From positions 1,674,001 through 1,738,000 of the forward strand of contig NZ_CP030082.1 in NCBI RefSeq assembly GCF_006874645.1: 64,000 nt of DNA. Reading direction: 5' to 3'. This stretch comes from Bdellovibrio sp. ZAP7. Lineage in GTDB: Bacteria > Bdellovibrionota > Bdellovibrionia > Bdellovibrionales > Bdellovibrionaceae. The position numbers and the translations under genes are program-made. The notes below the pieces were generated by a model, which worked only from the letters and a program-made list of their open reading frames with translations, did not search any database and was not told the DNA's origin. Below are positions 1 through 64,000 of the stretch, in pieces. Each line of letters opens with the position of its first letter. Position 1 is the stretch's first letter.

Positions 1-905
1 CTTCTCGTCGTGAAATCGGTCACGGTAACTTGGCGGAACGCGCGCTTAAAGCAGTTCTTCCTGACCATGAGAAATTCCCATACACAATCCGTATCGTATC
101 TGAAGTATTGGAATCTAACGGTTCTTCTTCAATGGGTACTGTATGTTCTGGTTTGATGGCTCTTCTTGATGCGGGTGTACCTGTTAAAGGGAACGTTGCT
201 GGTGTGGCAATGGGTCTTATCAAAGAAGGCGACCGCGTAGCTGTCTTGACTGACATCTTGGGTGATGAAGATCACTTGGGTGACATGGACTTTAAAGTTG
301 CTGGTACTGCTCAAGGTATCACAGCGGTTCAAATGGATATCAAAATTGACTCTGTATCTTTCGAAGTTATGGAGCAAGCGTTGTCTCAAGCTAAAGACGG
401 CCGTATCCATATCTTGAACGAAATGGAAAAAGTGATGAAAACTCCTCGTGGTCAAATCTCTGAATTTGCTCCACGTATCGAGACTATCAAAATCCGTCCA
501 GACAAAATCCGCGAAGTTATCGGTTCTGGTGGTAAAGTTATCCGTGGTATCACTGAAGCGACTGGCGTTAAGATTGAAATCGAAGACGACGGTACTATCC
601 ACATCGCATCCGCTGATCCTGAAGCAACTAAAAAAGCTATCGGCATGATCAACGACATCGTGGCAGAAGCTGAAGTAGGTAAAACGTATAAAGGCCGCGT
701 AGTAAAAATCGCAGAATTCGGAGCTTTCGTTGAAATCCTTCCGAACACTCAAGGTTTGCTACACATCTCTGAGATCTCTAACGAGCGCGTTCGCGCCGTA
801 ACAGACGTTCTTAAAGAAGGCGAAACTATCGACGTAAAAGTTCTTGAAGTTGATCGTGCAGGCCGCGTGAAACTTTCTCGCAAAGCTTTGTTGCAACAAC
901 AGTAG
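1..905 (+). CDS. pnp: Polyribonucleotide nucleotidyltransferase (PNPase), C-terminal part
   Basis: The gene is cut by the window start; the reading frame is open from base 3, so about 300 C-terminal residues are visible. PNPase degrades RNA 3' to 5' by phosphorolysis and is a core part of mRNA turnover. The visible part begins inside the second RNase PH-like domain ([14 protein letters not shown], then [16 protein letters not shown]). A KH domain with a GSGG loop follows ([16 protein letters not shown]), then an S1 RNA-binding domain ([23 protein letters not shown]). The end after a basic segment and glutamines is normal for the family. It is followed on the same strand by an M16 peptidase and dut, a familiar order in many bacteria. 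The family call is secure. Confidence 0.97.
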
Positions 906-916
906 ACTCTGATGGC

Positions 917-942
917 GCGCCAAGGTCGAAAGACCACGGCGC
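917..942 (+). other. Stem-loop between pnp and the M16 peptidase gene
   Basis: A GC-rich hairpin lies just after the pnp stop: GCGCC and GGTC pair with GACC and GGCGC around a GAAA tetraloop, with a two-base internal mismatch. No T-run follows, so it does not look like an intrinsic terminator. It could be a 3' stabilising structure or an mRNA processing site between two co-transcribed genes. Confidence 0.45.
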
Positions 943-964
943 ATAGGAGCAGGTTATAAATACT

Positions 965-2224
965 TTGTTCAAAAAATCTGAACTTTCTAACGGGATCCGA
1001 GTGATGAGCGAGTTTCATCCAGGGTCCCGTGCCGTTTCTATCGGTATCTGGGTTTTAACGGGGACGCGTGATGAAGTCCCGGCCATTGCTGGTATGTCTC
1101 ACTTGCTTGAGCATCTGGTTTTTAAAGGCACCAAAACCCGCAACACTTATCAAATCGCAAAATCTTTGGAATCCTTGGGTGGAGAGCTGAATGCTTACAC
1201 GACTCGTGAATACACGTGCTATCACGCGCTGGTATTGAAGGATCATTGGGAAAAGGCGTTAGACGTGTTGTCGGACCTGGTTTCCAATATGAATTTGGTT
1301 AAAAAAGAATTTGCTTTGGAAAAAGGCGTGATCCTGCAAGAGATCGCGATGTCAGAAGACTCTCACGAAGACGTAATTTATGACGTTCTTTATGATGAGG
1401 CTTACGGCAAGCATCCATTGGGTCGTCCCATCTTAGGAACCCCTGCCTCGATTGCTTTGATGAAGCAAAAACAGGTGATGGATTATTATAAGAAAAACTA
1501 TACCGGTAAAAATATCATCGTGAGCGCCGCGGGATGCCTGGATCACGACGAGTTTATGACGGGTGTTCAAAAGCACTTGGGAAAGAAAGCTAAATCCACG
1601 CTTAAAAACACGCGCAAAAAGCCATCTTGGTTACGTCGTCGTCGTGTGATGGAAAAGCAATCGGAACAAGTGCACATGCTTTTGGGGCTGCCAACAGCGA
1701 GCTTCCGTGATCGTCATCGTTTTGAAGCGGTGATCACGAACACTCTTTTGGGTGGCGGCATGACTTCGAAACTTTACCAAAGTGTGCGTGAAAAGCGCGG
1801 CTTGGTTTATTCGATTTTTTCAGGACTCAACACCAACATCGATTCAGGGATGCTGAATATCTATGCAGCTTCTGAGTTAAAGAGTGTTAAAAAAGTTGGC
1901 GAGTTGATCTCCAAAGAATTCCAAAAGATCCGTAAAAACGGTGCGACTCGTTCGGATGTGGAGATGTTCAAGACGCAGGTGAAGGGCAGTATTCTGCTGG
2001 GCTCCGACGACATTGAAAATCGCATGACATCTTTGGCAGTCAATGAAATGGTATTTGGCCAATACAAGTCAGTGGATTCGGTGATCGAAGAGATCAACGA
2101 AGTGACGGTGGATTCGGTGAACGACTATATCCGCAATGAACTGACGACTGATAAAACATCCGGCGTTTTGCTGGGCACTGGTGTTGAGGATCTCAAAGAC
2201 TGGTGGGAGGAGTTTGAACTATGA
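965..2224 (+). CDS. M16 family zinc metallopeptidase (processing-peptidase type)
   Basis: This is a 419-residue pitrilysin/M16B-type protease. The inverted zinc motif HLLEH is near residue 46, and the third ligand glutamate is supplied downstream in the ALEKGVILQEI region. The C-terminal half carries the conserved R/Y pair of the family (SVREKRGLVYSIF). No signal peptide is seen, so it is probably cytoplasmic. The start is a TTG about 12 bases after an AGGAGC ribosome site; the first residues (MFKKSELSNGIRV) match the usual family N-terminus. It overlaps dut by 4 bp (ATGA), so the two are translationally coupled, and it follows pnp. The physiological substrate cannot be inferred. Confidence 0.92.
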   Translation: MFKKSELSNGIRVMSEFHPGSRAVSIGIWVLTGTRDEVPAIAGMSHLLEHLVFKGTKTRNTYQIAKSLESLGGELNAYTTREYTCYHALVLKDHWEKALDVLSDLVSNMNLVKKEFALEKGVILQEIAMSEDSHEDVIYDVLYDEAYGKHPLGRPILGTPASIALMKQKQVMDYYKKNYTGKNIIVSAAGCLDHDEFMTGVQKHLGKKAKSTLKNTRKKPSWLRRRRVMEKQSEQVHMLLGLPTASFRDRHRFEAVITNTLLGGGMTSKLYQSVREKRGLVYSIFSGLNTNIDSGMLNIYAASELKSVKKVGELISKEFQKIRKNGATRSDVEMFKTQVKGSILLGSDDIENRMTSLAVNEMVFGQYKSVDSVIEEINEVTVDSVNDYIRNELTTDKTSGVLLGTGVEDLKDWWEEFEL

Positions 2225-2670
2225 ATAAAGTAACTGTAAAAATTAAAACCCTTGAGAATTTCAAAGGTGAGCTTCCTCAGTATCAATCTGCTGGAGCCTC
2301 TGGTGTGGATGTTCGTGCACAACTTGATGGCCCGGTTGTTTTGGAGCCAGGTCAACGTGCGATGATCCCGACAGGTTTGAGCTTTGAAATTCCATTGGGT
2401 TTTGAAATCCAAGCGCGTCCACGCAGTGGCTGGGCGGCAAAAAACGGTCTAACTGTTTTGAATACTCCAGGAACAATCGATGCGGACTATCGCGGTGAAG
2501 TTAAAATCATCGTGATCAATCTGGGCGATGCTGCGGTCACTATCGGTGATCAAGAACGCTGCGCTCAATTGGTGGTGGCTCCGGTTTACCAAGCGAACTT
2601 TGTTATGGCTCACGAACTGAGCGAAACAGAACGCGGTGCGGGTGGATTTGGTTCAACAGGCAGAGCATAG
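2221..2670 (+). CDS. dut: dUTP diphosphatase (dUTPase)
   Basis: The trimeric dUTPase hydrolyses dUTP to dUMP and pyrophosphate, keeping uracil out of DNA and supplying dTMP synthesis. At 149 residues it has the normal size. Conserved motifs are visible in order: the AGASGVDV region, RPRSGWAAKNG, the catalytic stretch NTPGTIDADYRGEV, and the C-terminal arm RGAGGFGSTGR that closes over the active site. It starts inside the stop of the M16 peptidase gene (ATGA overlap). It is followed directly by an intrinsic terminator that runs into a tandem repeat array. Confidence 0.97.
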   Translation: MNKVTVKIKTLENFKGELPQYQSAGASGVDVRAQLDGPVVLEPGQRAMIPTGLSFEIPLGFEIQARPRSGWAAKNGLTVLNTPGTIDADYRGEVKIIVINLGDAAVTIGDQERCAQLVVAPVYQANFVMAHELSETERGAGGFGSTGRA

Positions 2671-2701
2671 TTTAGAAAATTACCGACATTCTGGTCATAG
2701 T

Positions 2702-2736
2702 AAAAAGCCATGGTTGATAAAGCCGTGGCTTTTTTT
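2702..2736 (+). terminator. Intrinsic terminator after dut
   Basis: The left arm AAAAAGCCATGG pairs with CCGTGGCTTTTT with one wobble and is followed by a T-run. The position 30 bp after the dut stop fits termination of the pnp-M16-dut unit. The right arm is the first copy of a repeated unit that continues to about 2852. Confidence 0.8.
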
Positions 2737-2852
2737 GTTTATAAAGCTTTGGCTTTTGCGTTTATAAAGCCGTGGCTTTTGTGTCTATAGCGCCGTGGCT
2801 TTTGCGTTTATAAAGCCATGGCTTTTGTATCTATAGCGCCGTGGCTTTTTTA
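2714..2852 (+). repeat. Tandem array of 23-bp terminator-arm repeats
   Basis: Six head-to-tail units lie between dut and the OmpH-like gene: a 24-bp first copy (2714-2737), then five exact 23-bp periods starting at 2738, 2761, 2784, 2807 and 2830. Each carries the self-complementary core AAAGCCRTGGCTTT or a variant. Two unit types alternate (one starting TTTATAAAG, one starting TCTATAGCG), so the last four units form two copies of a 46-bp dimer. The array has amplified the right arm of the dut terminator; each unit can form its own small hairpin followed by T residues. It has no coding content. Confidence 0.9.
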
Positions 2853-2931
2853 TTGAGAGTGCGCAAGGTCAGTTTTTCAAGTTGCCAAGCATAGGGGAAT
2901 GCGAAAGGCTTACTTATCTAGAGGAGTTTTT

Positions 2932-3432
2932 ATGAAAAGTTTGATGATGATTTTGAGCGCGATGTTGGTTGTTTCTGCGGCGAAAGCAGCCGACAGCAAA
3001 GTGGGTTTCGTGGATATGCAAAAAGCTGTTCAAGCAACAGCAGCCGGTAAAAAAGCCAAAGCCCAACTGGAAGCTGATTTCGGAAAAAAGAAAAAAGACA
3101 TCGAGAAAAAAGAAGCTGAGCTTAAGAAATTGGGCGAAGAGATGGAAAAGAAAAAAGCTGTTTTGTCTGAAGAGGCGTTGGGTAAAAAACAAGCTGAGTT
3201 CCAAGCTCAAATGATGAAATACCGTGAAGAAGTTCAAAAAAGCCAAATGGATTTGCAAAAAAAGCAAAATGAGCTGACAGGACCGATCGTAACTAAAATG
3301 AAAGAAGTGATTTCAAAAATCGCTAAAGAAAAAGGTTACACAATCGTGATGGAAAGCAACAACGGCGTCTTGTTCTCGACACCAGATTCAGATTTGACGG
3401 ACGAGACAATCAAAGCCTTCGACAAGCTCTAA
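2932..3432 (+). CDS. Periplasmic OmpH/Skp-family chaperone
   Basis: This is a 166-residue exported protein of the Skp/OmpH family, which holds unfolded outer-membrane proteins in the periplasm. The first 21 residues form a signal peptide ending AKA|AD. A short beta segment (KVGFVDMQKAVQ) comes next, then a long lysine/glutamate-rich coiled coil (roughly residues 45-125), and a closing segment typical of Skp (EKGYTIVMESN). The ATG at 2932 is chosen because GAGGAG lies 5-10 bases upstream; an earlier in-frame ATG at 2899 would put charged residues before the signal peptide. It stands alone, with the repeat array upstream and a terminator downstream. Confidence 0.9.
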   Translation: MKSLMMILSAMLVVSAAKAADSKVGFVDMQKAVQATAAGKKAKAQLEADFGKKKKDIEKKEAELKKLGEEMEKKKAVLSEEALGKKQAEFQAQMMKYREEVQKSQMDLQKKQNELTGPIVTKMKEVISKIAKEKGYTIVMESNNGVLFSTPDSDLTDETIKAFDKL

Positions 3433-3519
3433 AAGGTACGGCCTTACTTTGTCCAGCGATTTAAAGCTACAGGAAATGACGGAGCAAGTCCTGTCGAGAT
3501 CCTGCTAATTTCTAATAAT

Positions 3520-3549
3520 AAAAAAGGCATCCTTAGAGATGCCTTTTTT
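3520..3549. terminator. Bidirectional intrinsic terminator
   Basis: AAAAAAGGCATC pairs perfectly with GATGCCTTTTTT around a six-base loop. The A-run on one side and T-run on the other let it work in both directions. It sits between the OmpH-like gene (plus) and the convergent Yip1-family gene (minus). Confidence 0.9.
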
Positions 3550-3624
3550 ATTCTGAAGCTCGTTTTTCGTTTCAGGATCTTCCGTCCGGACCGACGCAAT
3601 CAGCAACCGCAGCGGAGGTGGAAA

Positions 3625-4188
3625 TTACATTCTCGCCACTTCGATGCGGTTGTATAGCCATAGGAAGAATACGCAGGCGAACAGGATTGTCACCAATCGC
3701 AAAGCGCGGCGTTTTTCCATCTGGAAGTTTTCGCTTAAGCCCACCGCCATCAACATCGCGGTGAAGGCAAAACCCACCAATGTGATCGGCGGAATCAACT
3801 CAGACCCTGCTTGGAAAATAAAGAACGGGATGTTTGAGAAAAGTACCAGCGTAAAGATCAGGCGAAGGGAGCATGTTCTTTTTTCGAAGACCTGGAAGTA
3901 GTAATAAATGAAAACAGCCCCAAGCCATGCCATTACCACCGCGATAAATGGAGCAAAGATCAAACCAGAACCGATACGGTAAATGTTCGGCGGAATCAAA
4001 CCAGAAATCACACCCGAGATCATAGAGATCACAATGATCGTGATCAGCAAAGTTGACCATTTCCAGTCAGGAAGATGTTTGATCTTCTGAACAGGATGGC
4101 GAAGGTAATCAATCACGTAATTGAAAACTTCTTTGGCTGTTTGCATCTTAGTGTCTTTACCAGGTGTCACATCACGATAGTCAGTCAT
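3625..4188 (-). CDS. Yip1-family integral membrane protein
   Basis: This is a 187-residue membrane protein with a soluble N-terminus of about 45 residues and five predicted hydrophobic segments. The pattern (short cytoplasmic head, FNYVIDYLRHP near the start, then closely spaced helices with GLIPP and PPITLVGFAFTAM loops) fits the Yip1/YIPF superfamily, whose bacterial members have no settled role. It converges on the OmpH-like gene across a shared terminator. Its upstream side borders the palindromic element at 4238-4410. The family call is moderate; the function is unknown. Confidence 0.65.
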   Translation of the reverse strand: MTDYRDVTPGKDTKMQTAKEVFNYVIDYLRHPVQKIKHLPDWKWSTLLITIIVISMISGVISGLIPPNIYRIGSGLIFAPFIAVVMAWLGAVFIYYYFQVFEKRTCSLRLIFTLVLFSNIPFFIFQAGSELIPPITLVGFAFTAMLMAVGLSENFQMEKRRALRLVTILFACVFFLWLYNRIEVARM

Positions 4189-4237
4189 AATCCCATTGCA
4201 TCATGTCGGGGAGGGCTAAGCAAGTAAGTTCAGCTAA

Positions 4238-4410
4238 CAATGCCTCGAGGACACCGCTAGGGCTCTGGCCGCTGCATACCCCGAACTCCGCGACACGCCA
4301 TCCGTGGCTCACCGTCGCCGGCTTTGCCGGTTCGCGCATCGTGCGCCGACGGAGGTCGCTGCGTTCAGGGTATGCAGCGGCCAGAGCCCTAGCGGTATCC
4401 TCGGGCATTG
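4238..4410. repeat. Long palindromic element A with GC-rich core
   Basis: Arms of about 44 bp (4238-4281 and 4368-4410) are near-perfect inverted repeats, including 26 identical bases (GCTAGGGCTCTGG onward). The 86-bp interior holds a GC-rich core at 4290-4359 that starts GCGACACGCC and ends ACGGAGGTCGC and contains smaller hairpins (CCGGC/GCCGG, GCGCA/TGCGC). The pairing extends outward to a short match, GCTAACAA (left) with TTGTTAGC (right), and the right copy includes the stop codon of the next minus-strand gene. A related core occurs at 20634-20707 and, inverted, at 21135-21200. There is no credible gene here. Confidence 0.85.
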
Positions 4411-4426
4411 AAGTTGTATTTGTTTG

Positions 4427-5092
4427 TTAGCCTTCGCGGAGATCCATTTCGGCTAGGGATTGTGACCTCTCTAGGAGGAGGCGGGCGTTTTGAAGTTGGG
4501 TGGCTTCGATCGCACCCAATGTGCTGAGTGAGGGGAGGGGGCGGCCGAACAGGATTATTTGGTGGAGGTTATATGCCCACTTGATGAAGAAGCTGCCTTT
4601 TTTGGATGGTAGGGTTTCGATGGTGGCTTGGGGAACGATGGGAGTTGTTAGTGAGGTTGCGGTTGGTTTGGTTTCGTTTCCGTTGATTTCAGTGATGCTC
4701 ATCACGCAGTCGGGGCGGAGTTCGCGAAGGACGGAATCGAACTCCTGCAGAGTGGTTGAGTCCATGATCATGTGGAATTTTCTTTTGGCTTCGTCTTGCG
4801 ATTTTAGAAACTCGATTAACCGGGATTGGCGTAGCAGTGGATTGCTCCATGGCAGTCTTAAATGGAAGACTTCGTAGCCGTGCTCTGCCAGGTAAGAGGG
4901 ATAGATGTTCCAGTAGTTTGAGAAATAGAAAAAGCTCCGTTGGCCTGTGACGAACAACAGGGGCCAGCGGGTCAGTAAGCAGTTCGGTTGGAGTTCTTGA
5001 TCGTAGTGTTTTTGTGCGCGCGCTTTGTTGGTCAAAACGGCTAAGGCGACTAAGAAAACGAAGAGGCTAAGAAGTAGGGCGAGTGTATCCAC
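4427..5092 (-). CDS. Membrane-anchored protein resembling an alpha/beta hydrolase without its nucleophile
   Basis: This is a 221-residue protein with one N-terminal transmembrane segment (residues 2-21) and then a soluble domain. Residues about 44-85 look like the opening of a lipase-type alpha/beta hydrolase (LLFVTGQRSFFYFSNYW, LAEHGYEVFHLRLPW). The GxSxG nucleophile elbow expected about 60 residues later is absent; CVMSITEINGNE stands in its place. It is therefore either an inactive scaffold or a different fold. It precedes a beta-barrel gene by 17 bp on the same strand, but that gene lies upstream in transcription, so the two are probably one unit. The stop codon lies in the outer edge of palindromic element A. 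Confidence 0.5.
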   Translation of the reverse strand: MDTLALLLSLFVFLVALAVLTNKARAQKHYDQELQPNCLLTRWPLLFVTGQRSFFYFSNYWNIYPSYLAEHGYEVFHLRLPWSNPLLRQSRLIEFLKSQDEAKRKFHMIMDSTTLQEFDSVLRELRPDCVMSITEINGNETKPTATSLTTPIVPQATIETLPSKKGSFFIKWAYNLHQIILFGRPLPSLSTLGAIEATQLQNARLLLERSQSLAEMDLREG

Positions 5093-5109
5093 TCGCCCAG
5101 TATTGCGAA

Positions 5110-5763
5110 TTAAAGAGAAGTGTTCAAGCGAAACGCGAAGTCAAAAGAGTCTTTGTCAGAAGGTTTGTTAACCAAGGCTGTGCGCGCGCTGGCTTCAACG
5201 CCGACAGAGATGTTTTGGTGAATTTGTGCGAACAAACCGCTGGCAATAACCAAAGAAGGCGTTGTTTCATCAACATGCAAATCCTGAATGGCATTGTCGT
5301 ATTTCATCATGCGTGCAGAAAGACCCGTGCTTAAAGAGTAGTTCCAAACTCCCTGGATCGCATTTGTGTAACCAAATTTACCTTCCAGTTCGCGCAGCGA
5401 AAAAGAATCGCTGGTGCTGTCGTTCGAACCATAGTTGCGGAAGATCACTTCGCCGTAAAGATTGCGAGAGCTTAGATCGCGACCCGCAGAAAGTTGAACC
5501 CCTGTTGTGCGGCGATTGAAATTCGCACCGCTTGTAGAGACATTGGTGAAACCGTTGACGTAACCAATTCCGATGTGTGATTGAGGGCCATCAGCATCTT
5601 TTTTGATTTGTTCATAGCTGGATTTTTTTTGGCTTAATTCATTCACCAAGTCGTCATAGCTGACTTCCTGATAATCCGCGCCAGAAGCGGCCCAGACCAT
5701 TGTAGAGGAGCAAATTGTAAAAAGGGAAACTACAGCGAATTGGATCGTTTTTAGTTTAGTCAT
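5110..5763 (-). CDS. Exported outer-membrane beta-barrel-like protein
   Basis: This is a 217-residue protein with a clear signal peptide (about 25 residues, ending VWA|AS). A short, possibly helical linker (residues 30-58) comes next. The remainder alternates hydrophobic and polar residues as amphipathic strands (HIGIGYVNGFTNV, GVQLSAGRDL, LYGEVIFRNYG, FDFAFRLNTSL) and ends in a strand, as expected of a small outer-membrane barrel. No conserved family motif is recognised. It is divergent from the zinc-ribbon membrane protein gene across an 80-bp gap that must hold both promoters. Confidence 0.6.
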   Translation of the reverse strand: MTKLKTIQFAVVSLFTICSSTMVWAASGADYQEVSYDDLVNELSQKKSSYEQIKKDADGPQSHIGIGYVNGFTNVSTSGANFNRRTTGVQLSAGRDLSSRNLYGEVIFRNYGSNDSTSDSFSLRELEGKFGYTNAIQGVWNYSLSTGLSARMMKYDNAIQDLHVDETTPSLVIASGLFAQIHQNISVGVEASARTALVNKPSDKDSFDFAFRLNTSL

Positions 5764-5842
5764 AAGGTGATTCTAGCAAGGCTTTGTCATTTCTCAAAAA
5801 TTGATCTTTCTTTCTGGACCTTGTTTCCGGCAGACTAGATAT

Positions 5843-6283
5843 ATGTTTTCTTTTTTCAAGTCCAAGCACAACTGTTACTGCGCCTTTTGCAAAACTCCCC
5901 GCAATATTTACCGTAAGAAAAATATCGGGTTGATGAATATTTTTGCAGCCGCGATGGCTTCTATCGTGGTGATGTTCGCGATCTGGCAGGAGTATGATCC
6001 CCGCGTGATGATCGCTTTCGTGGTGTGCTTGGCGATTTCGGAAGTGTTCGTGCAAATCCGCTGGCGTTTATCGGTGGTGTGTCGCACTTGTGGCTTCGAT
6101 CCAATTCTTTATGTTAAAGATTCTGCTGCAGCGGCAGAGAAGGTGAAGTTCCAATTGGATCTGCGTAAGCAAGATCCTAAGTATCTGCTGACGAAACCTT
6201 TGAATTTGCCGACCATCACGCCTAAGAAGGTCGAAGCCCTTGAAACCAAGGGTAAAGGCAAGCTCGTTTCTCGATCTATTTAA
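5843..6283 (+). CDS. Small membrane protein with a four-cysteine zinc-ribbon pattern
   Basis: This is a 146-residue protein with an N-terminal CAFC pair within about the first 15 residues and a CRTC pair after the membrane hairpin, together enough to bind one zinc ion. Two hydrophobic helices lie between them (FAAAMASIVVMFAIW and VMIAFVVCLAISEVFV). The C-terminus is soluble and basic. The ATG at 5843 was preferred over one at 5801 because the upstream extension lacks coding character. No family or function is recognised. The next gene on the strand is a mannosyltransferase 77 bp downstream, so a role in the envelope is possible but unproven. Confidence 0.55.
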   Translation: MFSFFKSKHNCYCAFCKTPRNIYRKKNIGLMNIFAAAMASIVVMFAIWQEYDPRVMIAFVVCLAISEVFVQIRWRLSVVCRTCGFDPILYVKDSAAAAEKVKFQLDLRKQDPKYLLTKPLNLPTITPKKVEALETKGKGKLVSRSI

Positions 6284-6360
6284 TGAAATAGCCGTATTTT
6301 ACGCTTTATGGCCCTTCCGGAGTTGTTGCCAGCCGCAGAGGTTTATGCCAATTTAGGGGC

Positions 6361-7056
6361 ATGAAAACTCTGATTGTGATTCCTACCTACAATGAAAAAG
6401 AAAATGTGCAGACAATCGTGCCTGCAGTCTTTGCTCAAAATTTGGGCGTTGATATTTTGGTTGTCGACGACAATTCTCCGGATGGCACAGGTTCCATCGT
6501 GCGTGAAATGCAAAAATCTCTACCACAATTGAATCTTCTTTCTCGCCCGGGCAAACAAGGCTTGGGTAAAGCCTATATCGCCGGTTTCCGCTGGGGTATC
6601 GATCAAGGGTATGAGGCCATTGTGGAAATGGATGCAGACTTCTCCCACCGTCCTGAAGATTTGGGTCCTCTTTTGAATACTTTGAAAAACAATGATTTCG
6701 CCGTGGGTTCTCGTTATGTCGAGGGCGGTCGCACGGTAAATTGGGGTATCATGCGCAAGATTATTTCTCGCGGTGGTGGTATCTATTCTCGTCTGATCTT
6801 GGGATTCCCCTTGAATGATTGGACGGGTGGTTTCAATGCCTGGAAAAAGGAAACTTTAATCGGTATTGATCTGGCAACTGTTGAATCCAACGGTTATAGC
6901 TTCCAAATTGAATTGAAATACAAAGCCATGAAAAAAGGCTTCAAGGGAGCCGAGTCTCCGATCGTTTTTGAAGACCGTCGCGTGGGGCAAAGTAAAATGT
7001 CTCTAAAAATCGTGCTTGAGGCATTCTGGCGTGTTTGGCTTATGCGCTTTAAGTAA
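6361..7056 (+). CDS. Polyprenol-phosphate mannosyltransferase-like GT2 enzyme
   Basis: This 231-residue glycosyltransferase family 2 protein is of the DPM1 type, which transfers mannose from GDP-mannose to a polyprenyl phosphate carrier. Hallmarks are the N-terminal VIPTYNEKENV, the nucleotide-binding VVDDNSPDGTG, GLGKAYIAGFRWG, the metal-binding EMDADFSH, and the acceptor-side DWTGGFNAWK. The C-terminal membrane helices found in some fused versions are absent, so it is the short catalytic form. The start ATG follows AATTTAGGGGC. The next gene begins inside its 3' end, which suggests co-transcription. The donor and acceptor cannot be confirmed from sequence. Confidence 0.85.
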   Translation: MKTLIVIPTYNEKENVQTIVPAVFAQNLGVDILVVDDNSPDGTGSIVREMQKSLPQLNLLSRPGKQGLGKAYIAGFRWGIDQGYEAIVEMDADFSHRPEDLGPLLNTLKNNDFAVGSRYVEGGRTVNWGIMRKIISRGGGIYSRLILGFPLNDWTGGFNAWKKETLIGIDLATVESNGYSFQIELKYKAMKKGFKGAESPIVFEDRRVGQSKMSLKIVLEAFWRVWLMRFK

Positions 7057-7912
7057 GACCGTTTCGCTTCGAATTTTTCGAAGTGCGGCGGCTTTGCTTT
7101 TCTTATTCTGTCTGGTTCCTACATTAGTGCTTGCGCAGGCACAAAAAGGAACTGTCATTGCCGATGAGGCACAAGTTTATAAAGACCCTGATTTTGATGC
7201 GCCCGTGATGGCGGTCTTAAAACAGGGTCAGGTCTTGCAAATTTCCAAAGGAAAAAAAGGACCCTTCTATAAGGTCCGCTTGAAGCCAGGAAAAACCGGT
7301 TGGATTTCTGATGCAGAAATTCGTCCTGGTGTGATTACAAAACAAGACATGCATGAAGCTGCTCAAGAGGCTGAGGAAGCAGAAGAATCATCGGCTCGAG
7401 GCAAAAGACCTTTCTTTGCCAGTCGCTATCGCGGGCTTTCTTTGGATTTTATCGACTATGCTGAAGACACCATGGGTGGTCGTCGCAATGCTCAAACAAT
7501 GTTCTTTGGTTTGAAGTTCAATGGTTATAACACGCTTTTTTCAGGCGACATGTACACCGAAAGCAATATCCTGTTTCACTCGGGCGCACCGTCTTACTAC
7601 AAAGATTATACGGGCCACGACGGTGGTGGTTACATCGTGATTTTGGATTTCTTATTCCAAACGGTTTTGCCTAAAGGCAGAGATCTGATTTTCTTTTATG
7701 GCTTTGGACCGATGTTTAAGTACTCGCACTTTGATCTGACTTTAACAGGCTCTCCAGATCCATACTCTGCAGACGATATGACCCTGGGAGTATTATTCAA
7801 TGTCGGCGCGGCCTATCGAATCAAACGGGTGTCGATCCGTCCTGACCTGAAATACTATTGGGAGAAGTCCTCCTACTGGGGTTACGGAATCAATCTTGGA
7901 TTAGATTTCTAA
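7031..7912 (+). CDS. Exported protein with SH3-like domain and C-terminal beta-barrel
   Basis: The protein has a hydrophobic export signal (ALLFLFCLVPTLVLAQAQ). An SH3-like domain comes next (about residues 40-105; VIADEAQVYKDPDFDAPVM, then GPFYKVRLKPGKTGWIS). After that come a glutamate-rich linker and about 160 residues of strand-like sequence ending NLGLDF, as in outer-membrane barrels. Bacterial SH3 domains often touch peptidoglycan, so it may link wall and outer membrane; this is inference. GTG 7031 is preferred because TTGAGG lies just upstream; TTG 7016 is an alternative. Either start overlaps the end of the mannosyltransferase gene, so the two are coupled. Confidence 0.6.
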   Translation: MFGLCALSKTVSLRIFRSAAALLFLFCLVPTLVLAQAQKGTVIADEAQVYKDPDFDAPVMAVLKQGQVLQISKGKKGPFYKVRLKPGKTGWISDAEIRPGVITKQDMHEAAQEAEEAEESSARGKRPFFASRYRGLSLDFIDYAEDTMGGRRNAQTMFFGLKFNGYNTLFSGDMYTESNILFHSGAPSYYKDYTGHDGGGYIVILDFLFQTVLPKGRDLIFFYGFGPMFKYSHFDLTLTGSPDPYSADDMTLGVLFNVGAAYRIKRVSIRPDLKYYWEKSSYWGYGINLGLDF

Positions 7913-7991
7913 AAGTGGATTCATATTAAGTTAGATTTTTGCCGCGCGTTAACGGTGACGAGTTGGACGCGGCTGGGTTACAACGCCGTCC

Positions 7992-8579
7992 ATGCTTAAA
8001 TCTATTTATCTTATCGGTCTTGTTTCGGTTTTGTTCTCTTCTTTGGCATTTGCTGGCGATATCAATGCCGCATTTGAATCTATTAAAAATACCGGAACTA
8101 ATTTTGATCCAGATGGCGCGGTTTGCGAAGAGCTTGAGCGTGTTCGTTTGTCTCAGCAGTATCCTGCCGATAAGTTTTTGATTTCAGGCGATATTGAATA
8201 CAGCACGGGTGGCCAGACCGTGGGTGAGCTTGATACGGTTGTGATCGACCGCACTACAGGCAAAGTCGTTTTGTTGGGTGAAGTAAAATGCTGGAAGAAT
8301 TTTGATGGAGCTTTGCTTAAAGCCAAATCTCAGTTGCAGCGTTTCTTCTGGAATCTTCAGCAAAACCCAGCAGCGATGGCATTCACGTCGTATGACGGAA
8401 TTCAATACTCAGCGGCACAATTTCCCTTGGACACTCCCGTATATACGGTGGGTCCTCAAGGTGCCGTGGCTAAGGGCTTTACCTATGAGTTTGATCTGAC
8501 GCTAAAGGAAACCCATCAGCTTAGAATGATGCTCTTAAAGTGCCAACAAAACGGTGAATGCCCGCGTCCTCAGCACTAA
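7992..8579 (+). CDS. Exported protein with PD-(D/E)XK nuclease-like signature
   Basis: This is a 195-residue protein with a strong signal peptide (residues 1-21, ending AFA|GD). The mature part shows the arrangement of the PD-(D/E)XK restriction-endonuclease fold: an acidic helix with E47/E48, a strand with E79 and D81 (GELDTVVID), then E97-x-K99 (VLLGEVKCW), and a following helix with a glutamine (KAKSQLQRFF). Four cysteines (45, 100 and two near the C-terminus) could form disulphides outside the cytoplasm. An exported nuclease would suit a bacterium that digests prey DNA, but activity is inferred only from the motif. It stands alone between the barrel protein and mutL. Confidence 0.55.
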   Translation: MLKSIYLIGLVSVLFSSLAFAGDINAAFESIKNTGTNFDPDGAVCEELERVRLSQQYPADKFLISGDIEYSTGGQTVGELDTVVIDRTTGKVVLLGEVKCWKNFDGALLKAKSQLQRFFWNLQQNPAAMAFTSYDGIQYSAAQFPLDTPVYTVGPQGAVAKGFTYEFDLTLKETHQLRMMLLKCQQNGECPRPQH

Positions 8580-8657
8580 GTTTACGCGTCGCACATGCAA
8601 AAACCGGCAGGCACCTTTTTGGTGATTTAATCGCGTCGGTAGGGCATCTTTTCGCCC

Positions 8658-10592
8658 ATGTCTATTCAAGTTTTATCTCCGGAAGTTGTCGACCAAATTG
8701 CTGCTGGCGAGGTGGTCGAGCGTCCTGCTCATCTTGTGAAAGAGTTGGTTGAAAATTCCATCGATGCGGGCGCAACTCGCGTGCATGTGGAGTTCTTTGA
8801 TGGCGGTCGTATTGTTAAAGTCATCGATAACGGGAAGGGCATGTCTCCTGAAGATTTGCCAAAAGCCTTGGATCGCTTTGCGACCAGTAAAATTTCAAAA
8901 TCAGATGATCTGTGGAGTTTAAAAACCTTCGGTTTTCGCGGCGAAGCTTTGGCGAGTATTTCCTCGGTCAGCAAAATGACTTTAACCACTCGTCGCGAAG
9001 GTGACGAGCAAGCTTTCCAACTGGTGAGCTTGTACGGAAAAAAACAACCGATTGATCGCGTGGGTGGTTCACAAGGCACGACTGTGCTGATGGAAAATCT
9101 TTTCGAAAACATGCCGGCGCGGTTGAAGTTTTTAAAATCGGATTCGGCAGAGCACACTGCCATCAAAACGACTTTGAAAGCGATGGCGCTGGCTCACTTT
9201 GATGTGGAATTTCGCATACAGGAAAACAGCAAGTTGGTTAACTTCTGGCCGGCCTGCAAAGACCGTAAAGAGCGTGCAGAACAAATTCTGGAAATCAAAC
9301 CACTGTTCGTGGGTGAAGCGTCTCGTGAGTATGTAAAGGCCTATGCGGTTTTCGCAGATCCTCACAACGTCGCAAAGACCGCTAAAAATATCTGGTTGTT
9401 TGCGCAGAATCGTTGGATTCAAGATCGCAGCCTTCAGGCCGCAGTGAACGAAGCGTACCGCAGTCTTTTGATGCACGGGGAATTTCCGATCGCAGCTGTT
9501 TGGGTTGAAACAGATCCTGAATACATTGACGTGAATATTCACCCGACAAAATCACAAGTAAAATTCCACGATCCGTCCTTGGCATTCCGTGCTGTGGCGG
9601 GAGCTTTGCGGGGAACTTTGGAGAAAGCTCCTTGGATCCAGCAAAGTGGTCAGCTTCGTTCGCAAGCGCAATTTGGTTCGGCTGGTGGAGCTGTTGACTA
9701 TTCTGATCCTGCAGCGACGTATCCTTCAGCAAAAGGTCTCCCGAATTTTGCGACGAGCGAAAATGGAGCAAAGGTCGCTCAGGCTGAAATGCCCAAGGAA
9801 AACCTGGCCTTCCAGGATTCCACTTTCAAAACAACTCAGTTCCAGAAAAAGGATTTCAGTTTCCCGACGACATCAGTCCAGCAACCTCAAATGAGTTATC
9901 AAACTTTGGCCGAGGCGGCAGAGTCTCGCCAGAATTTTGAAGTGCCCGCAAAAAACGACGCAGCAGCGACCGTGAATGCAGAAGCCGTGGCGCCGGTGAG
10001 CGGCGGTTACTGGTCCTCCTTGGAAGTTTTGGGGCAGGCGAATCTGACGTACATCGTGACTCAACATCGCGATAAAATGGTTTTCGTCGATCAGCATGCG
10101 GCCCACGAACGTGTGGCTTACGAAAAACTGATGAATGCCTGGAAGGGCGGGAAAATTGATATTCAAGATTTCCTTTTCCCTTTAGCGATCGACATGTCAC
10201 CTGAAAAAGTCGAAGGTCTTTTGTTGTTAGCAAAAGACATCGAACGCCTGGGTGTTTTCATTGAAGCCTTAGGACCTGGCACGGTGGGCGTGAAAGCCGC
10301 TCCACTTTTCATTAAGGAATCTGTACTTGGTAAAGTCCTGGATCGGATGGCTAATGAAGTCGTTGATCAAGGTGGCAGTTACTCTTTGGAAAGAGCCGTA
10401 GGCGATATCTGCGCAACAATGGCCTGCCATTCTGTGGTTCGTGCCGGACAAGCGTTGAGCATCGATCAAATGAAAAATCTTTTACGCGAAATGGATCATT
10501 TCCCACTTTCAAGTTTTTGCCCTCATGGTCGACCGGTGAGTGTGGAGTATCCTTTCTATAAACTTGAAAAGGACTTTGGACGAATCGTTTGA
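8658..10592 (+). CDS. mutL: DNA mismatch repair protein MutL (endonuclease-type)
   Basis: MutL links mismatch recognition by MutS to strand removal. The N-terminal GHKL ATPase motifs are intact: ENSIDAGAT, DNGKGM, and GFRGEAL with the ATP lid. A low-complexity linker spans about residues 330-450. The C-terminal dimerisation domain contains D478-Q-H-A-x2-E-x4-E, the metal-binding motif of nicking MutL proteins, plus ACHSVVRAGQ and CPHGRP, which complete the endonuclease site. It is therefore the self-nicking type, unlike E. coli MutL, which relies on MutH. At 644 residues it is typical. It overlaps miaA by one base (TGATG). Confidence 0.97.
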   Translation: MSIQVLSPEVVDQIAAGEVVERPAHLVKELVENSIDAGATRVHVEFFDGGRIVKVIDNGKGMSPEDLPKALDRFATSKISKSDDLWSLKTFGFRGEALASISSVSKMTLTTRREGDEQAFQLVSLYGKKQPIDRVGGSQGTTVLMENLFENMPARLKFLKSDSAEHTAIKTTLKAMALAHFDVEFRIQENSKLVNFWPACKDRKERAEQILEIKPLFVGEASREYVKAYAVFADPHNVAKTAKNIWLFAQNRWIQDRSLQAAVNEAYRSLLMHGEFPIAAVWVETDPEYIDVNIHPTKSQVKFHDPSLAFRAVAGALRGTLEKAPWIQQSGQLRSQAQFGSAGGAVDYSDPAATYPSAKGLPNFATSENGAKVAQAEMPKENLAFQDSTFKTTQFQKKDFSFPTTSVQQPQMSYQTLAEAAESRQNFEVPAKNDAAATVNAEAVAPVSGGYWSSLEVLGQANLTYIVTQHRDKMVFVDQHAAHERVAYEKLMNAWKGGKIDIQDFLFPLAIDMSPEKVEGLLLLAKDIERLGVFIEALGPGTVGVKAAPLFIKESVLGKVLDRMANEVVDQGGSYSLERAVGDICATMACHSVVRAGQALSIDQMKNLLREMDHFPLSSFCPHGRPVSVEYPFYKLEKDFGRIV

Positions 10593-11560
10593 TGAATAAA
10601 AATAAGCCCGTCATTTTCGTTGTAGGTTCAACGGCCACTGGCAAAAGCGAGTGGGCGCTTAAACTTGCGCAGGAATTTAAAGGCGTCATCATCAATTGTG
10701 ATTCGGTTCAGTGTTATACCAAAGTTCAAATTGGTGCAGCAAAACCTACCGCGGAAGAGCTGCAGCTGGTTCCTCACTATTTAGTGAGCTACGTCGATTC
10801 TCCGAATGAAAGTACGGCTGGCAGCTATTGTCGCGATTTTGCTGAGGTGATGAAGAATCTTCCTGAGGGCGTTCCGGCTTTTGTTGTCGGAGGAACAGGT
10901 TTTTATTTTATGGCCATTGAAAAGGGCATGTACCCGGTGACGGAAGTTTCGGAAGAAATGAAAGCCCAGGTAGCTAAGGAAATGGCGGAACCGGGCGGAG
11001 CTGAAAGACTTCACGCCGAATTAAGTGCTGTGGATCCGGAGTATGCCGCGAAAGTAAATATCGCCGATCACTATCGCATCGGTCGCGGCATTGAACTTAT
11101 TCGCACTCAAGGTAAAGGTGTGACTCAAATTCAAAAAGAATTTGATGAAACCAAAGAGCCCTTTGCTTATCCACTTTTGAAAATCGGTCCGGATTGGGAG
11201 CGTGAACGGTTGCGCGAGCGCATTGCCTTGCGCACTCACAAAATATTGAAAGACGGATTGATTGATGAAGTGGAAAAACTCCTCGACCAAGGTTTGGAGG
11301 GGTGGGCTCCCATGAGCAGTGTTGGGTATAAAGAAACCATCGACTTCATTAAGGGCGTCATTAACGAGGATGAGCTTTTAGAACAAATTACGACAAATAC
11401 TCGGCAGTTGGCGAAGCGCCAAAAAACCTGGTTCCAACGAGACAAAGACATCCACTGGTTTGATGGCGCCCGGGGATATTTGGAAGCACGGGGAGTGGTC
11501 GAGAAATTCCTGAACTCTTTGACCACAAATAGCGCTCCCGACAAGAATGGAAATATATGA
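10592..11560 (+). CDS. miaA: tRNA dimethylallyltransferase
   Basis: MiaA transfers a dimethylallyl group to N6 of adenosine 37 in tRNAs that read UNN codons, the first step of ms2i6A formation. The 322-residue protein has the P-loop GSTATGKSEWALKLA at the start, the DSVQCYTKVQIGAAKPT segment that binds substrate, and the family motif region AGSYCRDF. The C-terminus has the expected SSVGYKE and RQLAKRQKTWFQRD. ATG 10592 shares its A with the mutL stop, and the next gene starts in its own stop (ATGA), so translation is coupled along mutL-miaA-yicC. Confidence 0.97.
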   Translation: MNKNKPVIFVVGSTATGKSEWALKLAQEFKGVIINCDSVQCYTKVQIGAAKPTAEELQLVPHYLVSYVDSPNESTAGSYCRDFAEVMKNLPEGVPAFVVGGTGFYFMAIEKGMYPVTEVSEEMKAQVAKEMAEPGGAERLHAELSAVDPEYAAKVNIADHYRIGRGIELIRTQGKGVTQIQKEFDETKEPFAYPLLKIGPDWERERLRERIALRTHKILKDGLIDEVEKLLDQGLEGWAPMSSVGYKETIDFIKGVINEDELLEQITTNTRQLAKRQKTWFQRDKDIHWFDGARGYLEARGVVEKFLNSLTTNSAPDKNGNI

Positions 11561-12438
11561 AAAGTATGACTGGTTACGGAACTGCGAAAGTTCAATCAAA
11601 AGATGTTTCGGTAGAAGTAAGCATTCGTGCTGTGAACGGACGTTTTTTGGAAACCCGCTTTCATTTGCCTCGTGAATTCGTAGCCCTTGAAGGGGAGCTT
11701 AAGAAAACTTTAAGCGCTTCTTTGTCCCGCGGAACCGTTGATATTTTTGTTTCCCGTAAAGTCAAAGCTTCGGCTTCGGGCAAAGCGCAAATGACGGTCA
11801 ACGATGCTCTGGTTAAAAAATATGTGACAGCTTATAAGCACCTGGCAAAAGAATTGGGCATTTCCTACCAAGTGCACTTGGAAGCGATGGCTCGATTGCC
11901 CGATGTGATTAAGGTTGAGGAAAGCTATGAGCTTTTCACCGGCGAAGAAAAGGTTTTGAAAAAAGCCTTCGCCGAAGCCTGTGCAAATTGCGATAAAGAG
12001 CGTGTGCGTGAAGGAAAATCCCTTCGTAAAGACCTGGAAAAGCTTTTGGTCGCTTTGGATAAAGAGATCAAAGTCATCACGGATCTTCGTGAAGAAGCCA
12101 ATGCGCAACTTCAAGAACGTTATGAAACTAAGATTCGCTCTCGTATGAAGGGGAACGAAATTGATCCCGCTCGTTTGTCTCAGGAAATCGTGATTCAGCT
12201 GGAAAAAGCCGACATCAACGAGGAATTAAGCCGCTTAACTGAGCATATTAAGAACTATCGCCAACTGATTGCCTCTCAGGATGCTGAAGGTAAGAAACTT
12301 GATTTTTACACTCAGGAATTGCTGCGCGAGGTGAATACGATCGGTTCTAAGTCTCAAGTAGCCAAGATCACTCAAAGCGTGGTACAAGCGAAAACCCTCA
12401 TCGAAAGATTAAGAGAACAGGTTCAAAACGTTCAATAA
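11557..12438 (+). CDS. YicC/YloC-family endoribonuclease
   Basis: This 293-residue protein begins with the family signature MKSMTGYGTA and ends with the conserved C-terminal block (LDFYTQELLREVNTIGSKS). YicC/YloC proteins are endoribonucleases linked to small-RNA and mRNA turnover, and are commonly found next to gmk, as here. The central part is a charged helical region. It starts in the miaA stop (ATGA) and ends one base before gmk, so it is in the same transcript. The family is certain; the RNA targets in this organism are unknown. Confidence 0.93.
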   Translation: MKSMTGYGTAKVQSKDVSVEVSIRAVNGRFLETRFHLPREFVALEGELKKTLSASLSRGTVDIFVSRKVKASASGKAQMTVNDALVKKYVTAYKHLAKELGISYQVHLEAMARLPDVIKVEESYELFTGEEKVLKKAFAEACANCDKERVREGKSLRKDLEKLLVALDKEIKVITDLREEANAQLQERYETKIRSRMKGNEIDPARLSQEIVIQLEKADINEELSRLTEHIKNYRQLIASQDAEGKKLDFYTQELLREVNTIGSKSQVAKITQSVVQAKTLIERLREQVQNVQ

Positions 12439-12439
12439 T

Positions 12440-12997
12440 ATGAAAACGCGAATGATTATTGTCGCTGCACCCAGCGGCGCAGGAAAAAGTAGTTTCGTAG
12501 CAAAGGCGATTGAAGAGCTTCCAAAGCTCGTGGATATCGTCACGTTCACGACTCGCAACATTCGCAAAGGGGAGAAAGATGGCCTTCAGTACCATTTCAT
12601 CTCTCACGATGAGTTCAAACAAAAAATCGAACAAAATTTCTTTGTGGAGTGGGCGAAAGTTCACACCAACTTCTATGGAACGTCCTACGAGTCCCTAGAA
12701 TCCACCTGGAAGGCCGATAAGTGCGCCATCATGGATATCGACATCCAGGGCGTACAAACGTTCAAATCCAAATATCCAGATGCTAAGACCATCTTTATCC
12801 TGCCGCCCTCAATCGACGAGCTGCGTCGTAGAATCGAGAAAAGGGACGGGGGCATGCCTGCGGATATCGAAGTTCGTATGGCCAATGCGGAAAAAGAGAT
12901 CGCCGAGGCCGAGAAGTTCGACTTTCAGATCGTGAACGACAACTTCGAGCATTCCTATGCCGAATTTAAGAAAATCATTGAAAAGTTACTAGCTTAA
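12440..12997 (+). CDS. gmk: Guanylate kinase
   Basis: Guanylate kinase phosphorylates GMP to GDP using ATP, feeding GTP and therefore (p)ppGpp pools. The 185-residue protein has a P-loop near the start (AAPSGAGKSSFV), the GMP-binding TFTTRNIRKGEKDG and YHFIS, and the IDIQGVQTFK strand. It is slightly shorter than E. coli Gmk but complete. It sits between yicC and rpoZ, with rel further on, which is a common bacterial grouping for nucleotide supply and the stringent response. Confidence 0.96.
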   Translation: MKTRMIIVAAPSGAGKSSFVAKAIEELPKLVDIVTFTTRNIRKGEKDGLQYHFISHDEFKQKIEQNFFVEWAKVHTNFYGTSYESLESTWKADKCAIMDIDIQGVQTFKSKYPDAKTIFILPPSIDELRRRIEKRDGGMPADIEVRMANAEKEIAEAEKFDFQIVNDNFEHSYAEFKKIIEKLLA

Positions 12998-13048
12998 GGG
13001 TAATTTCCTCGTTTGAATCGATGAATTATTTGCGCCCGGAGGCATTAA

Positions 13049-13288
13049 ATGGCTCGTGTAACCGTTGAAGATTGCTTGGAAAAAGTTCCTAACAGATTTG
13101 CTCTTGTATTGATGGTTGCTAAAAGAGCGAAGCAACTTCTTAAAGGTGCTGAAGCGACAGTTTCCACTCGTTCGAACAAATACATCGTATCGGCACTTCG
13201 TGAAGTTGCGATCGGTAACGTGGGTTATGAAGTGGCGATGGATCCTAAAGACGCTCTTCTTCAAATCGAAAAAGACTTGAATAAATAG
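13049..13288 (+). CDS. rpoZ: RNA polymerase omega subunit
   Basis: This 79-residue protein begins [20 protein letters not shown], the standard omega N-terminus. It continues with the [11 protein letters not shown]-type helix that wraps the beta-prime tail. Omega helps beta-prime fold and, in many proteobacteria, forms one of the ppGpp-binding sites on RNA polymerase, which fits its position just before the (p)ppGpp synthetase/hydrolase gene. A strong GGAGG ribosome site lies 7 bases before the ATG. The 51-bp gap after gmk may carry its own promoter. Confidence 0.95.
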
Positions 13289-13290
13289 TC

Positions 13291-13306
13291 TAGGACGAAG
13301 GTCCTA
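13291..13306 (+). other. Short hairpin in the rpoZ-rel gap
   Basis: TAGGAC and GTCCTA pair around a GAAG loop just after the rpoZ stop. There is no T-run, so termination is not supported; it may limit read-through or affect mRNA stability between rpoZ and rel. The remaining 80 bases to the rel start show nothing else recognisable. Confidence 0.35.
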
Positions 13307-13389
13307 AGTTCCTAAAAATACTAATAAATTCCGATTATAAAGCGAATCTATTTGGAGCCCATATTCTTGTCAGGTAAACTGATTAGAAT

Positions 13390-15603
13390 ATGGCGGAACC
13401 CCAAAAAGAGACTGGTCTCTCTCATAAACCAGTCAAAACAGTTGATGATCTTCTTAGTCGCATTCGCAGCTACTGGCCGAATGCTGATCTTAAATTCATT
13501 GAAAAAGCATACTACTTTTCTGAAAAACATCACGAGGGTCAAATCCGTCGCAGTGGTGAGCCATATATTTCTCATCCACTTTCCGTTGCTGCCATTCTTG
13601 CTGATCTCCGACTTGATCTAGATACAATTGCCACGGGTCTTCTGCATGACACAGTCGAAGATACCGATGCCACACTCGAGGATATCCGCCGGGAGTTTGG
13701 CGATGCCGTTGCTCATCTAGTTGATGGTGTGACTAAAATTGGTCAGATGAAGTTTAAAAACTCCCACGAAAAACAAGGCGAGAACATTCGCAAAATGATC
13801 GTCGCGATGGGGAAAGACGTGCGAGTGGTGTTGGTGAAATTAGCCGATCGCTTGCACAACATGCGTACTTTAAATTTCATGCCGTTTGATAAGCAGGAAA
13901 AAATCGCTCTCGAGACTCTGGAAATTTACTGTCCACTTGCGGGTCGTATGGGTATCAGCTCTCTGAAGATTGAGCTCGAAGATTTATGCTTCAGGTACTA
14001 CCGCCCTGACATGTACTATGAACTTATCCAACAAGTGAAGAAAACCGAAGCTGAGCAGAATCGATATATCGAGGAAGTGAAGCATTTAATTTCTAAAGAG
14101 TTAAGCAAAGTCGGTTTCAAATTTGAAGTCTATGGACGTTCAAAGCATTTATGGTCCGTCTATCGTAAAATGCAAAGTCGTAATTTGGATTACGATCAAG
14201 TTTACGACGTATTGGCATTCCGTGTGATTGTTGAAAGCGTAGCTGAATGCTATGCGGCCCTGGGGTTAGTGCATTCGCTGTGGAAACCAGTCCCGGGTCG
14301 TTTTAAAGATTTCATCGCCATGCCGAAAACCAATAACTATCAGTCGTTGCATACGACGGTGGTGGGGCCTGGCGGGGAGCGCATCGAAATTCAAATTCGT
14401 ACCAGCGAAATGCATTTGATTGCCGAGATGGGGATCGCTGCTCACTGGAAGTATAAAGAGCGCGGGAAAATGGAATCCGATGAGATGCAACAGGCAAACT
14501 GGTTGCGTGATTTGGTTTCGTGGCACCAACAAGTGCGAAGTCCCGACGAATTCCTGGATACTGTAAAAACCGACCTGTTCGAAACTGAAATTTACGTCTT
14601 CACTCCAACCGGGGAAGTGCGTGAGTTCCCAGAGGGTGCGACCCCGGTCGACTTTGCTTACGCTGTTCATACGGAGCTCGGTAACAAATGTGTTGGCGCT
14701 CGCGTGAATGGCAAGATGGTTCCTTTGAAGCACCAGTTAAGCAACGGGGATACAGTTGAAATCATCACGGGCAAAGGACAAGAGCCGTCGAAAGATTGGT
14801 TGAAGTTCGTTGTTACCAACAAAGCCAAAGCGAAAATTCGCGCCTTCGTTAAGGAAGAGCAGCGTCGTCGCTCGATCTTGCTGGGTAAAGAGTTGGTGGA
14901 AAAAGAATTCCGCAAGTTCGGCATGGCTGCAGTGAAATATCTGAAGGGCCCGGCATTTGAACAATATTTAAAAGATTTTGGATTAAAAGATGTCGAAGAA
15001 CTTTACGTGACTGTCGGTTACGGAAAGCTTGAGACCCGTGTCCTGGTGGAAAGACTTTCTCCAGAGAATATCGCCAAAGAAGCGGCAAAAACTGAAGACT
15101 CGACATTCATGGAACGAGTCATGCGGGCTGCGACTCATAAAACGCGTAAAACTAATTCCCTGGTTTCCGTGGATGGCATGGATGATATGTTGGTGCACTA
15201 TGCAAAGTGTTGTCATCCGATCCCTGGTGATCCGATTGTGGGCTTTATCAGCCGTGGTCGTGGTATCACAATTCATCGTAGTGACTGCAGTAAAGCCTTT
15301 GAATTTGACCAGCTTCGCAAAGTGGATGTCGCTTGGAATGTTAAAGTGGCAGGTGAGGGGCAAGAGCGTATCGTTCGCCTGAAAATCATCTCTCAAGACA
15401 ACCCGGGTTTATTGAAATCGATGTCTGAGGCTTTTGCCCAGCAGGGGATCAATATTCAGTCCGCTCAAATTCGCACGACAAAGGATAAGAAGGCCGTTTG
15501 TAATTTTGAAGTCTCAGTGAAGGATGCCTTACAATTAAACCAGGCGATTTACGAGATTCAAAAGATCAAAGGCATTATCGGTGTCACGCGTGTCATTCAA
15601 TAA
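13390..15603 (+). CDS. Bifunctional (p)ppGpp synthetase/hydrolase (Rel/SpoT)
   Basis: This is a 737-residue RelA/SpoT homologue. The hydrolase domain retains the HD motif (H86-D87 in LLHDTVEDTD). The synthetase domain has the R304-F-K-D type loop of bifunctional enzymes, followed by FIAMPKTNNYQSLHTTV. A TGS domain (EIYVFTPTGEVREFP) comes next, then the helical region, a CCHPIPGD zinc-finger-like segment, and a C-terminal ACT domain. Both catalytic halves look intact, so it should make and degrade (p)ppGpp, the alarmone that in Bdellovibrio is tied to the switch between growth and attack phases (known biology of the genus). A 23-bp overlap joins it to the histidine kinase gene. Confidence 0.96.
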   Translation: MAEPQKETGLSHKPVKTVDDLLSRIRSYWPNADLKFIEKAYYFSEKHHEGQIRRSGEPYISHPLSVAAILADLRLDLDTIATGLLHDTVEDTDATLEDIRREFGDAVAHLVDGVTKIGQMKFKNSHEKQGENIRKMIVAMGKDVRVVLVKLADRLHNMRTLNFMPFDKQEKIALETLEIYCPLAGRMGISSLKIELEDLCFRYYRPDMYYELIQQVKKTEAEQNRYIEEVKHLISKELSKVGFKFEVYGRSKHLWSVYRKMQSRNLDYDQVYDVLAFRVIVESVAECYAALGLVHSLWKPVPGRFKDFIAMPKTNNYQSLHTTVVGPGGERIEIQIRTSEMHLIAEMGIAAHWKYKERGKMESDEMQQANWLRDLVSWHQQVRSPDEFLDTVKTDLFETEIYVFTPTGEVREFPEGATPVDFAYAVHTELGNKCVGARVNGKMVPLKHQLSNGDTVEIITGKGQEPSKDWLKFVVTNKAKAKIRAFVKEEQRRRSILLGKELVEKEFRKFGMAAVKYLKGPAFEQYLKDFGLKDVEELYVTVGYGKLETRVLVERLSPENIAKEAAKTEDSTFMERVMRAATHKTRKTNSLVSVDGMDDMLVHYAKCCHPIPGDPIVGFISRGRGITIHRSDCSKAFEFDQLRKVDVAWNVKVAGEGQERIVRLKIISQDNPGLLKSMSEAFAQQGINIQSAQIRTTKDKKAVCNFEVSVKDALQLNQAIYEIQKIKGIIGVTRVIQ

Positions 15604-18196
15604 GTATCTACCTAAACTTCACAACATCCTCGCCTTTGTCGTATTGACGGTGGCGGTGGTGGTGATGTTGGGCTGGATTCTGCAAAATCCCAACGCGATT
15701 CGTTTTAGCTCTCATTTGATTCCGATGGCGTTTAATACGGCATTTCTGTTGTGTTTTCTGAGTATTGGAATTCTATTTTCTGATCGGGATCATTTCAGAA
15801 TTGGGCGCGCCTGTGCCGCTGTGGTTATGTTTTTTTCAGCCCTTATTTTCTCCCAATATCCTTTGGGCGTGGATATGGGGCTTGATTCCTTCTTCGTAAA
15901 TTACTTTATCGAGCCCGAAATGCTTTATCCGGGCCGCATGGCAGCCAGTACTTGCATTGCGCTTTTTCTTTTAGGTTTGGCATTGTTCTTTAATAAAAGT
16001 TCATTGCTCTGTCAGTTTGTTCGCGTCACCACCGCGGCGACGGTCTGTTGTGTGGGCCTGGTTGGTGTTGCGGGCTATGTTTTTAATATCAACTCCCAAT
16101 ACGGTTGGGGAAGTTTTTCGCGAATGGCCCTTCATACAGCCATTTGTGTGATTGTTTTGGCGATTGCCCTTCTTGCACAGTTGTGGATGCGGATGGGGCG
16201 TTTGGGAGCGCACCGCAGGCGCTTTGCGCCATTCTATGTTTTGACCGCCGGGATCTTTTTCACCGTTGGTTTGATGCAGCTATTGTATATTCAGGATTAT
16301 CAAAAAAATCGTTCGATCACCGAAATTCGTACGGCTGCTATCTTGGAAAATTTTGATAACATTTTTCGCCCCTTAACGCGTTCCCTGGGGCGTATGGCAA
16401 ATCGATTTATCTTGGATGACTATAAAAATCGCCAAGCCTGGGAAGTCGATGCTGAAATATACTCTTCAGATTTCAAAGGTGTTCGACGAATCATCTGGTC
16501 GGAAAAAGACCTTGTTGCCAAGTGGGTGTATCCCTTGAATCGCAATGCTGAGCAGGTGATAGGGGCGAAGATGACCCGTCAGCGTGGGGCCGAGGGTATC
16601 CTTGAGCAAATTCAGAAAACTCGCAAGCCCGCCATCTCGGGTGTTTTACCATTGTTGACGGGTGGTGATGGAGTCGTTCTTTATTACCCAGTTTTCAGGG
16701 GTGATGATTTTCTGGGCATTTTAAGCGTTGCCCTGGAAGCCGATGTTTTTTTTGCGGAAGCAGCGGTGGCCCCAGGTTATTTCGTGGAAATTAAAGACAA
16801 TGATGGCCACGAGTTTCTAAATACCGGAAATGCCGGTCTTGTTTACATGCGCGATTGGGGCAATACAGTTGTCTATCGGGCGCTGAATGCGAATTGGGTG
16901 TTTACAGTGACTCCCAAGCCGGATGTGGTGCAAAAAAATTCGTCTTATCTCCCTGGCGTCGTCGGAGTCTTCGGTATCAGTATTTCTTTACTCTTGGCGA
17001 TCAGTCTGGTCTTTTATTCTCGTTCACGTGAGTCTGAGCGTCGTATGAAGGACTCCTTTGACTGGCACAAGGCCGGGCGAGACAGTATTTCTTTGTTACT
17101 TTTGCAGCTGGATAAACATGGTAACGTCTCCAGTATCAACAAAGCCGCCGAGGATCTTTTAGGTTATACCGAACCTGCAATAGTCGGGAAGCCTGTATTT
17201 ATTTTGGGTGAGTATTCCGAATTGATGATGCATCGAGGACGAATGGAAGCTCAACTGCAAAAATCATTGGCCTCCGGTGATGATTATTTGGAAGCGATTT
17301 TTGAAATTGGTGAAAATCCCAGCTTTGAACGCACGCTCGTATCTAAATCAGGCAAGCCCTTTCATATGGCTATGTCCTTGCACCGGGTGACTAATGATTT
17401 GGGCGAGATTAATGGCTATCTGGTTGTTGCCGAAGATATCACCCAACGTAAAGAGCGTGAGCGTTTGTTAAAAGAGCGCGAGGAAAAAGTCCTGGTGTCT
17501 TCGCGTTTAGCGACATTGGGTGAGATGGCAGCAGGGATCGCGCACGAGATCAATAATCCCCTGACCGTGATCGGTGGCTATTTGAGTATGCTTCGTAAGA
17601 GCCTGGCCCAAAAAGGCATGGGCCAAGATGTCGAAATCAATCGCCGTATTGATTCTGTGGAATCAATGGTGGGGAGAATCGCTAAGATTGTCAGAGGTCT
17701 TCGCAGTTACGCCCATGAATCTGTTATGGATGACATGGAAGAAGTTGAAATCGCGATGATCATCGATGACACGCTGGCATTCTGCCACGAGAAATTTAAA
17801 TTGAACGACATTCAACTGACTGCCTCTGTTGAGCCTGGGCTGACAGTGAGGTGCCGTCCTTATCAAATTTCTCAAGTCCTTTTGAACCTTTTAAACAATG
17901 CCTATGATGCTGTCGCATCAGCACCTGTTAAGAAGGTCCGCATTGAAGCCTCATATCAAAGCGGTGGAATTGAAATCAGTGTGACGGACTCAGGGCCCGG
18001 TGTGCCTATGGAGTTAAGAGAAAAGATCATGCAGCCGTTCTTTACCACAAAAGAAGTCGGTAAAGGTGTGGGGCTGGGGCTTAGTATCAGTATGGGCATC
18101 ATCCAGGCTCACAACGGAAAATTCTTTTTGGACAATGAATCCCTCCAGACCAAATTTACGGTCTGGCTTCCTCATGCACCTCATCTATCCATTTAG
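15581..18196 (+). CDS. Membrane sensor histidine kinase with multi-helix N-terminus and PAS domain
   Basis: This is an 871-residue hybrid-free kinase. Residues 1-235 contain about seven transmembrane helices (MASE-like). An extracytoplasmic sensor region follows, about residues 245-460 (KDLVAKWVYPLNRNAEQVIG region), closed by another helix (VGVFGISISLLLAISLVF). A PAS domain (about 500-620) precedes the HisKA box EMAAGIAHEINNPL and the HATPase motifs (LLNNAYDAV, DSGPGVP, GLGLSIS). No receiver domain is attached, so a separate regulator is needed. The GTG start lies 23 bp inside rel, which suggests co-expression with the stringent enzyme. Its 3' end overlaps the convergent protease gene by 41 bp. 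Confidence 0.88.
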   Translation: MSRVSFNKYLPKLHNILAFVVLTVAVVVMLGWILQNPNAIRFSSHLIPMAFNTAFLLCFLSIGILFSDRDHFRIGRACAAVVMFFSALIFSQYPLGVDMGLDSFFVNYFIEPEMLYPGRMAASTCIALFLLGLALFFNKSSLLCQFVRVTTAATVCCVGLVGVAGYVFNINSQYGWGSFSRMALHTAICVIVLAIALLAQLWMRMGRLGAHRRRFAPFYVLTAGIFFTVGLMQLLYIQDYQKNRSITEIRTAAILENFDNIFRPLTRSLGRMANRFILDDYKNRQAWEVDAEIYSSDFKGVRRIIWSEKDLVAKWVYPLNRNAEQVIGAKMTRQRGAEGILEQIQKTRKPAISGVLPLLTGGDGVVLYYPVFRGDDFLGILSVALEADVFFAEAAVAPGYFVEIKDNDGHEFLNTGNAGLVYMRDWGNTVVYRALNANWVFTVTPKPDVVQKNSSYLPGVVGVFGISISLLLAISLVFYSRSRESERRMKDSFDWHKAGRDSISLLLLQLDKHGNVSSINKAAEDLLGYTEPAIVGKPVFILGEYSELMMHRGRMEAQLQKSLASGDDYLEAIFEIGENPSFERTLVSKSGKPFHMAMSLHRVTNDLGEINGYLVVAEDITQRKERERLLKEREEKVLVSSRLATLGEMAAGIAHEINNPLTVIGGYLSMLRKSLAQKGMGQDVEINRRIDSVESMVGRIAKIVRGLRSYAHESVMDDMEEVEIAMIIDDTLAFCHEKFKLNDIQLTASVEPGLTVRCRPYQISQVLLNLLNNAYDAVASAPVKKVRIEASYQSGGIEISVTDSGPGVPMELREKIMQPFFTTKEVGKGVGLGLSISMGIIQAHNGKFFLDNESLQTKFTVWLPHAPHLSI

Positions 18197-19025
18197 CAAA
18201 ATAGGAAACCTTCATCGCCGTGGAGCGGCCCTTCGTGCATGTCACGTGGCCTGCGAACTTTTTTTCGCCTGTTACAAATGAAGTCACACCAATCAAACGA
18301 GGCACGCCATTCACGTTAATGAATTGGCCCGATCCCGAGTCACCACTACAGATGAATTGAGTGTTGCCGTTACTTAGAATCGCGTAACGATCTTGCATAA
18401 GCCCGTAACCGCCATTTACTTTGACGACGGCTTTATGAAGGTCACCAGCGCTGCCGTAACCGATGGCGAAAATTTCTGCAGAGTCTTTGGTTTTGCCGTA
18501 GCCATAGATGTTTAAGAAATGGTTTTGATAGTTCTTATTTTGATCTCGCTCAATTTCGATCGGTTCAAAGCCGGTCGGTATACCGCCTGCGAAAAAACCA
18601 ATGGCCATGTCATTTAGGATGCCGACCTTGGAATATCGAAATTCTGGATGAACTACGATCTTAGATCCGTTGCGTGTATGCTCCCGAGTATTGAAAAGTC
18701 CCTTTTCATTTGCAAAAACGATTTTAAATCTGGAAAGAGTCGGAGATTTCTTTTTATCGAAACAGTGCGCAGCCGTCAGGAAGCTGTGATCGCTGATTAA
18801 TGTTGCTGTGCAGATTCCGACTGTCATTCCTAAGCTGTTTACGGGAAGGAAAAGCACCACGCCGCGGGATCCATCATCGCGACGTGCAGTAACTTTGGTA
18901 CCATTGATAACGCCTGAGGAGTCGTCGTTTAAACTGACGGTGGAATCGCTTGATCCTGGTCCACAAGCAGACAGCGTAATTGCAATGGATGTTACCAGGC
19001 TTAAAAGCACAGAAGAATTTTTCAT
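18156..19025 (-). CDS. Trypsin-like serine protease, lipoprotein
   Basis: This is a 289-residue S1-family protease. The N-terminus is a lipoprotein signal ending LSAC, so the enzyme is lipid-anchored after export. The catalytic triad is complete: H in LTAAHC, D in LNDMAIG, S in CSGDSGSG. The VINGTKV stretch, a little after the lipobox, resembles the activation site (IVGG-like), so it could be made as a zymogen. Bdellovibrio genomes carry many such proteases, commonly linked to prey digestion. It is a monocistronic minus-strand gene whose last 41 bp run antisense to the histidine kinase gene. Confidence 0.88.
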   Translation of the reverse strand: MKNSSVLLSLVTSIAITLSACGPGSSDSTVSLNDDSSGVINGTKVTARRDDGSRGVVLFLPVNSLGMTVGICTATLISDHSFLTAAHCFDKKKSPTLSRFKIVFANEKGLFNTREHTRNGSKIVVHPEFRYSKVGILNDMAIGFFAGGIPTGFEPIEIERDQNKNYQNHFLNIYGYGKTKDSAEIFAIGYGSAGDLHKAVVKVNGGYGLMQDRYAILSNGNTQFICSGDSGSGQFINVNGVPRLIGVTSFVTGEKKFAGHVTCTKGRSTAMKVSYFAKWIDEVHEEARP

Positions 19026-19137
19026 GGGATCTGTATACTCGATTTTCCGGCGAAAAAGAGCCGAAAAAGATTATATTTTTGATTCTTAATAGTATGAATG
19101 AATCAATATGAATGGAGTCAGCTGCTAAATCCTGTAA

Positions 19138-20094
19138 TTATTGCCAGCCGTAACCCACACGAAACAAGATGGCATTGGCTGTGACGGTGTCAGAAGGGGG
19201 AAAGTATACGTACTCCACACTAAATGGAATGAACGTTTTGCGGTTGAGTTGGTATTCGCCACCAGCAGAAATCGTCAAAACCTGATTGGTCGCGATTTGG
19301 TTTTCATCAAGTGCCGTTGCTGATTTGGACATCGCGATCAAAAAGCCACCGCCTAAGCCCGCCCAAGTGCGCAGTTGGTTCGTGGTGAAATAGTATTTTG
19401 CTAAAGCATAACCTGATAGATAGGTGATGTTGGCACTACAATGTGTCGAGCCTTTGCAACCCACGTTTTTGTTAGTTTGTCCTGAAACGTTGTATTGTTC
19501 TAGCATGCCGAGTCCGCGCAAGGTGATGTTGCGAGTCAGCACCCACTCATAAAATCCACCAGCGCCCAATCCTGTGCCTTTAAGCTCTGGTTGCTCTGGG
19601 GGATTGATGGCTGGATTTTCTTTGATCGTGGGTTTCATGGTATCCATGCCGTACTGACCTAAAACTCCATAAGAATTTTTAAGCGTTCTTAAGAAACTCA
19701 TGTCGCGGGCTTTATCAAACACCGAAGCTTCTTCGTCTGGAGTAGAGGCGCGATTCAAAGCTTCTTGTTGGCGACTCGTGTCCGCCTTCGGGGCTGTTTT
19801 TGATTTCGCGACGGAAGCAGAGCCAGCGCCTTTGGCTTGGAGTGTATTGCCAGTGGCGCCGCGGCCTTTAATAACATCAGCGACAGCACGATCCTCTTTG
19901 GTTTGCTTGATACGAATGATACCGATTTTTTTGTGAGTTACAGAATCGATCAAAAAGAATTCATCGCCAGGATGAACTTCCGCACCTTGAAGTTTCACCA
20001 TCACTCTGCCATTTTTAACAGCGGTCACTTCCGCCGCCAGGGCAGAGACACTGAGAATCAAACTAAGGCAAAGCAGAGTTAAGGATTTTTTCAT
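19138..20094 (-). CDS. Exported outer-membrane protein with N-terminal beta domain and barrel
   Basis: This is a 318-residue protein with a signal peptide (about 20 residues, ending ALA|AE). The next 60 residues form a small all-beta domain (VKNGRVMVKLQGAEVHPGDEF) like those that follow signal peptides in several envelope proteins. A low-complexity Ala/Lys linker follows. The C-terminal half has outer-membrane barrel character (GLGAGGFYEWVLT, YLSGYALAKYYF, ILFRVGYGWQ) and ends on an aromatic strand residue context. A Cys pair (VGCKG and HCSAN) may form a loop disulphide. It shares a 4-bp overlap with the upstream lipoprotein gene, so the two are an operon. Confidence 0.6.
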   Translation of the reverse strand: MKKSLTLLCLSLILSVSALAAEVTAVKNGRVMVKLQGAEVHPGDEFFLIDSVTHKKIGIIRIKQTKEDRAVADVIKGRGATGNTLQAKGAGSASVAKSKTAPKADTSRQQEALNRASTPDEEASVFDKARDMSFLRTLKNSYGVLGQYGMDTMKPTIKENPAINPPEQPELKGTGLGAGGFYEWVLTRNITLRGLGMLEQYNVSGQTNKNVGCKGSTHCSANITYLSGYALAKYYFTTNQLRTWAGLGGGFLIAMSKSATALDENQIATNQVLTISAGGEYQLNRKTFIPFSVEYVYFPPSDTVTANAILFRVGYGWQ

Positions 20095-20513
20095 TCGCTG
20101 ATCATCAAGTTGTTTTCAAGTTCACGAACAAACTGCTCTTTATAAAGATCCCAAACGGCCAGGCTCGAAAATTCATAAGAACAAGCCTGAACATTTTTAT
20201 CACTGCGCTGAATCGCTTTCACTTCCACAGTGCCCGGACGAGTGGTGCGCCAAATCTCCAGATCATTTTCCATCACCACAAGTTCATAATTCACACGAGG
20301 AAATTCATCATTAAACCAAGTCTCAAGGCGACTCTGATTTTTACAGCCGGTAAGAGTATAGATTTCCGAAGAAGATGAAGAGGGAGCCACCAAAGAAGCC
20401 CCATTAATTTTAGAAGGAGCTGCGGTTTCGAATTGGTTGCGACCATCCGAACGATAAACCGAACAACCTTCTAGAAACATTAAAGAAATAACAATCAAAG
20501 CTGCTGACTTCAT
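20091..20513 (-). CDS. Small lipoprotein of unknown function
   Basis: This is a 140-residue protein starting MKSAALIVISLMFLEGC; the LEGC lipobox marks a lipoprotein. The mature part is mostly polar, begins with a serine-rich linker, and contains two further cysteines (LTGCKNQ and VQACSY) that could pair. The start at 20513 is chosen for the signal peptide; an extension up to 20630 would read into palindromic element B and is rejected. Its stop overlaps the start of the barrel gene by 4 bp, so the two products probably act together in the envelope. No family is recognised. Confidence 0.65.
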   Translation of the reverse strand: MKSAALIVISLMFLEGCSVYRSDGRNQFETAAPSKINGASLVAPSSSSSEIYTLTGCKNQSRLETWFNDEFPRVNYELVVMENDLEIWRTTRPGTVEVKAIQRSDKNVQACSYEFSSLAVWDLYKEQFVRELENNLMISE

Positions 20514-20578
20514 ATTTAAAAGTATAAAGTTCGGGGAGGGGAAACACAAAAAGGGCTTCGACAATCTAGGCCTTCGAC

Positions 20579-20762
20579 CAACCGGCGGGAGCGAGCCTGC
20601 CTTGGTCGCCGTATCCTGCCTCCTGCGCATTCCGCGACACGCCTTCCGGGCTCAACCGTGGCTCGCCTTCGGCGAGTTCGCGCCATCGTGGCGCCCACGG
20701 AGGTCGCTGCATGCGCAGGAGGCAGGCCCCAGCGCCCAAGTCAGGCTCACTCCCGCCGGTTG
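20579..20762. repeat. Long palindromic element B with GC-rich core
   Basis: Arms of about 52 bp (20579-20630 and 20711-20762) are inverted repeats with a few mismatches; CAACCGGCGGGAG pairs with CTCCCGCCGGTTG outside, and CTGCCTCCTGCGCAT with ATGCGCAGGAGGCAG inside. The interior core, 20634-20707, starts GCGACACGCC and ends ACGGAGGTCGC exactly as in element A, and has its own hairpins (GGCTCGCC/GGCGAG, GGCGCCA-type around ATCGTG). Weak pairing continues outward to A- and T-runs near 20549 and 20785, so it could also end transcription. It lies upstream of the lipoprotein gene. Confidence 0.85.
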
Positions 20763-21060
20763 AACAAGTTCAACCTCGCGAACCTTTTTTGTTTGAGGGA
20801 CGACATAAATTCTTCTTCGAAATCGAATCGCAGTAGCGATTCAATTTTTCAATGGTCCTCGCGCGGTCAGAGAAGGGGGAGGAACCACGGGACTTCGTGT
20901 TTAGGTTTTCTCTTTTTCTCCGCTCGCTCGGAAACGGGGGAACTACGATTTCAATGTAGATTTTTTTGATTGCTGTTTTTGCTGAGCTTTTTAGCTAAGA
21001 GGAGAAAAGTAAGAATTTTTACCTCGAAATAGCGAAAGCCATCTCCCAAGGGAGGCTTAA
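20763..21060. other. Gene-free stretch between palindromic elements B and C
   Basis: No convincing open reading frame is found on either strand. The only clear local structures are a perfect hairpin at 20825-20842 followed by T residues (listed separately) and a CTCCC/GGGAG palindrome near 21045. Base composition is uneven, with T-rich tracts near 20965. It may be a decayed intergenic or gene remnant. Confidence 0.5.
20825..20850 (+). terminator. Candidate intrinsic terminator with no gene upstream
   Basis: GAATCGC pairs perfectly with GCGATTC around an AGTA loop and is followed by AATTTTTC. On the plus strand no gene lies upstream, so it may be a relic, or may end transcripts that pass through element B. 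Confidence 0.4.
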
Positions 21061-21274
21061 CGACGAAATTCATTTCAAGGATTGTGTGCGAATGATTGCT
21101 TCGGGATTTTCAGAGTTATGGAAAGCCCTGTGGAGCGAACCTCCGGGCCCGCACGATGCGGTATCAAAGCCCGGCAAGGCCTGGAAGGCCGGGTGAGCGG
21201 AGCAGGGCTTTCCATAACTCTGAAAAGCCCGTACCGCGAACAACGAACGAAGATCCTAGAAAGGAATTTCGTCG
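21061..21274. repeat. Long palindromic element C overlapping the end of ssb
   Basis: Inner arms 21107-21130 and 21203-21226 are a perfect 24-bp inverted repeat. Outer arms 21061-21081 and 21254-21274 match at all but two bases, and the right outer arm contains the last codons and stop of ssb. The interior, about 21135-21200, is the A/B core in inverse orientation: it reads GCGAACCTCCG, GCACGATGCG and GGGTGAGC, the complements of CGGAGGTTCGC, CGCATCGTGC and GCTCACCC. The middle arm regions between the inner and outer blocks are less well matched. Confidence 0.85.
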
Positions 21275-21696
21275 TTTGAGTTGAAGCTTGGTTCTGGACC
21301 GAAATCGTTGAAGTTGAAATCGTCGCCGCCACCTGAATTATTGTTAGAACGTGAACCAGCTTCTGCACCAGCAGCGCCAAGGAATTGAACAGTGTTAGCC
21401 ACGATTTCCGTAGCGTAGCGTTTTTGTCCTTGTTGGTCTTCCCATGAGCGTGTTTGAAGTTTACCTTCAACGTAAACTTGGCGACCTTTAGAAAGGTGTT
21501 TGCCGCAGATTTCTGCCAATTTGCCCCATACAGTTACACGGTGCCACTCAGTTTTTTCCTGACGTTGACCGTCTTTAACCCATGATTCGCTTGTTGCGAT
21601 GTTAAGGCGAGCTACAGTGCTCCCGCTTCCGATTGCTTTCACTTCTGGATCAGCACCAAGACGACCTACGATAATAACTTTATTTACTCCAGACAT
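21256..21696 (-). CDS. ssb: Single-stranded DNA-binding protein
   Basis: This 146-residue SSB has an N-terminal OB-fold ([20 protein letters not shown], then [21 protein letters not shown] and [12 protein letters not shown]), a short glycine/asparagine linker, and an acidic tail ending DEIPF that recruits partner proteins. It coats single-stranded DNA during replication, recombination and repair. It lies 164 bp after gspN on the same strand and has its own ribosome site (GGAGGGAC just before the ATG). Its last codons form one outer arm of palindromic element C, so its mRNA would end in a very large hairpin. Confidence 0.96.
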
Positions 21697-21860
21697 TGTC
21701 CCTCCAAAATATTAACCCCTATGGTTTTTTGTCAGATCGGGAGTTATGTCAACAGTCGACAACTCCCTTCATTTATTTGGATTTGGAGCTGAGCAACATT
21801 TAAGCACAGCTCTGTGTCAGATTAATTCAATAAGAGATGGGGAAGTGCTTGGGCTGCGGA
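21697..21860. other. Spacer between gspN and ssb
   Basis: This 164-bp gap on the minus strand lies between the gspN stop and the ssb start. It holds the ssb ribosome site and presumably the ssb promoter; no terminator for the gsp operon is clear in it. No gene is seen. Confidence 0.5.
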
Positions 21861-22826
21861 CTAGCGCGCAGCGCCAAAGCTTGGAGGCATCATAGGATTT
21901 GATGCTGAAAGTTTAAACTTATACTGAGCGCCATCGGCCGTTGGGGACTTGAAGTTATCAATGAATGTCAGGAACAAGCCGGCCTTGTCTTGAAAGCTCT
22001 TTTTTGCACGCAAATCGATATCAAAATTGTAGGCGCCGATCTGTTGTCCGAAGGCACCGCCACGATTTACGATCGTAAGGCCAATATCGCCTTTCACAGT
22101 GCCTTGAAGCTCATCGCCCGGCTTACCAATGGTACCGCTCTCGATGACAAGTCTGCCGGCAGCTAAGCGGCCTTTAAGCTCAATAGAACTCAATTTCAAT
22201 TCAGGTACAGTCAACGGACCCATCGGTGTGTTAACGTTTGCGGGCGGAAGTTCAAACTGATTGATCGTCAGATTGATTTCCACGTCCGGTTGTTCCTGGA
22301 AAGTTAAATCAGCCAAAGCAGTTGTTTCTAAGTTCAACTGACCTTTTAAAAGCACCGGAAGATTTGCAAACTCACGGATGTCATTCAGCGCAACTTTTTT
22401 AGCGCTCACTTCAATGCGGTGTCTTTCGACGCCATTGTCGCTGCGATTGCCTTTACCCATGGAGACATTCACGTCACCTTTTAAAAGACCTTTCGCAGAA
22501 ACCGATCCATAGGGTTTTTGCTGAATCAAGCCCGTGATGGACGGAGTGATGACCAATTCCTGAGCGGATATAGCGGGAGTGCGCAGGGATTCGATATACA
22601 CATGGTCCATTTGCACACCGGGTTGCGGGAACAAGCTCATTTTCAAACGGTCGAACTGAACATAGACCGAGTTGTTGGTGACTTTCGCCACCTGTGAAGA
22701 AATCAAGTCACTCAAGTCATCAAAAGGGAATAGGACGAAAAGAAAGATGAAGGCCGAAACCACCATTACAAAGAGCTTTCCTTTGTTTTCTTTAAGCCAT
22801 TTGAAAAACTTAGAGATATTTTCCAT
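21861..22826 (-). CDS. gspN: Type II secretion protein GspN
   Basis: This is a 321-residue protein with one N-terminal membrane helix (LFVMVVSAFIFLFVLFPFDDL) and a periplasmic domain of the type II secretion GspN family. The FPFDDL after the helix and the repeated AsmA-like beta strands (GSVSAKGLLKGDVNVSMG, LQGTVKGDIGLTIVN) match that family. GspN is an accessory subunit found in some operons only. It is the last gsp gene, overlapping gspM by one base (TAATG-type junction at 22826). The assignment rests on family features and operon place. Confidence 0.8.
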   Translation of the reverse strand: MENISKFFKWLKENKGKLFVMVVSAFIFLFVLFPFDDLSDLISSQVAKVTNNSVYVQFDRLKMSLFPQPGVQMDHVYIESLRTPAISAQELVITPSITGLIQQKPYGSVSAKGLLKGDVNVSMGKGNRSDNGVERHRIEVSAKKVALNDIREFANLPVLLKGQLNLETTALADLTFQEQPDVEINLTINQFELPPANVNTPMGPLTVPELKLSSIELKGRLAAGRLVIESGTIGKPGDELQGTVKGDIGLTIVNRGGAFGQQIGAYNFDIDLRAKKSFQDKAGLFLTFIDNFKSPTADGAQYKFKLSASNPMMPPSFGAAR

Positions 22827-23515
22827 TACTCTTCCGATTCCGCTCTGGATTTTTTATTACGATTGAAACCCTTTTTCGGCGTCTCGGGCTCGGCCTGAAT
22901 AACCGGCGGAGCAGGGACGGCCAAGGCAACCAGCTTGTAAACTACGTCAAAGTAACGATTGTCTTCACGGTTTGCAGTCATAACCATATCGCTCATTTTT
23001 ACGCTGGCTGAAATATTGCTGAACTTATAGCCCAGATCCACAACCTGGCGCAGATTCAATTTTGCCAGCTGAATTTGCAAACCACCTTCACTCAAATTTG
23101 AAGGGATTAAATTTGATCCCATCGTCGTTTGTGTGCCTTTGATTTGTTCAGGTAAAAGATTCGCTGATTTGATTGTAGAATCAATATTCGCACGAAGCAT
23201 ATCCATGGAAGGAGCCGGGGGGATGGCTGGCACTTCGGCGGCTTCGCGTGATACTTTTAAAAGCTCGCGAATCGTCATGCGTTTTCCTTCGAATTCTCCC
23301 ACAGCTTCTGATGAGCCGTTGAAATAACCGTAAGGAACAGACAGCACCATCAGTGTCACAACAGCAATTCCACCATACATCGTCAACTGCTGCATGGCTG
23401 GAGTCATGTTCTCATAGCGGTCACGCAATTGGTTGTAGGTGCCACTTTCCTGGATGCGATCCCAAGTGGCGCGAAGTTCAGTTGATAGCTTGTCTTTCAA
23501 ATCATCTAAGTTCAT
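22826..23515 (-). CDS. gspM: Type II secretion inner-membrane protein GspM
   Basis: This is a 229-residue bitopic protein: about 45 cytoplasmic residues, one membrane helix (MYGGIAVVTLMVLSVPYGYF), and a periplasmic domain. GspM dimerises with GspL in the assembly platform. Sequence conservation in this family is low; the call depends on topology, size and position right after gspL (4-bp ATGA overlap) and before gspN. The C-terminus is lysine/arginine-rich and ends in acidic residues, which is unusual for GspM but not disqualifying. Confidence 0.78.
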   Translation of the reverse strand: MNLDDLKDKLSTELRATWDRIQESGTYNQLRDRYENMTPAMQQLTMYGGIAVVTLMVLSVPYGYFNGSSEAVGEFEGKRMTIRELLKVSREAAEVPAIPPAPSMDMLRANIDSTIKSANLLPEQIKGTQTTMGSNLIPSNLSEGGLQIQLAKLNLRQVVDLGYKFSNISASVKMSDMVMTANREDNRYFDVVYKLVALAVPAPPVIQAEPETPKKGFNRNKKSRAESEE

Positions 23516-25197
23516 CTCGTCACCTTCTGAATACCGCGGTCTACGTTAAAGCTAAAGGAGAATGCCTGGCGTCCTGGAAGAGTTCCCAGAGTCGGCGTTT
23601 GGCTTTTAATTTGTCCATCGGCTGTGATATTGGATAGAGACTTTTGCAGCAGGCTTAGTTGTTGGGGATTGTTTACGTACCCTTCAAGAACTACGTGAGC
23701 ATCTTTGATGTTGAAGGTGCGCACATCCAGCGTCACTGCGTTTTTCGCAGGAGCCGCATCTGTCACTTTCTTCATGATATCCAGGGCGGAGTTCATATTC
23801 GCGACACTCGCCAACGTTTTTAAATCAGAGGCACGTTTTTTATTGTCGCGGATATATTTTTTGATTCCGGCTTCAGAGGCATTTCTACCTTTGAGGTTTG
23901 CCACGTTCTTAGCTTGAGTTTTCAAAACTTCCTGAGAGCGTTCCGCCAAACTTAGCGCGAAATCCTCACGTAAGTAGGAGTAAACGAAAAGCACCAGCAA
24001 AGCTGCTGTTGCAAGTTTCGCTGTATGGCCCCATTTCTCCCAAATCACCTTGAATTGGTGATTTTGACGGGCAAATTCACCGCGAAGGAAATTGATTGGA
24101 GGATTGCGGGGTTTCTTGAAGCCTTCAATCGCAAGACCAATTGCCACGCCCAATTTTGCTGAATTAGCTTGGGAACGTTCAAAAGCAACATTCGGAATCG
24201 TATCCAAGATAGCCAAGCGATTCGCAGGAATTTCTAAGGCTTGAGTCATAAAAGGACCCAAGTTTTGAATTTGCGAAGTGCCCCCCGTTAAACCGATGTT
24301 CATGATTTCAACGTTGAACTCGGATTTGATTTCCAGAATGGAAAGTTGCAGGTCGCGAGTCATCTCGCGAACACATTTGGCAATCGTTTCTGAGAACGTC
24401 ACTTGGTCAAAAGTAGCACCTTGTTTGTTTGTCAGAATAAAGGCTTTTGTTTGCAGTTCGCGCAAAGCTTCGATGTAAGGAATTTCATACTTCTTGGCGA
24501 TGGCTTCAGCGATATTTTTTCCACCCCACAGCAAAGAGCGGATGCCGATTACAGAGCTTCCCTCGATAGCGCACACTAACGTGCGTGTGTGGCCGATGTT
24601 CAATACCAGACGGATATGACGAAGAGGTTTATATTCCGTGATGTCGTAGTTTTGGGGATTGCTGATTTGTGCCGGTGGGGCTTCATTCCAGCGTTCAAAA
24701 ATATTGCTGAAAGCCGCACCCTCTGTGGAAATCAAATAGGGCTCAACGCCAATGTCTTTCGCGCGATCCACCAGATTCTGCACATGAACTTTAGGAGCCG
24801 CACATGCTAGGACTTCCGCACCACCACCGACGGTGCGGATGATTTTTGCATCAAAGACTGCATTGTCAGAGGAGAAGGGAAGATCTTCTTCAAGTTCAAA
24901 AGCCAAACTTTTAAAAATCTTAATACGATCGCTGAATGGGAAAAACTTATTGCGAACGGCGACGCGATCCTGGCGCAAGCCAAGAATAAAGCGGGTTTGC
25001 GAGTGATCATAGCGGGCAAGTAGATCGCGAAGATATTCGATGATCTCCAACTCAGAATCACTTTGAGGGTTGGTGCTTAGAACATGCTCAAAGAACTGAA
25101 CGACTTGAAAGCCCTTCGTCGTTGATTGCATTTCGACAACTTTAATGCTGCTTGACCCGATGTCGATACCAAGTGATTTCAAAGACCGTTCCTCCAT
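23512..25197 (-). CDS. gspL: Type II secretion protein GspL (PilM-like ATPase fold)
   Basis: This is a 561-residue protein with an actin-like cytoplasmic domain of the PilM type: the phosphate-1 loop GIDIGSSSIKVVEM at the start, a second loop around VLNIGHTRTLVCAIEG, and IGLTGGTSQIQNLG. A membrane helix follows at about residue 395 (LATAALLVLFVYSYL), then a coiled coil and a small ferredoxin-like periplasmic domain. GspL connects the GspE ATPase to GspM. It is longer than the typical 400-residue GspL and keeps more complete PilM motifs. It overlaps gspM by 4 bp and follows gspK after 79 bp. Confidence 0.88.
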   Translation of the reverse strand: MEERSLKSLGIDIGSSSIKVVEMQSTTKGFQVVQFFEHVLSTNPQSDSELEIIEYLRDLLARYDHSQTRFILGLRQDRVAVRNKFFPFSDRIKIFKSLAFELEEDLPFSSDNAVFDAKIIRTVGGGAEVLACAAPKVHVQNLVDRAKDIGVEPYLISTEGAAFSNIFERWNEAPPAQISNPQNYDITEYKPLRHIRLVLNIGHTRTLVCAIEGSSVIGIRSLLWGGKNIAEAIAKKYEIPYIEALRELQTKAFILTNKQGATFDQVTFSETIAKCVREMTRDLQLSILEIKSEFNVEIMNIGLTGGTSQIQNLGPFMTQALEIPANRLAILDTIPNVAFERSQANSAKLGVAIGLAIEGFKKPRNPPINFLRGEFARQNHQFKVIWEKWGHTAKLATAALLVLFVYSYLREDFALSLAERSQEVLKTQAKNVANLKGRNASEAGIKKYIRDNKKRASDLKTLASVANMNSALDIMKKVTDAAPAKNAVTLDVRTFNIKDAHVVLEGYVNNPQQLSLLQKSLSNITADGQIKSQTPTLGTLPGRQAFSFSFNVDRGIQKVTR

Positions 25198-25276
25198 GAA
25201 CGAGATAATGGTCTAAGTATATGTTGCCTTTGGACTTAAGTAAAATCATTCCTCAGTCGAGGGACTCGACTAAGGA

Positions 25277-26536
25277 CTATCTTTCTGACCAATAAACGAT
25301 GCGAGGAGGGCCTTTGGAGATGGCATCCGCTTTTTGCTGTTGGTTGCCACTTTGGTTGCCAGGTTGCTGACCGATTTGACCTTTGTTTTGGTTGGCAGGA
25401 TCATTCGGGTCATTGGCATTCGGGTTTTGAGCTTTTTTGTCTTTATCCACGTAGTCTTTGATTTTCGCGACGGTTTTATTGAAATCCATCGTGATAACCG
25501 TGATCTCACTGGTAGAGCGCGCGAATTCGCCCGTGCTGCGGATACGGAAGTTAAAGACGGAATCAAACACTAAAGGAATTTCGTCGGTTTTACCTTCCAG
25601 ACGAGCATTTTTAGACTGTACGAAGTTCCAAAAGTCAGCGGCATCCTTAAACGGGCCCCCTTGGTTCTGGTCATCCCGGCGTTTGATGATTTCTGTCACA
25701 ACTTCTTCGGTCATACCCGGATCTAAAGATTTCAAAACTTCTTTGCTGGCGATGTTGGGATTGATGCCCTTCATGCCGTAGATTGTGATACGTGGTTCGA
25801 TTAAATCATAAAGGTCATCTGTCATCTCAGGAACGAAATGAAGCTCTGAAAGAGTCCGGAAAGCGCGATTGGGTGGGAAATAGTCTGATTGCGCTTCAGA
25901 ATTCAAATTAGCGTAGTTCGCGCGCTTATCGCCACCATTCGCAGACGTGGCTTTGTCACTCATATAGTCGGCGATGTTGTTGATGATTTTTTCAAAATTT
26001 GTGTTTGAATGCTCGCGGCCCCAGGCTTCGTCTTCCTTCATTTTTTGTTGGAAGATATTTAGAAGCTGTTGCTTCGTCACTTTACGCAAAGTTTCAGAAG
26101 GGGAGGTCAAGTCATTGATGTCGATCTTGGAGCCCTCGTCCTCGATCGTCGTGATGTAACTTGCATCCATGGCGGATTCTTTGGTCAATTTCTTAAAGGC
26201 ATCTTTATCAATGGCCGTCAGTTCGTCGGGGACCGGCAATGGCCAAGCAAACGGGAATTGCCAGATCATATTTAACAAGGGACTGTTGCTGCCCAGCTGC
26301 GCGCCGAACTTGCTTTGCGCCTGCTGATAGATTTTCACGCGCAAAAGTGCCAACTGCATTCCAGATTTCGCGGCATAGTAAGCTTTGATACGATTTAACC
26401 CTGCTGAGTTCACTTCGTATTCGATACGCGTTTCAGACACCAGTTCGGTCGCAAAATACATGATGAACATTAAGCAGGCCGTCACCACGATCAAAGCCAT
26501 ACCACGTCTGTTGCGAAGGGGTTTAAAAATATTCAT
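25277..26536 (-). CDS. gspK: Type II secretion minor pseudopilin GspK
   Basis: This is a 419-residue protein with a prepilin peptidase site RRG|MALIVV followed by a hydrophobic helix. GspK caps the tip of the pseudopilus with GspI and GspJ and is the largest pseudopilin. A helix-hairpin-helix region (GMKGINPNIASKEVLKSL) is typical of GspK. The glutamate at +5 of other pseudopilins is replaced by valine, as is normal for K. The C-terminal 60 residues are asparagine/glutamine-rich low complexity, not usual for the family. It overlaps gspJ by one base. Confidence 0.9.
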   Translation of the reverse strand: MNIFKPLRNRRGMALIVVTACLMFIMYFATELVSETRIEYEVNSAGLNRIKAYYAAKSGMQLALLRVKIYQQAQSKFGAQLGSNSPLLNMIWQFPFAWPLPVPDELTAIDKDAFKKLTKESAMDASYITTIEDEGSKIDINDLTSPSETLRKVTKQQLLNIFQQKMKEDEAWGREHSNTNFEKIINNIADYMSDKATSANGGDKRANYANLNSEAQSDYFPPNRAFRTLSELHFVPEMTDDLYDLIEPRITIYGMKGINPNIASKEVLKSLDPGMTEEVVTEIIKRRDDQNQGGPFKDAADFWNFVQSKNARLEGKTDEIPLVFDSVFNFRIRSTGEFARSTSEITVITMDFNKTVAKIKDYVDKDKKAQNPNANDPNDPANQNKGQIGQQPGNQSGNQQQKADAISKGPPRIVYWSER

Positions 26537-27438
26537 TATTGAAACCCTCCATTTGGTCGCTGCTGTTGTTGTTGACCCTGTTGCTGCTGTCCTTGCTGTT
26601 GGGCTTGCCCAGTTGCAGAGTCATCAGGATTGTTGGTGAAATGAATCGGAACGATCACTTGCATAGAGTACTTGCGATCTTTGCCGCCGGTTTTTTTAGT
26701 AACCGTCACAGAAAGTTCCACCGCTTGTGGGAATTTTCCTTTGGTCGCACCGTCGCCCGCTTGATCGGTTCTCCAGTCAGTAACCCAATCCTGTTTTCCC
26801 TTACCCATATAGCGGAATTTAAACTCGGTGACGTTTTCAAGTAGAACCGTTTCCGTCCCACCTTTGGTCACATCTAAATCCACCCACGGAGAAGATCTGC
26901 GCCACACGCATTTAGAAGTGCCACCATTTGGATCCAGGCTTTTGCATTCTTTTAATTCGTAACCGACTTCGATAAAGTCTGCCTGTTGGGTGTTACGAAC
27001 GGTGCGGGCGTTATTCATGGTGACGAAATTCAAAGTCTCGGCGTTGCCGATAAATTGTGTTTCAGGATCTTTGCGTGGAACTTCACGATTTTGTTGTTGC
27101 TGTTGAAACCCGCCTGGTTGTTGACCCATGTTTGGATTTACGAAGCCGGGTTGGTTTAATCCAGGGTTTAATTGTCCCTGGTTTTGATTACTTTTTTTAG
27201 CTAAAAGGTCGGCGATTTCTTTTTCGACATCGCGATAATGATAGGCCATGTTGATGTCTTTTTGAATCAAGCGAACGGCATCACGCAGATGGGACACTTC
27301 GTCGATTTGTGTCGTCACCTTGGTTTTCATTTTAATACTTTGCTGAATGGATTGTGCCACCAGAATAATCATCACGCTTAAGATCGAGATCGTGATCATC
27401 ATTTCAATCAAAGTAAAACCGCGGTTCAGCTTTTTCAT
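26536..27438 (-). CDS. gspJ: Type II secretion minor pseudopilin GspJ
   Basis: This is a 300-residue protein with cleavage site NRG|FTLIEMMIT and the N-terminal helix. It belongs to the tip complex I-J-K. The globular part is split by a glutamine/asparagine/glycine-rich insertion (about residues 90-120), and the protein ends in a further glutamine-rich tail with runs of up to five glutamines. Both extras are unusual and are shared in style with GspK. One-base overlaps join it to gspI and gspK. Confidence 0.9.
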   Translation of the reverse strand: MKKLNRGFTLIEMMITISILSVMIILVAQSIQQSIKMKTKVTTQIDEVSHLRDAVRLIQKDINMAYHYRDVEKEIADLLAKKSNQNQGQLNPGLNQPGFVNPNMGQQPGGFQQQQQNREVPRKDPETQFIGNAETLNFVTMNNARTVRNTQQADFIEVGYELKECKSLDPNGGTSKCVWRRSSPWVDLDVTKGGTETVLLENVTEFKFRYMGKGKQDWVTDWRTDQAGDGATKGKFPQAVELSVTVTKKTGGKDRKYSMQVIVPIHFTNNPDDSATGQAQQQGQQQQGQQQQQRPNGGFQ

Positions 27439-27947
27439 TATTGACCGGCCCCGCCAGGAACGCCTGGCATAGGAATTTCACGGTCATAATCGACAAAGTA
27501 TTGAGTGGCAGAAAAATTCATCGGTTTTTTGCCACCTTTATAAAACACAGTGACTTTGACTTCTTTGATGGATTTTGAAAGATGCTGCGTCAGCGTCTTC
27601 ATAAGGGTCAGGGACATTTCATCCGCTCCACCATCACGGGCTGTCAGTGTTGCGGAGATGTCGGGAACTTCAAACTCTTTGGATTCCATTTTCCACGAGT
27701 ACTGCGGAAATTCAGAACCGAAATCGTCTTCTTTTTCTTCCGGGATAGAGTCTAAGGATTTGCCGGTGTATTCGATTTCGATCTCGGCCATTTTACGTTC
27801 CAGGAGGGCGGTGACTTCGGTTGCGAACTGCGCCTTGCGCACGAACATAAAGCTTCCACCCCAGGAGTTCGCTAACAGAACCAAACCTGAAGAGAGGATG
27901 ACCAACGCAAGGACGGTCTCGATCAATGTGAAGCCTTTATTTTTCAC
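27438..27947 (-). CDS. gspI: Type II secretion minor pseudopilin GspI
   Basis: This is a 169-residue pseudopilin with peptidase site NKG|FTLIETVLALVIL and a C-terminal beta domain. GspI starts assembly of the I-J-K tip. It overlaps gspH by 4 bp and gspJ by one base. The size is a little above the usual 120-130 residues because of loops in the globular domain. The letter I rather than H is set by the gene order and by the FTLIETVLALVIL helix. Confidence 0.87.
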   Translation of the reverse strand: MKNKGFTLIETVLALVILSSGLVLLANSWGGSFMFVRKAQFATEVTALLERKMAEIEIEYTGKSLDSIPEEKEDDFGSEFPQYSWKMESKEFEVPDISATLTARDGGADEMSLTLMKTLTQHLSKSIKEVKVTVFYKGGKKPMNFSATQYFVDYDREIPMPGVPGGAGQ

Positions 27948-28540
27948 CGCTGAATATCCTTTAACGATTGAGCTTTCTCTATGATATCAGCTTGACCCGT
28001 TAAAGGATTAAAAACAAGTGTCCAAACTAAATTATTTCCGCCGGAAATCTGCACGGCAGCGGCTTCAACAAAGCCTTCGGCGAAAAAGTGAATGTAAGCG
28101 GCACCCGTCGTAATGGGTTCCTTGGCGGAGGAAGTTTCAACTTGAGTGAAACGGAATCCATCGGGAAGGTGAGCTTCCTTTTTTAAGACAGAAGTATCTA
28201 TCGCATACTTAGGCGGTGGAGCTTCATCGTCTTTGGATTTATTCTTTTGTCTTTCGCGCTCTTTTTCCGCGGAATCTGGATCAACAGGAATAGGACCATT
28301 GGCTCTTTCGACCCAATAAGTACCGGCGTTATCGCCATCCAGATTTAAAACCAAGCGGTAAGTGGAGTTGTAGATACGTGCTTTGTTGCGCACGGTTTTA
28401 GTCAGAGACATGAATTGACGAGTCGTCGCTCTGATATTGGTCTGTTTCTTAAACAGACGAGGGGCTCCGATAACAACCAGTCCAGCGATAATTGCTAGAA
28501 CGATCATCACCTCAATGAGGGTGAAGCCCCTGCGATTCAC
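27944..28540 (-). CDS. gspH: Type II secretion minor pseudopilin GspH
   Basis: This is a 198-residue pseudopilin with RRG|FTLIEVMIVLAII and the GspH-type segment following it (RATTRQFMSLTKTVRNKA). A lysine/glutamate-rich loop (about residues 88-105) interrupts the beta domain. GspH links the major pseudopilin filament to the tip complex. It starts 3 bp after gspG. Confidence 0.87.
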   Translation of the reverse strand: MNRRGFTLIEVMIVLAIIAGLVVIGAPRLFKKQTNIRATTRQFMSLTKTVRNKARIYNSTYRLVLNLDGDNAGTYWVERANGPIPVDPDSAEKERERQKNKSKDDEAPPPKYAIDTSVLKKEAHLPDGFRFTQVETSSAKEPITTGAAYIHFFAEGFVEAAAVQISGGNNLVWTLVFNPLTGQADIIEKAQSLKDIQR

Positions 28541-28542
28541 GA

Positions 28543-28947
28543 TTAGTTCAAATCTTCCAACGTGATGTCAGTGTCGTAACCAGAGCCGCCTTCGCGACCA
28601 TCTTTACCCAAAGACTTCAAGTGGTATTCGCCACCGTTGACTTCGTAAACATATTCGTGATCCCAACGATCTTTGATAACTCTGATGTAAGGTTCTGGGC
28701 CCCAGTTGCTGCAGTTAGGATCTGCTTTAGTTAGACCTTCTAACGTTTGCGGATACTTGTTGCAATCTGTGTAGTACATTTGCAAAGCATTAGAAAGCTG
28801 ACCCATGTGGATCTTAGTTTCTTTAACTTTTGCTTTGTCTGTAGCACCTTGCATACGAGGAAGTAGAAGAGCTGAGATACCGGCGATGATAGCAAGTACG
28901 ATCATGATCTCGATCAAAGTCATACCCTTGCGATTGCTAATGAACAT
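28543..28947 (-). CDS. gspG: Type II secretion major pseudopilin GspG
   Basis: This 134-residue protein has the prepilin cleavage site RKG|MTLIEIMIVLAIIAG, and the C-terminal region is typical of GspG (LGKDGREGGSGYDTDI), with the acidic residues that bind calcium in characterised homologues. It forms the pseudopilus that drives export. A ribosome site (AAGGAG) precedes the ATG. Upstream lie 524 bp containing a very long hairpin and the gspF terminator, so gspG-N probably have their own promoter. Confidence 0.95.
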   Translation of the reverse strand: MFISNRKGMTLIEIMIVLAIIAGISALLLPRMQGATDKAKVKETKIHMGQLSNALQMYYTDCNKYPQTLEGLTKADPNCSNWGPEPYIRVIKDRWDHEYVYEVNGGEYHLKSLGKDGREGGSGYDTDITLEDLN

Positions 28948-29006
28948 TCGAAACTCCTTGTTAACAGTTAGAAATCATAACAGAAACGCCCATCACGGTA
29001 AAGCTT

Positions 29007-29277
29007 CGGTTCTGACTTGGCACATTCTTTTGTCTTGTTGTCTTACAGGGATTTCGGTCCTCCCTTTGGTGTTGGGGAGGAAGGCTCGCTTACCTCGGAC
29101 AGTCCTCGCTCGTTTTGGTCGTTTGTTGTTTAGTTTTGTTGTGGCTCGATTTTTGTTTATTGGCTTCGTTTGTTTCAGAATGGCCTGCGGAACTCGGACG
29201 CGAGCCTTTCTCCCCAACACCAAACGGAGAAGAAGTGTTGAGACAACAAGGCGAAAGAATGTGCCAAATCAGAATCG
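29007..29277. repeat. Very long hairpin (element D) between gspF and gspG
   Basis: Arms of about 80 bases (29007-29089 and 29200-29277) are inverted repeats interrupted by small bulges. Matching blocks include TTGGCACATTCTTT, CTTGTTGTCT, TTTGGTGTTGGGGAG and AAGGCTCGC. The 110-bp loop is T-rich with no open frame of note. The GC-rich core of elements A-C is not evident here, so it is either a diverged member or a separate class. It lies about 200 bp downstream of the gspF stop and 60 bp upstream of gspG. Confidence 0.8.
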
Positions 29278-29396
29278 AAACAATGAGATAGCTGTTTTTG
29301 TTAAATTCAACTTTAAGTCGAGTTTGAAGTCCGATTAGCTTAAGAAGGCAGGAGCATGAAGTTCAACTTTAACTTTTGTGATCAGCCCTGCGAACG

Positions 29397-29420
29397 AAAA
29401 AAGGGACCTTTGGGTCCCTG
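29397..29420 (-). terminator. Intrinsic terminator after gspF
   Basis: Read on the minus strand, AGGGACC(C) pairs with GGTCCCT and is followed by a run of T residues (A-run 29397-29401 on the plus strand). It lies 50 bp after the gspF stop and would end the gspC-D-E-F transcript. A second small hairpin, TTAGGCG/CGCCTAA, overlaps the gspF stop itself. Confidence 0.75.
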
Positions 29421-29471
29421 TATTCCTAATTTCCAATTTCCAATTTCAAATTTCCGTTAGGCGCAAAGCGC

Positions 29472-30689
29472 CTAACCAGCCATGTTGGTCATTTCGAACA
29501 TTGGGATCATGACGGCGAATACGATCATGGCGATGGCCATACCCATGAGGACTGTGACGACTGGACCCATGAGGGAGGTCATGGATTCTAGTTTGTTTTT
29601 TACTTGGAAGTCGAAGGCGTCGGAAACTTGCATGAGCATGTTTTCCAGGTCGCCTGTTTTTTCACCGATGTTGACCATGTGGATGACGATCGGCGGGAAC
29701 TGGCCTGACTTTTTTAAAGGTCCTGCGATGGACTCACCCTCTGCGATGTTGCTGCGGGCTTCATCGATGGCGATGGCTAGGACGTGGTTGTCGACGACGT
29801 TTTTAACGATGTCCAATGCTGTTAGCATGGGAACGCCGCCTGTTAATAGAGTCGCAAGCGTTCTGGTAAAACGAGATACGGCGACCATTCTTACTGCGGG
29901 GCCTGCGATCGGGAGTTTCAACGAGATGGCGTCCCATTGATTTCTTCCTGTTGGAGTGGATTTCCAGTTTCTAAACATCACGATCGCAACGGCGATGATA
30001 CCAAAGATGATGTACCAATAGTTCACCATGAATTGGGATGAGTTGATCAAGGCGATCGTGTACCACGGCAACACTAGGTTGGGAGTGGACTCGAACACCG
30101 TCACCATTTTTGGGATCAAGAAAATGAAAAGGAACGAAAGTAAGGCTGTCGTTACTACCAGCATGATAACCGGGTAGGTCATCGCGCTGGAAACTTTGGC
30201 GCGAAGTTCGGCTTGAGCTTCAGTGAACTCTGCCAGACGCATCAGGATGACGTCCAAAGAACCTGACATTTCACCGGCTTCAACCATGGAAACGTAAATT
30301 TTCGTAAAGATCGTTGGGTATTTCTGCAGGGCTTTTGCGAAGGGTGAACCTTCGTTAACCATGTTCTTACAGTCTGCAATCGCCTCTGATAAAGTTGGAT
30401 TTTCAACTTGTTCAGCGATAGCGGCGAGTGCATCAACCAAAGGGATGTTGGCTTTTACCAGGGTCGCCAACTGACGAGTCATCAAAGACAAGTCTTTAAC
30501 GCCAACGGCTTTTGTCGCTTTGGGCCCTTTGGATTTTTTGGTGTCGATCTTCTTTTTATCACGAATATCGACAACGTAAACATTATCCTTTTTTAGGCGA
30601 GCACGGGCTGCGCGCAGATTTTCTGCGTCGATGATACCCTTGGTGTTTTTTCCATCGCGGGTCAGGCCCTTGTACTCAAAAATTGGCAT
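29472..30689 (-). CDS. gspF: Type II secretion inner-membrane protein GspF
   Basis: This 405-residue polytopic platform protein has two homologous cytoplasmic domains with the family signatures (LATLVKANIPLVDAL, VEAGEMSGSLDVIL, then LATLLTGGVPMLTAL, NIGEKTGDLENML). It has three membrane helices (LVVTTALLSFLFIFLIP, YWYIIFGIIAVAIVMF, and the C-terminal VTVLMGMAIAMIVFAVM). GspF couples GspE to pseudopilus assembly. It starts one base after the gspE stop. Confidence 0.95.
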   Translation of the reverse strand: MPIFEYKGLTRDGKNTKGIIDAENLRAARARLKKDNVYVVDIRDKKKIDTKKSKGPKATKAVGVKDLSLMTRQLATLVKANIPLVDALAAIAEQVENPTLSEAIADCKNMVNEGSPFAKALQKYPTIFTKIYVSMVEAGEMSGSLDVILMRLAEFTEAQAELRAKVSSAMTYPVIMLVVTTALLSFLFIFLIPKMVTVFESTPNLVLPWYTIALINSSQFMVNYWYIIFGIIAVAIVMFRNWKSTPTGRNQWDAISLKLPIAGPAVRMVAVSRFTRTLATLLTGGVPMLTALDIVKNVVDNHVLAIAIDEARSNIAEGESIAGPLKKSGQFPPIVIHMVNIGEKTGDLENMLMQVSDAFDFQVKNKLESMTSLMGPVVTVLMGMAIAMIVFAVMIPMFEMTNMAG

Positions 30690-30690
30690 A

Positions 30691-32382
30691 TTATAGATCC
30701 AGTTGCGTATTCGTAGTTAGCTGTTCAATTGTAGTCACACCAGCTAGTACTTTGGCAATACCATGGTCACGGAAAGTTTTCATTCCGTTGGCCAAAGCTT
30801 GTTTCTTGAGCGTCGCGCCGTCTTTTCGCTGCATGATCAAAGAACGAATATCGTCGGTCACAACCATCAGCTCACTGATCGTCGTACGACCTGAATATCC
30901 TTTTTGCCCACACTCTGTGCAACCCATGGCTTTACAAATGTGGCTGTTGCGAGCAACTTCACGAGTAACTCCCAATAGAGACAATTCGAAATCAGACGGT
31001 TCGTGCGGAGCTTTACAATGCGGGCAAAGAACACGCACGAGACGTTGAGCGACAACACCCATAACAGATGTTGCGATCAAGAACGGCTCAACCCCGAAGT
31101 CAATCAAACGCGGGAAGGCGCCGGCCGAGTCATTTGTATGCAGAGTCGATAAAACCAAGTGACCCGTAAGGGAGGCTTGAATCGCAAGTTCCGCTGTTTC
31201 CAAGTCACGAATCTCACCGACCATGATGATGTCGGGGTCTTGACGAAGGAAAGATCTTAAACCCGCAGCGAAAGTTAAACCGATCTTCGCGTTGGTTTGC
31301 ACCTGACCAATCCCATGAATACGTTGCTCCACCGGATCTTCAACTGTCAGGATATTCACGTCAGGTTTATTTAATTTCGTTAAAGCTCCGTACAGAGTCG
31401 TGGACTTACCAGAACCCGTTGGACCTGTAACAAGCATGATACCGTCATTACGTGAAAGCAGATCATCTAAGCGATCCAAGTTCTCTCTTGAAAAACCCAG
31501 TTGCTCAAGTTCCAGGATGACAGTCGATCTATCTTGAATACGCATCACCAGGCGCTCACCATGAGCCGTGGGTACTGTGGAGAGACGGATATCGATGTCT
31601 TTACCGCCGACTTTCAAAGGGATACGACCGTCTTGAGGAAGACGTTTTTCTGCGATGTTTAAGTTCGCCATAACTTTGATACGGGAAGTAACAGCGTTTT
31701 GCAGTTTTTTAGGTGGTTTAAAGACGTCCATCAAAACACCGTCCGTACGGAAGCGCACGACCATGTCTTTTTCGTAGGGCTCGATATGGATATCTGACGC
31801 TTTTTCTTTTACGGCGCGGAACAAAAGGCTGTTCACCATTTTGATTACGGGCGCATCGTCTTCGCCAGCTTCCAGCAGATCCACGATCGGATCATCCAGA
31901 TCGTAATCTTCTTCGTCAATTTCATCCAAGCCCGAAAGATTCGCTGTGGATTTTTCGTAAACTTTATTGATCGCATCTTGGATGCGGATCACTGTCGTGA
32001 CTAACGGGCGAACTTTTTTACCGAATAAAACTTTCAAGTCATCCAGTGCTCTCAGGTTTACCGGATTGCTGGTCAATGCGATCAGCTGATCTGGTTCATC
32101 CTTGTAGGGGAGGACTTGGTGTTGTTTTGCGTAGTTGATCGGAATATCCCGGATCAAGTCAGCACTGATGTCTGCAACTGGAATGTCGCGGATAAAATCC
32201 AATCCCAACTCTTTGCAAAGATCACTGACGACTTCATCCGCCGTGGAGAATTCTTTCGAGTTTAAAGCTTCGCCGACTGTGACGGGTCTCACCACAGAGG
32301 GATTTGCAAGCACAGAACGCAGTTGATCCTGTGTTAACGAAGTTGCTTTTGAAAGAATTGTCAGAACATCCACAGTGGCCAT
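30691..32382 (-). CDS. gspE: Type II secretion ATPase GspE
   Basis: This 563-residue secretion ATPase has a T2SSE N-terminal domain, then the Walker A GPTGSGKSTTLYGAL, an Asp box (TVEDPVEQRIHGI), Walker B (DPDIIMVGEIRDLETAE), and the His box (TGHLVLSTLHTNDSAGA). A four-cysteine zinc motif (CPHC and CTECG, about 30 residues apart) near the C-terminus is typical of GspE. It powers pseudopilus growth from the cytoplasm. The 60-bp gap after gspD holds its ribosome site. Confidence 0.96.
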   Translation of the reverse strand: MATVDVLTILSKATSLTQDQLRSVLANPSVVRPVTVGEALNSKEFSTADEVVSDLCKELGLDFIRDIPVADISADLIRDIPINYAKQHQVLPYKDEPDQLIALTSNPVNLRALDDLKVLFGKKVRPLVTTVIRIQDAINKVYEKSTANLSGLDEIDEEDYDLDDPIVDLLEAGEDDAPVIKMVNSLLFRAVKEKASDIHIEPYEKDMVVRFRTDGVLMDVFKPPKKLQNAVTSRIKVMANLNIAEKRLPQDGRIPLKVGGKDIDIRLSTVPTAHGERLVMRIQDRSTVILELEQLGFSRENLDRLDDLLSRNDGIMLVTGPTGSGKSTTLYGALTKLNKPDVNILTVEDPVEQRIHGIGQVQTNAKIGLTFAAGLRSFLRQDPDIIMVGEIRDLETAELAIQASLTGHLVLSTLHTNDSAGAFPRLIDFGVEPFLIATSVMGVVAQRLVRVLCPHCKAPHEPSDFELSLLGVTREVARNSHICKAMGCTECGQKGYSGRTTISELMVVTDDIRSLIMQRKDGATLKKQALANGMKTFRDHGIAKVLAGVTTIEQLTTNTQLDL

Positions 32383-32442
32383 TAAAGTTCCTTCTTGGTA
32401 TCGAAAAGGCAGTTCCGGTTTTAAGGGAACTGCCGCAAAAAA

Positions 32443-34713
32443 CTACTCTTGAACGTCTTCTGAAGGAGCGGCGGCTCCCTGAGCTTTTCTGTAAATTGGA
32501 TCTATCTTAGCACCATATGGGTCTTTTCCGCCCTGGCCTTTGATATATTCAATACGTTCTTCAAGACGTTTCGAGACAACCTCATTTACATCGCCGGAAT
32601 TGCGAATAATTTTGGGAGTCAGGAATGAAACCATGTTCGTTTTTGTCTTATTCAAGCTGCGAGATTTGAACAACCAGCCCAAGATAGGGATATCGCCCAA
32701 CAGAGGAACCTTCACAACTGTTTCAACATCGTCTTCCTTAATCAAACCACCAAGAATCGCGGTGTCGCCGTTTTTCACGTTAATCATTGTGTTGATCGAA
32801 CGTTTTGCCAGCGGTTGCGTATTGTTTTGGAAGTCTTTAGGCGCTTGTACAGAAGAAAGCTGTGTCACACTTTGCTTGATTTCCATACGGATCGAGTTTG
32901 AAGACGGGCTGATGAATGGTTTGATGTGAAGTTTGATCGTCGCATCTTCCATTGTTGGCGTCGTCGTCACAGTACCGCTCGTACCGGAAACGTTTTGCTG
33001 CATGCTGGTTACAACTTTATCACCCACTTCGATCTCAGCTTCGTTGTTATCCAAAGCGATGATCGTCGGAGTGGAAAGGATGTTGGCTTTTTTCGTTTGT
33101 TTCAAGAAATTGATGAAACCCACAAGGCTTGGGATGGTGATTTCAGAGCCGCCCGGAGGAGTGACTTTGATCATTTTTCCAGAGCCGAAGCCCAAGATCG
33201 CGCCCGTACCGCCCACTGGATTTAACATCTCTTGAAGATTGATACCACCGTTGAAGCCGACTTTACCATAACCGTTTTCACCGTACTGGTAATAGCCGAC
33301 GCCCCAAGAATCAAGATCCGAAGCACTCATCTCCATGATGATCGCTTCAACGTAAACTTGATCGCGGGCGATATCGATTTTATTCAGGATGTTCATCACA
33401 ACTTCATAGTCTTGTTTGCTCGCTGTGATAACCAAGCTGTTGGTAGCTTTGTCGGCTGTGATTTTCACGTCGCCGCCAAAGATTTCTTGAGGCGCTTGCA
33501 TTTGGCCACCAATAGGGGATAGCAAGCTTGGGCCTGTACTTGGTTTTGGAGCGGCATCTTTCGTTACGCCAGACAGTGTTTGCGCGATTTTCTCGGCATC
33601 ACCATTTTTAACGTAATAAACGTACACGCCACCAGAATCTTCAGCGCGGATTTTAAAGTCCAACTGAGAGATCAATTTTTTAATACGAACGATACCAGAT
33701 TTATTACCCACCACGATGATAGAGTTTGTTCTGTCATCCGGGATCGCCATAAAGAAGCTTGCACCCTGTTGAGCAGAAGTTCCTGATGAACGAGAGAATC
33801 TTGGAACGCCCGCTGTAAATGTTCCTGGAGCAGATCCAGATGATTTACTGCCTTTATTTACGATTTTGTCTACCAAGTCTGCCAAATCTTTAGCTTTCGC
33901 GAACTTAATAGGGATAACTTCAAGTTGTTCTTCAAATCCTGGAACGTCCAACTGGCTGATGATGCGCATCACGCGGTCAATGTTAGAACCGTAGTCAGAG
34001 ATGATGATCGAGTTCGTTGGTTCGTAAATGTTCATCTCGCCATCTTTTGAAGGCAAGATACGAAGATCACGATTCACTTGAGCCGCCGAGATGTGCTTTA
34101 AGTGAATGATACGAGTGATCATTTGATCTGTATTCGGGTAGTAAGCACCAGAATAAACTTCGATATTGTCACGTTGGGCATTTCTTGCGGATTTAACTTT
34201 TAAGAAGCCACCAGAAGGAACAACCGTGAAGCCGTTGATAGCAAGTGCTGACAAGAAAGCGTTGTAGGCTTCTGCCACTGTGATTTTAGACGGAGCGCTG
34301 ATTGTGATTTTACCACGAACGCCTGGATCGACGATAAAGTTCTTACCAGTCAATTCGCCCATGGCTTTAACCAGCTCAGAGATCTCCACATTCGGATAAT
34401 CGAAAGATTCGATTGTCTGAGGGAAATTTGCGCTGTTGATGTCCTCAGTGGGCGCTTTGGCGAATTTTTGCTTTTGGCTCTTGTTCAGAACCTGGCCTTC
34501 GTCACCAGAAGAGTGTGAGCCACCGCGAGTACCGCCAGCTGCTGCTGGTGCATCCGGAGTTGCAAAGCCACTGTTATCCGAATTACCAAAATCCGGAGGT
34601 GGCGGTGGTGGAGGGAAATTTTCAAATTGAGCATGCGCAGTGGTTCCTACCAACTGAGATGCAGTCATCAATGAAGCAATTCCTATGCTGACGGGCTTGA
34701 TGGGTTTTTTCAT
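32443..34713 (-). CDS. gspD: Type II secretion outer-membrane secretin GspD
   Basis: This 756-residue secretin has a signal peptide, a Gly/Pro/Ser-rich segment (with PPPPPP), N0-N3 periplasmic domains (FDYPNVEISELVKAMGELTGKNFIVDPGVRGKI is split over N0/N1), and a secretin core with SVGIASL-type start lost but VEVGDKVVTS, the LLGDIPILGWLF signature and the closing FLTPKIIR region. It forms the exit channel. The 60-residue proline/glycine-rich leader after the signal peptide is longer than in classic GspD. It lies 20 bp after gspC. Confidence 0.95.
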   Translation of the reverse strand: MKKPIKPVSIGIASLMTASQLVGTTAHAQFENFPPPPPPPDFGNSDNSGFATPDAPAAAGGTRGGSHSSGDEGQVLNKSQKQKFAKAPTEDINSANFPQTIESFDYPNVEISELVKAMGELTGKNFIVDPGVRGKITISAPSKITVAEAYNAFLSALAINGFTVVPSGGFLKVKSARNAQRDNIEVYSGAYYPNTDQMITRIIHLKHISAAQVNRDLRILPSKDGEMNIYEPTNSIIISDYGSNIDRVMRIISQLDVPGFEEQLEVIPIKFAKAKDLADLVDKIVNKGSKSSGSAPGTFTAGVPRFSRSSGTSAQQGASFFMAIPDDRTNSIIVVGNKSGIVRIKKLISQLDFKIRAEDSGGVYVYYVKNGDAEKIAQTLSGVTKDAAPKPSTGPSLLSPIGGQMQAPQEIFGGDVKITADKATNSLVITASKQDYEVVMNILNKIDIARDQVYVEAIIMEMSASDLDSWGVGYYQYGENGYGKVGFNGGINLQEMLNPVGGTGAILGFGSGKMIKVTPPGGSEITIPSLVGFINFLKQTKKANILSTPTIIALDNNEAEIEVGDKVVTSMQQNVSGTSGTVTTTPTMEDATIKLHIKPFISPSSNSIRMEIKQSVTQLSSVQAPKDFQNNTQPLAKRSINTMINVKNGDTAILGGLIKEDDVETVVKVPLLGDIPILGWLFKSRSLNKTKTNMVSFLTPKIIRNSGDVNEVVSKRLEERIEYIKGQGGKDPYGAKIDPIYRKAQGAAAPSEDVQE

Positions 34714-34733
34714 CTCTCTCCTCCTGAGGGAGT

Positions 34734-35648
34734 TTATTGAATATTATAAGTCATGTTTTCAGTTTTACCGTTGCGCTCAACTTGAAGAACAACTTTCGGG
34801 TTGTTTTTCAAAGTTTGGTACAACTCCATCGCCTTGGCAGGGCTGTCGACCGGGTTACCGTCGACGGATTTAATAACATCCATTCTTTGGATGCCAAGCT
34901 GTTCATAAATACTGCCAGGTTGCATGTCTAAAATACGGAAGCCGTTGATGTTGCCGGTGCCAGGTTCACGATTTGGAACTGCGCGGGCTTGCATCAGGAT
35001 GCTGGAAAGATCATTCGTGTACTTCAACAAGTCAGAGCGTTTGATCGCGAATGTGTTGTCGCCTGTCTTTTTAACTTCTTGGCCAGATGTTGTGGTTGAG
35101 GGTTTGCTGGCAGCAAAGCTAACTTTTGCACCTTCTTTTTTGATTTCGATGAACTCCAGGCGGTTGGTGTTCAGATTTCTGAAAACCACTTTCTGTCTTT
35201 CGATGCGAACGACATTGGCCATGTTTTCGATTTCTTTTCCTGGAGAGTATGAAATCACCTGATTTTTTCCGCGGATCTCAATCGACGCGATGGATTTTTC
35301 CGGAATAGAATGCACCAGTGTGCCGATCAGATTCAGAGGCAATTGCGATGGAACCGGATCTGCCTCTTTCTCTTCGACACCTTTGTTTTTATCAACCAGT
35401 TGATCTGGGATGATTCCGTTCGATGCAAAAATATTTCTGGAAGCAATATTGTTGTAGTAACCCGGATTCACGCTTGTCGTGACGGGCGGGGCTTTAGGGT
35501 GAGCAGGTGGTGCAGATTGCGGAAGCATGCGATCGCGATAGGAAAGAATTGCCAGGTCAGCAAGGCAGTAACCGATAAAGATGAATAATATATACGCATA
35601 CCATTTTTCGAATGGTGGACGCTGATTTTTCTGGTTACGTGAAATCAC
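34734..35648 (-). CDS. gspC: Type II secretion protein GspC with PDZ domain
   Basis: This is a 304-residue bitopic protein with one N-terminal membrane helix (AYILFIFIGYCLADLAIL), a proline-rich linker, an HR-like domain (residues about 95-165; LNLIGTLVHSIPEKSIASIEI), and a C-terminal PDZ domain (GFRILDMQPGSIYEQLGIQRMD is the start, with VDGNPVDSPAKAMEL). GspC links the inner platform to the secretin and is the first gene of the C-D-E-F unit. The 157-bp gap to the divergent gene at 35806 must hold its promoter. Confidence 0.88.
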   Translation of the reverse strand: MISRNQKNQRPPFEKWYAYILFIFIGYCLADLAILSYRDRMLPQSAPPAHPKAPPVTTSVNPGYYNNIASRNIFASNGIIPDQLVDKNKGVEEKEADPVPSQLPLNLIGTLVHSIPEKSIASIEIRGKNQVISYSPGKEIENMANVVRIERQKVVFRNLNTNRLEFIEIKKEGAKVSFAASKPSTTTSGQEVKKTGDNTFAIKRSDLLKYTNDLSSILMQARAVPNREPGTGNINGFRILDMQPGSIYEQLGIQRMDVIKSVDGNPVDSPAKAMELYQTLKNNPKVVLQVERNGKTENMTYNIQ

Positions 35649-35805
35649 AGTTGCAAATCCTTTGTTTTTTCCAGCACCTAGTCCTTGGGCCTCAGACTAT
35701 CGTACCAAAAAGGTAGGGCAGCTGCATCAAAAAATACATGCTGGACCATGGTCCTAACGCTCTGATTTTCATTTTAAAAACGGAAAGATAAGCCATGATA
35801 GAACT

Positions 35806-36375
35806 ATGAGAATTCTCTACTTCACGGATGGAGCAGGAATTGATCTATTAGGGATTCGCGAATCAGTTTTGCGTATTCCCGAAGTGCTTACCTCGCTACG
35901 TCGCGGCCAGGAGCAGGCTCGCTATGTAGACTTGATGCAGGTAATGTCACTGTCTGACGGAGAATTTCGTCAGATACCGAGTGTGTTACGCACTCTTTTG
36001 ATCAACCTTGTGCAAAGAGGCTTACACCAACGCTGGGTCAATCGAGATCAGCGTGCGGATTTGATTCTGAGAAGAATCAATCACCGTTCTTTAGATGAAC
36101 TAAAGAACGTCGTGCACAATTTTATCAATGCCAAAGTGGCGGGTGCTTCCGTTGCTACCAAAGATCTTCATTTATTGCATTTCATGGACAAAGTCGAAAT
36201 CACGGTGATCGGGCCGGGTTACGATGAAGTTGAGTTCTGGTTGCGCAAGCAAGTGGCAACGCGCAAAGACATCGAAGTGCAAATCAAAGACGTTATCGCA
36301 GCTGATCCAAACCTGGAATGGTTCTGGCCTCAGGTGAAGGATAGCTTCATCGAATTCCAACAAGCAGTTATCTAA
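35806..36375 (+). CDS. Conserved-looking cytoplasmic protein of unknown function
   Basis: This is a 189-residue protein without signal peptide or membrane segment. It begins with a Rossmann-like strand (MRILYFTDGAGIDLLG), is mostly helical in the middle, and has a second beta-rich part (KVEITVIGPGYDEVEFWLRK). No catalytic motif or known family is recognised. It is divergent from gspC and ends 2 bp before the flavin reductase gene, so it may be co-transcribed with that gene. Confidence 0.6.
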   Translation: MRILYFTDGAGIDLLGIRESVLRIPEVLTSLRRGQEQARYVDLMQVMSLSDGEFRQIPSVLRTLLINLVQRGLHQRWVNRDQRADLILRRINHRSLDELKNVVHNFINAKVAGASVATKDLHLLHFMDKVEITVIGPGYDEVEFWLRKQVATRKDIEVQIKDVIAADPNLEWFWPQVKDSFIEFQQAVI

Positions 36376-36377
36376 CT

Positions 36378-36878
36378 ATGAAAATCCTGAGTTTGTGTGG
36401 CAGCATCAGAGAGGGCTCATCAAGTGGGCTCTTGTTGGATGCTTTTCGTTCGGTTTTACCTGTTGGTGGCGAGTGGTCTTCGGTTAATCTCAAATCCCTG
36501 CCATATTTCGATCCCGCTTGTCAGTTCTCGAATGTGCCTGCCGTGGTTACCGAAATCCGACGCGAAGCTTTTTTAGCAGATTACATAGCCATCGCCACAC
36601 CCGAATACGCTCACGGCATTCCAGGAATTCTAAAAAACGCGTTAGAGTGGCTGATTTGCGAAGAAACTATGAAAAAGAAAGTCGTTTTATTCGTAGCCTC
36701 ACCAAGCGGCGGCGAATATGTCCTGCAATATTTAAGTGAAACGTTAAGAACGATGGATTTGCTGCTATCTGCTGAGTTAACCATGGTCATTAACAACGCC
36801 CGAAACCAATTGTCAGCAGACGGCACCATCGATCCAGGTTTAAAAAACTCCCTCATCGAACTATCTCAGCATCTTTAA
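36378..36878 (+). CDS. NADPH-dependent FMN reductase family protein
   Basis: This is a 166-residue flavodoxin-fold protein. The N-terminal phosphate-binding loop LCGSIREGSSSG and the central ATPEYAHGIPGILKNALEWL are the two signatures of the NADPH-dependent FMN/azo/chromate reductase family (YieF/ArsH-like). It should bind FMN and reduce small electrophiles or quinones. The 18-bp convergent overlap with the HNH gene places the last codons of both on opposite strands. Confidence 0.88.
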   Translation: MKILSLCGSIREGSSSGLLLDAFRSVLPVGGEWSSVNLKSLPYFDPACQFSNVPAVVTEIRREAFLADYIAIATPEYAHGIPGILKNALEWLICEETMKKKVVLFVASPSGGEYVLQYLSETLRTMDLLLSAELTMVINNARNQLSADGTIDPGLKNSLIELSQHL

Positions 36879-37883
36879 TCCCATTCTTGAAGCTTCTGAT
36901 AAATTATGAGTTCGGCAAAGGACTCGTAAATTTTTCTGCTCATTTGATCCTCCCAATGCGATTGGTCGAATATGATCAAATTGAAGTTGAAACTTCGAAC
37001 CGCATTTAGCTCCTGAGATAGGATGTTCGTATTCACAACAATATCCTGCCGAAAGCAAAAGCTTACGTTTCGAGGTGACTTTAATATGCCCACGTTTTTG
37101 CGCTACCAAGAAGCTTTGCATTGATTTTTTAGTTCCCGTTTTCTTTGGCTCAGTTCTCAAAGGCTTTGTTTCAGTTGAGGGATTTTTAAAAGTATTCTTG
37201 GGGCCTTGTTCTTTATTCAATGTGACTGGGCGGATATTAAATTTCGAAGATTCCTCTTCACCCAAAATCTTTTGAATTTGCTTCTGTGCTAGTAAAGTCA
37301 AAAGTTCTGCCCAGTTTCCATCTGGAAGAACATGCGACATAAGATCACGTGCAGTTTCCAATGTTTTGAGTTGTTCTGTGCTTAAAGTGACTTCCAAGCG
37401 AACAGAATCATCGCGTTGAGGTGTGACGGTTTCGCTAGTCGCAATAGGAAGATTAAATTCCTGCGCCAATGTTTTCTTAGTTTCGAATGAAGACTTGTGT
37501 TCAATTTTCTCCAAAATCTTTGGAACTATCGCTGAAAGAGACTTTGAGTCTTCGCCAGTCTTTCTAATTTCCTGACGAAGTGCTGATTGAACCTGCGTTA
37601 GTTGAGTCAAAGTCAAACGACCATCTTCAAGCCGTTCCGCGACCTCGGGAGATTTTTTAAGCAGGCGAGCAGCACTCAATCGGCGATAAGCAGCGTCCTC
37701 GCTGTATTTCAAATGTGTCGTCAAATAGCGAAACATTGAATCAAAACCAAGTTCCGCGTAAAGGCGACGAGATTCCATTTCATTAATATGACATAAAATA
37801 ACATGCGTCAGCTTACGTTCACTCTGAGCAAGTTTCTCAAGTCGTCCAACCAATTCAGAATTAGAAATGCCGTTTAAATTCAT
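36861..37883 (-). CDS. HNH endonuclease domain protein
   Basis: This 340-residue protein has a helical N-terminal domain (LTHVILCHINEMESRRLY, YRRLSAARLLKKSPEVAERL, LTLTQLTQVQSAL) like those joined to HNH domains in the DUF222-type family. It ends in a zinc-supported HNH nuclease: CCEYEH with C residues, then the catalytic FDHIRPIALGGSNEQKNLRVLCRTHN. A basic linker separates the two. Such genes occur as dispersed copies in Bdellovibrio-like genomes; the role may be mobile or defensive. The ATG is preceded by AGGAGAC. It converges on the flavin reductase gene. Confidence 0.82.
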   Translation of the reverse strand: MNLNGISNSELVGRLEKLAQSERKLTHVILCHINEMESRRLYAELGFDSMFRYLTTHLKYSEDAAYRRLSAARLLKKSPEVAERLEDGRLTLTQLTQVQSALRQEIRKTGEDSKSLSAIVPKILEKIEHKSSFETKKTLAQEFNLPIATSETVTPQRDDSVRLEVTLSTEQLKTLETARDLMSHVLPDGNWAELLTLLAQKQIQKILGEEESSKFNIRPVTLNKEQGPKNTFKNPSTETKPLRTEPKKTGTKKSMQSFLVAQKRGHIKVTSKRKLLLSAGYCCEYEHPISGAKCGSKFQLQFDHIRPIALGGSNEQKNLRVLCRTHNLSEASRMGLKMLR

Positions 37884-38432
37884 GCAAGTCTCCTTTGCTG
37901 AGATTCTTATAGCACGAGTTTTAAATCGCGATTTTTGCCATGTTTCGGTTTTGAATTCTCAGGGGAGAGTGAGTTTTTATTGCCCTCCATTTGTCGCCAA
38001 AATTCACTCTATAAAGAGGGGATAAATAAAATACGCCGGTCCACGAAGAAAGAAATATCGTTCGCCTTTGTCGCTCTAAAGAACGCAAAAACCTTGGCAA
38101 GAATTATTTCCTTAGATTTCTGCAAGTGAAACACCGCTTCTTGGTAGCGCAAAACCTGTCAGGAATAGATGGTGGGGAGAAAGAGGAAGAAAGAAAGAAA
38201 GAAAGAAAGAAAGAGTGAGTGAGTGAGTGAGTGAGTGAGTGAGTGAGTGAGAAGACAAAGAGTAAGAAAGAGAAAAGAAATATTATAGGAGGACTTAAGT
38301 CGGAAAAACTTAAAAATATACGACACGTAACTGTTCGCCAGAAAGAATATGAAACATTCCTTATACATCCCATAAAAATTAATGAGCTGACTTTGTATCT
38401 CAAATCCTAAATTATGATTTAAGGGAGCCACT
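37884..38432. other. 549-bp intergenic region with a microsatellite
   Basis: Between the divergent HNH and GNAT genes there is no convincing coding sequence. It contains the tetranucleotide repeat tract at 38189-38251 (listed separately). Short open frames on the minus strand through the repeat are a by-product of the repeat period. The start of the GNAT gene has a ribosome site AAGGGAG. Confidence 0.6.
38189..38251 (+). repeat. Compound tetranucleotide microsatellite (GAAA)6(GAGT)9
   Basis: Six perfect GAAA units (38189-38212) are followed at once by nine perfect GAGT units and GAG (38213-38251). Purine-rich flanks (AGGAAGAAAG before; AAGACAAAGAGTAAGAAAG after) look like decayed units. The tract is about 180 bp upstream of the GNAT gene and 310 bp upstream of the HNH gene, outside any gene. 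Confidence 0.95.
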
Positions 38433-38990
38433 ATGAGAATCACCCCAGAATCTTTCAGAACCAAAACCGGTAAGATCATAACTCTTCGTTCGCCTGAAGT
38501 CCAAGATGCAAAGGCATTAAGAGCAATGATGATCGAGGTCGCGGAAACGGCTCCCTATATATTGAGTACCGCTGAAGACTTTAGATCAAAACCTGAAGAC
38601 GCCGAACAGAAATGGATCGAAAAATATGAGCAGTCTAGCCGGGACATGATCATTTTAGCGATTCACGAAGGAAGCATCGTCGGTAATTTGGACTTCAGTG
38701 CGTTCGTGAGGTTCAAGAATTCCCATCGTGGACACTTAGGTATGTCAGTAGCCCCGCGCATGCGAGGGGAAGGCATTGGTGAATTGTTGCTGAGAAAATT
38801 ATTCGCCGAAGCGCCCAATGTTGAAGGTTTAACTCAGATTGAATTAAGCGTGATGCATCTCAACGTCGCGGCCCTTAATCTATATAAGAAGGTCGGCTTC
38901 AAAGAATGCGGTCGAACGCCCAACGCGTTCAAAATGCAAGATGGCTCATTTGCCGATCAAATCGGAATGTATGCGACAATTGCTCTTTGA
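38433..38990 (+). CDS. GNAT-family N-acetyltransferase
   Basis: This 185-residue acetyltransferase is of the GNAT fold. The acetyl-CoA-binding stretch is clear: LGMSVAPRMRGEGIGELLLRK (R-x-x-G-x-G/A), followed by the strand IELSVMHLNVAALNLYKKVGF typical of motif B. It resembles ribosomal-protein or small-molecule acetyltransferases; the substrate cannot be told. The upstream microsatellite could affect promoter spacing and so expression. Confidence 0.88.
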   Translation: MRITPESFRTKTGKIITLRSPEVQDAKALRAMMIEVAETAPYILSTAEDFRSKPEDAEQKWIEKYEQSSRDMIILAIHEGSIVGNLDFSAFVRFKNSHRGHLGMSVAPRMRGEGIGELLLRKLFAEAPNVEGLTQIELSVMHLNVAALNLYKKVGFKECGRTPNAFKMQDGSFADQIGMYATIAL

Positions 38991-39384
38991 GTGTTCAACA
39001 AAGTAGTGAGCAAATTCTGAACACACAAGAACAGCCGTATCATCTATGCCGTGAAGCTGCGTGCTGATGCGACTCCACTTGCAACTCCATCAGTGTTCCG
39101 CAAATTCGCCCAGGAAAATCCGCGTAACCAAGAAACATTGCGTTGAATTGTCAGGGTTGTGTTAGGGGTATTGACCAAACTTTGTCAAAGTCGATAGCCT
39201 CTACAGCATTTCAAGGGACATTCAAATGCTGATGGATAGACTCAAAAGAGTAAATTTTTCGTCGCGTTTCCGACTGAAGAAGTGGGAATCGGGGGACTCG
39301 TACCCGTGCTGCCACCAAAATCTGGGTCGAACTCCCGTCGTGTCACCAAAAAACCCAAAATCAAATTCAAATATCTGTATCAAT
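38991..39384. other. Intergenic region upstream of purF
   Basis: Most of this stretch lacks a full gene. It holds a short coding-like remnant (39021-39146), a dyad TTGAC-N8-GTCAA at 39171-39188 that could be an operator, and near 39285-39350 two segments ending in CCACCA and TCACCA that superficially look like tRNA 3' ends but lack matching acceptor and T-stem partners. The purine operon promoter must lie here or just downstream. Confidence 0.45.
39021..39146 (+). pseudogene. Coding-like remnant, about 41 codons
   Basis: The frame from 39021 to the TGA at 39146 is open, with protein-like composition (IYAVKLRADATPLATPSV, then FRKFAQENPRNQETLR). It begins right after an in-frame stop and lacks a good start and ribosome site; GTG 39051 is the only candidate. 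It looks like the tail of a lost gene rather than a functional small protein. The family is not recognised. Confidence 0.3.
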
Positions 39385-39416
39385 AAAGGCGTCCGTATCG
39401 GCGCCTTTTTTATTTT
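39385..39416 (+). terminator. Intrinsic terminator upstream of purF
   Basis: AAAGGC and GCCTTT pair with an inner CCG/CGG extension and one bulged base; a T-rich run (TTTTTTATTTTT) follows. It lies 45-75 bases upstream of purF with no complete gene before it, so it may act as an attenuator in the purF leader, or end a transcript from the GNAT side. Confidence 0.75.
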
Positions 39417-39420
39417 TAAA

Positions 39421-39442
39421 GTGGCATCATTGACGATGCCAC
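39421..39442 (+). promoter_or_regulatory. Perfect hairpin in the purF leader
   Basis: GTGGCATC pairs perfectly with GATGCCAC around a six-base loop, 7-8 bases before the purF ribosome site (AGGAGC). As DNA it could be an operator dyad for a repressor, and as RNA a leader hairpin next to the terminator. The sequence alone does not decide which. Confidence 0.5.
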
Positions 39443-39459
39443 AGTTTTAGGAGCGGTCG

Positions 39460-40980
39460 ATGTGTGGAGTTGTCGGGTTGATTGGAGAGGATAAAGCAGG
39501 GGAGAAATTGTTCCCGGCATTATTCGCCCTTCAGCACCGTGGGCAAGATGCCGCGGGTATTTTAAGTTTCGATTTCTCCCGAGGAGAATTTCACCTCGAA
39601 AAAGATCTGGGACTGGTTTCTCAGGTGTTTCCCATGGAAAAACTTGAAAAGATCAAAGGCAGTATGGCGTTGGGACACACTCGTTATTCAACGATTGGCA
39701 CCGTCGACAAAGCGGATCTTCAGCCACTGATCGTCAGTTATCCCAACGGCATAGGCATGGCCCATAACGGGAACGTAACTAATTATAATGAGATCGTTGA
39801 ATACGTTCGCAAACGTCGCAGCCGTTGGACTTTCACCCGCAATGACTTGGAACTGCTATTACATATGATGTCGATCGGAGTTTCTGATCAACTCGAAGCG
39901 GGGAAAAATCTTTCTGCGGAGGTTATGGCCAAAGCCGCGCAACAGGTCGTTGAAAAAGTCCAAGGTGCCTACAGTGTTGTTGGCATGATGGCTGACGAGG
40001 GCATGTTTGCCTTTAATGACACGCAGGGAATTCGTCCGCTATTAATTGGACGAAAAAAAAGTGATACCTCTGAAGTCAATGATACAGCTGGTGTCGATAA
40101 GAATAAAAATATTAAATATAGTTACTGTTTTGCCTCTGAAAAACAGGTGTTTTTCGCTCTGGGCTTCGAGTACTTCCGTGATCTGAAGCCCGGAGAGTTT
40201 GTTTTCGTCGACAAAGACCAGAACTTTCATTCTTTCCCCCTATCCGAAAAACAAGCCAGACCGTGCATGTTCGAGTGGATTTATTTCGCCGGAGCTGAAA
40301 CAGAATGGCACGGCAGACCCGTATACGATGTTCGCCTCCGTTTAGGCGAAGTTCTTGCCAATGAAACACGCCGCAAAATGCAGGAACAAGGCATTGAAAT
40401 TGATGTCGTGGCACCTGTACCGGACACTGCAAGAGCGGCGGCACTCCGTTTGGCTGAAGTTTTAAAAACTCCTTACCGCGAAGTTTTAATTAAAAATCGC
40501 TACGTGCAAAGAAGCTTCATCGTCAATGAACCTGCGGTTCGAAAAGCCATGGTGAATCTTAAACTTTTGCCAGTGGAAAGCGAAATTCGCGGCAAAAATA
40601 TTTTACTAGTAGACGACAGTATCGTACGTGGAACAACTTCCGCCCGCATCATTCAATTATTAAGAGAATCCGGTGCTAAGAAAGTTTACTTGGCAAGCAC
40701 ATGCCCACCGATTCGCAATCCATGTTTTTACGGTATCGACTTCCCCGAAGGGGAAGCTTTGGTCGCACATCAAAGAACCGAAGACCAGGTGGCAGAACTT
40801 TTGGGAGTGGATGGATTAATTTATCTGCCACTTTCCGAATTAAAAGATGCCATCGGCATTCCAAGCATGTGCAGTGCCTGTTTGGATGGCGATTATCCCG
40901 TTTCCGTTTCTAAAGCAGATTTCATCAACACTCGCAGCCACAACATCGGTGGCGGTGGCAAAAATGAGGTGAACCCATGA
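39460..40980 (+). CDS. purF: Amidophosphoribosyltransferase
   Basis: PurF makes phosphoribosylamine from PRPP and glutamine, the committed step of purine synthesis. Cys2 after the initiator Met (MCGVVGLIGED) is the nucleophile of the class II glutaminase domain; FALQHRGQDAAGI and the GHTRYSTIG motif follow. The phosphoribosyltransferase domain has the PRPP loop (LLVDDSIVRGTTSARI). Cysteines near the end (CPPIRNPCFYGID and MCSACLDGDYP) could hold an iron-sulphur cluster as in Bacillus-type enzymes. It is the first of nine overlapping pur genes. Confidence 0.97.
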   Translation: MCGVVGLIGEDKAGEKLFPALFALQHRGQDAAGILSFDFSRGEFHLEKDLGLVSQVFPMEKLEKIKGSMALGHTRYSTIGTVDKADLQPLIVSYPNGIGMAHNGNVTNYNEIVEYVRKRRSRWTFTRNDLELLLHMMSIGVSDQLEAGKNLSAEVMAKAAQQVVEKVQGAYSVVGMMADEGMFAFNDTQGIRPLLIGRKKSDTSEVNDTAGVDKNKNIKYSYCFASEKQVFFALGFEYFRDLKPGEFVFVDKDQNFHSFPLSEKQARPCMFEWIYFAGAETEWHGRPVYDVRLRLGEVLANETRRKMQEQGIEIDVVAPVPDTARAAALRLAEVLKTPYREVLIKNRYVQRSFIVNEPAVRKAMVNLKLLPVESEIRGKNILLVDDSIVRGTTSARIIQLLRESGAKKVYLASTCPPIRNPCFYGIDFPEGEALVAHQRTEDQVAELLGVDGLIYLPLSELKDAIGIPSMCSACLDGDYPVSVSKADFINTRSHNIGGGGKNEVNP

Positions 40981-41684
40981 GAATTCAAGTTCTTTTCGGC
41001 AGTCAAAGTGACGAGCGTGTCTACGCTCCTTTATGTCAATCCCTGGAAAACATCGCCAATGTAAAAATGGAAGTGGCTTCAGCCCATCGCCATCCGGAAC
41101 GTGTGCGCGAAGTGGTTACAACTTGTGAAGCCAATGCTTTTGTAGCGGGAGCAGGTCTTGCGGCACATCTACCTGGTGTTGTGGCTTCATTGACTAAAAA
41201 ACCCGTTTTCGGTGTAGCGATCAATGGTGCTTTCGGAGGATTGGATGCTTTCCTATCTATCGCACAAATGCCTAAAGATATTCCAGTGGCCGCAGTCATG
41301 GAAAACCAAATCGAAATTCTTCCGGAAATTTTGAAAAAGGCAAAGTCCTTTAATCAAAGCAAAATTGAAATCTCCTGGAATCCATATCGCAGTGAAGTTC
41401 CCGTACTTGCAAAAACGTTGCAGGACCTTCGTGAAAAAGCGGGAGTGGAAATCACGTGGGTTGATCCCAACAGTCCTGAATGCCAAGGCGAAATCGTGAT
41501 GGTAGGCGAAAAACCTCAGGGCAAAAACGTCTGCATGTACATCTGTGAAAAAGAAGAACTAAAAAACACGGATCTTGCGAACGAATTCTTCGCGGTGGCG
41601 AAAACGGGCGGGGCCTGGGTTGGTGTGAACAACATCGTGAACTTCCTATTGCAAATCAAAAAGATGAAAGAGGCTTTGTCATGA
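40977..41684 (+). CDS. purE: PurE-type enzyme (N5-CAIR mutase-like), extended form
   Basis: The N-terminal 125 or so residues are a PurE domain: LFGSQSDERV, VASAHRHPERVREV, GAGLAAHLPGVVASLTKKPVFGV, and SIAQMPKDIPVAAV. PurE moves or adds the carboxyl group on AIR to make CAIR. Typical class I PurE is about 160 residues; here it is 235, with an extra C-terminal domain of about 110 residues (starting ILKKAKSFNQSKIEISWNP). No purK, which class I PurE normally needs, lies in the operon. It overlaps purF and purC by 4 bp each. Confidence 0.85.
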   Translation: MRIQVLFGSQSDERVYAPLCQSLENIANVKMEVASAHRHPERVREVVTTCEANAFVAGAGLAAHLPGVVASLTKKPVFGVAINGAFGGLDAFLSIAQMPKDIPVAAVMENQIEILPEILKKAKSFNQSKIEISWNPYRSEVPVLAKTLQDLREKAGVEITWVDPNSPECQGEIVMVGEKPQGKNVCMYICEKEELKNTDLANEFFAVAKTGGAWVGVNNIVNFLLQIKKMKEALS

Positions 41685-42703
41685 ACCTTCTTTACCGTGG
41701 CTCTGTAAAAGACATCTACAAAACCAACGAAGGCTTGCTTTTTAAATACAGCAATCGCTATTCGGTTTTTGACTGGGGCGAAATGCCAAATGAAATTCCT
41801 CGCAAAGGGGCGGCGCTCGCTGCCATGGCGGGACTTTTCTTTGATCACTTGAAAGACAAAGGCATTGCTTCCCACTATATGAAACCTCACAGCGAAGATT
41901 CTATTTTGGTGAATGAGGTCGCAGTCATTCGTCCTGAGTGGGAAAACGGTGTTTATGATTACTCTGTGTATTCAGATAAACCCACAAACTGCCTGGTTCC
42001 GTTGGAAGTGATCTTCCGTATTTTGCTCGGCAAAGGAAATTCCCTGGAAGGCCGTCTGAAAAAGAACCCAGCTTACATGGCGGAGCTTGGTTTAGCGCAA
42101 ATTCCAGATTCTACGATGTCTTTCAATCCACCGATCGTTGAGTTCTCGACAAAATTGGAAACGACAGACCGCTATTTGACTCGTCAAGAAATCAGCGATC
42201 TGAATGTGATCGAATCCGGGGAGCTAGAACAAGTTCGTAAACTAACAGGAGACATCGCAGATCACTTGCAAAAGCTTTTTGCTTCCTTCGGTGTAAAACT
42301 TTGGGATGGTAAGTTTGAGTATGCCTTCGGTTCGCAAACTCCTAACGGTCGTTCTTTGTTCCTGGTGGACTCGATCGGTCCAGACGAGCTTCGTCTGACT
42401 TACGAAAACGCGCCGTTATCAAAAGAATTCCTGCGCCAAATCTATGCGCCAACATCTTGGTATCAAGCCGTGGCTAAAGCCAAAGACATCGCCAAAGAAC
42501 GTGGCACAAATAACTGGAAAGAAATCTGTGCGAATGAACTAGGTGAAAAACCGCAAGTTCTGAACAATGAACAAGTAAATGTCGCGACCATGCTTTACAC
42601 ATCTTTGGCCAATGAAATGGCCTGGGCTTTGGGTAAAACTGCGCCATTTGAAAAGGAAGCTAGTCTTAAAAACTGGAGACAACAGTGCGCGTCCTGGTTG
42701 TAG
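41681..42703 (+). CDS. purC: Phosphoribosylaminoimidazole-succinocarboxamide synthase
   Basis: PurC joins aspartate to CAIR using ATP to give SAICAR. The 340-residue protein is longer than the usual 240 and diverges from the consensus, but the start LYRGSVKDIYKT (for LYEGKAKxxY), the ATP-binding VPLEVIFR, and LWDGKFEYAF support the family, as does the operon place between purE and purD. The C-terminal 60 residues add helices not in short PurC. It overlaps purE by 4 bp and purD by 19 bp. Confidence 0.88.
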   Translation: MNLLYRGSVKDIYKTNEGLLFKYSNRYSVFDWGEMPNEIPRKGAALAAMAGLFFDHLKDKGIASHYMKPHSEDSILVNEVAVIRPEWENGVYDYSVYSDKPTNCLVPLEVIFRILLGKGNSLEGRLKKNPAYMAELGLAQIPDSTMSFNPPIVEFSTKLETTDRYLTRQEISDLNVIESGELEQVRKLTGDIADHLQKLFASFGVKLWDGKFEYAFGSQTPNGRSLFLVDSIGPDELRLTYENAPLSKEFLRQIYAPTSWYQAVAKAKDIAKERGTNNWKEICANELGEKPQVLNNEQVNVATMLYTSLANEMAWALGKTAPFEKEASLKNWRQQCASWL

Positions 42704-43923
42704 GCAAGGGCGGTCGTGAGCACGCGATCGCACAAAAAATTTCTGAATCTAAAATGCTTGAATCCCTATGGGTGGCCCCAGGCAATCCAGGGATGAGCAA
42801 AGCAGGTTTGAAATGTGCGAGCGTGGAAAAAACGCCCGAGATTCTGGCGTTCTGTAAAATCAATCGTGTGGACCTAGTGATCCTGGGGCCTGAAGCTGCG
42901 ATTCTTTCTGATCTTAAGGAAACTTTAGAGAAAAACGATATTTCTTGTCTGGCACCGTCACGTGAAGCAGGTCATTTAGAAGCCTCCAAATACTTCTGTA
43001 AAGAGATCCTGCAAGACGCCGGTCTTTTAACGGCGGCTTTTAAATTGGCAAACTCGGTGAGCGAAGCTGAAGCGTTTATCGCTCAGCATGACTTCAAAAA
43101 TCCGATTGTGGTAAAAGCTGATGGTCTGGCACAAGGAAAAGGCGTTGCAGTCTGTGAAAATGCTGAAACAGCTTTGACAGCGATCAAAGACTTGTCCGCG
43201 ACGTATGGATTTCCCATTTTAGTTGAAGAGTGTCTGATCGGCCGTGAGCTTTCCGCTTTCGCCTTGTGCGACGGAGAAGATTTTGTGGTCCTGGGCACAG
43301 CTTGTGACTATAAACGAATCACTCCTGATCCATTTAGTGCCAACACGGGTGGAATGGGGGCATTCAGTCCTTGTGATTTTATATCTAAAGAAGATGAATC
43401 CGCCATCGACAATATCTTTAAAAAGTCTCTTAAATCTTTAAAACAAAAAGGAAAACCCTTTGTTGGCTTCCTGTTTGCGGGTTTGATGAAAACTGACAAA
43501 GGACTTTATGTCTTGGAATTCAACGTGCGACTGGGGGATCCAGAAACACAAGCGTTACTTCCAAGAATCAAAAGCGATCTTTTGGATTTGTCGGTGAAAG
43601 CTGTGCAGGGTCGCTTGCAAAAGCAAAAAACTGAATTCCACGATTTCCGCTCGGTCCACGTGGTGGCAGCGAGTGCGGGTTATCCTGGAAACTCTATGGA
43701 TTTGGGCCACACGATCCAAGTTCCTGCAAAAACAGCTGAGGGCACGCGGATTTATTTTGCGGGGGTCTCTGCAAAAAATGAGACTTTGGTAAATACGGGT
43801 GGCAGAGTTTTGGGAGTGACGGCACTTGCGAAAACTCGCGACGAAGCTCGGGCGCTTGCTTACCAGGAAATGCGCAAGGTGCAATTTCAAGGCTTGTACT
43901 TCCGTGAGGACATCGCGCAATGA
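42685..43923 (+). CDS. purD: Phosphoribosylamine-glycine ligase
   Basis: PurD couples glycine to phosphoribosylamine with ATP. The 412-residue ATP-grasp enzyme begins MRVLVVGKGGREHAIA. It carries DLVILGPEA, KADGLAQGKGVAVC (ATP-grasp loop), and NTGGMGAFSP, and ends in a rudiment domain with the GGRVLGVTAL stretch. The GTG start lies within purC (19-bp overlap), and its stop overlaps purN. Confidence 0.97.
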   Translation: MRVLVVGKGGREHAIAQKISESKMLESLWVAPGNPGMSKAGLKCASVEKTPEILAFCKINRVDLVILGPEAAILSDLKETLEKNDISCLAPSREAGHLEASKYFCKEILQDAGLLTAAFKLANSVSEAEAFIAQHDFKNPIVVKADGLAQGKGVAVCENAETALTAIKDLSATYGFPILVEECLIGRELSAFALCDGEDFVVLGTACDYKRITPDPFSANTGGMGAFSPCDFISKEDESAIDNIFKKSLKSLKQKGKPFVGFLFAGLMKTDKGLYVLEFNVRLGDPETQALLPRIKSDLLDLSVKAVQGRLQKQKTEFHDFRSVHVVAASAGYPGNSMDLGHTIQVPAKTAEGTRIYFAGVSAKNETLVNTGGRVLGVTALAKTRDEARALAYQEMRKVQFQGLYFREDIAQ

Positions 43924-44540
43924 TGAAACCTGTTCGTGTCGCCATTTTCGCCTCGGGGACTGGATCTAATGCAGAAGCATTGATCAAAAAGATGCAGTCG
44001 TTGGGTAGCGCGGTTGAGTTTGTCTTTTCTGATAAACCAGCCGCTGGTGTTTTGGCAAAAGCCCACGCTTTAAACACGAAAACCTATGTGATTGAAAAAT
44101 CACAAGGCCGTGCTCATCACGAACAAGAAGTCTTAAGACTTTTATTTGAACACAAGGTTGATTGGGTTTTGCTCGCAGGTTACATGCGTTTGTTGTCTGC
44201 TGATTTTCTAAAAAAACTGGCTGGTCGTCACGAGGGGCATTCTCAAGTGGTGAACATCCATCCCAGTCTGTTGCCAGCCTATCCGGGCAAAGATTCTTTA
44301 GAGCGCGCCTTTGCTGACAAAGTCGAACAAAGTGGCGTGACCCTGCATCTGGTTGACGAAGGCATGGATACGGGCGCGGTTTTGAAACAAGTGGCTATTC
44401 CGCTCAAGGGCTTTAATGTCTTTGGGGACTTCAAAGCCAGCATCCATCGTTTGGAACATCAAATATATACTGAATTTTTAGAACAAATTGTGACCGGGCA
44501 GATTGCCACTCACTCTTTTAAGGAAACTATAGAATGTTAA
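43920..44540 (+). CDS. purN: Phosphoribosylglycinamide formyltransferase
   Basis: PurN transfers the formyl group of 10-formyl-tetrahydrofolate to GAR. The 206-residue protein begins IFASGTGSNAEAL; the catalytic stretch VVNIHPSLLPAYPGKDSLERA contains the N-x-H-P-S-L-L-P motif. A later aspartate lies in HLVDEGMDTGAV, the usual partner. Overlaps are 4 bp with purD and 7 bp with purL. Confidence 0.96.
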   Translation: MMKPVRVAIFASGTGSNAEALIKKMQSLGSAVEFVFSDKPAAGVLAKAHALNTKTYVIEKSQGRAHHEQEVLRLLFEHKVDWVLLAGYMRLLSADFLKKLAGRHEGHSQVVNIHPSLLPAYPGKDSLERAFADKVEQSGVTLHLVDEGMDTGAVLKQVAIPLKGFNVFGDFKASIHRLEHQIYTEFLEQIVTGQIATHSFKETIEC

Positions 44541-47500
44541 AGCAACGTGTGGCCATTCGCAGTCGCATCGAAAACTCGCAGGAAGAACACCTTAAAAAGT
44601 TGTTCAATCCTTTAACTCCGACCCAAGACTTGAAGCTTTCAAGAGTGTTTTGGTTGATGGAAAAAACACCGGGAGCTTTTAAGCAGTGGGATCTTAAAAA
44701 AGATCTGCACAAGGTGTTTTGTGATGCGATCACCGAAGACATGGATTTTGGTTTTCCGGAATATCATGACAATAAAATTTATGTCGAAGTTCGCTATTTG
44801 GCGGGTGTGACGGACAACTGGGCGCGTTCAGCAACAGAGGCTCTTTCTTTGGTTTCCGGGGGCGTGACCAAGTCCTGGCAGGATTTTGATTTTGAAGTGC
44901 ACAGCGGCTGGCAAATTGAGATGAGCGAAGACCTTTCTCAGTCTCAAGTTGAAAAAGTCCTGTTTCAATCCCTGGCAAATCCGTTACTTCAAAAAGTTCA
45001 GGTAAAACGCGGGGAAGAATTGAAAGGCGCTAATTCTTTTGCAGACTTCCATGAATATTGGAAAGTTGAAGCGGAACACAAGCCAGAACTAAAACTTTTT
45101 CCTCTCACAGCAGATGTTCTTGAAAATTTAAATCAAGAGCGTGGTCTGGCCCTTTCCGCAGTTGAAATCCAAACGATCATCGAGCATTTTTCTTCTCCGG
45201 AACAAATGAAAGCTCGTGCTCCCATGGGTTGGGCTGGTTTTGTCACAGAAGTTGAAGTCGAGTGTTTAGCCCAAACGTGGAGTGAACACTGTAAGCATAA
45301 AATCTTTGCTGCCAATGTTGAATACTCTGAAGCAGAAGTTAAAGGCGTTCCGATGCTGGGGGCGCAAACCATTAAAAGTCTTTATAAGTCTTATATCCAA
45401 GCGGCGACAAACAAGCTGCAAGATTGTGGATATCTGGTTTCTGTCTTTAAGGATAATGCCGGAATCGTCGATTTCGATAAAAACGTCAATGTCTGCGTAA
45501 AAGTGGAAACTCATAACAGTCCATCAGCACTAGATCCGTTCGGTGGCGCGATCACAGGGATTTTGGGAGTGAATCGCGATATCCTTGGTTGCGGGGTGGG
45601 TGCAAAGCCCATCGCGAACATGGATGTGTTTTGTCTTTCAAAATCTGATCTCTTCCCAAAAGTCGATGATCCAAAACGTCCTGAGCTTTTAAAAGATCCA
45701 GGGGTTATCTTCCGAGGCGTTCATCAAGGCGTTGAAGAGGGCGGCAATCAAAGTGGTGTTCCCACAGTGAATGGTTCTTTTTGTTTTGCGAGTGAATTCG
45801 CAGCGAAGCCTTTGATCTTTGTAGGATCTTTAGGTGTGATGCCCAAACAAGTTCACGGTAAAAACAGCGAACTTAAAGAGATCCGCCCGGGTGATTTGAT
45901 CGTCGTGGCAGGCGGTCGTTTGGGTAAAGACGGTGTGCATGGCGCGACATTTAGTTCTTTGGAGCTCAATGACAAAGTCGCATCAAACGTTGTGCAAATT
46001 GGTGACAGTATCACGCAAAAACGTCTTTTAGATTTCACGATTATGGCTCGCGATAAAAATCTGATTCAAGCCATCACGGACAATGGTGCGGGCGGAGTCA
46101 GCTCCTCGATCGGCGAGATGGCGACACTTTCAGGTGGCGCACGTATGGATCTTTCAAAACATCCGGTAAAATACCACGGTTTGGAATTCTGGGAGATGCT
46201 GGTCAGTGAATCCCAGGAGCGTATGTCCTTTGCGGTGGCGCCTAAAAATCTTCAAGCCTTTTTGGATCTAGCAACTAAAATGGGAGTAGAAGCATCCTGC
46301 CTGGGGGAGTTCACGAATTCAGGAACTTTTGAAGTGTATTACGCTGATAAAGCCCTGGCCAAACTGGAACTTGAGTTCCTGCATGACGGCCTGAGTAAAA
46401 TGGAATTGAAAGCCCGTTTTGAAGGACCTAAAGAATACACTGAGTATTTCCGTGCGACTCCGAAAAAGAAAGTTTCGCCGACTTCTGCAAATATCTCAGA
46501 AGTTTTAAAAACCATCTTGGCAAATCCCAATGTAGCTTCTCGTGAACCTTTAGTTCGTTATTACGATCATGAAGTTCAAGGGGCGACTCGTGTTAAACCT
46601 TATGGTGGAAAAACGCAGCAGGGGGCAAATAACTCTGGCGTCATTGATTTAGCAGTTCACGGTGGGGCCGAGAATAATGCCGTCGCGGTATCGAATGGTC
46701 TATGCCCACAACTTTCTTATTACGACACATACCTAATGGCCCAACGTGCAGTGGATGAATCCGTTCGTAACTTGGTTGCGACGGGAGCTGATCCTGACAA
46801 AATGGCTTTGGTGGACAATTTTTGCTGGCCGGATCCGACTCCGAAAAAATCAAATCCAGATGCAGAACACAAGATGGCACAATTAGTTCGTGCTTGTGCC
46901 GGGATCTATGATGCGGCCTTGGCTTACCGTGCACCCTTAGTCAGTGGTAAAGACAGTATGAAGAATGATTTCATTGGCAAAGTGAAGTCAGGAGAGACCG
47001 TTAAGATTTCTGTGCCTCCAACTTTATTGATGACAGCAATTGGACAAGTGCCTGACGCACGTAAGACGGTGAATGGCTTCTTTGCGAACAGTGGCGATCA
47101 AGTTTATCTGCTGGGTCAGCCCACGCAGTCTTTGATTGGTTCGGTTTTCTCTCAAGAATATGAAACTATTTCTGCTTACCCGGAGTATCCGAATCTTGCA
47201 AAGAATCGCGATTTGTATCGCTTAGTCTTTGGCGCAATTCAACACGATCTTTTAAATTCCTGCCATGATATTTCCGAAGGCGGCTTGATGTCAGCTTTGG
47301 CGGAGTGCTGCTTTGGAAATCAATTGGGTTTGGAAGTAAATCTGCGTGATCTTTCCTGGGAGAATATTTGGTCTGAAATGGGCTCTCAATTTGTGGTGAG
47401 TGTTCCGGCGGCTAAGATTCCACTGTTTGAAAGATACTTTGATCGTTGTTCGATCAAGCTTGGGCAGGTCACGGACAAAGATGAATTCAAATGGACATTC

Positions 47501-47581
47501 AACAGCGAAACCCACTCATTGAAAGTAACTGAACTTCAATCCCTTTGGTCTCAGGGAGTTTTAAATGTCTACAACGCCTAA
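44534..47581 (+). CDS. purL: Phosphoribosylformylglycinamidine synthase, synthetase chain with fused N-terminal domain
   Basis: This 1015-residue chain converts FGAR to FGAM using ammonia from PurQ. About 160 N-terminal residues look like a PurS-type domain, then a linker helix, then two AIR-synthase-like halves (AQTWSEHCKHKIFAANVEY, KVETHNSPSALDPFGGA, DNGAGGVSSSIGEMA; later NNSGVIDLAVHG and SGKDSMKNDF). It is longer than the split Bacillus PurL (about 740) and lacks the glutaminase domain of E. coli PurL (about 1295), which is instead the next gene. A 17-bp overlap joins it to purQ. Confidence 0.95.
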   Translation: MLKQRVAIRSRIENSQEEHLKKLFNPLTPTQDLKLSRVFWLMEKTPGAFKQWDLKKDLHKVFCDAITEDMDFGFPEYHDNKIYVEVRYLAGVTDNWARSATEALSLVSGGVTKSWQDFDFEVHSGWQIEMSEDLSQSQVEKVLFQSLANPLLQKVQVKRGEELKGANSFADFHEYWKVEAEHKPELKLFPLTADVLENLNQERGLALSAVEIQTIIEHFSSPEQMKARAPMGWAGFVTEVEVECLAQTWSEHCKHKIFAANVEYSEAEVKGVPMLGAQTIKSLYKSYIQAATNKLQDCGYLVSVFKDNAGIVDFDKNVNVCVKVETHNSPSALDPFGGAITGILGVNRDILGCGVGAKPIANMDVFCLSKSDLFPKVDDPKRPELLKDPGVIFRGVHQGVEEGGNQSGVPTVNGSFCFASEFAAKPLIFVGSLGVMPKQVHGKNSELKEIRPGDLIVVAGGRLGKDGVHGATFSSLELNDKVASNVVQIGDSITQKRLLDFTIMARDKNLIQAITDNGAGGVSSSIGEMATLSGGARMDLSKHPVKYHGLEFWEMLVSESQERMSFAVAPKNLQAFLDLATKMGVEASCLGEFTNSGTFEVYYADKALAKLELEFLHDGLSKMELKARFEGPKEYTEYFRATPKKKVSPTSANISEVLKTILANPNVASREPLVRYYDHEVQGATRVKPYGGKTQQGANNSGVIDLAVHGGAENNAVAVSNGLCPQLSYYDTYLMAQRAVDESVRNLVATGADPDKMALVDNFCWPDPTPKKSNPDAEHKMAQLVRACAGIYDAALAYRAPLVSGKDSMKNDFIGKVKSGETVKISVPPTLLMTAIGQVPDARKTVNGFFANSGDQVYLLGQPTQSLIGSVFSQEYETISAYPEYPNLAKNRDLYRLVFGAIQHDLLNSCHDISEGGLMSALAECCFGNQLGLEVNLRDLSWENIWSEMGSQFVVSVPAAKIPLFERYFDRCSIKLGQVTDKDEFKWTFNSETHSLKVTELQSLWSQGVLNVYNA

Positions 47582-48305
47582 TTTTATGATTTTATGGGGT
47601 GACGGCATTAACTGCGAAAACGAAACGGCGCGAGCGGTGGAGTTGGCTGGTGGTAAGGCCGAAAAAGTGCACATCAATGATCTGGTGGAAAAGCCCGAGA
47701 TGCTTCGCGATTTTCAAGGCCTGGTGATTCCCGGTGGTTTTTCTTTCGGAGACCATTTGGGCAGCGGACAGATTCTGGCGTTAAAGCTAGAACGCTTCGT
47801 AAAAAAAGAATTGGAAGCTTTCGTTAAAAAGTTCCCGGTGATGGGAATTTGTAACGGTTTTCAAACTCTGGTGCGCTTGGGGCTTTTGCCGGATGCAAAT
47901 TTTCAGAAATCTTGCTCCTTAGTGAAAAACGAACAAGGCCACTTTCAAAACGAGTGGGTGGAGCTTGAGCGCAACGCCAAGTCGCCTTGTGTATGGACCA
48001 AAAATCTTCCTGAAAGCTTTACTTTGCCAGCTCGACACGGCGAAGGCCGCTTTCTTTGTGAAAGCGACGAGGTTCTAAAGGGTCTGCAGAAAAATCAGCA
48101 GATTGTTCTTCGTTATAAGGAAAACTTTAACGGCGCCGTCGATCGTATCGCGGGCGTTTGTGATTCTTCGGGACTGGTCTTCGCATTGATGCCGCATCCG
48201 GAAGCGGCGATCCACGATTGGCATCTGCCTTTCGCGGGACAAGCCTGGGGTTTGGAATTTTTTAAAAGTGCTTTGCAATATTTGAAAGGTCGCCATGAAA
48301 ATTAA
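47565..48305 (+). CDS. purQ: Phosphoribosylformylglycinamidine synthase, glutaminase chain
   Basis: This is a 246-residue class I glutamine amidotransferase. The start WGDGINCENETARAV, the oxyanion segment VIPGGFSFGDHLGSG, the nucleophile Cys in VMGICNGFQTLVRLG, and the His/Glu pair in LMPHPEAA define PurQ. It supplies ammonia to PurL. It is encoded apart from the 1015-residue PurL but overlaps it by 17 bp, so both are made together. Confidence 0.95.
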   Translation: MSTTPNFMILWGDGINCENETARAVELAGGKAEKVHINDLVEKPEMLRDFQGLVIPGGFSFGDHLGSGQILALKLERFVKKELEAFVKKFPVMGICNGFQTLVRLGLLPDANFQKSCSLVKNEQGHFQNEWVELERNAKSPCVWTKNLPESFTLPARHGEGRFLCESDEVLKGLQKNQQIVLRYKENFNGAVDRIAGVCDSSGLVFALMPHPEAAIHDWHLPFAGQAWGLEFFKSALQYLKGRHEN

Positions 48306-49815
48306 AAGAGCTCTGCTGAGTGTTTCAGATAAAACCGGTTTGATTGAACTTGCGCAAACATTGCATAAGCACAACGTGGAATTGATCGCCAGCGGCGGCA
48401 CGGCAAAATCCCTTGAACAAGTGGGCTTGCCTGTGACGGCTGTGGAAGAAATCAGCGGCAATCCGGAAGCTTTTCAAGGTCGCATGAAAACTTTGAGTTT
48501 CGAAATTTCGTCCTCGCTTTTGTTTCGTCGTAATGACGAAGCGGACGTGGCGAAAGCTCAAGAATTAAAAATCAAACCGATCGATCTGGTTGTCGTAAAT
48601 CTTTACCCATTCCATCAAACAGTGGAAAAGGGAAGCGAGTTCGCAGAGTGTGTTGAAAACGTCGACATCGGTGGTCCAACAATGCTAAGAGCGGGAGCAA
48701 AGAACCACGAATCCGTGACGGTTCTTTGCGAGCCTTCTCAGTATCAAGGCTTTGTTGCGAATATGCTCGAAAATGGTGGTAATACTTCTTTGGAATTTCG
48801 TAAACAGTGTGCTGCCAAAGTTTATACGATGACTGCGTTCTATGACCTGGCTATTGCCGGTTATTTAACTCAAAGCACAGGCCAGCAACTTCGTTATGGT
48901 GAAAATCCTCACCAAAAAGCGGTGCTTTTGAAAGATCCTTTCTCTGAAGGCTTGGCCCATAAAGAAACTCTTCAAGGGAAAGAGATGTCTTACAATAATT
49001 TCCTAGATGCAGACTTCGCAGCTCAGTCTTTGAAAGATCTTTGGGCATGGCAGGGAGATTATGCTCATCCGTCAGCAGTGGTTGTGAAACATAACACTCC
49101 TTGCGGGTTGGCTATCGCAGAAACGCCGATGCGCTCCTTGGAACTGGCTTGGAAGGGTGATGAGAAAAGCTCTTTCGGTGGAGTTCTCGCTTTAAGTTTC
49201 ACGGTCAATGCGGAAGTGGCAGCTTTTTTTGCTGATAAATTCGTGGAAGTGATCATGGCTCCCGAATTTACTCCTGAAGCGCAGACGATGCTAAAAAAGA
49301 ATTGCCGTCTGGTTCCGATTACTCTGCAAAAGAAATCCAGCTGGCAAGTAAGAACGATCGAAGGTGGGGCCTTGGTTCAAGAGAAAGACCATTTCTCGAC
49401 TGAAAACTTTAAAAACGTCACAACGAATACGTTCCCCGCTGACAAACAGAAACTCGCGGCGTTTGCATTTTTGTGTGTAAAAAACCTGAAAAGCAATGCG
49501 ATCGCGATATGCGCACAACGTGGTTCTGAATTTGAAATGGTCACTTTAGGATCAGGTCAAACCAACCGTGTTGATTGCATTGAAAAGTTGGTGATCCCGC
49601 GGTTGCAGGAAAAAGGCGTTAAAGATGCCTCAGACATGGTTCTGGCATCAGACGCATTCTTTCCATTCCCGGATTCGATCGAAATCGCATCTAAAGTCGG
49701 TGTGAAATACATCGTACAGCCGGGCGGTTCTATCAAAGATAGTGATGTGATCGCCGAAGCCAATAACAGAAATATCTCAATGATCTTTACTGGTCGTCGC
49801 CATTTCTTGCACTAG
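48295..49815 (+). CDS. purH: Bifunctional AICAR transformylase / IMP cyclohydrolase
   Basis: PurH catalyses the last two steps to IMP. The 506-residue protein has the N-terminal cyclohydrolase (LLSVSDKTGLIELA, ASGGTAKSL, GRMKTLS, VVNLYPFHQTV, ENVDIGGPTMLRA). The C-terminal transformylase follows (RYGENPHQKAVL, VVVKHNTPCG, ending in DSIKDSDVIAEAN-like and GRRHFLH). An 11-bp overlap joins it to purQ; purM follows after 9 bp. Confidence 0.97.
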   Translation: MKIKRALLSVSDKTGLIELAQTLHKHNVELIASGGTAKSLEQVGLPVTAVEEISGNPEAFQGRMKTLSFEISSSLLFRRNDEADVAKAQELKIKPIDLVVVNLYPFHQTVEKGSEFAECVENVDIGGPTMLRAGAKNHESVTVLCEPSQYQGFVANMLENGGNTSLEFRKQCAAKVYTMTAFYDLAIAGYLTQSTGQQLRYGENPHQKAVLLKDPFSEGLAHKETLQGKEMSYNNFLDADFAAQSLKDLWAWQGDYAHPSAVVVKHNTPCGLAIAETPMRSLELAWKGDEKSSFGGVLALSFTVNAEVAAFFADKFVEVIMAPEFTPEAQTMLKKNCRLVPITLQKKSSWQVRTIEGGALVQEKDHFSTENFKNVTTNTFPADKQKLAAFAFLCVKNLKSNAIAICAQRGSEFEMVTLGSGQTNRVDCIEKLVIPRLQEKGVKDASDMVLASDAFFPFPDSIEIASKVGVKYIVQPGGSIKDSDVIAEANNRNISMIFTGRRHFLH

Positions 49816-49824
49816 GAGTATAGA

Positions 49825-50820
49825 ATGTCAGAAGTAATTGATTACGCAAAATCCGGTGTAGATATTCAAAAAGGCGACGCCTTCGTTGAACGCATCAAGA
49901 TGTTGGTGCCAACGACCCACAACGACCAAGTCCTGCAAGGGATTGGCGGATTCGCAGCCCTTTACAAAGTCAGCGACGATCGTATTATCGCGAGCAGCAC
50001 AGATGGCGTTGGTACGAAGCTAAAATTAGCGCAGCAAATGAACAAACATCACGGCGTCGGTATCGATCTGGTCGCGATGTGTGTGAATGACTTGTTGTGT
50101 GTCGGGGCAAAACCGTTGTTTTTCCTAGATTACATGGCCTTCGGAAAACTAGACACTCGCGTGAGCGAAGAATTGATCGCAGGTATGGTCGACGGTTGTA
50201 AACAATCCGGCATGGCCTTGATCGGCGGCGAAACGGCTGAAATGCCAGGCATGTATCAAAATGACGAATACGACGTGGCGGGTTTCAGTGTTGGTGATGT
50301 TCATCCTAAAGACATGTTTCAAGAAGAAAACATGGAAGAGGGGGACGTCTTGTTAGGTCTTGCTTCCAGTGGCTTTCATTCCAATGGTTATTCTTTGCTA
50401 AGAAAGCTTGTTAAAGAAGACGAAAAGGAACTGATCAACCAATTGTTGGTTCCAACTAAGATCTATGTAAAAACCGTGAACTCCATTCGCAACAACGCTC
50501 CATCAGCTTTGTTGGCCATGGCGCACATCACAGGCGGCGGTATTCACAACATTCCACGTATGAGTGATAAGTTTGATTACGTATTAAATGGATGGCCTTC
50601 TTTACATGAGACTGCTCCCGTGATCAAAACCATTGTGGAAAGATCGGGTCTTTCGAATGAAAAGCTGTTTGAAACTTTCAATATGGGCATCGGCTTGGTT
50701 CTATTGGTCAAAAAGGCTTTTGTTGAAACCATTAAAGACCATCTAAAATCCCAAGACGAAAAGTCCTGGGAAATCGGTTATATCAAAAAAGGCACCGGCC
50801 AAATTAACGTACCAATCTAA
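49825..50820 (+). CDS. purM: Phosphoribosylformylglycinamidine cyclo-ligase
   Basis: PurM closes the imidazole ring of FGAM to give AIR with ATP. The 331-residue protein carries SSTDGVGTKLKLA, DLVAMCVNDLLCVGAKPLFFLDY, GGETAEMPGMY, and LASSGFHSNGYSLLRKL, all standard. AGGAGTATAG precedes the ATG. It is the last pur gene; no clear intrinsic terminator follows. Confidence 0.97.
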   Translation: MSEVIDYAKSGVDIQKGDAFVERIKMLVPTTHNDQVLQGIGGFAALYKVSDDRIIASSTDGVGTKLKLAQQMNKHHGVGIDLVAMCVNDLLCVGAKPLFFLDYMAFGKLDTRVSEELIAGMVDGCKQSGMALIGGETAEMPGMYQNDEYDVAGFSVGDVHPKDMFQEENMEEGDVLLGLASSGFHSNGYSLLRKLVKEDEKELINQLLVPTKIYVKTVNSIRNNAPSALLAMAHITGGGIHNIPRMSDKFDYVLNGWPSLHETAPVIKTIVERSGLSNEKLFETFNMGIGLVLLVKKAFVETIKDHLKSQDEKSWEIGYIKKGTGQINVPI

Positions 50821-50863
50821 CTTTCGCCCTACCAAGAAGAGCTGCGTCAATCTCGATGGTCCT

Positions 50864-51097
50864 GTGATGGCGTTGTTACTGTTCTCAGGTTGTCGGATGA
50901 CTAGAACAATCGTTGGATCAGATGGGACGCCTCATCAACTTATTAGTTGTTGCACAACCGCATCTTGTTATGAAAAAGCTCGCGACGTATGCGGTAGGAA
51001 TTATAAGATCATCTACACTTCGACAGAAACTTCGGGCGACGCAAACGCAACGTCTAGTTCCATCAACCTCATGGTGAAATGCGAAAACCAAAAGTAG
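50864..51097 (+). CDS. Small cysteine-rich lipoprotein
   Basis: This frame of 77 residues begins with a very short hydrophobic leader ending FSGC, a plausible lipobox, then a compact domain with CCTTASCYEKARDVCG and KCENQ. That pattern (Cys-Tyr-x-Lys-Ala near the middle, a strand, then a Cys before the end) recurs in small proteobacterial lipoproteins of unknown role. The leader lacks the usual basic N-terminus, and neither GTG 50864 nor ATG 50867 has a good ribosome site, so the 5' end may be damaged. Confidence 0.5.
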   Translation: MMALLLFSGCRMTRTIVGSDGTPHQLISCCTTASCYEKARDVCGRNYKIIYTSTETSGDANATSSSINLMVKCENQK

Positions 51098-51457
51098 CTC
51101 CATTTGGAACTATCCTGCGAAGTACGCGAAAGCGTCTTTGCCATTCGTTACTGTTAGGGAAGCTGATTTGCACACAGAAATTTGCTACGAGATTCGCAAT
51201 CCCGATTTCGCCTATCAACCGGCCGATGGATTTCATCTAAAGTGCGGTTACGCAAAGACGGGAGAAAATTTCCATCCCGTGTTGTCGGTGGCCCAATTTT
51301 CAGTCGTTTTTGATAAGAAATATTGATCGTTAACAAACACTTTTCATCAGTCGCTCAAATTTTCTTGAAGCTTGTACCATTACTCTCTTTCTTAAATCTC
51401 GACATGTTATAGTTTGTTTAGTCCGGCCTTATCTGTTTTTTGGGCCAAGGAGTCGTC
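51098..51457. other. Intergenic stretch before the CHASE3-GAF gene
   Basis: This 360-bp stretch has no well-supported gene. A 62-codon frame from a TTG at 51138 has no ribosome site and no recognised domain. An AT-rich segment near 51400-51420 (TTATAGTTT) could be a -10 region for the next gene. Confidence 0.45.
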
Positions 51458-52687
51458 TTGGAGAAGGGCACGAAAGGTACTAAAGCTGAAAAAAGTCTCT
51501 TCTGGGGAGGGGCCCTGGCAGTTCTGTGTTTGGTGGTAATGGGAATTTATTTGCAAAATAATCTAGATAACATCGCAGAGGCTGGTATTCAGCGCGCAAA
51601 ACTCCGAAAAAGTGCTCTCCAGATAAAGATTTTGAAATCGCTGATTGTCGATGCTGAAACAGGACAAAGGGGGTTCTTGTTAACCGGAAATCAGCGGTAT
51701 CTTCGACCTTACAACGCCGTCGCGGAAGATATTGACGATAAATTTGCAGAATTGGAAATCCTGCTAAGCAATAGCCCCGCGCAGCTTGAGCTACTTCGTC
51801 GGGCCCGGGAGTTAACGGGAGAAAAATTGAATGAGCTTAAGCGGACAGTCGACTTAAAACGTCGCGGCTTCACTCCGGAAGCTTTGGAGATTGTGAAGTC
51901 TGACAACGGCCAAGAGGCGATGGAGTCTCTGCGAAATATTTTTGATGAAATGGAGATTTTCCAAGAAGCTCAAATCGTCTCTTTGAGTGGCGCCTTTGTG
52001 CAGACTATCCGTAAAAGTAAAAAAGTGAATTTTTTAGGCACTACATTTTTGACACTGCTCACGCTGGGTCTTATCTTTCTCTTCCAAAAAAATGTTCGCA
52101 TTAGATCTCATCTTCACAAGTCATTGGTCGAATTAGTCGCATCTCTTCGAAAGAAAGAAGAAATTCGCTCGGAAGTTATAGCCATCCAAAATGATATTGC
52201 TGCTTCTTACTTCGATTTGCATTTGATGTTGGATAAAGTCGTCCATCTATCAATGCACCTGACAAAATCGGATGGGGCGCTCATCGAGGAGCTGGATCTT
52301 GAAAGTGGAGACTTGGTTTATCGATATGCCGCAGGTGCAGCGGTTCCTTACTTGGGTATCCGCGTGCAGGCGAGGAATAGTTTTTCCGGATTGTGCGTGC
52401 GGGTGGGACATCCGTTGTTATGCAAAGATTCCGAGGTAGATGATCGGGTCGACAAAGAGGCTTGTCGCCGCGTTCATTTGCGATCAATGATTGTGGTGCC
52501 GCTCTATTATGGTGACCGATTGTTGGGCGTCCTGAAAAACTATTCGGAACATCCAAACTATTACAGTGAGGAAGTATTTGAGGCACTCTCATTGGTGTCT
52601 GGCATGTTGTCGTCCTCCCTTGGTCGGGCAAAGGAGTTTGAAAAGACTCAGGAGGAAATCCAAGCGCTTCGTCGACTTTCATCTTGA
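51458..52687 (+). CDS. Membrane sensor with CHASE3 and GAF domains, no output domain
   Basis: This 409-residue protein has an N-terminal helix (WGGALAVLCLVVMGIYL). A CHASE3 extracytoplasmic domain follows (about residues 40-180; the signature LIVDAETGQRGFLLTGN), then a second helix (TFLTLLTLGLIFLF), a coiled coil, and a GAF domain (about 245-395; VPYLGIRV, SMIVVPLYYGDRLLGVL). There is no kinase, cyclase or methyl-accepting domain. The start is TTG 51458, with AAGGAG 5 bases upstream. It converges on the HD-GYP/kinase operon, so it may feed that pathway. Confidence 0.85.
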   Translation: MEKGTKGTKAEKSLFWGGALAVLCLVVMGIYLQNNLDNIAEAGIQRAKLRKSALQIKILKSLIVDAETGQRGFLLTGNQRYLRPYNAVAEDIDDKFAELEILLSNSPAQLELLRRARELTGEKLNELKRTVDLKRRGFTPEALEIVKSDNGQEAMESLRNIFDEMEIFQEAQIVSLSGAFVQTIRKSKKVNFLGTTFLTLLTLGLIFLFQKNVRIRSHLHKSLVELVASLRKKEEIRSEVIAIQNDIAASYFDLHLMLDKVVHLSMHLTKSDGALIEELDLESGDLVYRYAAGAAVPYLGIRVQARNSFSGLCVRVGHPLLCKDSEVDDRVDKEACRRVHLRSMIVVPLYYGDRLLGVLKNYSEHPNYYSEEVFEALSLVSGMLSSSLGRAKEFEKTQEEIQALRRLSS

Positions 52688-52690
52688 GGT

Positions 52691-54055
52691 TTATGCACTT
52701 TGTTGGTTTTTATTAGCGCCAAACAGTTCATTCAACGCTTTAAGGCAGTTAGCGTCCAAAAGTCCCTGCTTCGTTTCTAGCAGGACCCGATTCGCGCTAT
52801 AGCCATCCATCGGTTCATCTATGTCTGGATTTTTCAAAGTTAAACAACAGAAGTGATCTGCGGTCGAGATAATACGAGTGAGTGGATGGATCTTTTTTTT
52901 ATCTATGCCTCGAGGATATCCTGTTCCCATCATGTCCTCGTGATGTTCATAGGTGATTTGAATAACGTCCGTAGGAATGCCTTTTATGGATTCCAGAATT
53001 TCTTTTCCTCGAATGGGATGAGACTCGATCATAAGGCGTTCTTGCTTGGAGAGTTTAAATCGACTTTTCTTGAGCAAATCTGCAGGCAGTTCTTTGAATC
53101 CAATATTGTGAAAGATGCCAGCCATGGCAATTTTAAATAGATTTTGTGGTGAATTAATTCCCATTTTCTTTGCTATCATAACCGAGTACATGCTAACGCC
53201 CAAACTATGTGCATAGAGTGAATCGCTATTTTCGTTAAGCTGATCCAAAACTGTAAGAGCATCCTCGGATTCAGTTATTACAGAGACACAGGAGCTTAAG
53301 AAATCCTTGGCGTTGTTGAAAACGGATTTATCTGTTCCTTGCACAAACGCTTGTTGAACGATTAATCCCCCCGTGTATTGCATGAAGCGCAATTTTTTTG
53401 GGTCTGTCACCAAAGTGCTATTGTTGACGGCTTTGGAAAGATGTACCGTAAATCCAACGATGCGAGAAAAGTCTACCTGTTTGACATACAGATCGTGGAC
53501 GCCTTTCTGCTTAAAGATTTTTATTTTGTCTTCAGGTATTTTGCCTCCCTTATGTGCGATTTTTATATATTTATCTTTTGCGACTTTCACGAAGATGCCA
53601 AATTCAGTATCTTTTTCTGTTAAAAAGTCTTCGACCGGTAGGGAGCAGAAATCTTCGTCTTTTCCGGCATCGGCAACGAATGCATGGGGCGCAGTTTCTT
53701 GGTGAAGCAGGTGGCTTACTTTTTGTAGCAGATCAGAGGATTTAAAGGGTTTAGGAATAAAATCTTTTGCACCCAATCTGTGGGCACTTGTAGTCTCCAA
53801 GATTTCAGAAAAGCCAGTCATCAGCATTACTGGAACGTTTGAGCGGTATTGAATAACCCATTTAAGGAGCTCGATACCTGTGCATTCGGGCATTTTGATA
53901 TCAGAAATTATCAGATCAGGAGTTTTTTCACTTAAGATTTGTTTCGCCTGATTTCCATGTTCCGCTTCGATTACTTCATAAGATTTCTTTAAAAAGTCTT
54001 TCACCGCGGAACGGAAGAATTCATCGTCCTCAACTAAAAGTATGGTTTTTTTCAT
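52691..54055 (-). CDS. Response regulator with degenerate HD-GYP domain
   Basis: This 454-residue regulator has a REC domain (E9/D10/D11, phospho-acceptor D52 in LIISDIKMPE, T80, K102). A linker domain (about 130-240) follows, then an HD-GYP domain. The domain keeps H283, H346, the H371-H372-E pair and G379-Y380-P381, but the defining HD pair is H316-N317 (GIFHNIGFKELP). Loss of that aspartate should weaken metal binding, so cyclic-di-GMP hydrolysis is doubtful; it may bind the nucleotide or act as a scaffold. It overlaps the kinase gene by 4 bp, so the two are a cognate pair. Confidence 0.88.
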   Translation of the reverse strand: MKKTILLVEDDEFFRSAVKDFLKKSYEVIEAEHGNQAKQILSEKTPDLIISDIKMPECTGIELLKWVIQYRSNVPVMLMTGFSEILETTSAHRLGAKDFIPKPFKSSDLLQKVSHLLHQETAPHAFVADAGKDEDFCSLPVEDFLTEKDTEFGIFVKVAKDKYIKIAHKGGKIPEDKIKIFKQKGVHDLYVKQVDFSRIVGFTVHLSKAVNNSTLVTDPKKLRFMQYTGGLIVQQAFVQGTDKSVFNNAKDFLSSCVSVITESEDALTVLDQLNENSDSLYAHSLGVSMYSVMIAKKMGINSPQNLFKIAMAGIFHNIGFKELPADLLKKSRFKLSKQERLMIESHPIRGKEILESIKGIPTDVIQITYEHHEDMMGTGYPRGIDKKKIHPLTRIISTADHFCCLTLKNPDIDEPMDGYSANRVLLETKQGLLDANCLKALNELFGANKNQQSA

Positions 54056-55104
54056 GTGATGCTGCCTTGTAGTTCTGATAGTTCAATTTCTAAGGTTTGT
54101 TTTTTTGGAATTTCAATCACGAAACTGGTATTCAAATCTCCCGGATCAATGAAGAGTCTGCCATTGTGACTTTTTATAATTCCTACGGAAATACTGAGAC
54201 CTATGCCAGTTCCTTTGCCAATTTCCTTAGTGGTGAAAAACGGATGAAAAATTTTTTCCAGATATTCCGGTGCGATACCGGCCCCGCTGTCGGTCACTCT
54301 GAATTGAACGAAGTCTGGAGTGTCATCGACTTGAACGGTCACCCATTTTTCAGATAGTTTTGAAACGGCGTCGAGGGCATTGTTCATTAGATTTAATAAC
54401 ACCTGAGTAATTTCAGTGGGGCGGCACTCGATCACGATGGTAGAAGCGGGAATTTTCCAGCGAAGATCTACCGACTCACTTTTGAACCGGTCTTCGCAAA
54501 GAATGACGGCGTCTTCTATGCACTCTTGAACAGAGAATTCTGTAAAAGGATCAAGTTCACCGGCTCGAGCGAAAGTTTTTAGTCCTTTGATGATTTTAGC
54601 AATTCGGTCAATAGTTGCATCCGATTTATGAACATAGTCAGCGAGAGCATCCTTGTCTGACTGTTCGCCTTTTTCGAGCTCCGAAATGGCTTCATTCAGG
54701 AACATCTTGATTGCAGCTAGGGGGGTGTTGATTTCATGAGCGATGCCTCCGACCATTTCACCTAAGGCCGACATTTTCGCTGCTTGTAATGCGATATTTT
54801 TTTGTTCATTGAGTTCGAGGTTAGCCGCTTCGGACATTTTGTGAATGGAGGCCTGAATGCTTTTCTGTATTTTTAGGATAACTATCGAACAGAGCAGGGT
54901 CATGGCGGAAAATAGAATGGTTAGCAAAACAACTACATCGAACACCGCATCTACCGGAAGCTGTTGTTTTTTTATGGAGATATTTGCAAATGTAACAATA
55001 ATGCCAGCGATACCAATGGCAGATATTACCAACTCGGCATACGGAATGATATCTCCCGTATATGTATCCTTGATTTGGTCCGCAATCGGTAGGTTGTTTT
55101 TCAT
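54052..55104 (-). CDS. Membrane sensor histidine kinase
   Basis: This is a kinase of about 350 residues with two N-terminal helices (AELVISAIGIAGIIVTF and VVVLLTILFSAMTLLCSIVIL), almost no periplasmic loop, a coiled coil, the HisKA box EMVGGIAHEINTPL, and HATPase motifs (LLNLMNNALDAV, DSGAGIAP, GTGIGLSIS). The layout suits sensing within the membrane or from the cytoplasm. ATG 55104 is used; a TTG at 55134 is possible but lacks a ribosome site. It is transcribed first in a two-gene unit with the REC/HD-GYP regulator and divergently from the FIST-like pair. Confidence 0.86.
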   Translation of the reverse strand: MKNNLPIADQIKDTYTGDIIPYAELVISAIGIAGIIVTFANISIKKQQLPVDAVFDVVVLLTILFSAMTLLCSIVILKIQKSIQASIHKMSEAANLELNEQKNIALQAAKMSALGEMVGGIAHEINTPLAAIKMFLNEAISELEKGEQSDKDALADYVHKSDATIDRIAKIIKGLKTFARAGELDPFTEFSVQECIEDAVILCEDRFKSESVDLRWKIPASTIVIECRPTEITQVLLNLMNNALDAVSKLSEKWVTVQVDDTPDFVQFRVTDSGAGIAPEYLEKIFHPFFTTKEIGKGTGIGLSISVGIIKSHNGRLFIDPGDLNTSFVIEIPKKQTLEIELSELQGSIT

Positions 55105-55146
55105 CCCCGTTAATTCGGAACTGAAAAGTGTCAACTAAACAGATCT

Positions 55147-55158
55147 CAAGAAATCTTG
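55147..55158. promoter_or_regulatory. Candidate operator dyad in divergent promoter region
   Basis: CAAGA-AA-TCTTG is a perfect short palindrome in the 156-bp region between the divergently transcribed kinase and small-protein genes. Its position suits joint control of both units, but 10 paired bases can occur by chance. Confidence 0.25.
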
Positions 55159-55260
55159 GCCCGAAAATTCAGATGTTTGCGAGTTTGTTCTATATAACTT
55201 CAAAACAGGACGCCGATAAGAAGAATGTCCTTTTTAACCCATACAATACATGGGAGACGT

Positions 55261-55500
55261 ATGATTCCGCCGAAGGAGCATCCGCGCTGGAGAGAAATTG
55301 TTGCCCACGATGGCAATCTTTCTTTGCACGCTTTATCAACCAAGATGGTTATGACGCGAGTTAGAACCGTTTTAGGTACGAGCCCCACTGAAGAAAAGGT
55401 TCAGGAAGCCATTACTATCGCTTTTGACTTTTTTAAGAAGAATGAATTCGCAGTGGCAGATGATATTAAAACTTTATTTGGTGAGGATTCCGGAAGATGA
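55261..55500 (+). CDS. Small soluble protein of unknown function
   Basis: This 79-residue protein starts MIPPKEHPRWREIVAHDG after a GGGAGA ribosome site; the region between 55225 and 55261 is not needed. It seems to be largely helical and ends FGEDSGR. No family is recognised. It overlaps the FIST-like gene by 4 bp (ATGA), so the two are translated together and may act as partners. Both are divergent from the kinase-regulator pair. Confidence 0.65.
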   Translation: MIPPKEHPRWREIVAHDGNLSLHALSTKMVMTRVRTVLGTSPTEEKVQEAITIAFDFFKKNEFAVADDIKTLFGEDSGR

Positions 55501-56492
55501 AAAGTCTTTTAAAAGTAAATGAAGTGGTGGAGTTAATTAAGTCCGGAAAAAAACTAGTTTTAGCAGCTGATGAAAAGTTGCTGATGGCCCTGCCAAAGGG
55601 GCAGTGGATCGGCGGGACTATTCCGTATTTCATGTCAGAGAATGGCGGAATAGAAACCACGGAGCTCATTCAGGTCGGTGTACTGCCGGATTTTGTTGAG
55701 CACTGTACTGTCATTCACTACAGAGCCGATAAATTGCATAAGATACCTTCTGATTATGAACAAAATGGCGTGTCCTTTATCATGATACCTGCTTTTTCAA
55801 ATGCACATTTTGAGTTTGCGAAAAATTGTTCAAGTTACCAAGGAATCTTTGATCATCCTCTTTTGGGTTGGATCACGGGCTATCAATTGGGACAGACTGT
55901 TCTGACTAAGCCAAAAACCTTTAATGGACTCACAGGTGAATTTTCGGAAGATGGCGCGCTGGTTATGCATTTAAATCTTCGCGAGGATAAATTCGGCAAA
56001 GTTAATATTATTAACATTTTTAACCAGGGATCTGGAGACGCGATTTCATTCAAGGAAACGGGGTTTGAGGTATCGTCCTGTTTGGTGAATGGTGTGGAAA
56101 CGAGCTTTTTCGACTATATCAAATCCAATAATATCAACACGCAATTGCCACTGGTCGCAAATTATTCAGGCGCAGCCGTTAATGTGAGTATTATGACTCT
56201 TAACGAAGACAAAAGGACAGTCAGTTTATATGCGCCCGTATTTCCGGGGGTGGATTACAAAATCGCAGCTGCAGTGGAAAGTTACGAAGGCGAATTTGAA
56301 AAACATGTTTCCCGAATGAATCTAACCAAGCCAACGTTGTCCTGCAATTGTGTTCTGAATTACCTTTATGCAAATCTTGAGGGTAAAAAAACCGCGAATA
56401 TCCTGGGGCCGATGACGTTCGGAGAAATCGCGTACATGCTCTTGAATCAGACGATGGTATATGTAACTTTTGAAGACAAGGTAGCGCCTTAA
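55497..56492 (+). CDS. FIST-like sensory domain protein
   Basis: This is a 331-residue soluble protein. The N-terminal part has a GQWIGGTIPYFMSENGG turn like the conserved GG site of FIST N-terminal domains. The C-terminus has LSCNCVLNYLY followed by GPMTFGEIAYMLLNQTMVYVTF, which resembles the cysteine and GEI/N-Q-T motifs of FIST C-terminal domains (small-ligand sensors found beside signal-transduction genes). It has no attached output domain. It is co-translated with the small protein upstream and sits opposite a histidine kinase operon. The resemblance is moderate and needs a profile search. Confidence 0.5.
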   Translation: MKSLLKVNEVVELIKSGKKLVLAADEKLLMALPKGQWIGGTIPYFMSENGGIETTELIQVGVLPDFVEHCTVIHYRADKLHKIPSDYEQNGVSFIMIPAFSNAHFEFAKNCSSYQGIFDHPLLGWITGYQLGQTVLTKPKTFNGLTGEFSEDGALVMHLNLREDKFGKVNIINIFNQGSGDAISFKETGFEVSSCLVNGVETSFFDYIKSNNINTQLPLVANYSGAAVNVSIMTLNEDKRTVSLYAPVFPGVDYKIAAAVESYEGEFEKHVSRMNLTKPTLSCNCVLNYLYANLEGKKTANILGPMTFGEIAYMLLNQTMVYVTFEDKVAP

Positions 56493-56522
56493 GTCGCGCT
56501 ACCAAGAAAAGCCGCGTTAAAC

Positions 56523-57650
56523 CTAGAAAGTAAAAAACGGCTCCATCTCAATCGGACGTTCATTGGACGGATGCATGAACTCCGGTGGTTCCGTATCCGG
56601 CGGCATCATCAAATAAACTCCAAATGGAATTTTCGCCGACACCCAATTCATCGGGCGACGGTAAACGTATTCAGAACGCATCTGATTATAAACCAGGAAC
56701 TCATTTTCTTGAGCATCGTCAAAGGCTTTCCAAAGCAAAGCTTCAAAAATATCGCCATTATCCGCATGCAGGAAATTCAAATATTTAAAATTTAAACTTG
56801 CTTCGATTTTCAGACGAGAAAACGGCTTCGTCATCGTGCGAGTCCAGCCCAGCATTTTTCCGAATTTCAAAAACTGACGGAAGTTGTGGGCTTTCAAGTT
56901 GTAAGTCATCGGGATGAAGTCTTGCTTGCCCTCGGCGGACCAAGGAGCACAACAACCGACGATGTTGTCGTTCTTATCAATCGCGATAATGAAATCTTCA
57001 AGCTTCAAACCTTCCCAACGATCCAATTTATCGTGGAAGCTTTGTGCATCCCAAACCGTCGCCAAATCCTTAGAGCGGGATTTTTGCGAGATATAATAAA
57101 TCAAAGCATCCACATTCGCGGGACTTCCATGGCGCATACGCAAGTGTGGCAGTGGATTTTTCGCCCAAGGAAAGCGTCCATGGACAGAAACCATGTTTAA
57201 ACGACGGAACAAGTAATAACGAGGCAAAGGACGTTTCAAAGTTCTTTGGCGAACGAAGGCATTCATGGATTTTGCTTCGTTTAAGCTCATCACCGTAAAG
57301 AAATACTTCGCATCCAAGACGGAGGAGACTTCATTCATCACTGGCAAAAAGTGCTGACCCCATTCCAAGATCGCTTTACGATTCGAAGAAATACGTAAGT
57401 CCCGGCCAAAGGCCACGGTGCGAACTTTATTATCCAGCAAAACATCGCGAACCACAAAGCTCGCCATGCCTTCCAGTTTTCCTTCGTCCTTCAACATATA
57501 AGTTAAAGACTTTTCCCCATGAACTTCATAAGGATGAAAAAAATTTCCGTCACGATCAATTTTGATCTGCAAGGGACCATCTAACGGGAAACTTTTGTAA
57601 AATTCAACTAACGCGGCCGAATCATCCGGCGAGGCAATCTCAAGTTTCAT
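56523..57650 (-). CDS. Putative GNAT-fold protein of unknown substrate
   Basis: This is a 375-residue soluble protein. Residues about 60-150 look like a GNAT N-terminal half (GKLEGMASFVVRDVLLDNK, FGRDLRIS), and a second similar strand pair occurs around 220-250 (DFIIAIDKNDNIVGCCAPWS), so it may be a tandem GNAT. The acetyl-CoA loop (R-x-x-G-x-G) is not clear, hence the caution. ATG 57650 shares its A with the stop of the cobalamin adenosyltransferase gene (TAATG), a coupled arrangement. A TTG 15 bases upstream is an alternative start. Confidence 0.5.
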   Translation of the reverse strand: MKLEIASPDDSAALVEFYKSFPLDGPLQIKIDRDGNFFHPYEVHGEKSLTYMLKDEGKLEGMASFVVRDVLLDNKVRTVAFGRDLRISSNRKAILEWGQHFLPVMNEVSSVLDAKYFFTVMSLNEAKSMNAFVRQRTLKRPLPRYYLFRRLNMVSVHGRFPWAKNPLPHLRMRHGSPANVDALIYYISQKSRSKDLATVWDAQSFHDKLDRWEGLKLEDFIIAIDKNDNIVGCCAPWSAEGKQDFIPMTYNLKAHNFRQFLKFGKMLGWTRTMTKPFSRLKIEASLNFKYLNFLHADNGDIFEALLWKAFDDAQENEFLVYNQMRSEYVYRRPMNWVSAKIPFGVYLMMPPDTEPPEFMHPSNERPIEMEPFFTF

Positions 57651-58225
57651 TAAGTCTTTTTCCAAAGGACTTCAGATTGTCCCATTTTAAGGTTGGCCCA
57701 ACGAGCAGCAACGAATAAGAAATCGCTTAAGCGATTCAAATACTGCAAACACATGGCATAGCGCTCATCTTTCACCGCGATTTCAGCAGATCTGCGTTCG
57801 CTGCGACGGCAGCAGGTACGTGCTACGTGCAAATGCGAAGCGACAATGTGGCCTGCTGGTAAAATGAAATTGCGCAGTTCCGGCAACTCCGCCGTTAATT
57901 CATCAATTTTAACTTCCAGCACGCGAATTTGTTCGCCAGTGATCGGTGGCAACATTTGAAAGACTTCGTCTTTCTCCGTTGCCAGCAGGCTTCCGATGTT
58001 GAAAAGCTCGTTTTGTATTTTCTCAAGGATCTCATCCAAAGCAAGCAGGGTCGGATAGGCATACAAAGTGGAACGACAGACTCCGATATAGCTATTCAAC
58101 TCATCCACGGTGCCATAGGCCTCCACGCGTGGATTGAATTTTTCAACGCATGAACCATCCACCAATCGTGTGGTCCCTTTGTCGCCAGTGCGAGTGTAGA
58201 TCTTTGCTTTGGGAGGTGTCGTCAT
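57650..58225 (-). CDS. Cob(I)alamin adenosyltransferase, PduO type
   Basis: This 191-residue enzyme transfers the adenosyl group of ATP to cob(I)alamin, making coenzyme B12. The signature TRTGDKGTTRLVDGSCVEK near the N-terminus binds ATP. The helical bundle shows VDELNSYIGVCR, LPAGHIVASHLHVARTCCRRSER, and LNRLSDFLFVAARW, as in PduO/MMAB proteins. ATG 58225 is chosen because AAAGGG lies just upstream; a TTG at 58243 would contain that ribosome site. It shares a base with the next gene downstream and is divergent from the amidohydrolase gene. Confidence 0.93.
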   Translation of the reverse strand: MTTPPKAKIYTRTGDKGTTRLVDGSCVEKFNPRVEAYGTVDELNSYIGVCRSTLYAYPTLLALDEILEKIQNELFNIGSLLATEKDEVFQMLPPITGEQIRVLEVKIDELTAELPELRNFILPAGHIVASHLHVARTCCRRSERRSAEIAVKDERYAMCLQYLNRLSDFLFVAARWANLKMGQSEVLWKKT

Positions 58226-58287
58226 AACTTTTGCCCTTTTCAATTTAAGTGTCGCGTTTTACTCTGGTGGGGTCAAGAGAGGTTCCT

Positions 58288-59097
58288 ATGGAAATCACAG
58301 CTCCGTTAATGGTCACAATTCCACATTCGGGTGAGAAAATTCCACCCCAAACTCCGTGGTTAAACACGTTGCCTGAAGAAATCGTCATGTGCGATGTGGA
58401 CCGTTACGTAGACTTCTTGTACGAACCGACACTTCGCAAACTGCAAATCCCATTTGTTAAGACCGAGTGGCATCGTTATGCCGCTGATATGAACCGTGTT
58501 CCAGAAGATGTGGATTCCTCCTCTGTGATCGGGAATAAAAATCCCGCGGGAATGCACAACCGTGGTTTCCACTGGGTGATCACAACCTACAAACATCAGT
58601 TGATGAAAGAGCCGATGACAAGCCAGGCGCATGATGAGTTGGTGAAACTGATTTATGAGCCTTTCCATAATAATATCCGCGACCTTTACGCGAAACTTCA
58701 CGAGAAAGGTTATAAAAAAACCTTTCACATTGATGCCCACAGCATGCCGTCGGTGGGAACAAGTGAGCATCGCGATCCCGGGGAGCGCCGAGCTGATATC
58801 GTGGTCAGTGATAGCAAAGGCAAAAGCTGTGATCCGCGTTTCAAAGACCTGGTGATCGCTGCCTATGTGACTGCAGGATTCAAAGTTGGATACAACTGGC
58901 CGTATTTTGGCGGTCGCGTCACAGAGCAATACGGAGATCCGTCTCGTGAAATGCATACTTTGCAGGTTGAAATGAACCGCGAGCTTTACATGGACGAGAA
59001 AACGAAGAAGTTGAAACCGGAAGAAGCCAAGAAGGTTCAGGAGAAAATCGCCTTTGCTTTGAGCTATATCCGCAACAATTTACAGCACCTAGCGTAG
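58288..59097 (+). CDS. N-formylglutamate amidohydrolase family protein
   Basis: This is a 269-residue protein of the FGase/HutG2-like family, which removes formate from N-formyl-glutamate (histidine breakdown) or acts on related N-formyl compounds. Motifs are VTIPHSGEKIPP at the start, DVDRYVDFLYEP, FHIDAHSMPSVG, and NWPYFGGRVTEQYG, with His/Asp/Glu residues for zinc. ATG 58288 follows AGAGAGG; earlier GTG 58249 is less likely. No hut genes are near, so the substrate could be peptide-derived in a predator; that is inference. Confidence 0.88.
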   Translation: MEITAPLMVTIPHSGEKIPPQTPWLNTLPEEIVMCDVDRYVDFLYEPTLRKLQIPFVKTEWHRYAADMNRVPEDVDSSSVIGNKNPAGMHNRGFHWVITTYKHQLMKEPMTSQAHDELVKLIYEPFHNNIRDLYAKLHEKGYKKTFHIDAHSMPSVGTSEHRDPGERRADIVVSDSKGKSCDPRFKDLVIAAYVTAGFKVGYNWPYFGGRVTEQYGDPSREMHTLQVEMNRELYMDEKTKKLKPEEAKKVQEKIAFALSYIRNNLQHLA

Positions 59098-59157
59098 GGC
59101 GTCGAAGACCGAAAAGCATAGTCATAGGGCAGGGTTTCATCTAATGATATTCGCTCT

Positions 59158-60567
59158 ATGGCAGAATCATCCAAAAAATCTCTTTTGAAACGCATCAATA
59201 AGCCGCTCGCAAGTTTGAAGCTCGCGGTTTTCATTATTCTTTCGATTGCAACATTGACCGCTGTTGGAACTTTCGTTGAAGCAAAGTACGACGCGTACGC
59301 AGCTAAAAAACTCGTTTACGACACTTGGTACATGTACACAATTATGGGCATGTTGGTGTTGAACTTGGTCGCGGTGATGGTGGATCGCCTGCCGTGGAAA
59401 AGACGTCACGCTTCTTTTGTGCTGGCACATATCGGTATCATCATTCTGCTTTTCGGTGGTTTGCTGACGATGAAATACGGTTTGGATGGTTCCATGCGTA
59501 TCGAAATCGGTCAGAAAAACAACCTCGTGCAAACTCCTGAAACTGATCTTGTGGTCTATAGCTCTTTTGATGGTGATCGCTATTCAAAAACTTTCGAGCA
59601 GGAAGTGGACTTTTTCAAATACCCACCGACAAAAGAAAAGCCGACAGATGTGCCGGTTTATGTGGGCGAGATTAAAGTTGTCGACTACAAAAAATACGTT
59701 CTGCCTTCTCGTAAAGTCGTAGTGGATGAGAGCGGCAAGGCGGGATCTGCTTTGCGTTTCCAAATCCAAAATCCCAATGTGAATGTGATCGAATGGCTGG
59801 TGCAAAAGAAAGCCAACTCCATTCAAACTCACGATTTTGGTCCGGCCCAAGTTCACATCGGTCCTATTCCTGAAAAAGGCCAAGGTCGCAATGAAATTTA
59901 CCTGCAGCCAGATAAAGACAAGGGCGGACTTCGTTACGCTGTTTTCTATAAGGAATCTGAAAAACCTGGTAAAACAGGTTTTGTGAAAGAAGGCGACGTG
60001 TTTAATCCGGGCTTTAAAATGGCTATGGATTTCCGTATCCTAAGATTCATTCCTGCCGCTTTGGAAGACTGGGATCTGCAAGACATGCCAGCGCCAACGC
60101 CATTGACGACCTCTGCGATTCAAATCCTGTTTGAAGGCAAACTTCACTGGGTTCTTTTGAACGACATGGTGAAGCTGTTCACCAAAGATGCGGTTTATCT
60201 TTTCACATACGGCAATCGCCGTATCGACATCGGTTTCCCAATTCAGCTAAAATCCTTTGCGGTGGATCGCTATCAAGGAACAATGAGAGCGGCCGCTTAC
60301 AAAAGCGTCGTGGAAGTTCCGGAGTTGGGCGAGCGTGAGATCTCCATGAATGAACCGATGAAGCACAAAGGTCTTACGGTTTATCAGGCCAGTTTCCAGG
60401 AGGAGAACGGTCACCCAGTGGCTTCGATTTTCTCGGTGAATGCGGATCCAGGTCGCGTGTGGAAATACATGGGCTCACTGATTTTATCGGTCGGTGTGGT
60501 TTTATTGATGTGGTTTAAACATTTAGATTTCAAAATAGCTAAAAAGAAAGAAGACGGGGAAGAATAG
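59158..60567 (+). CDS. Cytochrome c biogenesis protein, ResB/CcsB family
   Basis: This 469-residue protein has three N-terminal helices and one near the C-terminus, with a large periplasmic domain between (about residues 110-430). The first helix region LASLKLAVFIILSIATLTAVGT and the second with LNLVAVMVDRLPW match ResB. With CcsA it forms the system II machinery that attaches haem to apocytochromes c. The stop touches the ATG of the next gene. Downstream multihaem ActA is a likely client. Confidence 0.93.
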   Translation: MAESSKKSLLKRINKPLASLKLAVFIILSIATLTAVGTFVEAKYDAYAAKKLVYDTWYMYTIMGMLVLNLVAVMVDRLPWKRRHASFVLAHIGIIILLFGGLLTMKYGLDGSMRIEIGQKNNLVQTPETDLVVYSSFDGDRYSKTFEQEVDFFKYPPTKEKPTDVPVYVGEIKVVDYKKYVLPSRKVVVDESGKAGSALRFQIQNPNVNVIEWLVQKKANSIQTHDFGPAQVHIGPIPEKGQGRNEIYLQPDKDKGGLRYAVFYKESEKPGKTGFVKEGDVFNPGFKMAMDFRILRFIPAALEDWDLQDMPAPTPLTTSAIQILFEGKLHWVLLNDMVKLFTKDAVYLFTYGNRRIDIGFPIQLKSFAVDRYQGTMRAAAYKSVVEVPELGEREISMNEPMKHKGLTVYQASFQEENGHPVASIFSVNADPGRVWKYMGSLILSVGVVLLMWFKHLDFKIAKKKEDGEE

Positions 60568-62223
60568 ATGAAAAAGCTTTTGCTAGTTTTGACAACAGTT
60601 TTGCTTTCATTCTCCACAGTGGTGGCGTTCGCAAAGCCTGGTGACCAGCTAAAATATCTTCCAGTGCAAGATGGCGGTCGTATTAAACCTTACGACAGTT
60701 TCTCTAAAGAGATGCTGGAGATCGTTTACGGGAAAAGCACTTATGAAGGCCGCAAAGCGACCGAAATTATTCTGACCTGGATGCTTTCTCCGCAAGCCTG
60801 GGCTGACAAGAAAATCTTTGAAGTGCGCAATCACCAGGTCTTGGAGGCTTTGAAACTTCCTAAAGACCAAAGATATTTCAACGGCCAGGAACTTTTTGGC
60901 AGTGAACGTTTCACGCTGATTCGTCAAGAGCTTCAAGCCAAGCGTGAAACCAAAGAAAAATTGAATCCTTATTTCCAGGCGTTGCAACGTCTGGAAAATC
61001 AATTTTTCGTGTTTCAAGAAGTTGCAGCGGGACGCATGATGAAGGTTCTTCCTCCGAAAGAGGGCAGCAACTGGATTGCAGTGGCGGATTTGCCTGAGGC
61101 GTTTCAACAAAAATTCGTGGGTATCACGACGGCATTTGTGACTTATATCGGTCAGGTGGCGAGTGGGGCGAATGCGGCTGATATTGAATCTTCAGCGACA
61201 AAGCTTGATGAAGCTATCGTCGCATTTGAAACGGCGGCCCGTGCGGAAAATCCAACGGCTTACGATCACGATACAAAAATCAAAGCGGAAGTTCACTACA
61301 ACGACTTCCATCCATTCCGTTGGGCTTACGTATTCTATATCCTGGCGGCGATTGTATTATTGCTAGTGTGGGCTCTTTCCAAAGAGTCTATGATGAAGGC
61401 TTCGTGGGTCTTGTTGGGCTTGGGCTTTATTCTGCACACGTATGGTTTCGGTTTGCGGATGTATATTATGGACAGAGCGCCGGTATCTAATATGTACGAG
61501 ACGGTGATTTGGGTTTCTTGGGGCGTGATCTTGTTCGCGTCGATTTTGGAACTTATCTATAAATTCCGTATGATTTTGTTTGCAGGAACATTGGTTTCGG
61601 CGTTCGCGCTTGTGATTGCCGACTTCGCGCCCGCAGTTTTGGATCCTACTTTGCAACCTTTGGAGCCAGTGCTGCGCAGCAATTATTGGTTAACAATCCA
61701 TGTGATGACAATCACTATCAGTTACGCAGCCTTTTTCTTGGCTTTCGGTTTGGGCGACCTTGGTTTGTTCTACTATTTAAAAGGTGAGGAAAAAAATCAC
61801 GAGAAAATTCGCGCGATCGTGACAGCCATTTACAGATCGATGCAAATTGGCGTGGCATTCCTCGCACCCGGAATTATTTTGGGTGGTATCTGGGCGGACT
61901 ATTCTTGGGGCCGTTTCTGGGGTTGGGATCCAAAAGAAACTTGGGCGTTGATTGCGCTTCTTGGTTATTTGGCGGTCCTGCATGCAAGGTACGCAGGAAT
62001 GATCAAAAATTTCGGTATGGTAGTGACAGCGATTATCACTTTCTCTTTAGTGATCATGGCTTGGTACGGGGTGAATTTCGTTCTTGGTGCGGGGCTTCAT
62101 TCTTACGGCTTCGGTGCTGGAGGTATCGAGTATGTGTCTGCTTTTGTGGCTGCACACATGCTGATGGTGCTTTATGTGTGGGTTATCCGTCAGGGTCGCA
62201 CAAAAAAATCTGCAAAATCGTAG
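60568..62223 (+). CDS. ccsA: Cytochrome c assembly protein, CcsA/ResC family
   Basis: This 551-residue protein has a signal peptide followed by a soluble extracytoplasmic domain of about 220 residues (LPVQDGGRIKPYDSF near its start). Eight or so membrane helices follow, with the haem-handling motif WGRFWGWDPKETWAL. Conserved histidines flank it (ILHTYGFGLR and THVMTI-type, with VLHARYAG). It exports haem and ligates it to c-type cytochromes together with ResB. The extra N-terminal domain is seen in CcsA of some lineages. A terminator follows at 62289. Confidence 0.94.
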   Translation: MKKLLLVLTTVLLSFSTVVAFAKPGDQLKYLPVQDGGRIKPYDSFSKEMLEIVYGKSTYEGRKATEIILTWMLSPQAWADKKIFEVRNHQVLEALKLPKDQRYFNGQELFGSERFTLIRQELQAKRETKEKLNPYFQALQRLENQFFVFQEVAAGRMMKVLPPKEGSNWIAVADLPEAFQQKFVGITTAFVTYIGQVASGANAADIESSATKLDEAIVAFETAARAENPTAYDHDTKIKAEVHYNDFHPFRWAYVFYILAAIVLLLVWALSKESMMKASWVLLGLGFILHTYGFGLRMYIMDRAPVSNMYETVIWVSWGVILFASILELIYKFRMILFAGTLVSAFALVIADFAPAVLDPTLQPLEPVLRSNYWLTIHVMTITISYAAFFLAFGLGDLGLFYYLKGEEKNHEKIRAIVTAIYRSMQIGVAFLAPGIILGGIWADYSWGRFWGWDPKETWALIALLGYLAVLHARYAGMIKNFGMVVTAIITFSLVIMAWYGVNFVLGAGLHSYGFGAGGIEYVSAFVAAHMLMVLYVWVIRQGRTKKSAKS

Positions 62224-62288
62224 CAGATTCTTTGCGTAGGAAGTAGCGTCGCTATGCTCCGAGGCGAAAAGCTTTTGCACAAAAAGTA

Positions 62289-62318
62289 AGCGAAAGGGTT
62301 AAAACTCTTTCGCTTTTT
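62289..62318 (+). terminator. Intrinsic terminator after ccsA
   Basis: AGCGAAAG pairs with CTTTCGCT and is followed by a run of four to five T residues. It separates the cytochrome c maturation genes from the alternative complex III genes, so actA must have its own promoter in the following 130 bp. Confidence 0.85.
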
Positions 62319-62453
62319 CAATATGCTTGCAAAAAGAATATGGACAACTGGACTTTTAAGTCATTAAATAAGGGCAAAATAAATATAGGACAGCGTTGTT
62401 GGCCTCAATCCTCAATGTCATTAAGAGGATACGAGTTTGGCAAAAGGATGATT

Positions 62454-62996
62454 ATGCATCGGGTATTTAGAAGTACGACGGCGGGCGTGTTAGCTTGTTT
62501 GAGCGCGCTCATGATTTTTTCAACACTTCTCACGGGTTGTAAATTCCAAACCGGTTGGGGATACAACAAAGGCTACGCTCCAGAGCAACCAATTGCCTTT
62601 GATCACCAATTGCATGCGGGAACCAACAAAATTCAGTGTCAATACTGCCACAATCAAGTGGAAAGAACGAAACACTCGAATATTCCGGCTCTCTCAACTT
62701 GCATGAATTGTCACTTGCAAGTAGCGACAGATAAACCAGGTATTCAAAAACTGCGTGATGCATACGACAGCGGCGGCTCAATTGAGTGGGTTCGCGTTCA
62801 TATGCTTCCAGATTTTGTTCACTTCAACCACAACGCTCACATTGCGAAAGGCGTGAACTGTCAAACGTGTCACGGACCTATCGAAACGATGACGCGCGTG
62901 GAGCAATTCTCTGACCTTTCCATGGGCTGGTGTGTGAACTGTCACCGCCAACCAGAGAACAAAGCTCCTCTTAACTGCTCAACTTGTCACTACTAA
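62454..62996 (+). CDS. actA: Alternative complex III pentahaem cytochrome subunit ActA
   Basis: This 180-residue lipoprotein (signal ending LLTGC) has five CXXCH haem sites: CQYCH, CMNCH, CQTCH, CVNCH and CSTCH. That count and size match ActA of alternative complex III, the quinol:cytochrome c oxidoreductase that replaces bc1. ATG 62454 is chosen (AAAAGG just upstream, proper signal peptide); an ATG at 62340 would prefix 38 irrelevant residues. It is followed after 17 bp by actB. The haem-attachment genes next door suit this product. Confidence 0.93.
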   Translation: MHRVFRSTTAGVLACLSALMIFSTLLTGCKFQTGWGYNKGYAPEQPIAFDHQLHAGTNKIQCQYCHNQVERTKHSNIPALSTCMNCHLQVATDKPGIQKLRDAYDSGGSIEWVRVHMLPDFVHFNHNAHIAKGVNCQTCHGPIETMTRVEQFSDLSMGWCVNCHRQPENKAPLNCSTCHY

Positions 62997-63013
62997 GGGT
63001 TTCGGAAGGTATT

Positions 63014-64000
63014 ATGTCTGAAATGCATACTGATAATGAATTAGAGATGAAAAAAGCGTTGCGCCCGAAGATCGTGCGCGACACGAAATTCTGGGAAACG
63101 ATCGAAGAAAAGATCGGTGATGCTGAATTTCAAAAAATGGCAGAGACAGAGTTTAAATCTTCTCCTCTTCGTGAAAGCGACGGGGAAGACGGTTGGGCAC
63201 GTCGTGAGTTCTTGAAACTTATGGGTGCATCTTTGGCTATGGCGACAGCTTCTTGCGTACGTCGTCCCGTGCAAAAGATCGTTCCATACAACAAAATGCC
63301 TGAAGAGGTTACTCTTGGTCAGGCGAACTACTATTCATCTGCTTTCTTTGATGGTAACGATGCGATGGGCTTGCTTGTTAAAACTCGCGAAGGCCGTCCT
63401 ATTCATATCGAATCAAATCCTTCTCATCCGTTCAGCGCGGGTGGTTTGAGCGCTCGTTCTCAAGCGATTTTGATGTCCCTATACGATCCAGAAAGATTGC
63501 AAGGACCGAAACGCAACTTGTTCAATGAGAAAAAATCAAACTCTCAATTGATCGACGTTAAATGGGAAGAGCTAGATAAAAAAGTATCTGAGCAATTGGT
63601 AAAAGGCGGCGTTGTTGTCCTTTCTGCACCAATCTCTTCTCCTTCAACTCGCGCCGTGATCTCTGACTTCGCTCAAGGCTTCAAAGCTAAGACTGTGGTT
63701 TGGGATGCTTTCGCTCACGAAGAAATCCGTGACGGTCAAAAAGCTTCTTACGGTGAAGAAGTTGTCCCTCAGTACTGGTTCGATAAAGCGAAAATGATCG
63801 TTTCAATCGATGCAGACTTCTTGGGTACTTGGTTGAATCCGACTGCTTACACGCATCAGTTCACGCAAGGCCGTAAAGACATCAAAAACATGAGCCGTAT
63901 GGTTTCCTTCGATTCCAACTACTCATTGACGGGTGCAAATGCGGATATCCGTTTCAAAATCAAACCTTCACAACAACTTGATGTGGTGATGGGTCTTCTT
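63014..64000 (+). CDS. actB: Alternative complex III iron-sulphur/molybdopterin-like subunit ActB, N-terminal part
   Basis: The gene runs off the window end; about 329 residues are visible. A cytoplasmic leader of about 60 residues precedes a Tat-type signal ARREFLKLMGASLAMATASC, as in ActB, and the domain after it resembles a molybdopterin oxidoreductase without cofactor ligands (VKTREGRPIHIESNPSHPF, LYDPERLQGP). The [4Fe-4S] domain expected in ActB lies beyond the window. The position directly after pentahaem actA supports the call. The ATG follows CGGAAGG. Confidence 0.9.
   Translation, partial: MSEMHTDNELEMKKALRPKIVRDTKFWETIEEKIGDAEFQKMAETEFKSSPLRESDGEDGWARREFLKLMGASLAMATASCVRRPVQKIVPYNKMPEEVTLGQANYYSSAFFDGNDAMGLLVKTREGRPIHIESNPSHPFSAGGLSARSQAILMSLYDPERLQGPKRNLFNEKKSNSQLIDVKWEELDKKVSEQLVKGGVVVLSAPISSPSTRAVISDFAQGFKAKTVVWDAFAHEEIRDGQKASYGEEVVPQYWFDKAKMIVSIDADFLGTWLNPTAYTHQFTQGRKDIKNMSRMVSFDSNYSLTGANADIRFKIKPSQQLDVVMGLL

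Follow-up and report, generated by a model that had tools for sequence, protein, structure and literature searches.

The locus studied here raises the question of how a histidine kinase that appears to have no sensor domain of its own obtains its signal, and which of the neighbouring genes belong with it. It lies in Bdellovibrio sp. ZAP7, in a stretch of 64,000 nucleotides that was analysed as a whole and to which we refer as the window. A preliminary description, made from the sequence, had placed in it a candidate undescribed signalling module of five gene products, among them a FIST-like protein, that would act as a multi-input complex. Here, we relate these genes to protein families, to folds and to gene neighbourhoods in other genomes. 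We propose, with a probability of roughly 0.55, that a protein of the family DUF6976, together with a small partner protein as its adaptor, forms a hitherto undescribed auxiliary sensor of FIST-like type that controls the sensor-less kinase.

Organisation of the locus

All five gene products of the preliminary description were recovered from the open reading frames and Pfam matches (Table 1), including the CHASE3-GAF sensor with no output domain. What had been termed a kinase-REC/degenerate HD-GYP pair does hold a kinase, a REC domain and a degenerate HD-GYP domain, but the REC domain is not on the kinase; kinase and REC-HD-GYP protein are separate genes, so that the "kinase-REC" of that description corresponds to two genes. 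As it had also stated, the 79-residue protein is encoded divergently and co-translated with the 331-residue protein, the stop codon of the former overlapping the start codon of the latter (ATGA).

Table 1. Genes at the locus of Bdellovibrio sp. ZAP7 (NZ_CP030082.1), in window coordinates
Feature	Position	Strand	Evidence and remarks
CHASE3-GAF protein	51440-52687	+	Pfam: CHASE3 E 3e-30, GAF_2 E 1.4e-10; without output domain; convergent neighbour
REC-HD-GYP response regulator	52691-54055	-	Pfam: REC E 8.8e-27, HD_5 E 9.2e-26
Histidine kinase	54052-55134	-	Pfam: HisKA E 8.1e-11, HATPase E 4.4e-21; alternative start possible, ATG near 55104
79-residue four-helix protein, presumed adaptor	55261-55500	+	Sequence, AF2 model, homologues at all DUF6976 loci
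331-residue DUF6976 protein, presumed auxiliary sensor	55497-56492	+	Pfam PF22396; hhalign to FIST; fold comparison; 22-sequence alignment

The kinase and response regulator genes face those of the small protein and DUF6976 (hereafter the pair) across about 130 bases. Such a divergent arrangement is typical of shared regulation, and would suit a reading in which the pair is an output whose expression or activity the two-component system controls. We consider this very unlikely, since the response regulator has no DNA-binding domain, the kinases found beside the pair have quite different output types, and no sigma-70-like promoter was found in the intergenic region between the kinase and the 79-residue gene. 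An Rfam search of the window gave no match.

As judged by hydropathy, ortholog alignment and Pfam, the kinase is predicted to have two membrane helices joined by a short loop, followed by intact HisKA and HATPase domains, and the Pfam search showed no recognised sensor domain. Active HD-GYP domains carry the motif HDIG. The response regulator reads "FHNIGF ... GTGYP", so that GYP is retained and the metal-binding aspartate is replaced by asparagine (HN for HD), a replacement found in the window and in the genus genomes G061, G086 and G146. A paralog in G148, located on another contig and not adjoining DUF6976, keeps HD. The HD-GYP part aligns over 270 residues to Bd1817 (PDB 3TM8), which retains the aspartate of the HD pair, whereas the regulator of the window has asparagine and, in addition, a REC domain. 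Among 103 NCBIfam families, the best match of the regulator was the NosR model NF053512, with 132 bits against a cut-off of 400.

Within the genus, DUF6976 was present in 6 of 24 genomes and the complete block of kinase, response regulator and pair in 4, the same divergent four-gene arrangement being found in G061, G086 and G146. In G061 and G086 none of the tested flanking genes of the window lies near the block; the four genes thus persist as a unit while their flanks differ, and the genomes with the full block may form one clade. Orthologs of the response regulator (at least 45% identity) occur in 5 of the 6 genus genomes with DUF6976 as against 1 of the 18 without it; none was found in G152, which has DUF6976, and G065 has the regulator without DUF6976.

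No counterpart of the CHASE3-GAF protein was found above threshold in the five other genus genomes that bear DUF6976. Its closest ortholog in the genus (52% identity) is in G142, a genome that lacks both DUF6976 and a full-length ortholog of the response regulator, and most other matches in the genus cover only part of a protein of about 800 residues. Owing to its absence from these five genomes we leave the CHASE3-GAF protein out of the unit, rejecting its membership on phyletic pattern, and what is borne out is a signalling unit, not described before, that includes a FIST-like protein and has four genes rather than five. A five-part complex, in which CHASE3-GAF supplies an extra input and prey metabolites are reported, could appeal to the physical closeness of the genes and to the lack of an output in the CHASE3-GAF protein itself; given its absence beside DUF6976 elsewhere in the genus, and an ortholog that occurs without DUF6976 and without the full-length regulator, we regard such a complex as extremely improbable. 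Nothing in our data supports the sensing of prey metabolites or amino acids, and the characterised parallels, CdpA and NosP, tie FIST to heme and nitric oxide (PMC8846402).

Probable relationship of DUF6976 to FIST

The 331-residue protein matches DUF6976 over its full length (320 positions; E 2.9e-129; 431 bits against a cut-off of 27), a family on which no publication was found in the literature searched. The Pfam models FIST and FIST_C gave no match to it even at E 10. When 22 of its relatives were compared with Pfam, two matched FIST_C (best E 0.0054, below the curated cut-off), and this was the only family besides DUF6976 to match more than one of them. Comparison of the 22 DUF6976 sequences with 16 FIST sequences by hhalign gave a probability of 71.5 and a score of 44.6 over residues 121-330, as against scores of 24.7 for the best of 60 column-shuffled FIST profiles and 14.7 for a reversed profile. 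The probability was 18 with a shallower alignment and as low as 1.4 with four FIST sequences, the register being retained in both; the FIST signal therefore depends on alignment depth. Sequence searches of the PDB with the DUF6976 profile and with the four-sequence FIST profile returned nothing relevant.

FIST-like motifs lie within the aligned region, namely NG/DG near 198, the cysteine of "SCNC", TFGE at 307-310 and NQT at 317-319, and the C-terminal order Cys ... G-x-x-T/S-[FY]-G-E ... N-Q-T is found in DUF6976 in alignment with FIST. DUF6976 thereby has in common with FIST/FIST_C (PF08495, PF10442), which include CdpA and human FBXO22, the succession of NG/DG, the cysteine of the "SC" strand, GxxTFGE and NQT. 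The two differ in the hairpin between cysteine and glutamate, which is shorter in DUF6976 (25 to 27 residues in the window protein) than in FIST (about 35); they are separate Pfam families, and their N-terminal halves cannot be aligned by profile. Across the 22 aligned relatives, C283 is near-invariant and C285, E310 and H104 are invariant. The FIST domain of FBXO22 has a reactive cysteine, C326, and a neighbouring glutamate, E362 (PMC13316043), of which C285 and E310 may be the counterparts, as motif order and spacing suggest.

The AF2 model of the 331-residue protein, for which three sequences were used, is of no more than fair quality (pLDDT 65, and below 50 in the region of the C-terminal motifs). 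With this model, the top four matches in VIA-align were FBXO22 entries, at Z 6.8-7.8 (below 8) over 146-186 residues, followed by chorismatase and cyanuric acid hydrolase at Z of about 5 (5.1). Plain Foldseek against the PDB gave no match at E 0.001, its top rows being PurM-like with a TM of about 0.13. Taken together, the weak FIST_C matches, the profile-profile comparison, the motifs and the fold comparison make it very probable that DUF6976 is a remote homologue of FIST, without being a formal member of the family. The term "FIST-like" in the preliminary description holds in this sense, as remote homology by profile-profile comparison, but not as a match above a Pfam FIST cut-off; it had named failure of a FIST profile search as counting against it, and hhalign does match FIST.

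The small partner protein

The 79-residue protein has no family in Pfam, NCBIfam or PHROGs, apart from a single match to TIGR02653 (BrxL-like), which we dismissed as chance (E 0.009; 14 bits against a cut-off of 628). AF2 predicts for it, with confidence, a fold of four helices (pLDDT 86; helices 8-15, 25-38, 44-60 and 66-73). Nothing convincing was found for this fold among the solved structures of the PDB (best Z 3.9; best Foldseek E 4.8), which is no proof of a new fold. A homologue accompanies DUF6976 in 26 of 26 loci, either as the directly upstream gene or fused to it, as at the N-terminus of DUF6976 in G026. The small protein is thus a constant partner of the FIST-like protein, and the role as adaptor that had been supposed for it is plausible. 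It also occurs as tandem repeats, five in G295, four in G497, three in Bermanella and two in Ideonella, preceded in each by an N-terminal extension; that of G295 has a weak likeness, below cut-off (E 3e-4), to the zinc ribbon of ISL3 transposases.

Occurrence and gene contexts of the pair

Loci with both genes were found in Bdellovibrionota, in Gamma-, Beta- and Alphaproteobacteria and in one Bacillota-labelled class. Since Proteobacteria and a Bacillota-labelled group also have the pair, it is not a trait specific to predators. The scan of genome contigs, which used one protein rather than an alignment as query, yielded two loci only, so that the distribution of the pair is under-sampled. No relatives were found in viral contigs and no PHROG matched, and a viral origin was rejected. 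Neighbourhood conservation, a check named in the preliminary description, is seen both for the block within the genus (4 of 24 genomes) and for the pair at every one of its loci.

In nine of 22 distinct contexts, a two-component or chemotaxis gene directly adjoins the pair, six of these being apparent operons. A Cache-HAMP kinase gene precedes the pair by 19 bases in G148, the pair has an HK-REC gene on one side and Hpt and REC genes on the other in G152, a PAS-HK-REC-Hpt gene directly follows it in G026, and REC-HK and Cache-HK-REC genes lie upstream of it in G439. In G295 it is followed by REC, CheY-like, CheW, MCP and CheA-REC genes, with a similar set including CheW/CheA in G497; in G168 by CheR and CheB; and in Ideonella it is flanked by a Cache-GAF hybrid kinase and an EAL protein. 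HATPase and REC matches number 61 and 72 in the window genome, many of them falling in the same genes, and if roughly 100 signalling genes are taken among about 3,900, the chance that one of two flanks is such a gene is about 5%. The binomial tail for nine of 22 is then about 1e-6, or 1e-4 at twice this chance, values that refer to a hand count against a one-genome background without correction for kinship.

The other 13 contexts, including all five of the Bacillota-labelled class, have no two-component neighbour. This fits a reading in which the pair is a free-standing enzyme or ligand carrier and its signalling neighbours are incidental or co-regulated, as do the enzymes that rank next to FBXO22 in the fold comparison and the invariant histidine, cysteine and glutamate, which, from the alignment, could be catalytic. 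We regard this reading as possible but rather doubtful, in view of nine adjoining two-component or chemotaxis genes where roughly 5% would be expected, of the six apparent operons, and of a divergent block that is kept despite changing flanks. Its presence in several bacterial groups and its frequent link to signalling systems make the pair a probable plug-in sensor, as yet unnamed.

Discussion

The FIST-type gene of the window adjoins a histidine kinase and a cyclic-di-GMP-type REC regulator, the layout of NosP-NosK-NosR (NosP-NahK-NarR), in which a soluble FIST-type protein likewise stands beside a sensor-less kinase and a cyclic-di-GMP-type REC protein. In B. pseudomallei, the kinase NosK, in which no sensor domain is recognised, is bound and inhibited by the FIST protein NosP, and NosR, the REC protein that NosK phosphorylates, has, as in the window, a degenerate HD-GYP domain (PMC12570481). 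The systems differ in that the FIST-like part here is DUF6976, which falls under every FIST cut-off, in that the kinase of the window is membrane-anchored whereas no membrane segment is predicted for NosK of B. pseudomallei, and in that DUF6976, unlike NosP, has a co-translated four-helix partner. To our knowledge, no NosP system has a 79-residue partner of this kind. Given the shared layout, down to the sensor-less kinase and the degenerate HD-GYP domain, and the FIST homology of DUF6976, this protein could be a divergent NosP, a heme-binding protein that signals nitric oxide to the kinase in the way known from Burkholderia. We consider this unlikely, in that the spacing of the FIST_C cysteine and glutamate is unlike that of FIST, the small partner has no known NosP equivalent, the response regulator scores below the NosR cut-off, and sequence alone cannot show binding of heme or nitric oxide. 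As the window presents the logic of NosP-NosK-NosR with other parts, an auxiliary sensor built from DUF6976 and its partner is the best supported reading.

According to this proposal, the unit would comprise four genes in two divergent pairs. DUF6976, whose FIST_C site keeps a cysteine and a glutamate, would bind a small ligand or react chemically in the cytoplasm. Together with its four-helix partner as adaptor, it would dock on the membrane-anchored sensor-less kinase and, as we infer, raise or lower its kinase or phosphatase activity. The kinase would in turn phosphorylate the degenerate HD-GYP protein on its REC domain, and this protein would act through binding rather than hydrolysis of cyclic-di-GMP. 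Elsewhere among bacteria, the pair may be plugged into different kinases and a chemosensory array. More tentatively, the pair might be a general cassette for sensing that belongs to the FIST superfamily and can be transferred to two-component kinases, phosphorelays and chemosensory arrays, in Bdellovibrionota as well as in Pseudomonadota and the Bacillota-labelled group; in it, a reactive Cys-x-Cys/Glu site would sense and one to five adaptor repeats, some with a zinc-ribbon-like extension at the N-terminus, would set the valency of docking.

New here for DUF6976 are its link to FIST, its small partner and its signalling context. Through them, a family whose function is not known and a small domain without a name in the libraries used acquire a role that can be tested. 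FIST-type auxiliary sensing for kinases has been characterised mainly through NosP, and our findings suggest that there is a second branch, which is equipped with a separate adaptor and extends to chemosensory operons as well. The pair could, in addition, show by which route sensor-less kinases receive their input.

Features of the window and of two comparison loci (L-numbers)
Feature	Coordinates	Strand	Remark
77-aa protein	50864-51097	+	lipoprotein-like start LLLFSGC
CHASE3-GAF protein	51440-52687	+	without any output domain
380-aa protein	56523-57665	-	downstream of small-DUF6976 pair
Related REC-HD-GYP and kinase pair (genome G148)	L069:4902-8315		not adjoining DUF6976
632-aa protein	L088:9647-11545		five tandem small four-helix domain copies

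The CHASE3-GAF gene ends 3 bases from the convergent REC-HD-GYP gene, and a stand-alone ortholog (52%) is carried by G142, a comparison genome without DUF6976 or a full-length REC-HD-GYP ortholog. In G148, the REC-HD-GYP protein of this pair has kept its catalytic HD, whereas those linked to DUF6976 have not. No family was found for the 77-aa protein, nor did Pfam or NCBIfam give one for the 380-aa protein, whose gene is adjoined by cobalamin adenosyltransferase and N-formylglutamate amidohydrolase genes.

At L088, a weak Zn_ribbon_ISL3 match precedes the four-helix copies, and downstream lie DUF6976 and a REC/CheY/CheW/MCP/CheA operon resembling Pil-Chp in gene order. Elsewhere, the small-DUF6976 pair (four-helix plus DUF6976 protein) adjoins a tyrosine recombinase gene in three loci (L011:7268-8479, L012:4404-5630 and L085:6659-8635), and three such pairs are plasmid-borne; together, recombinase neighbour and plasmid location hint at horizontal movement of the pair.
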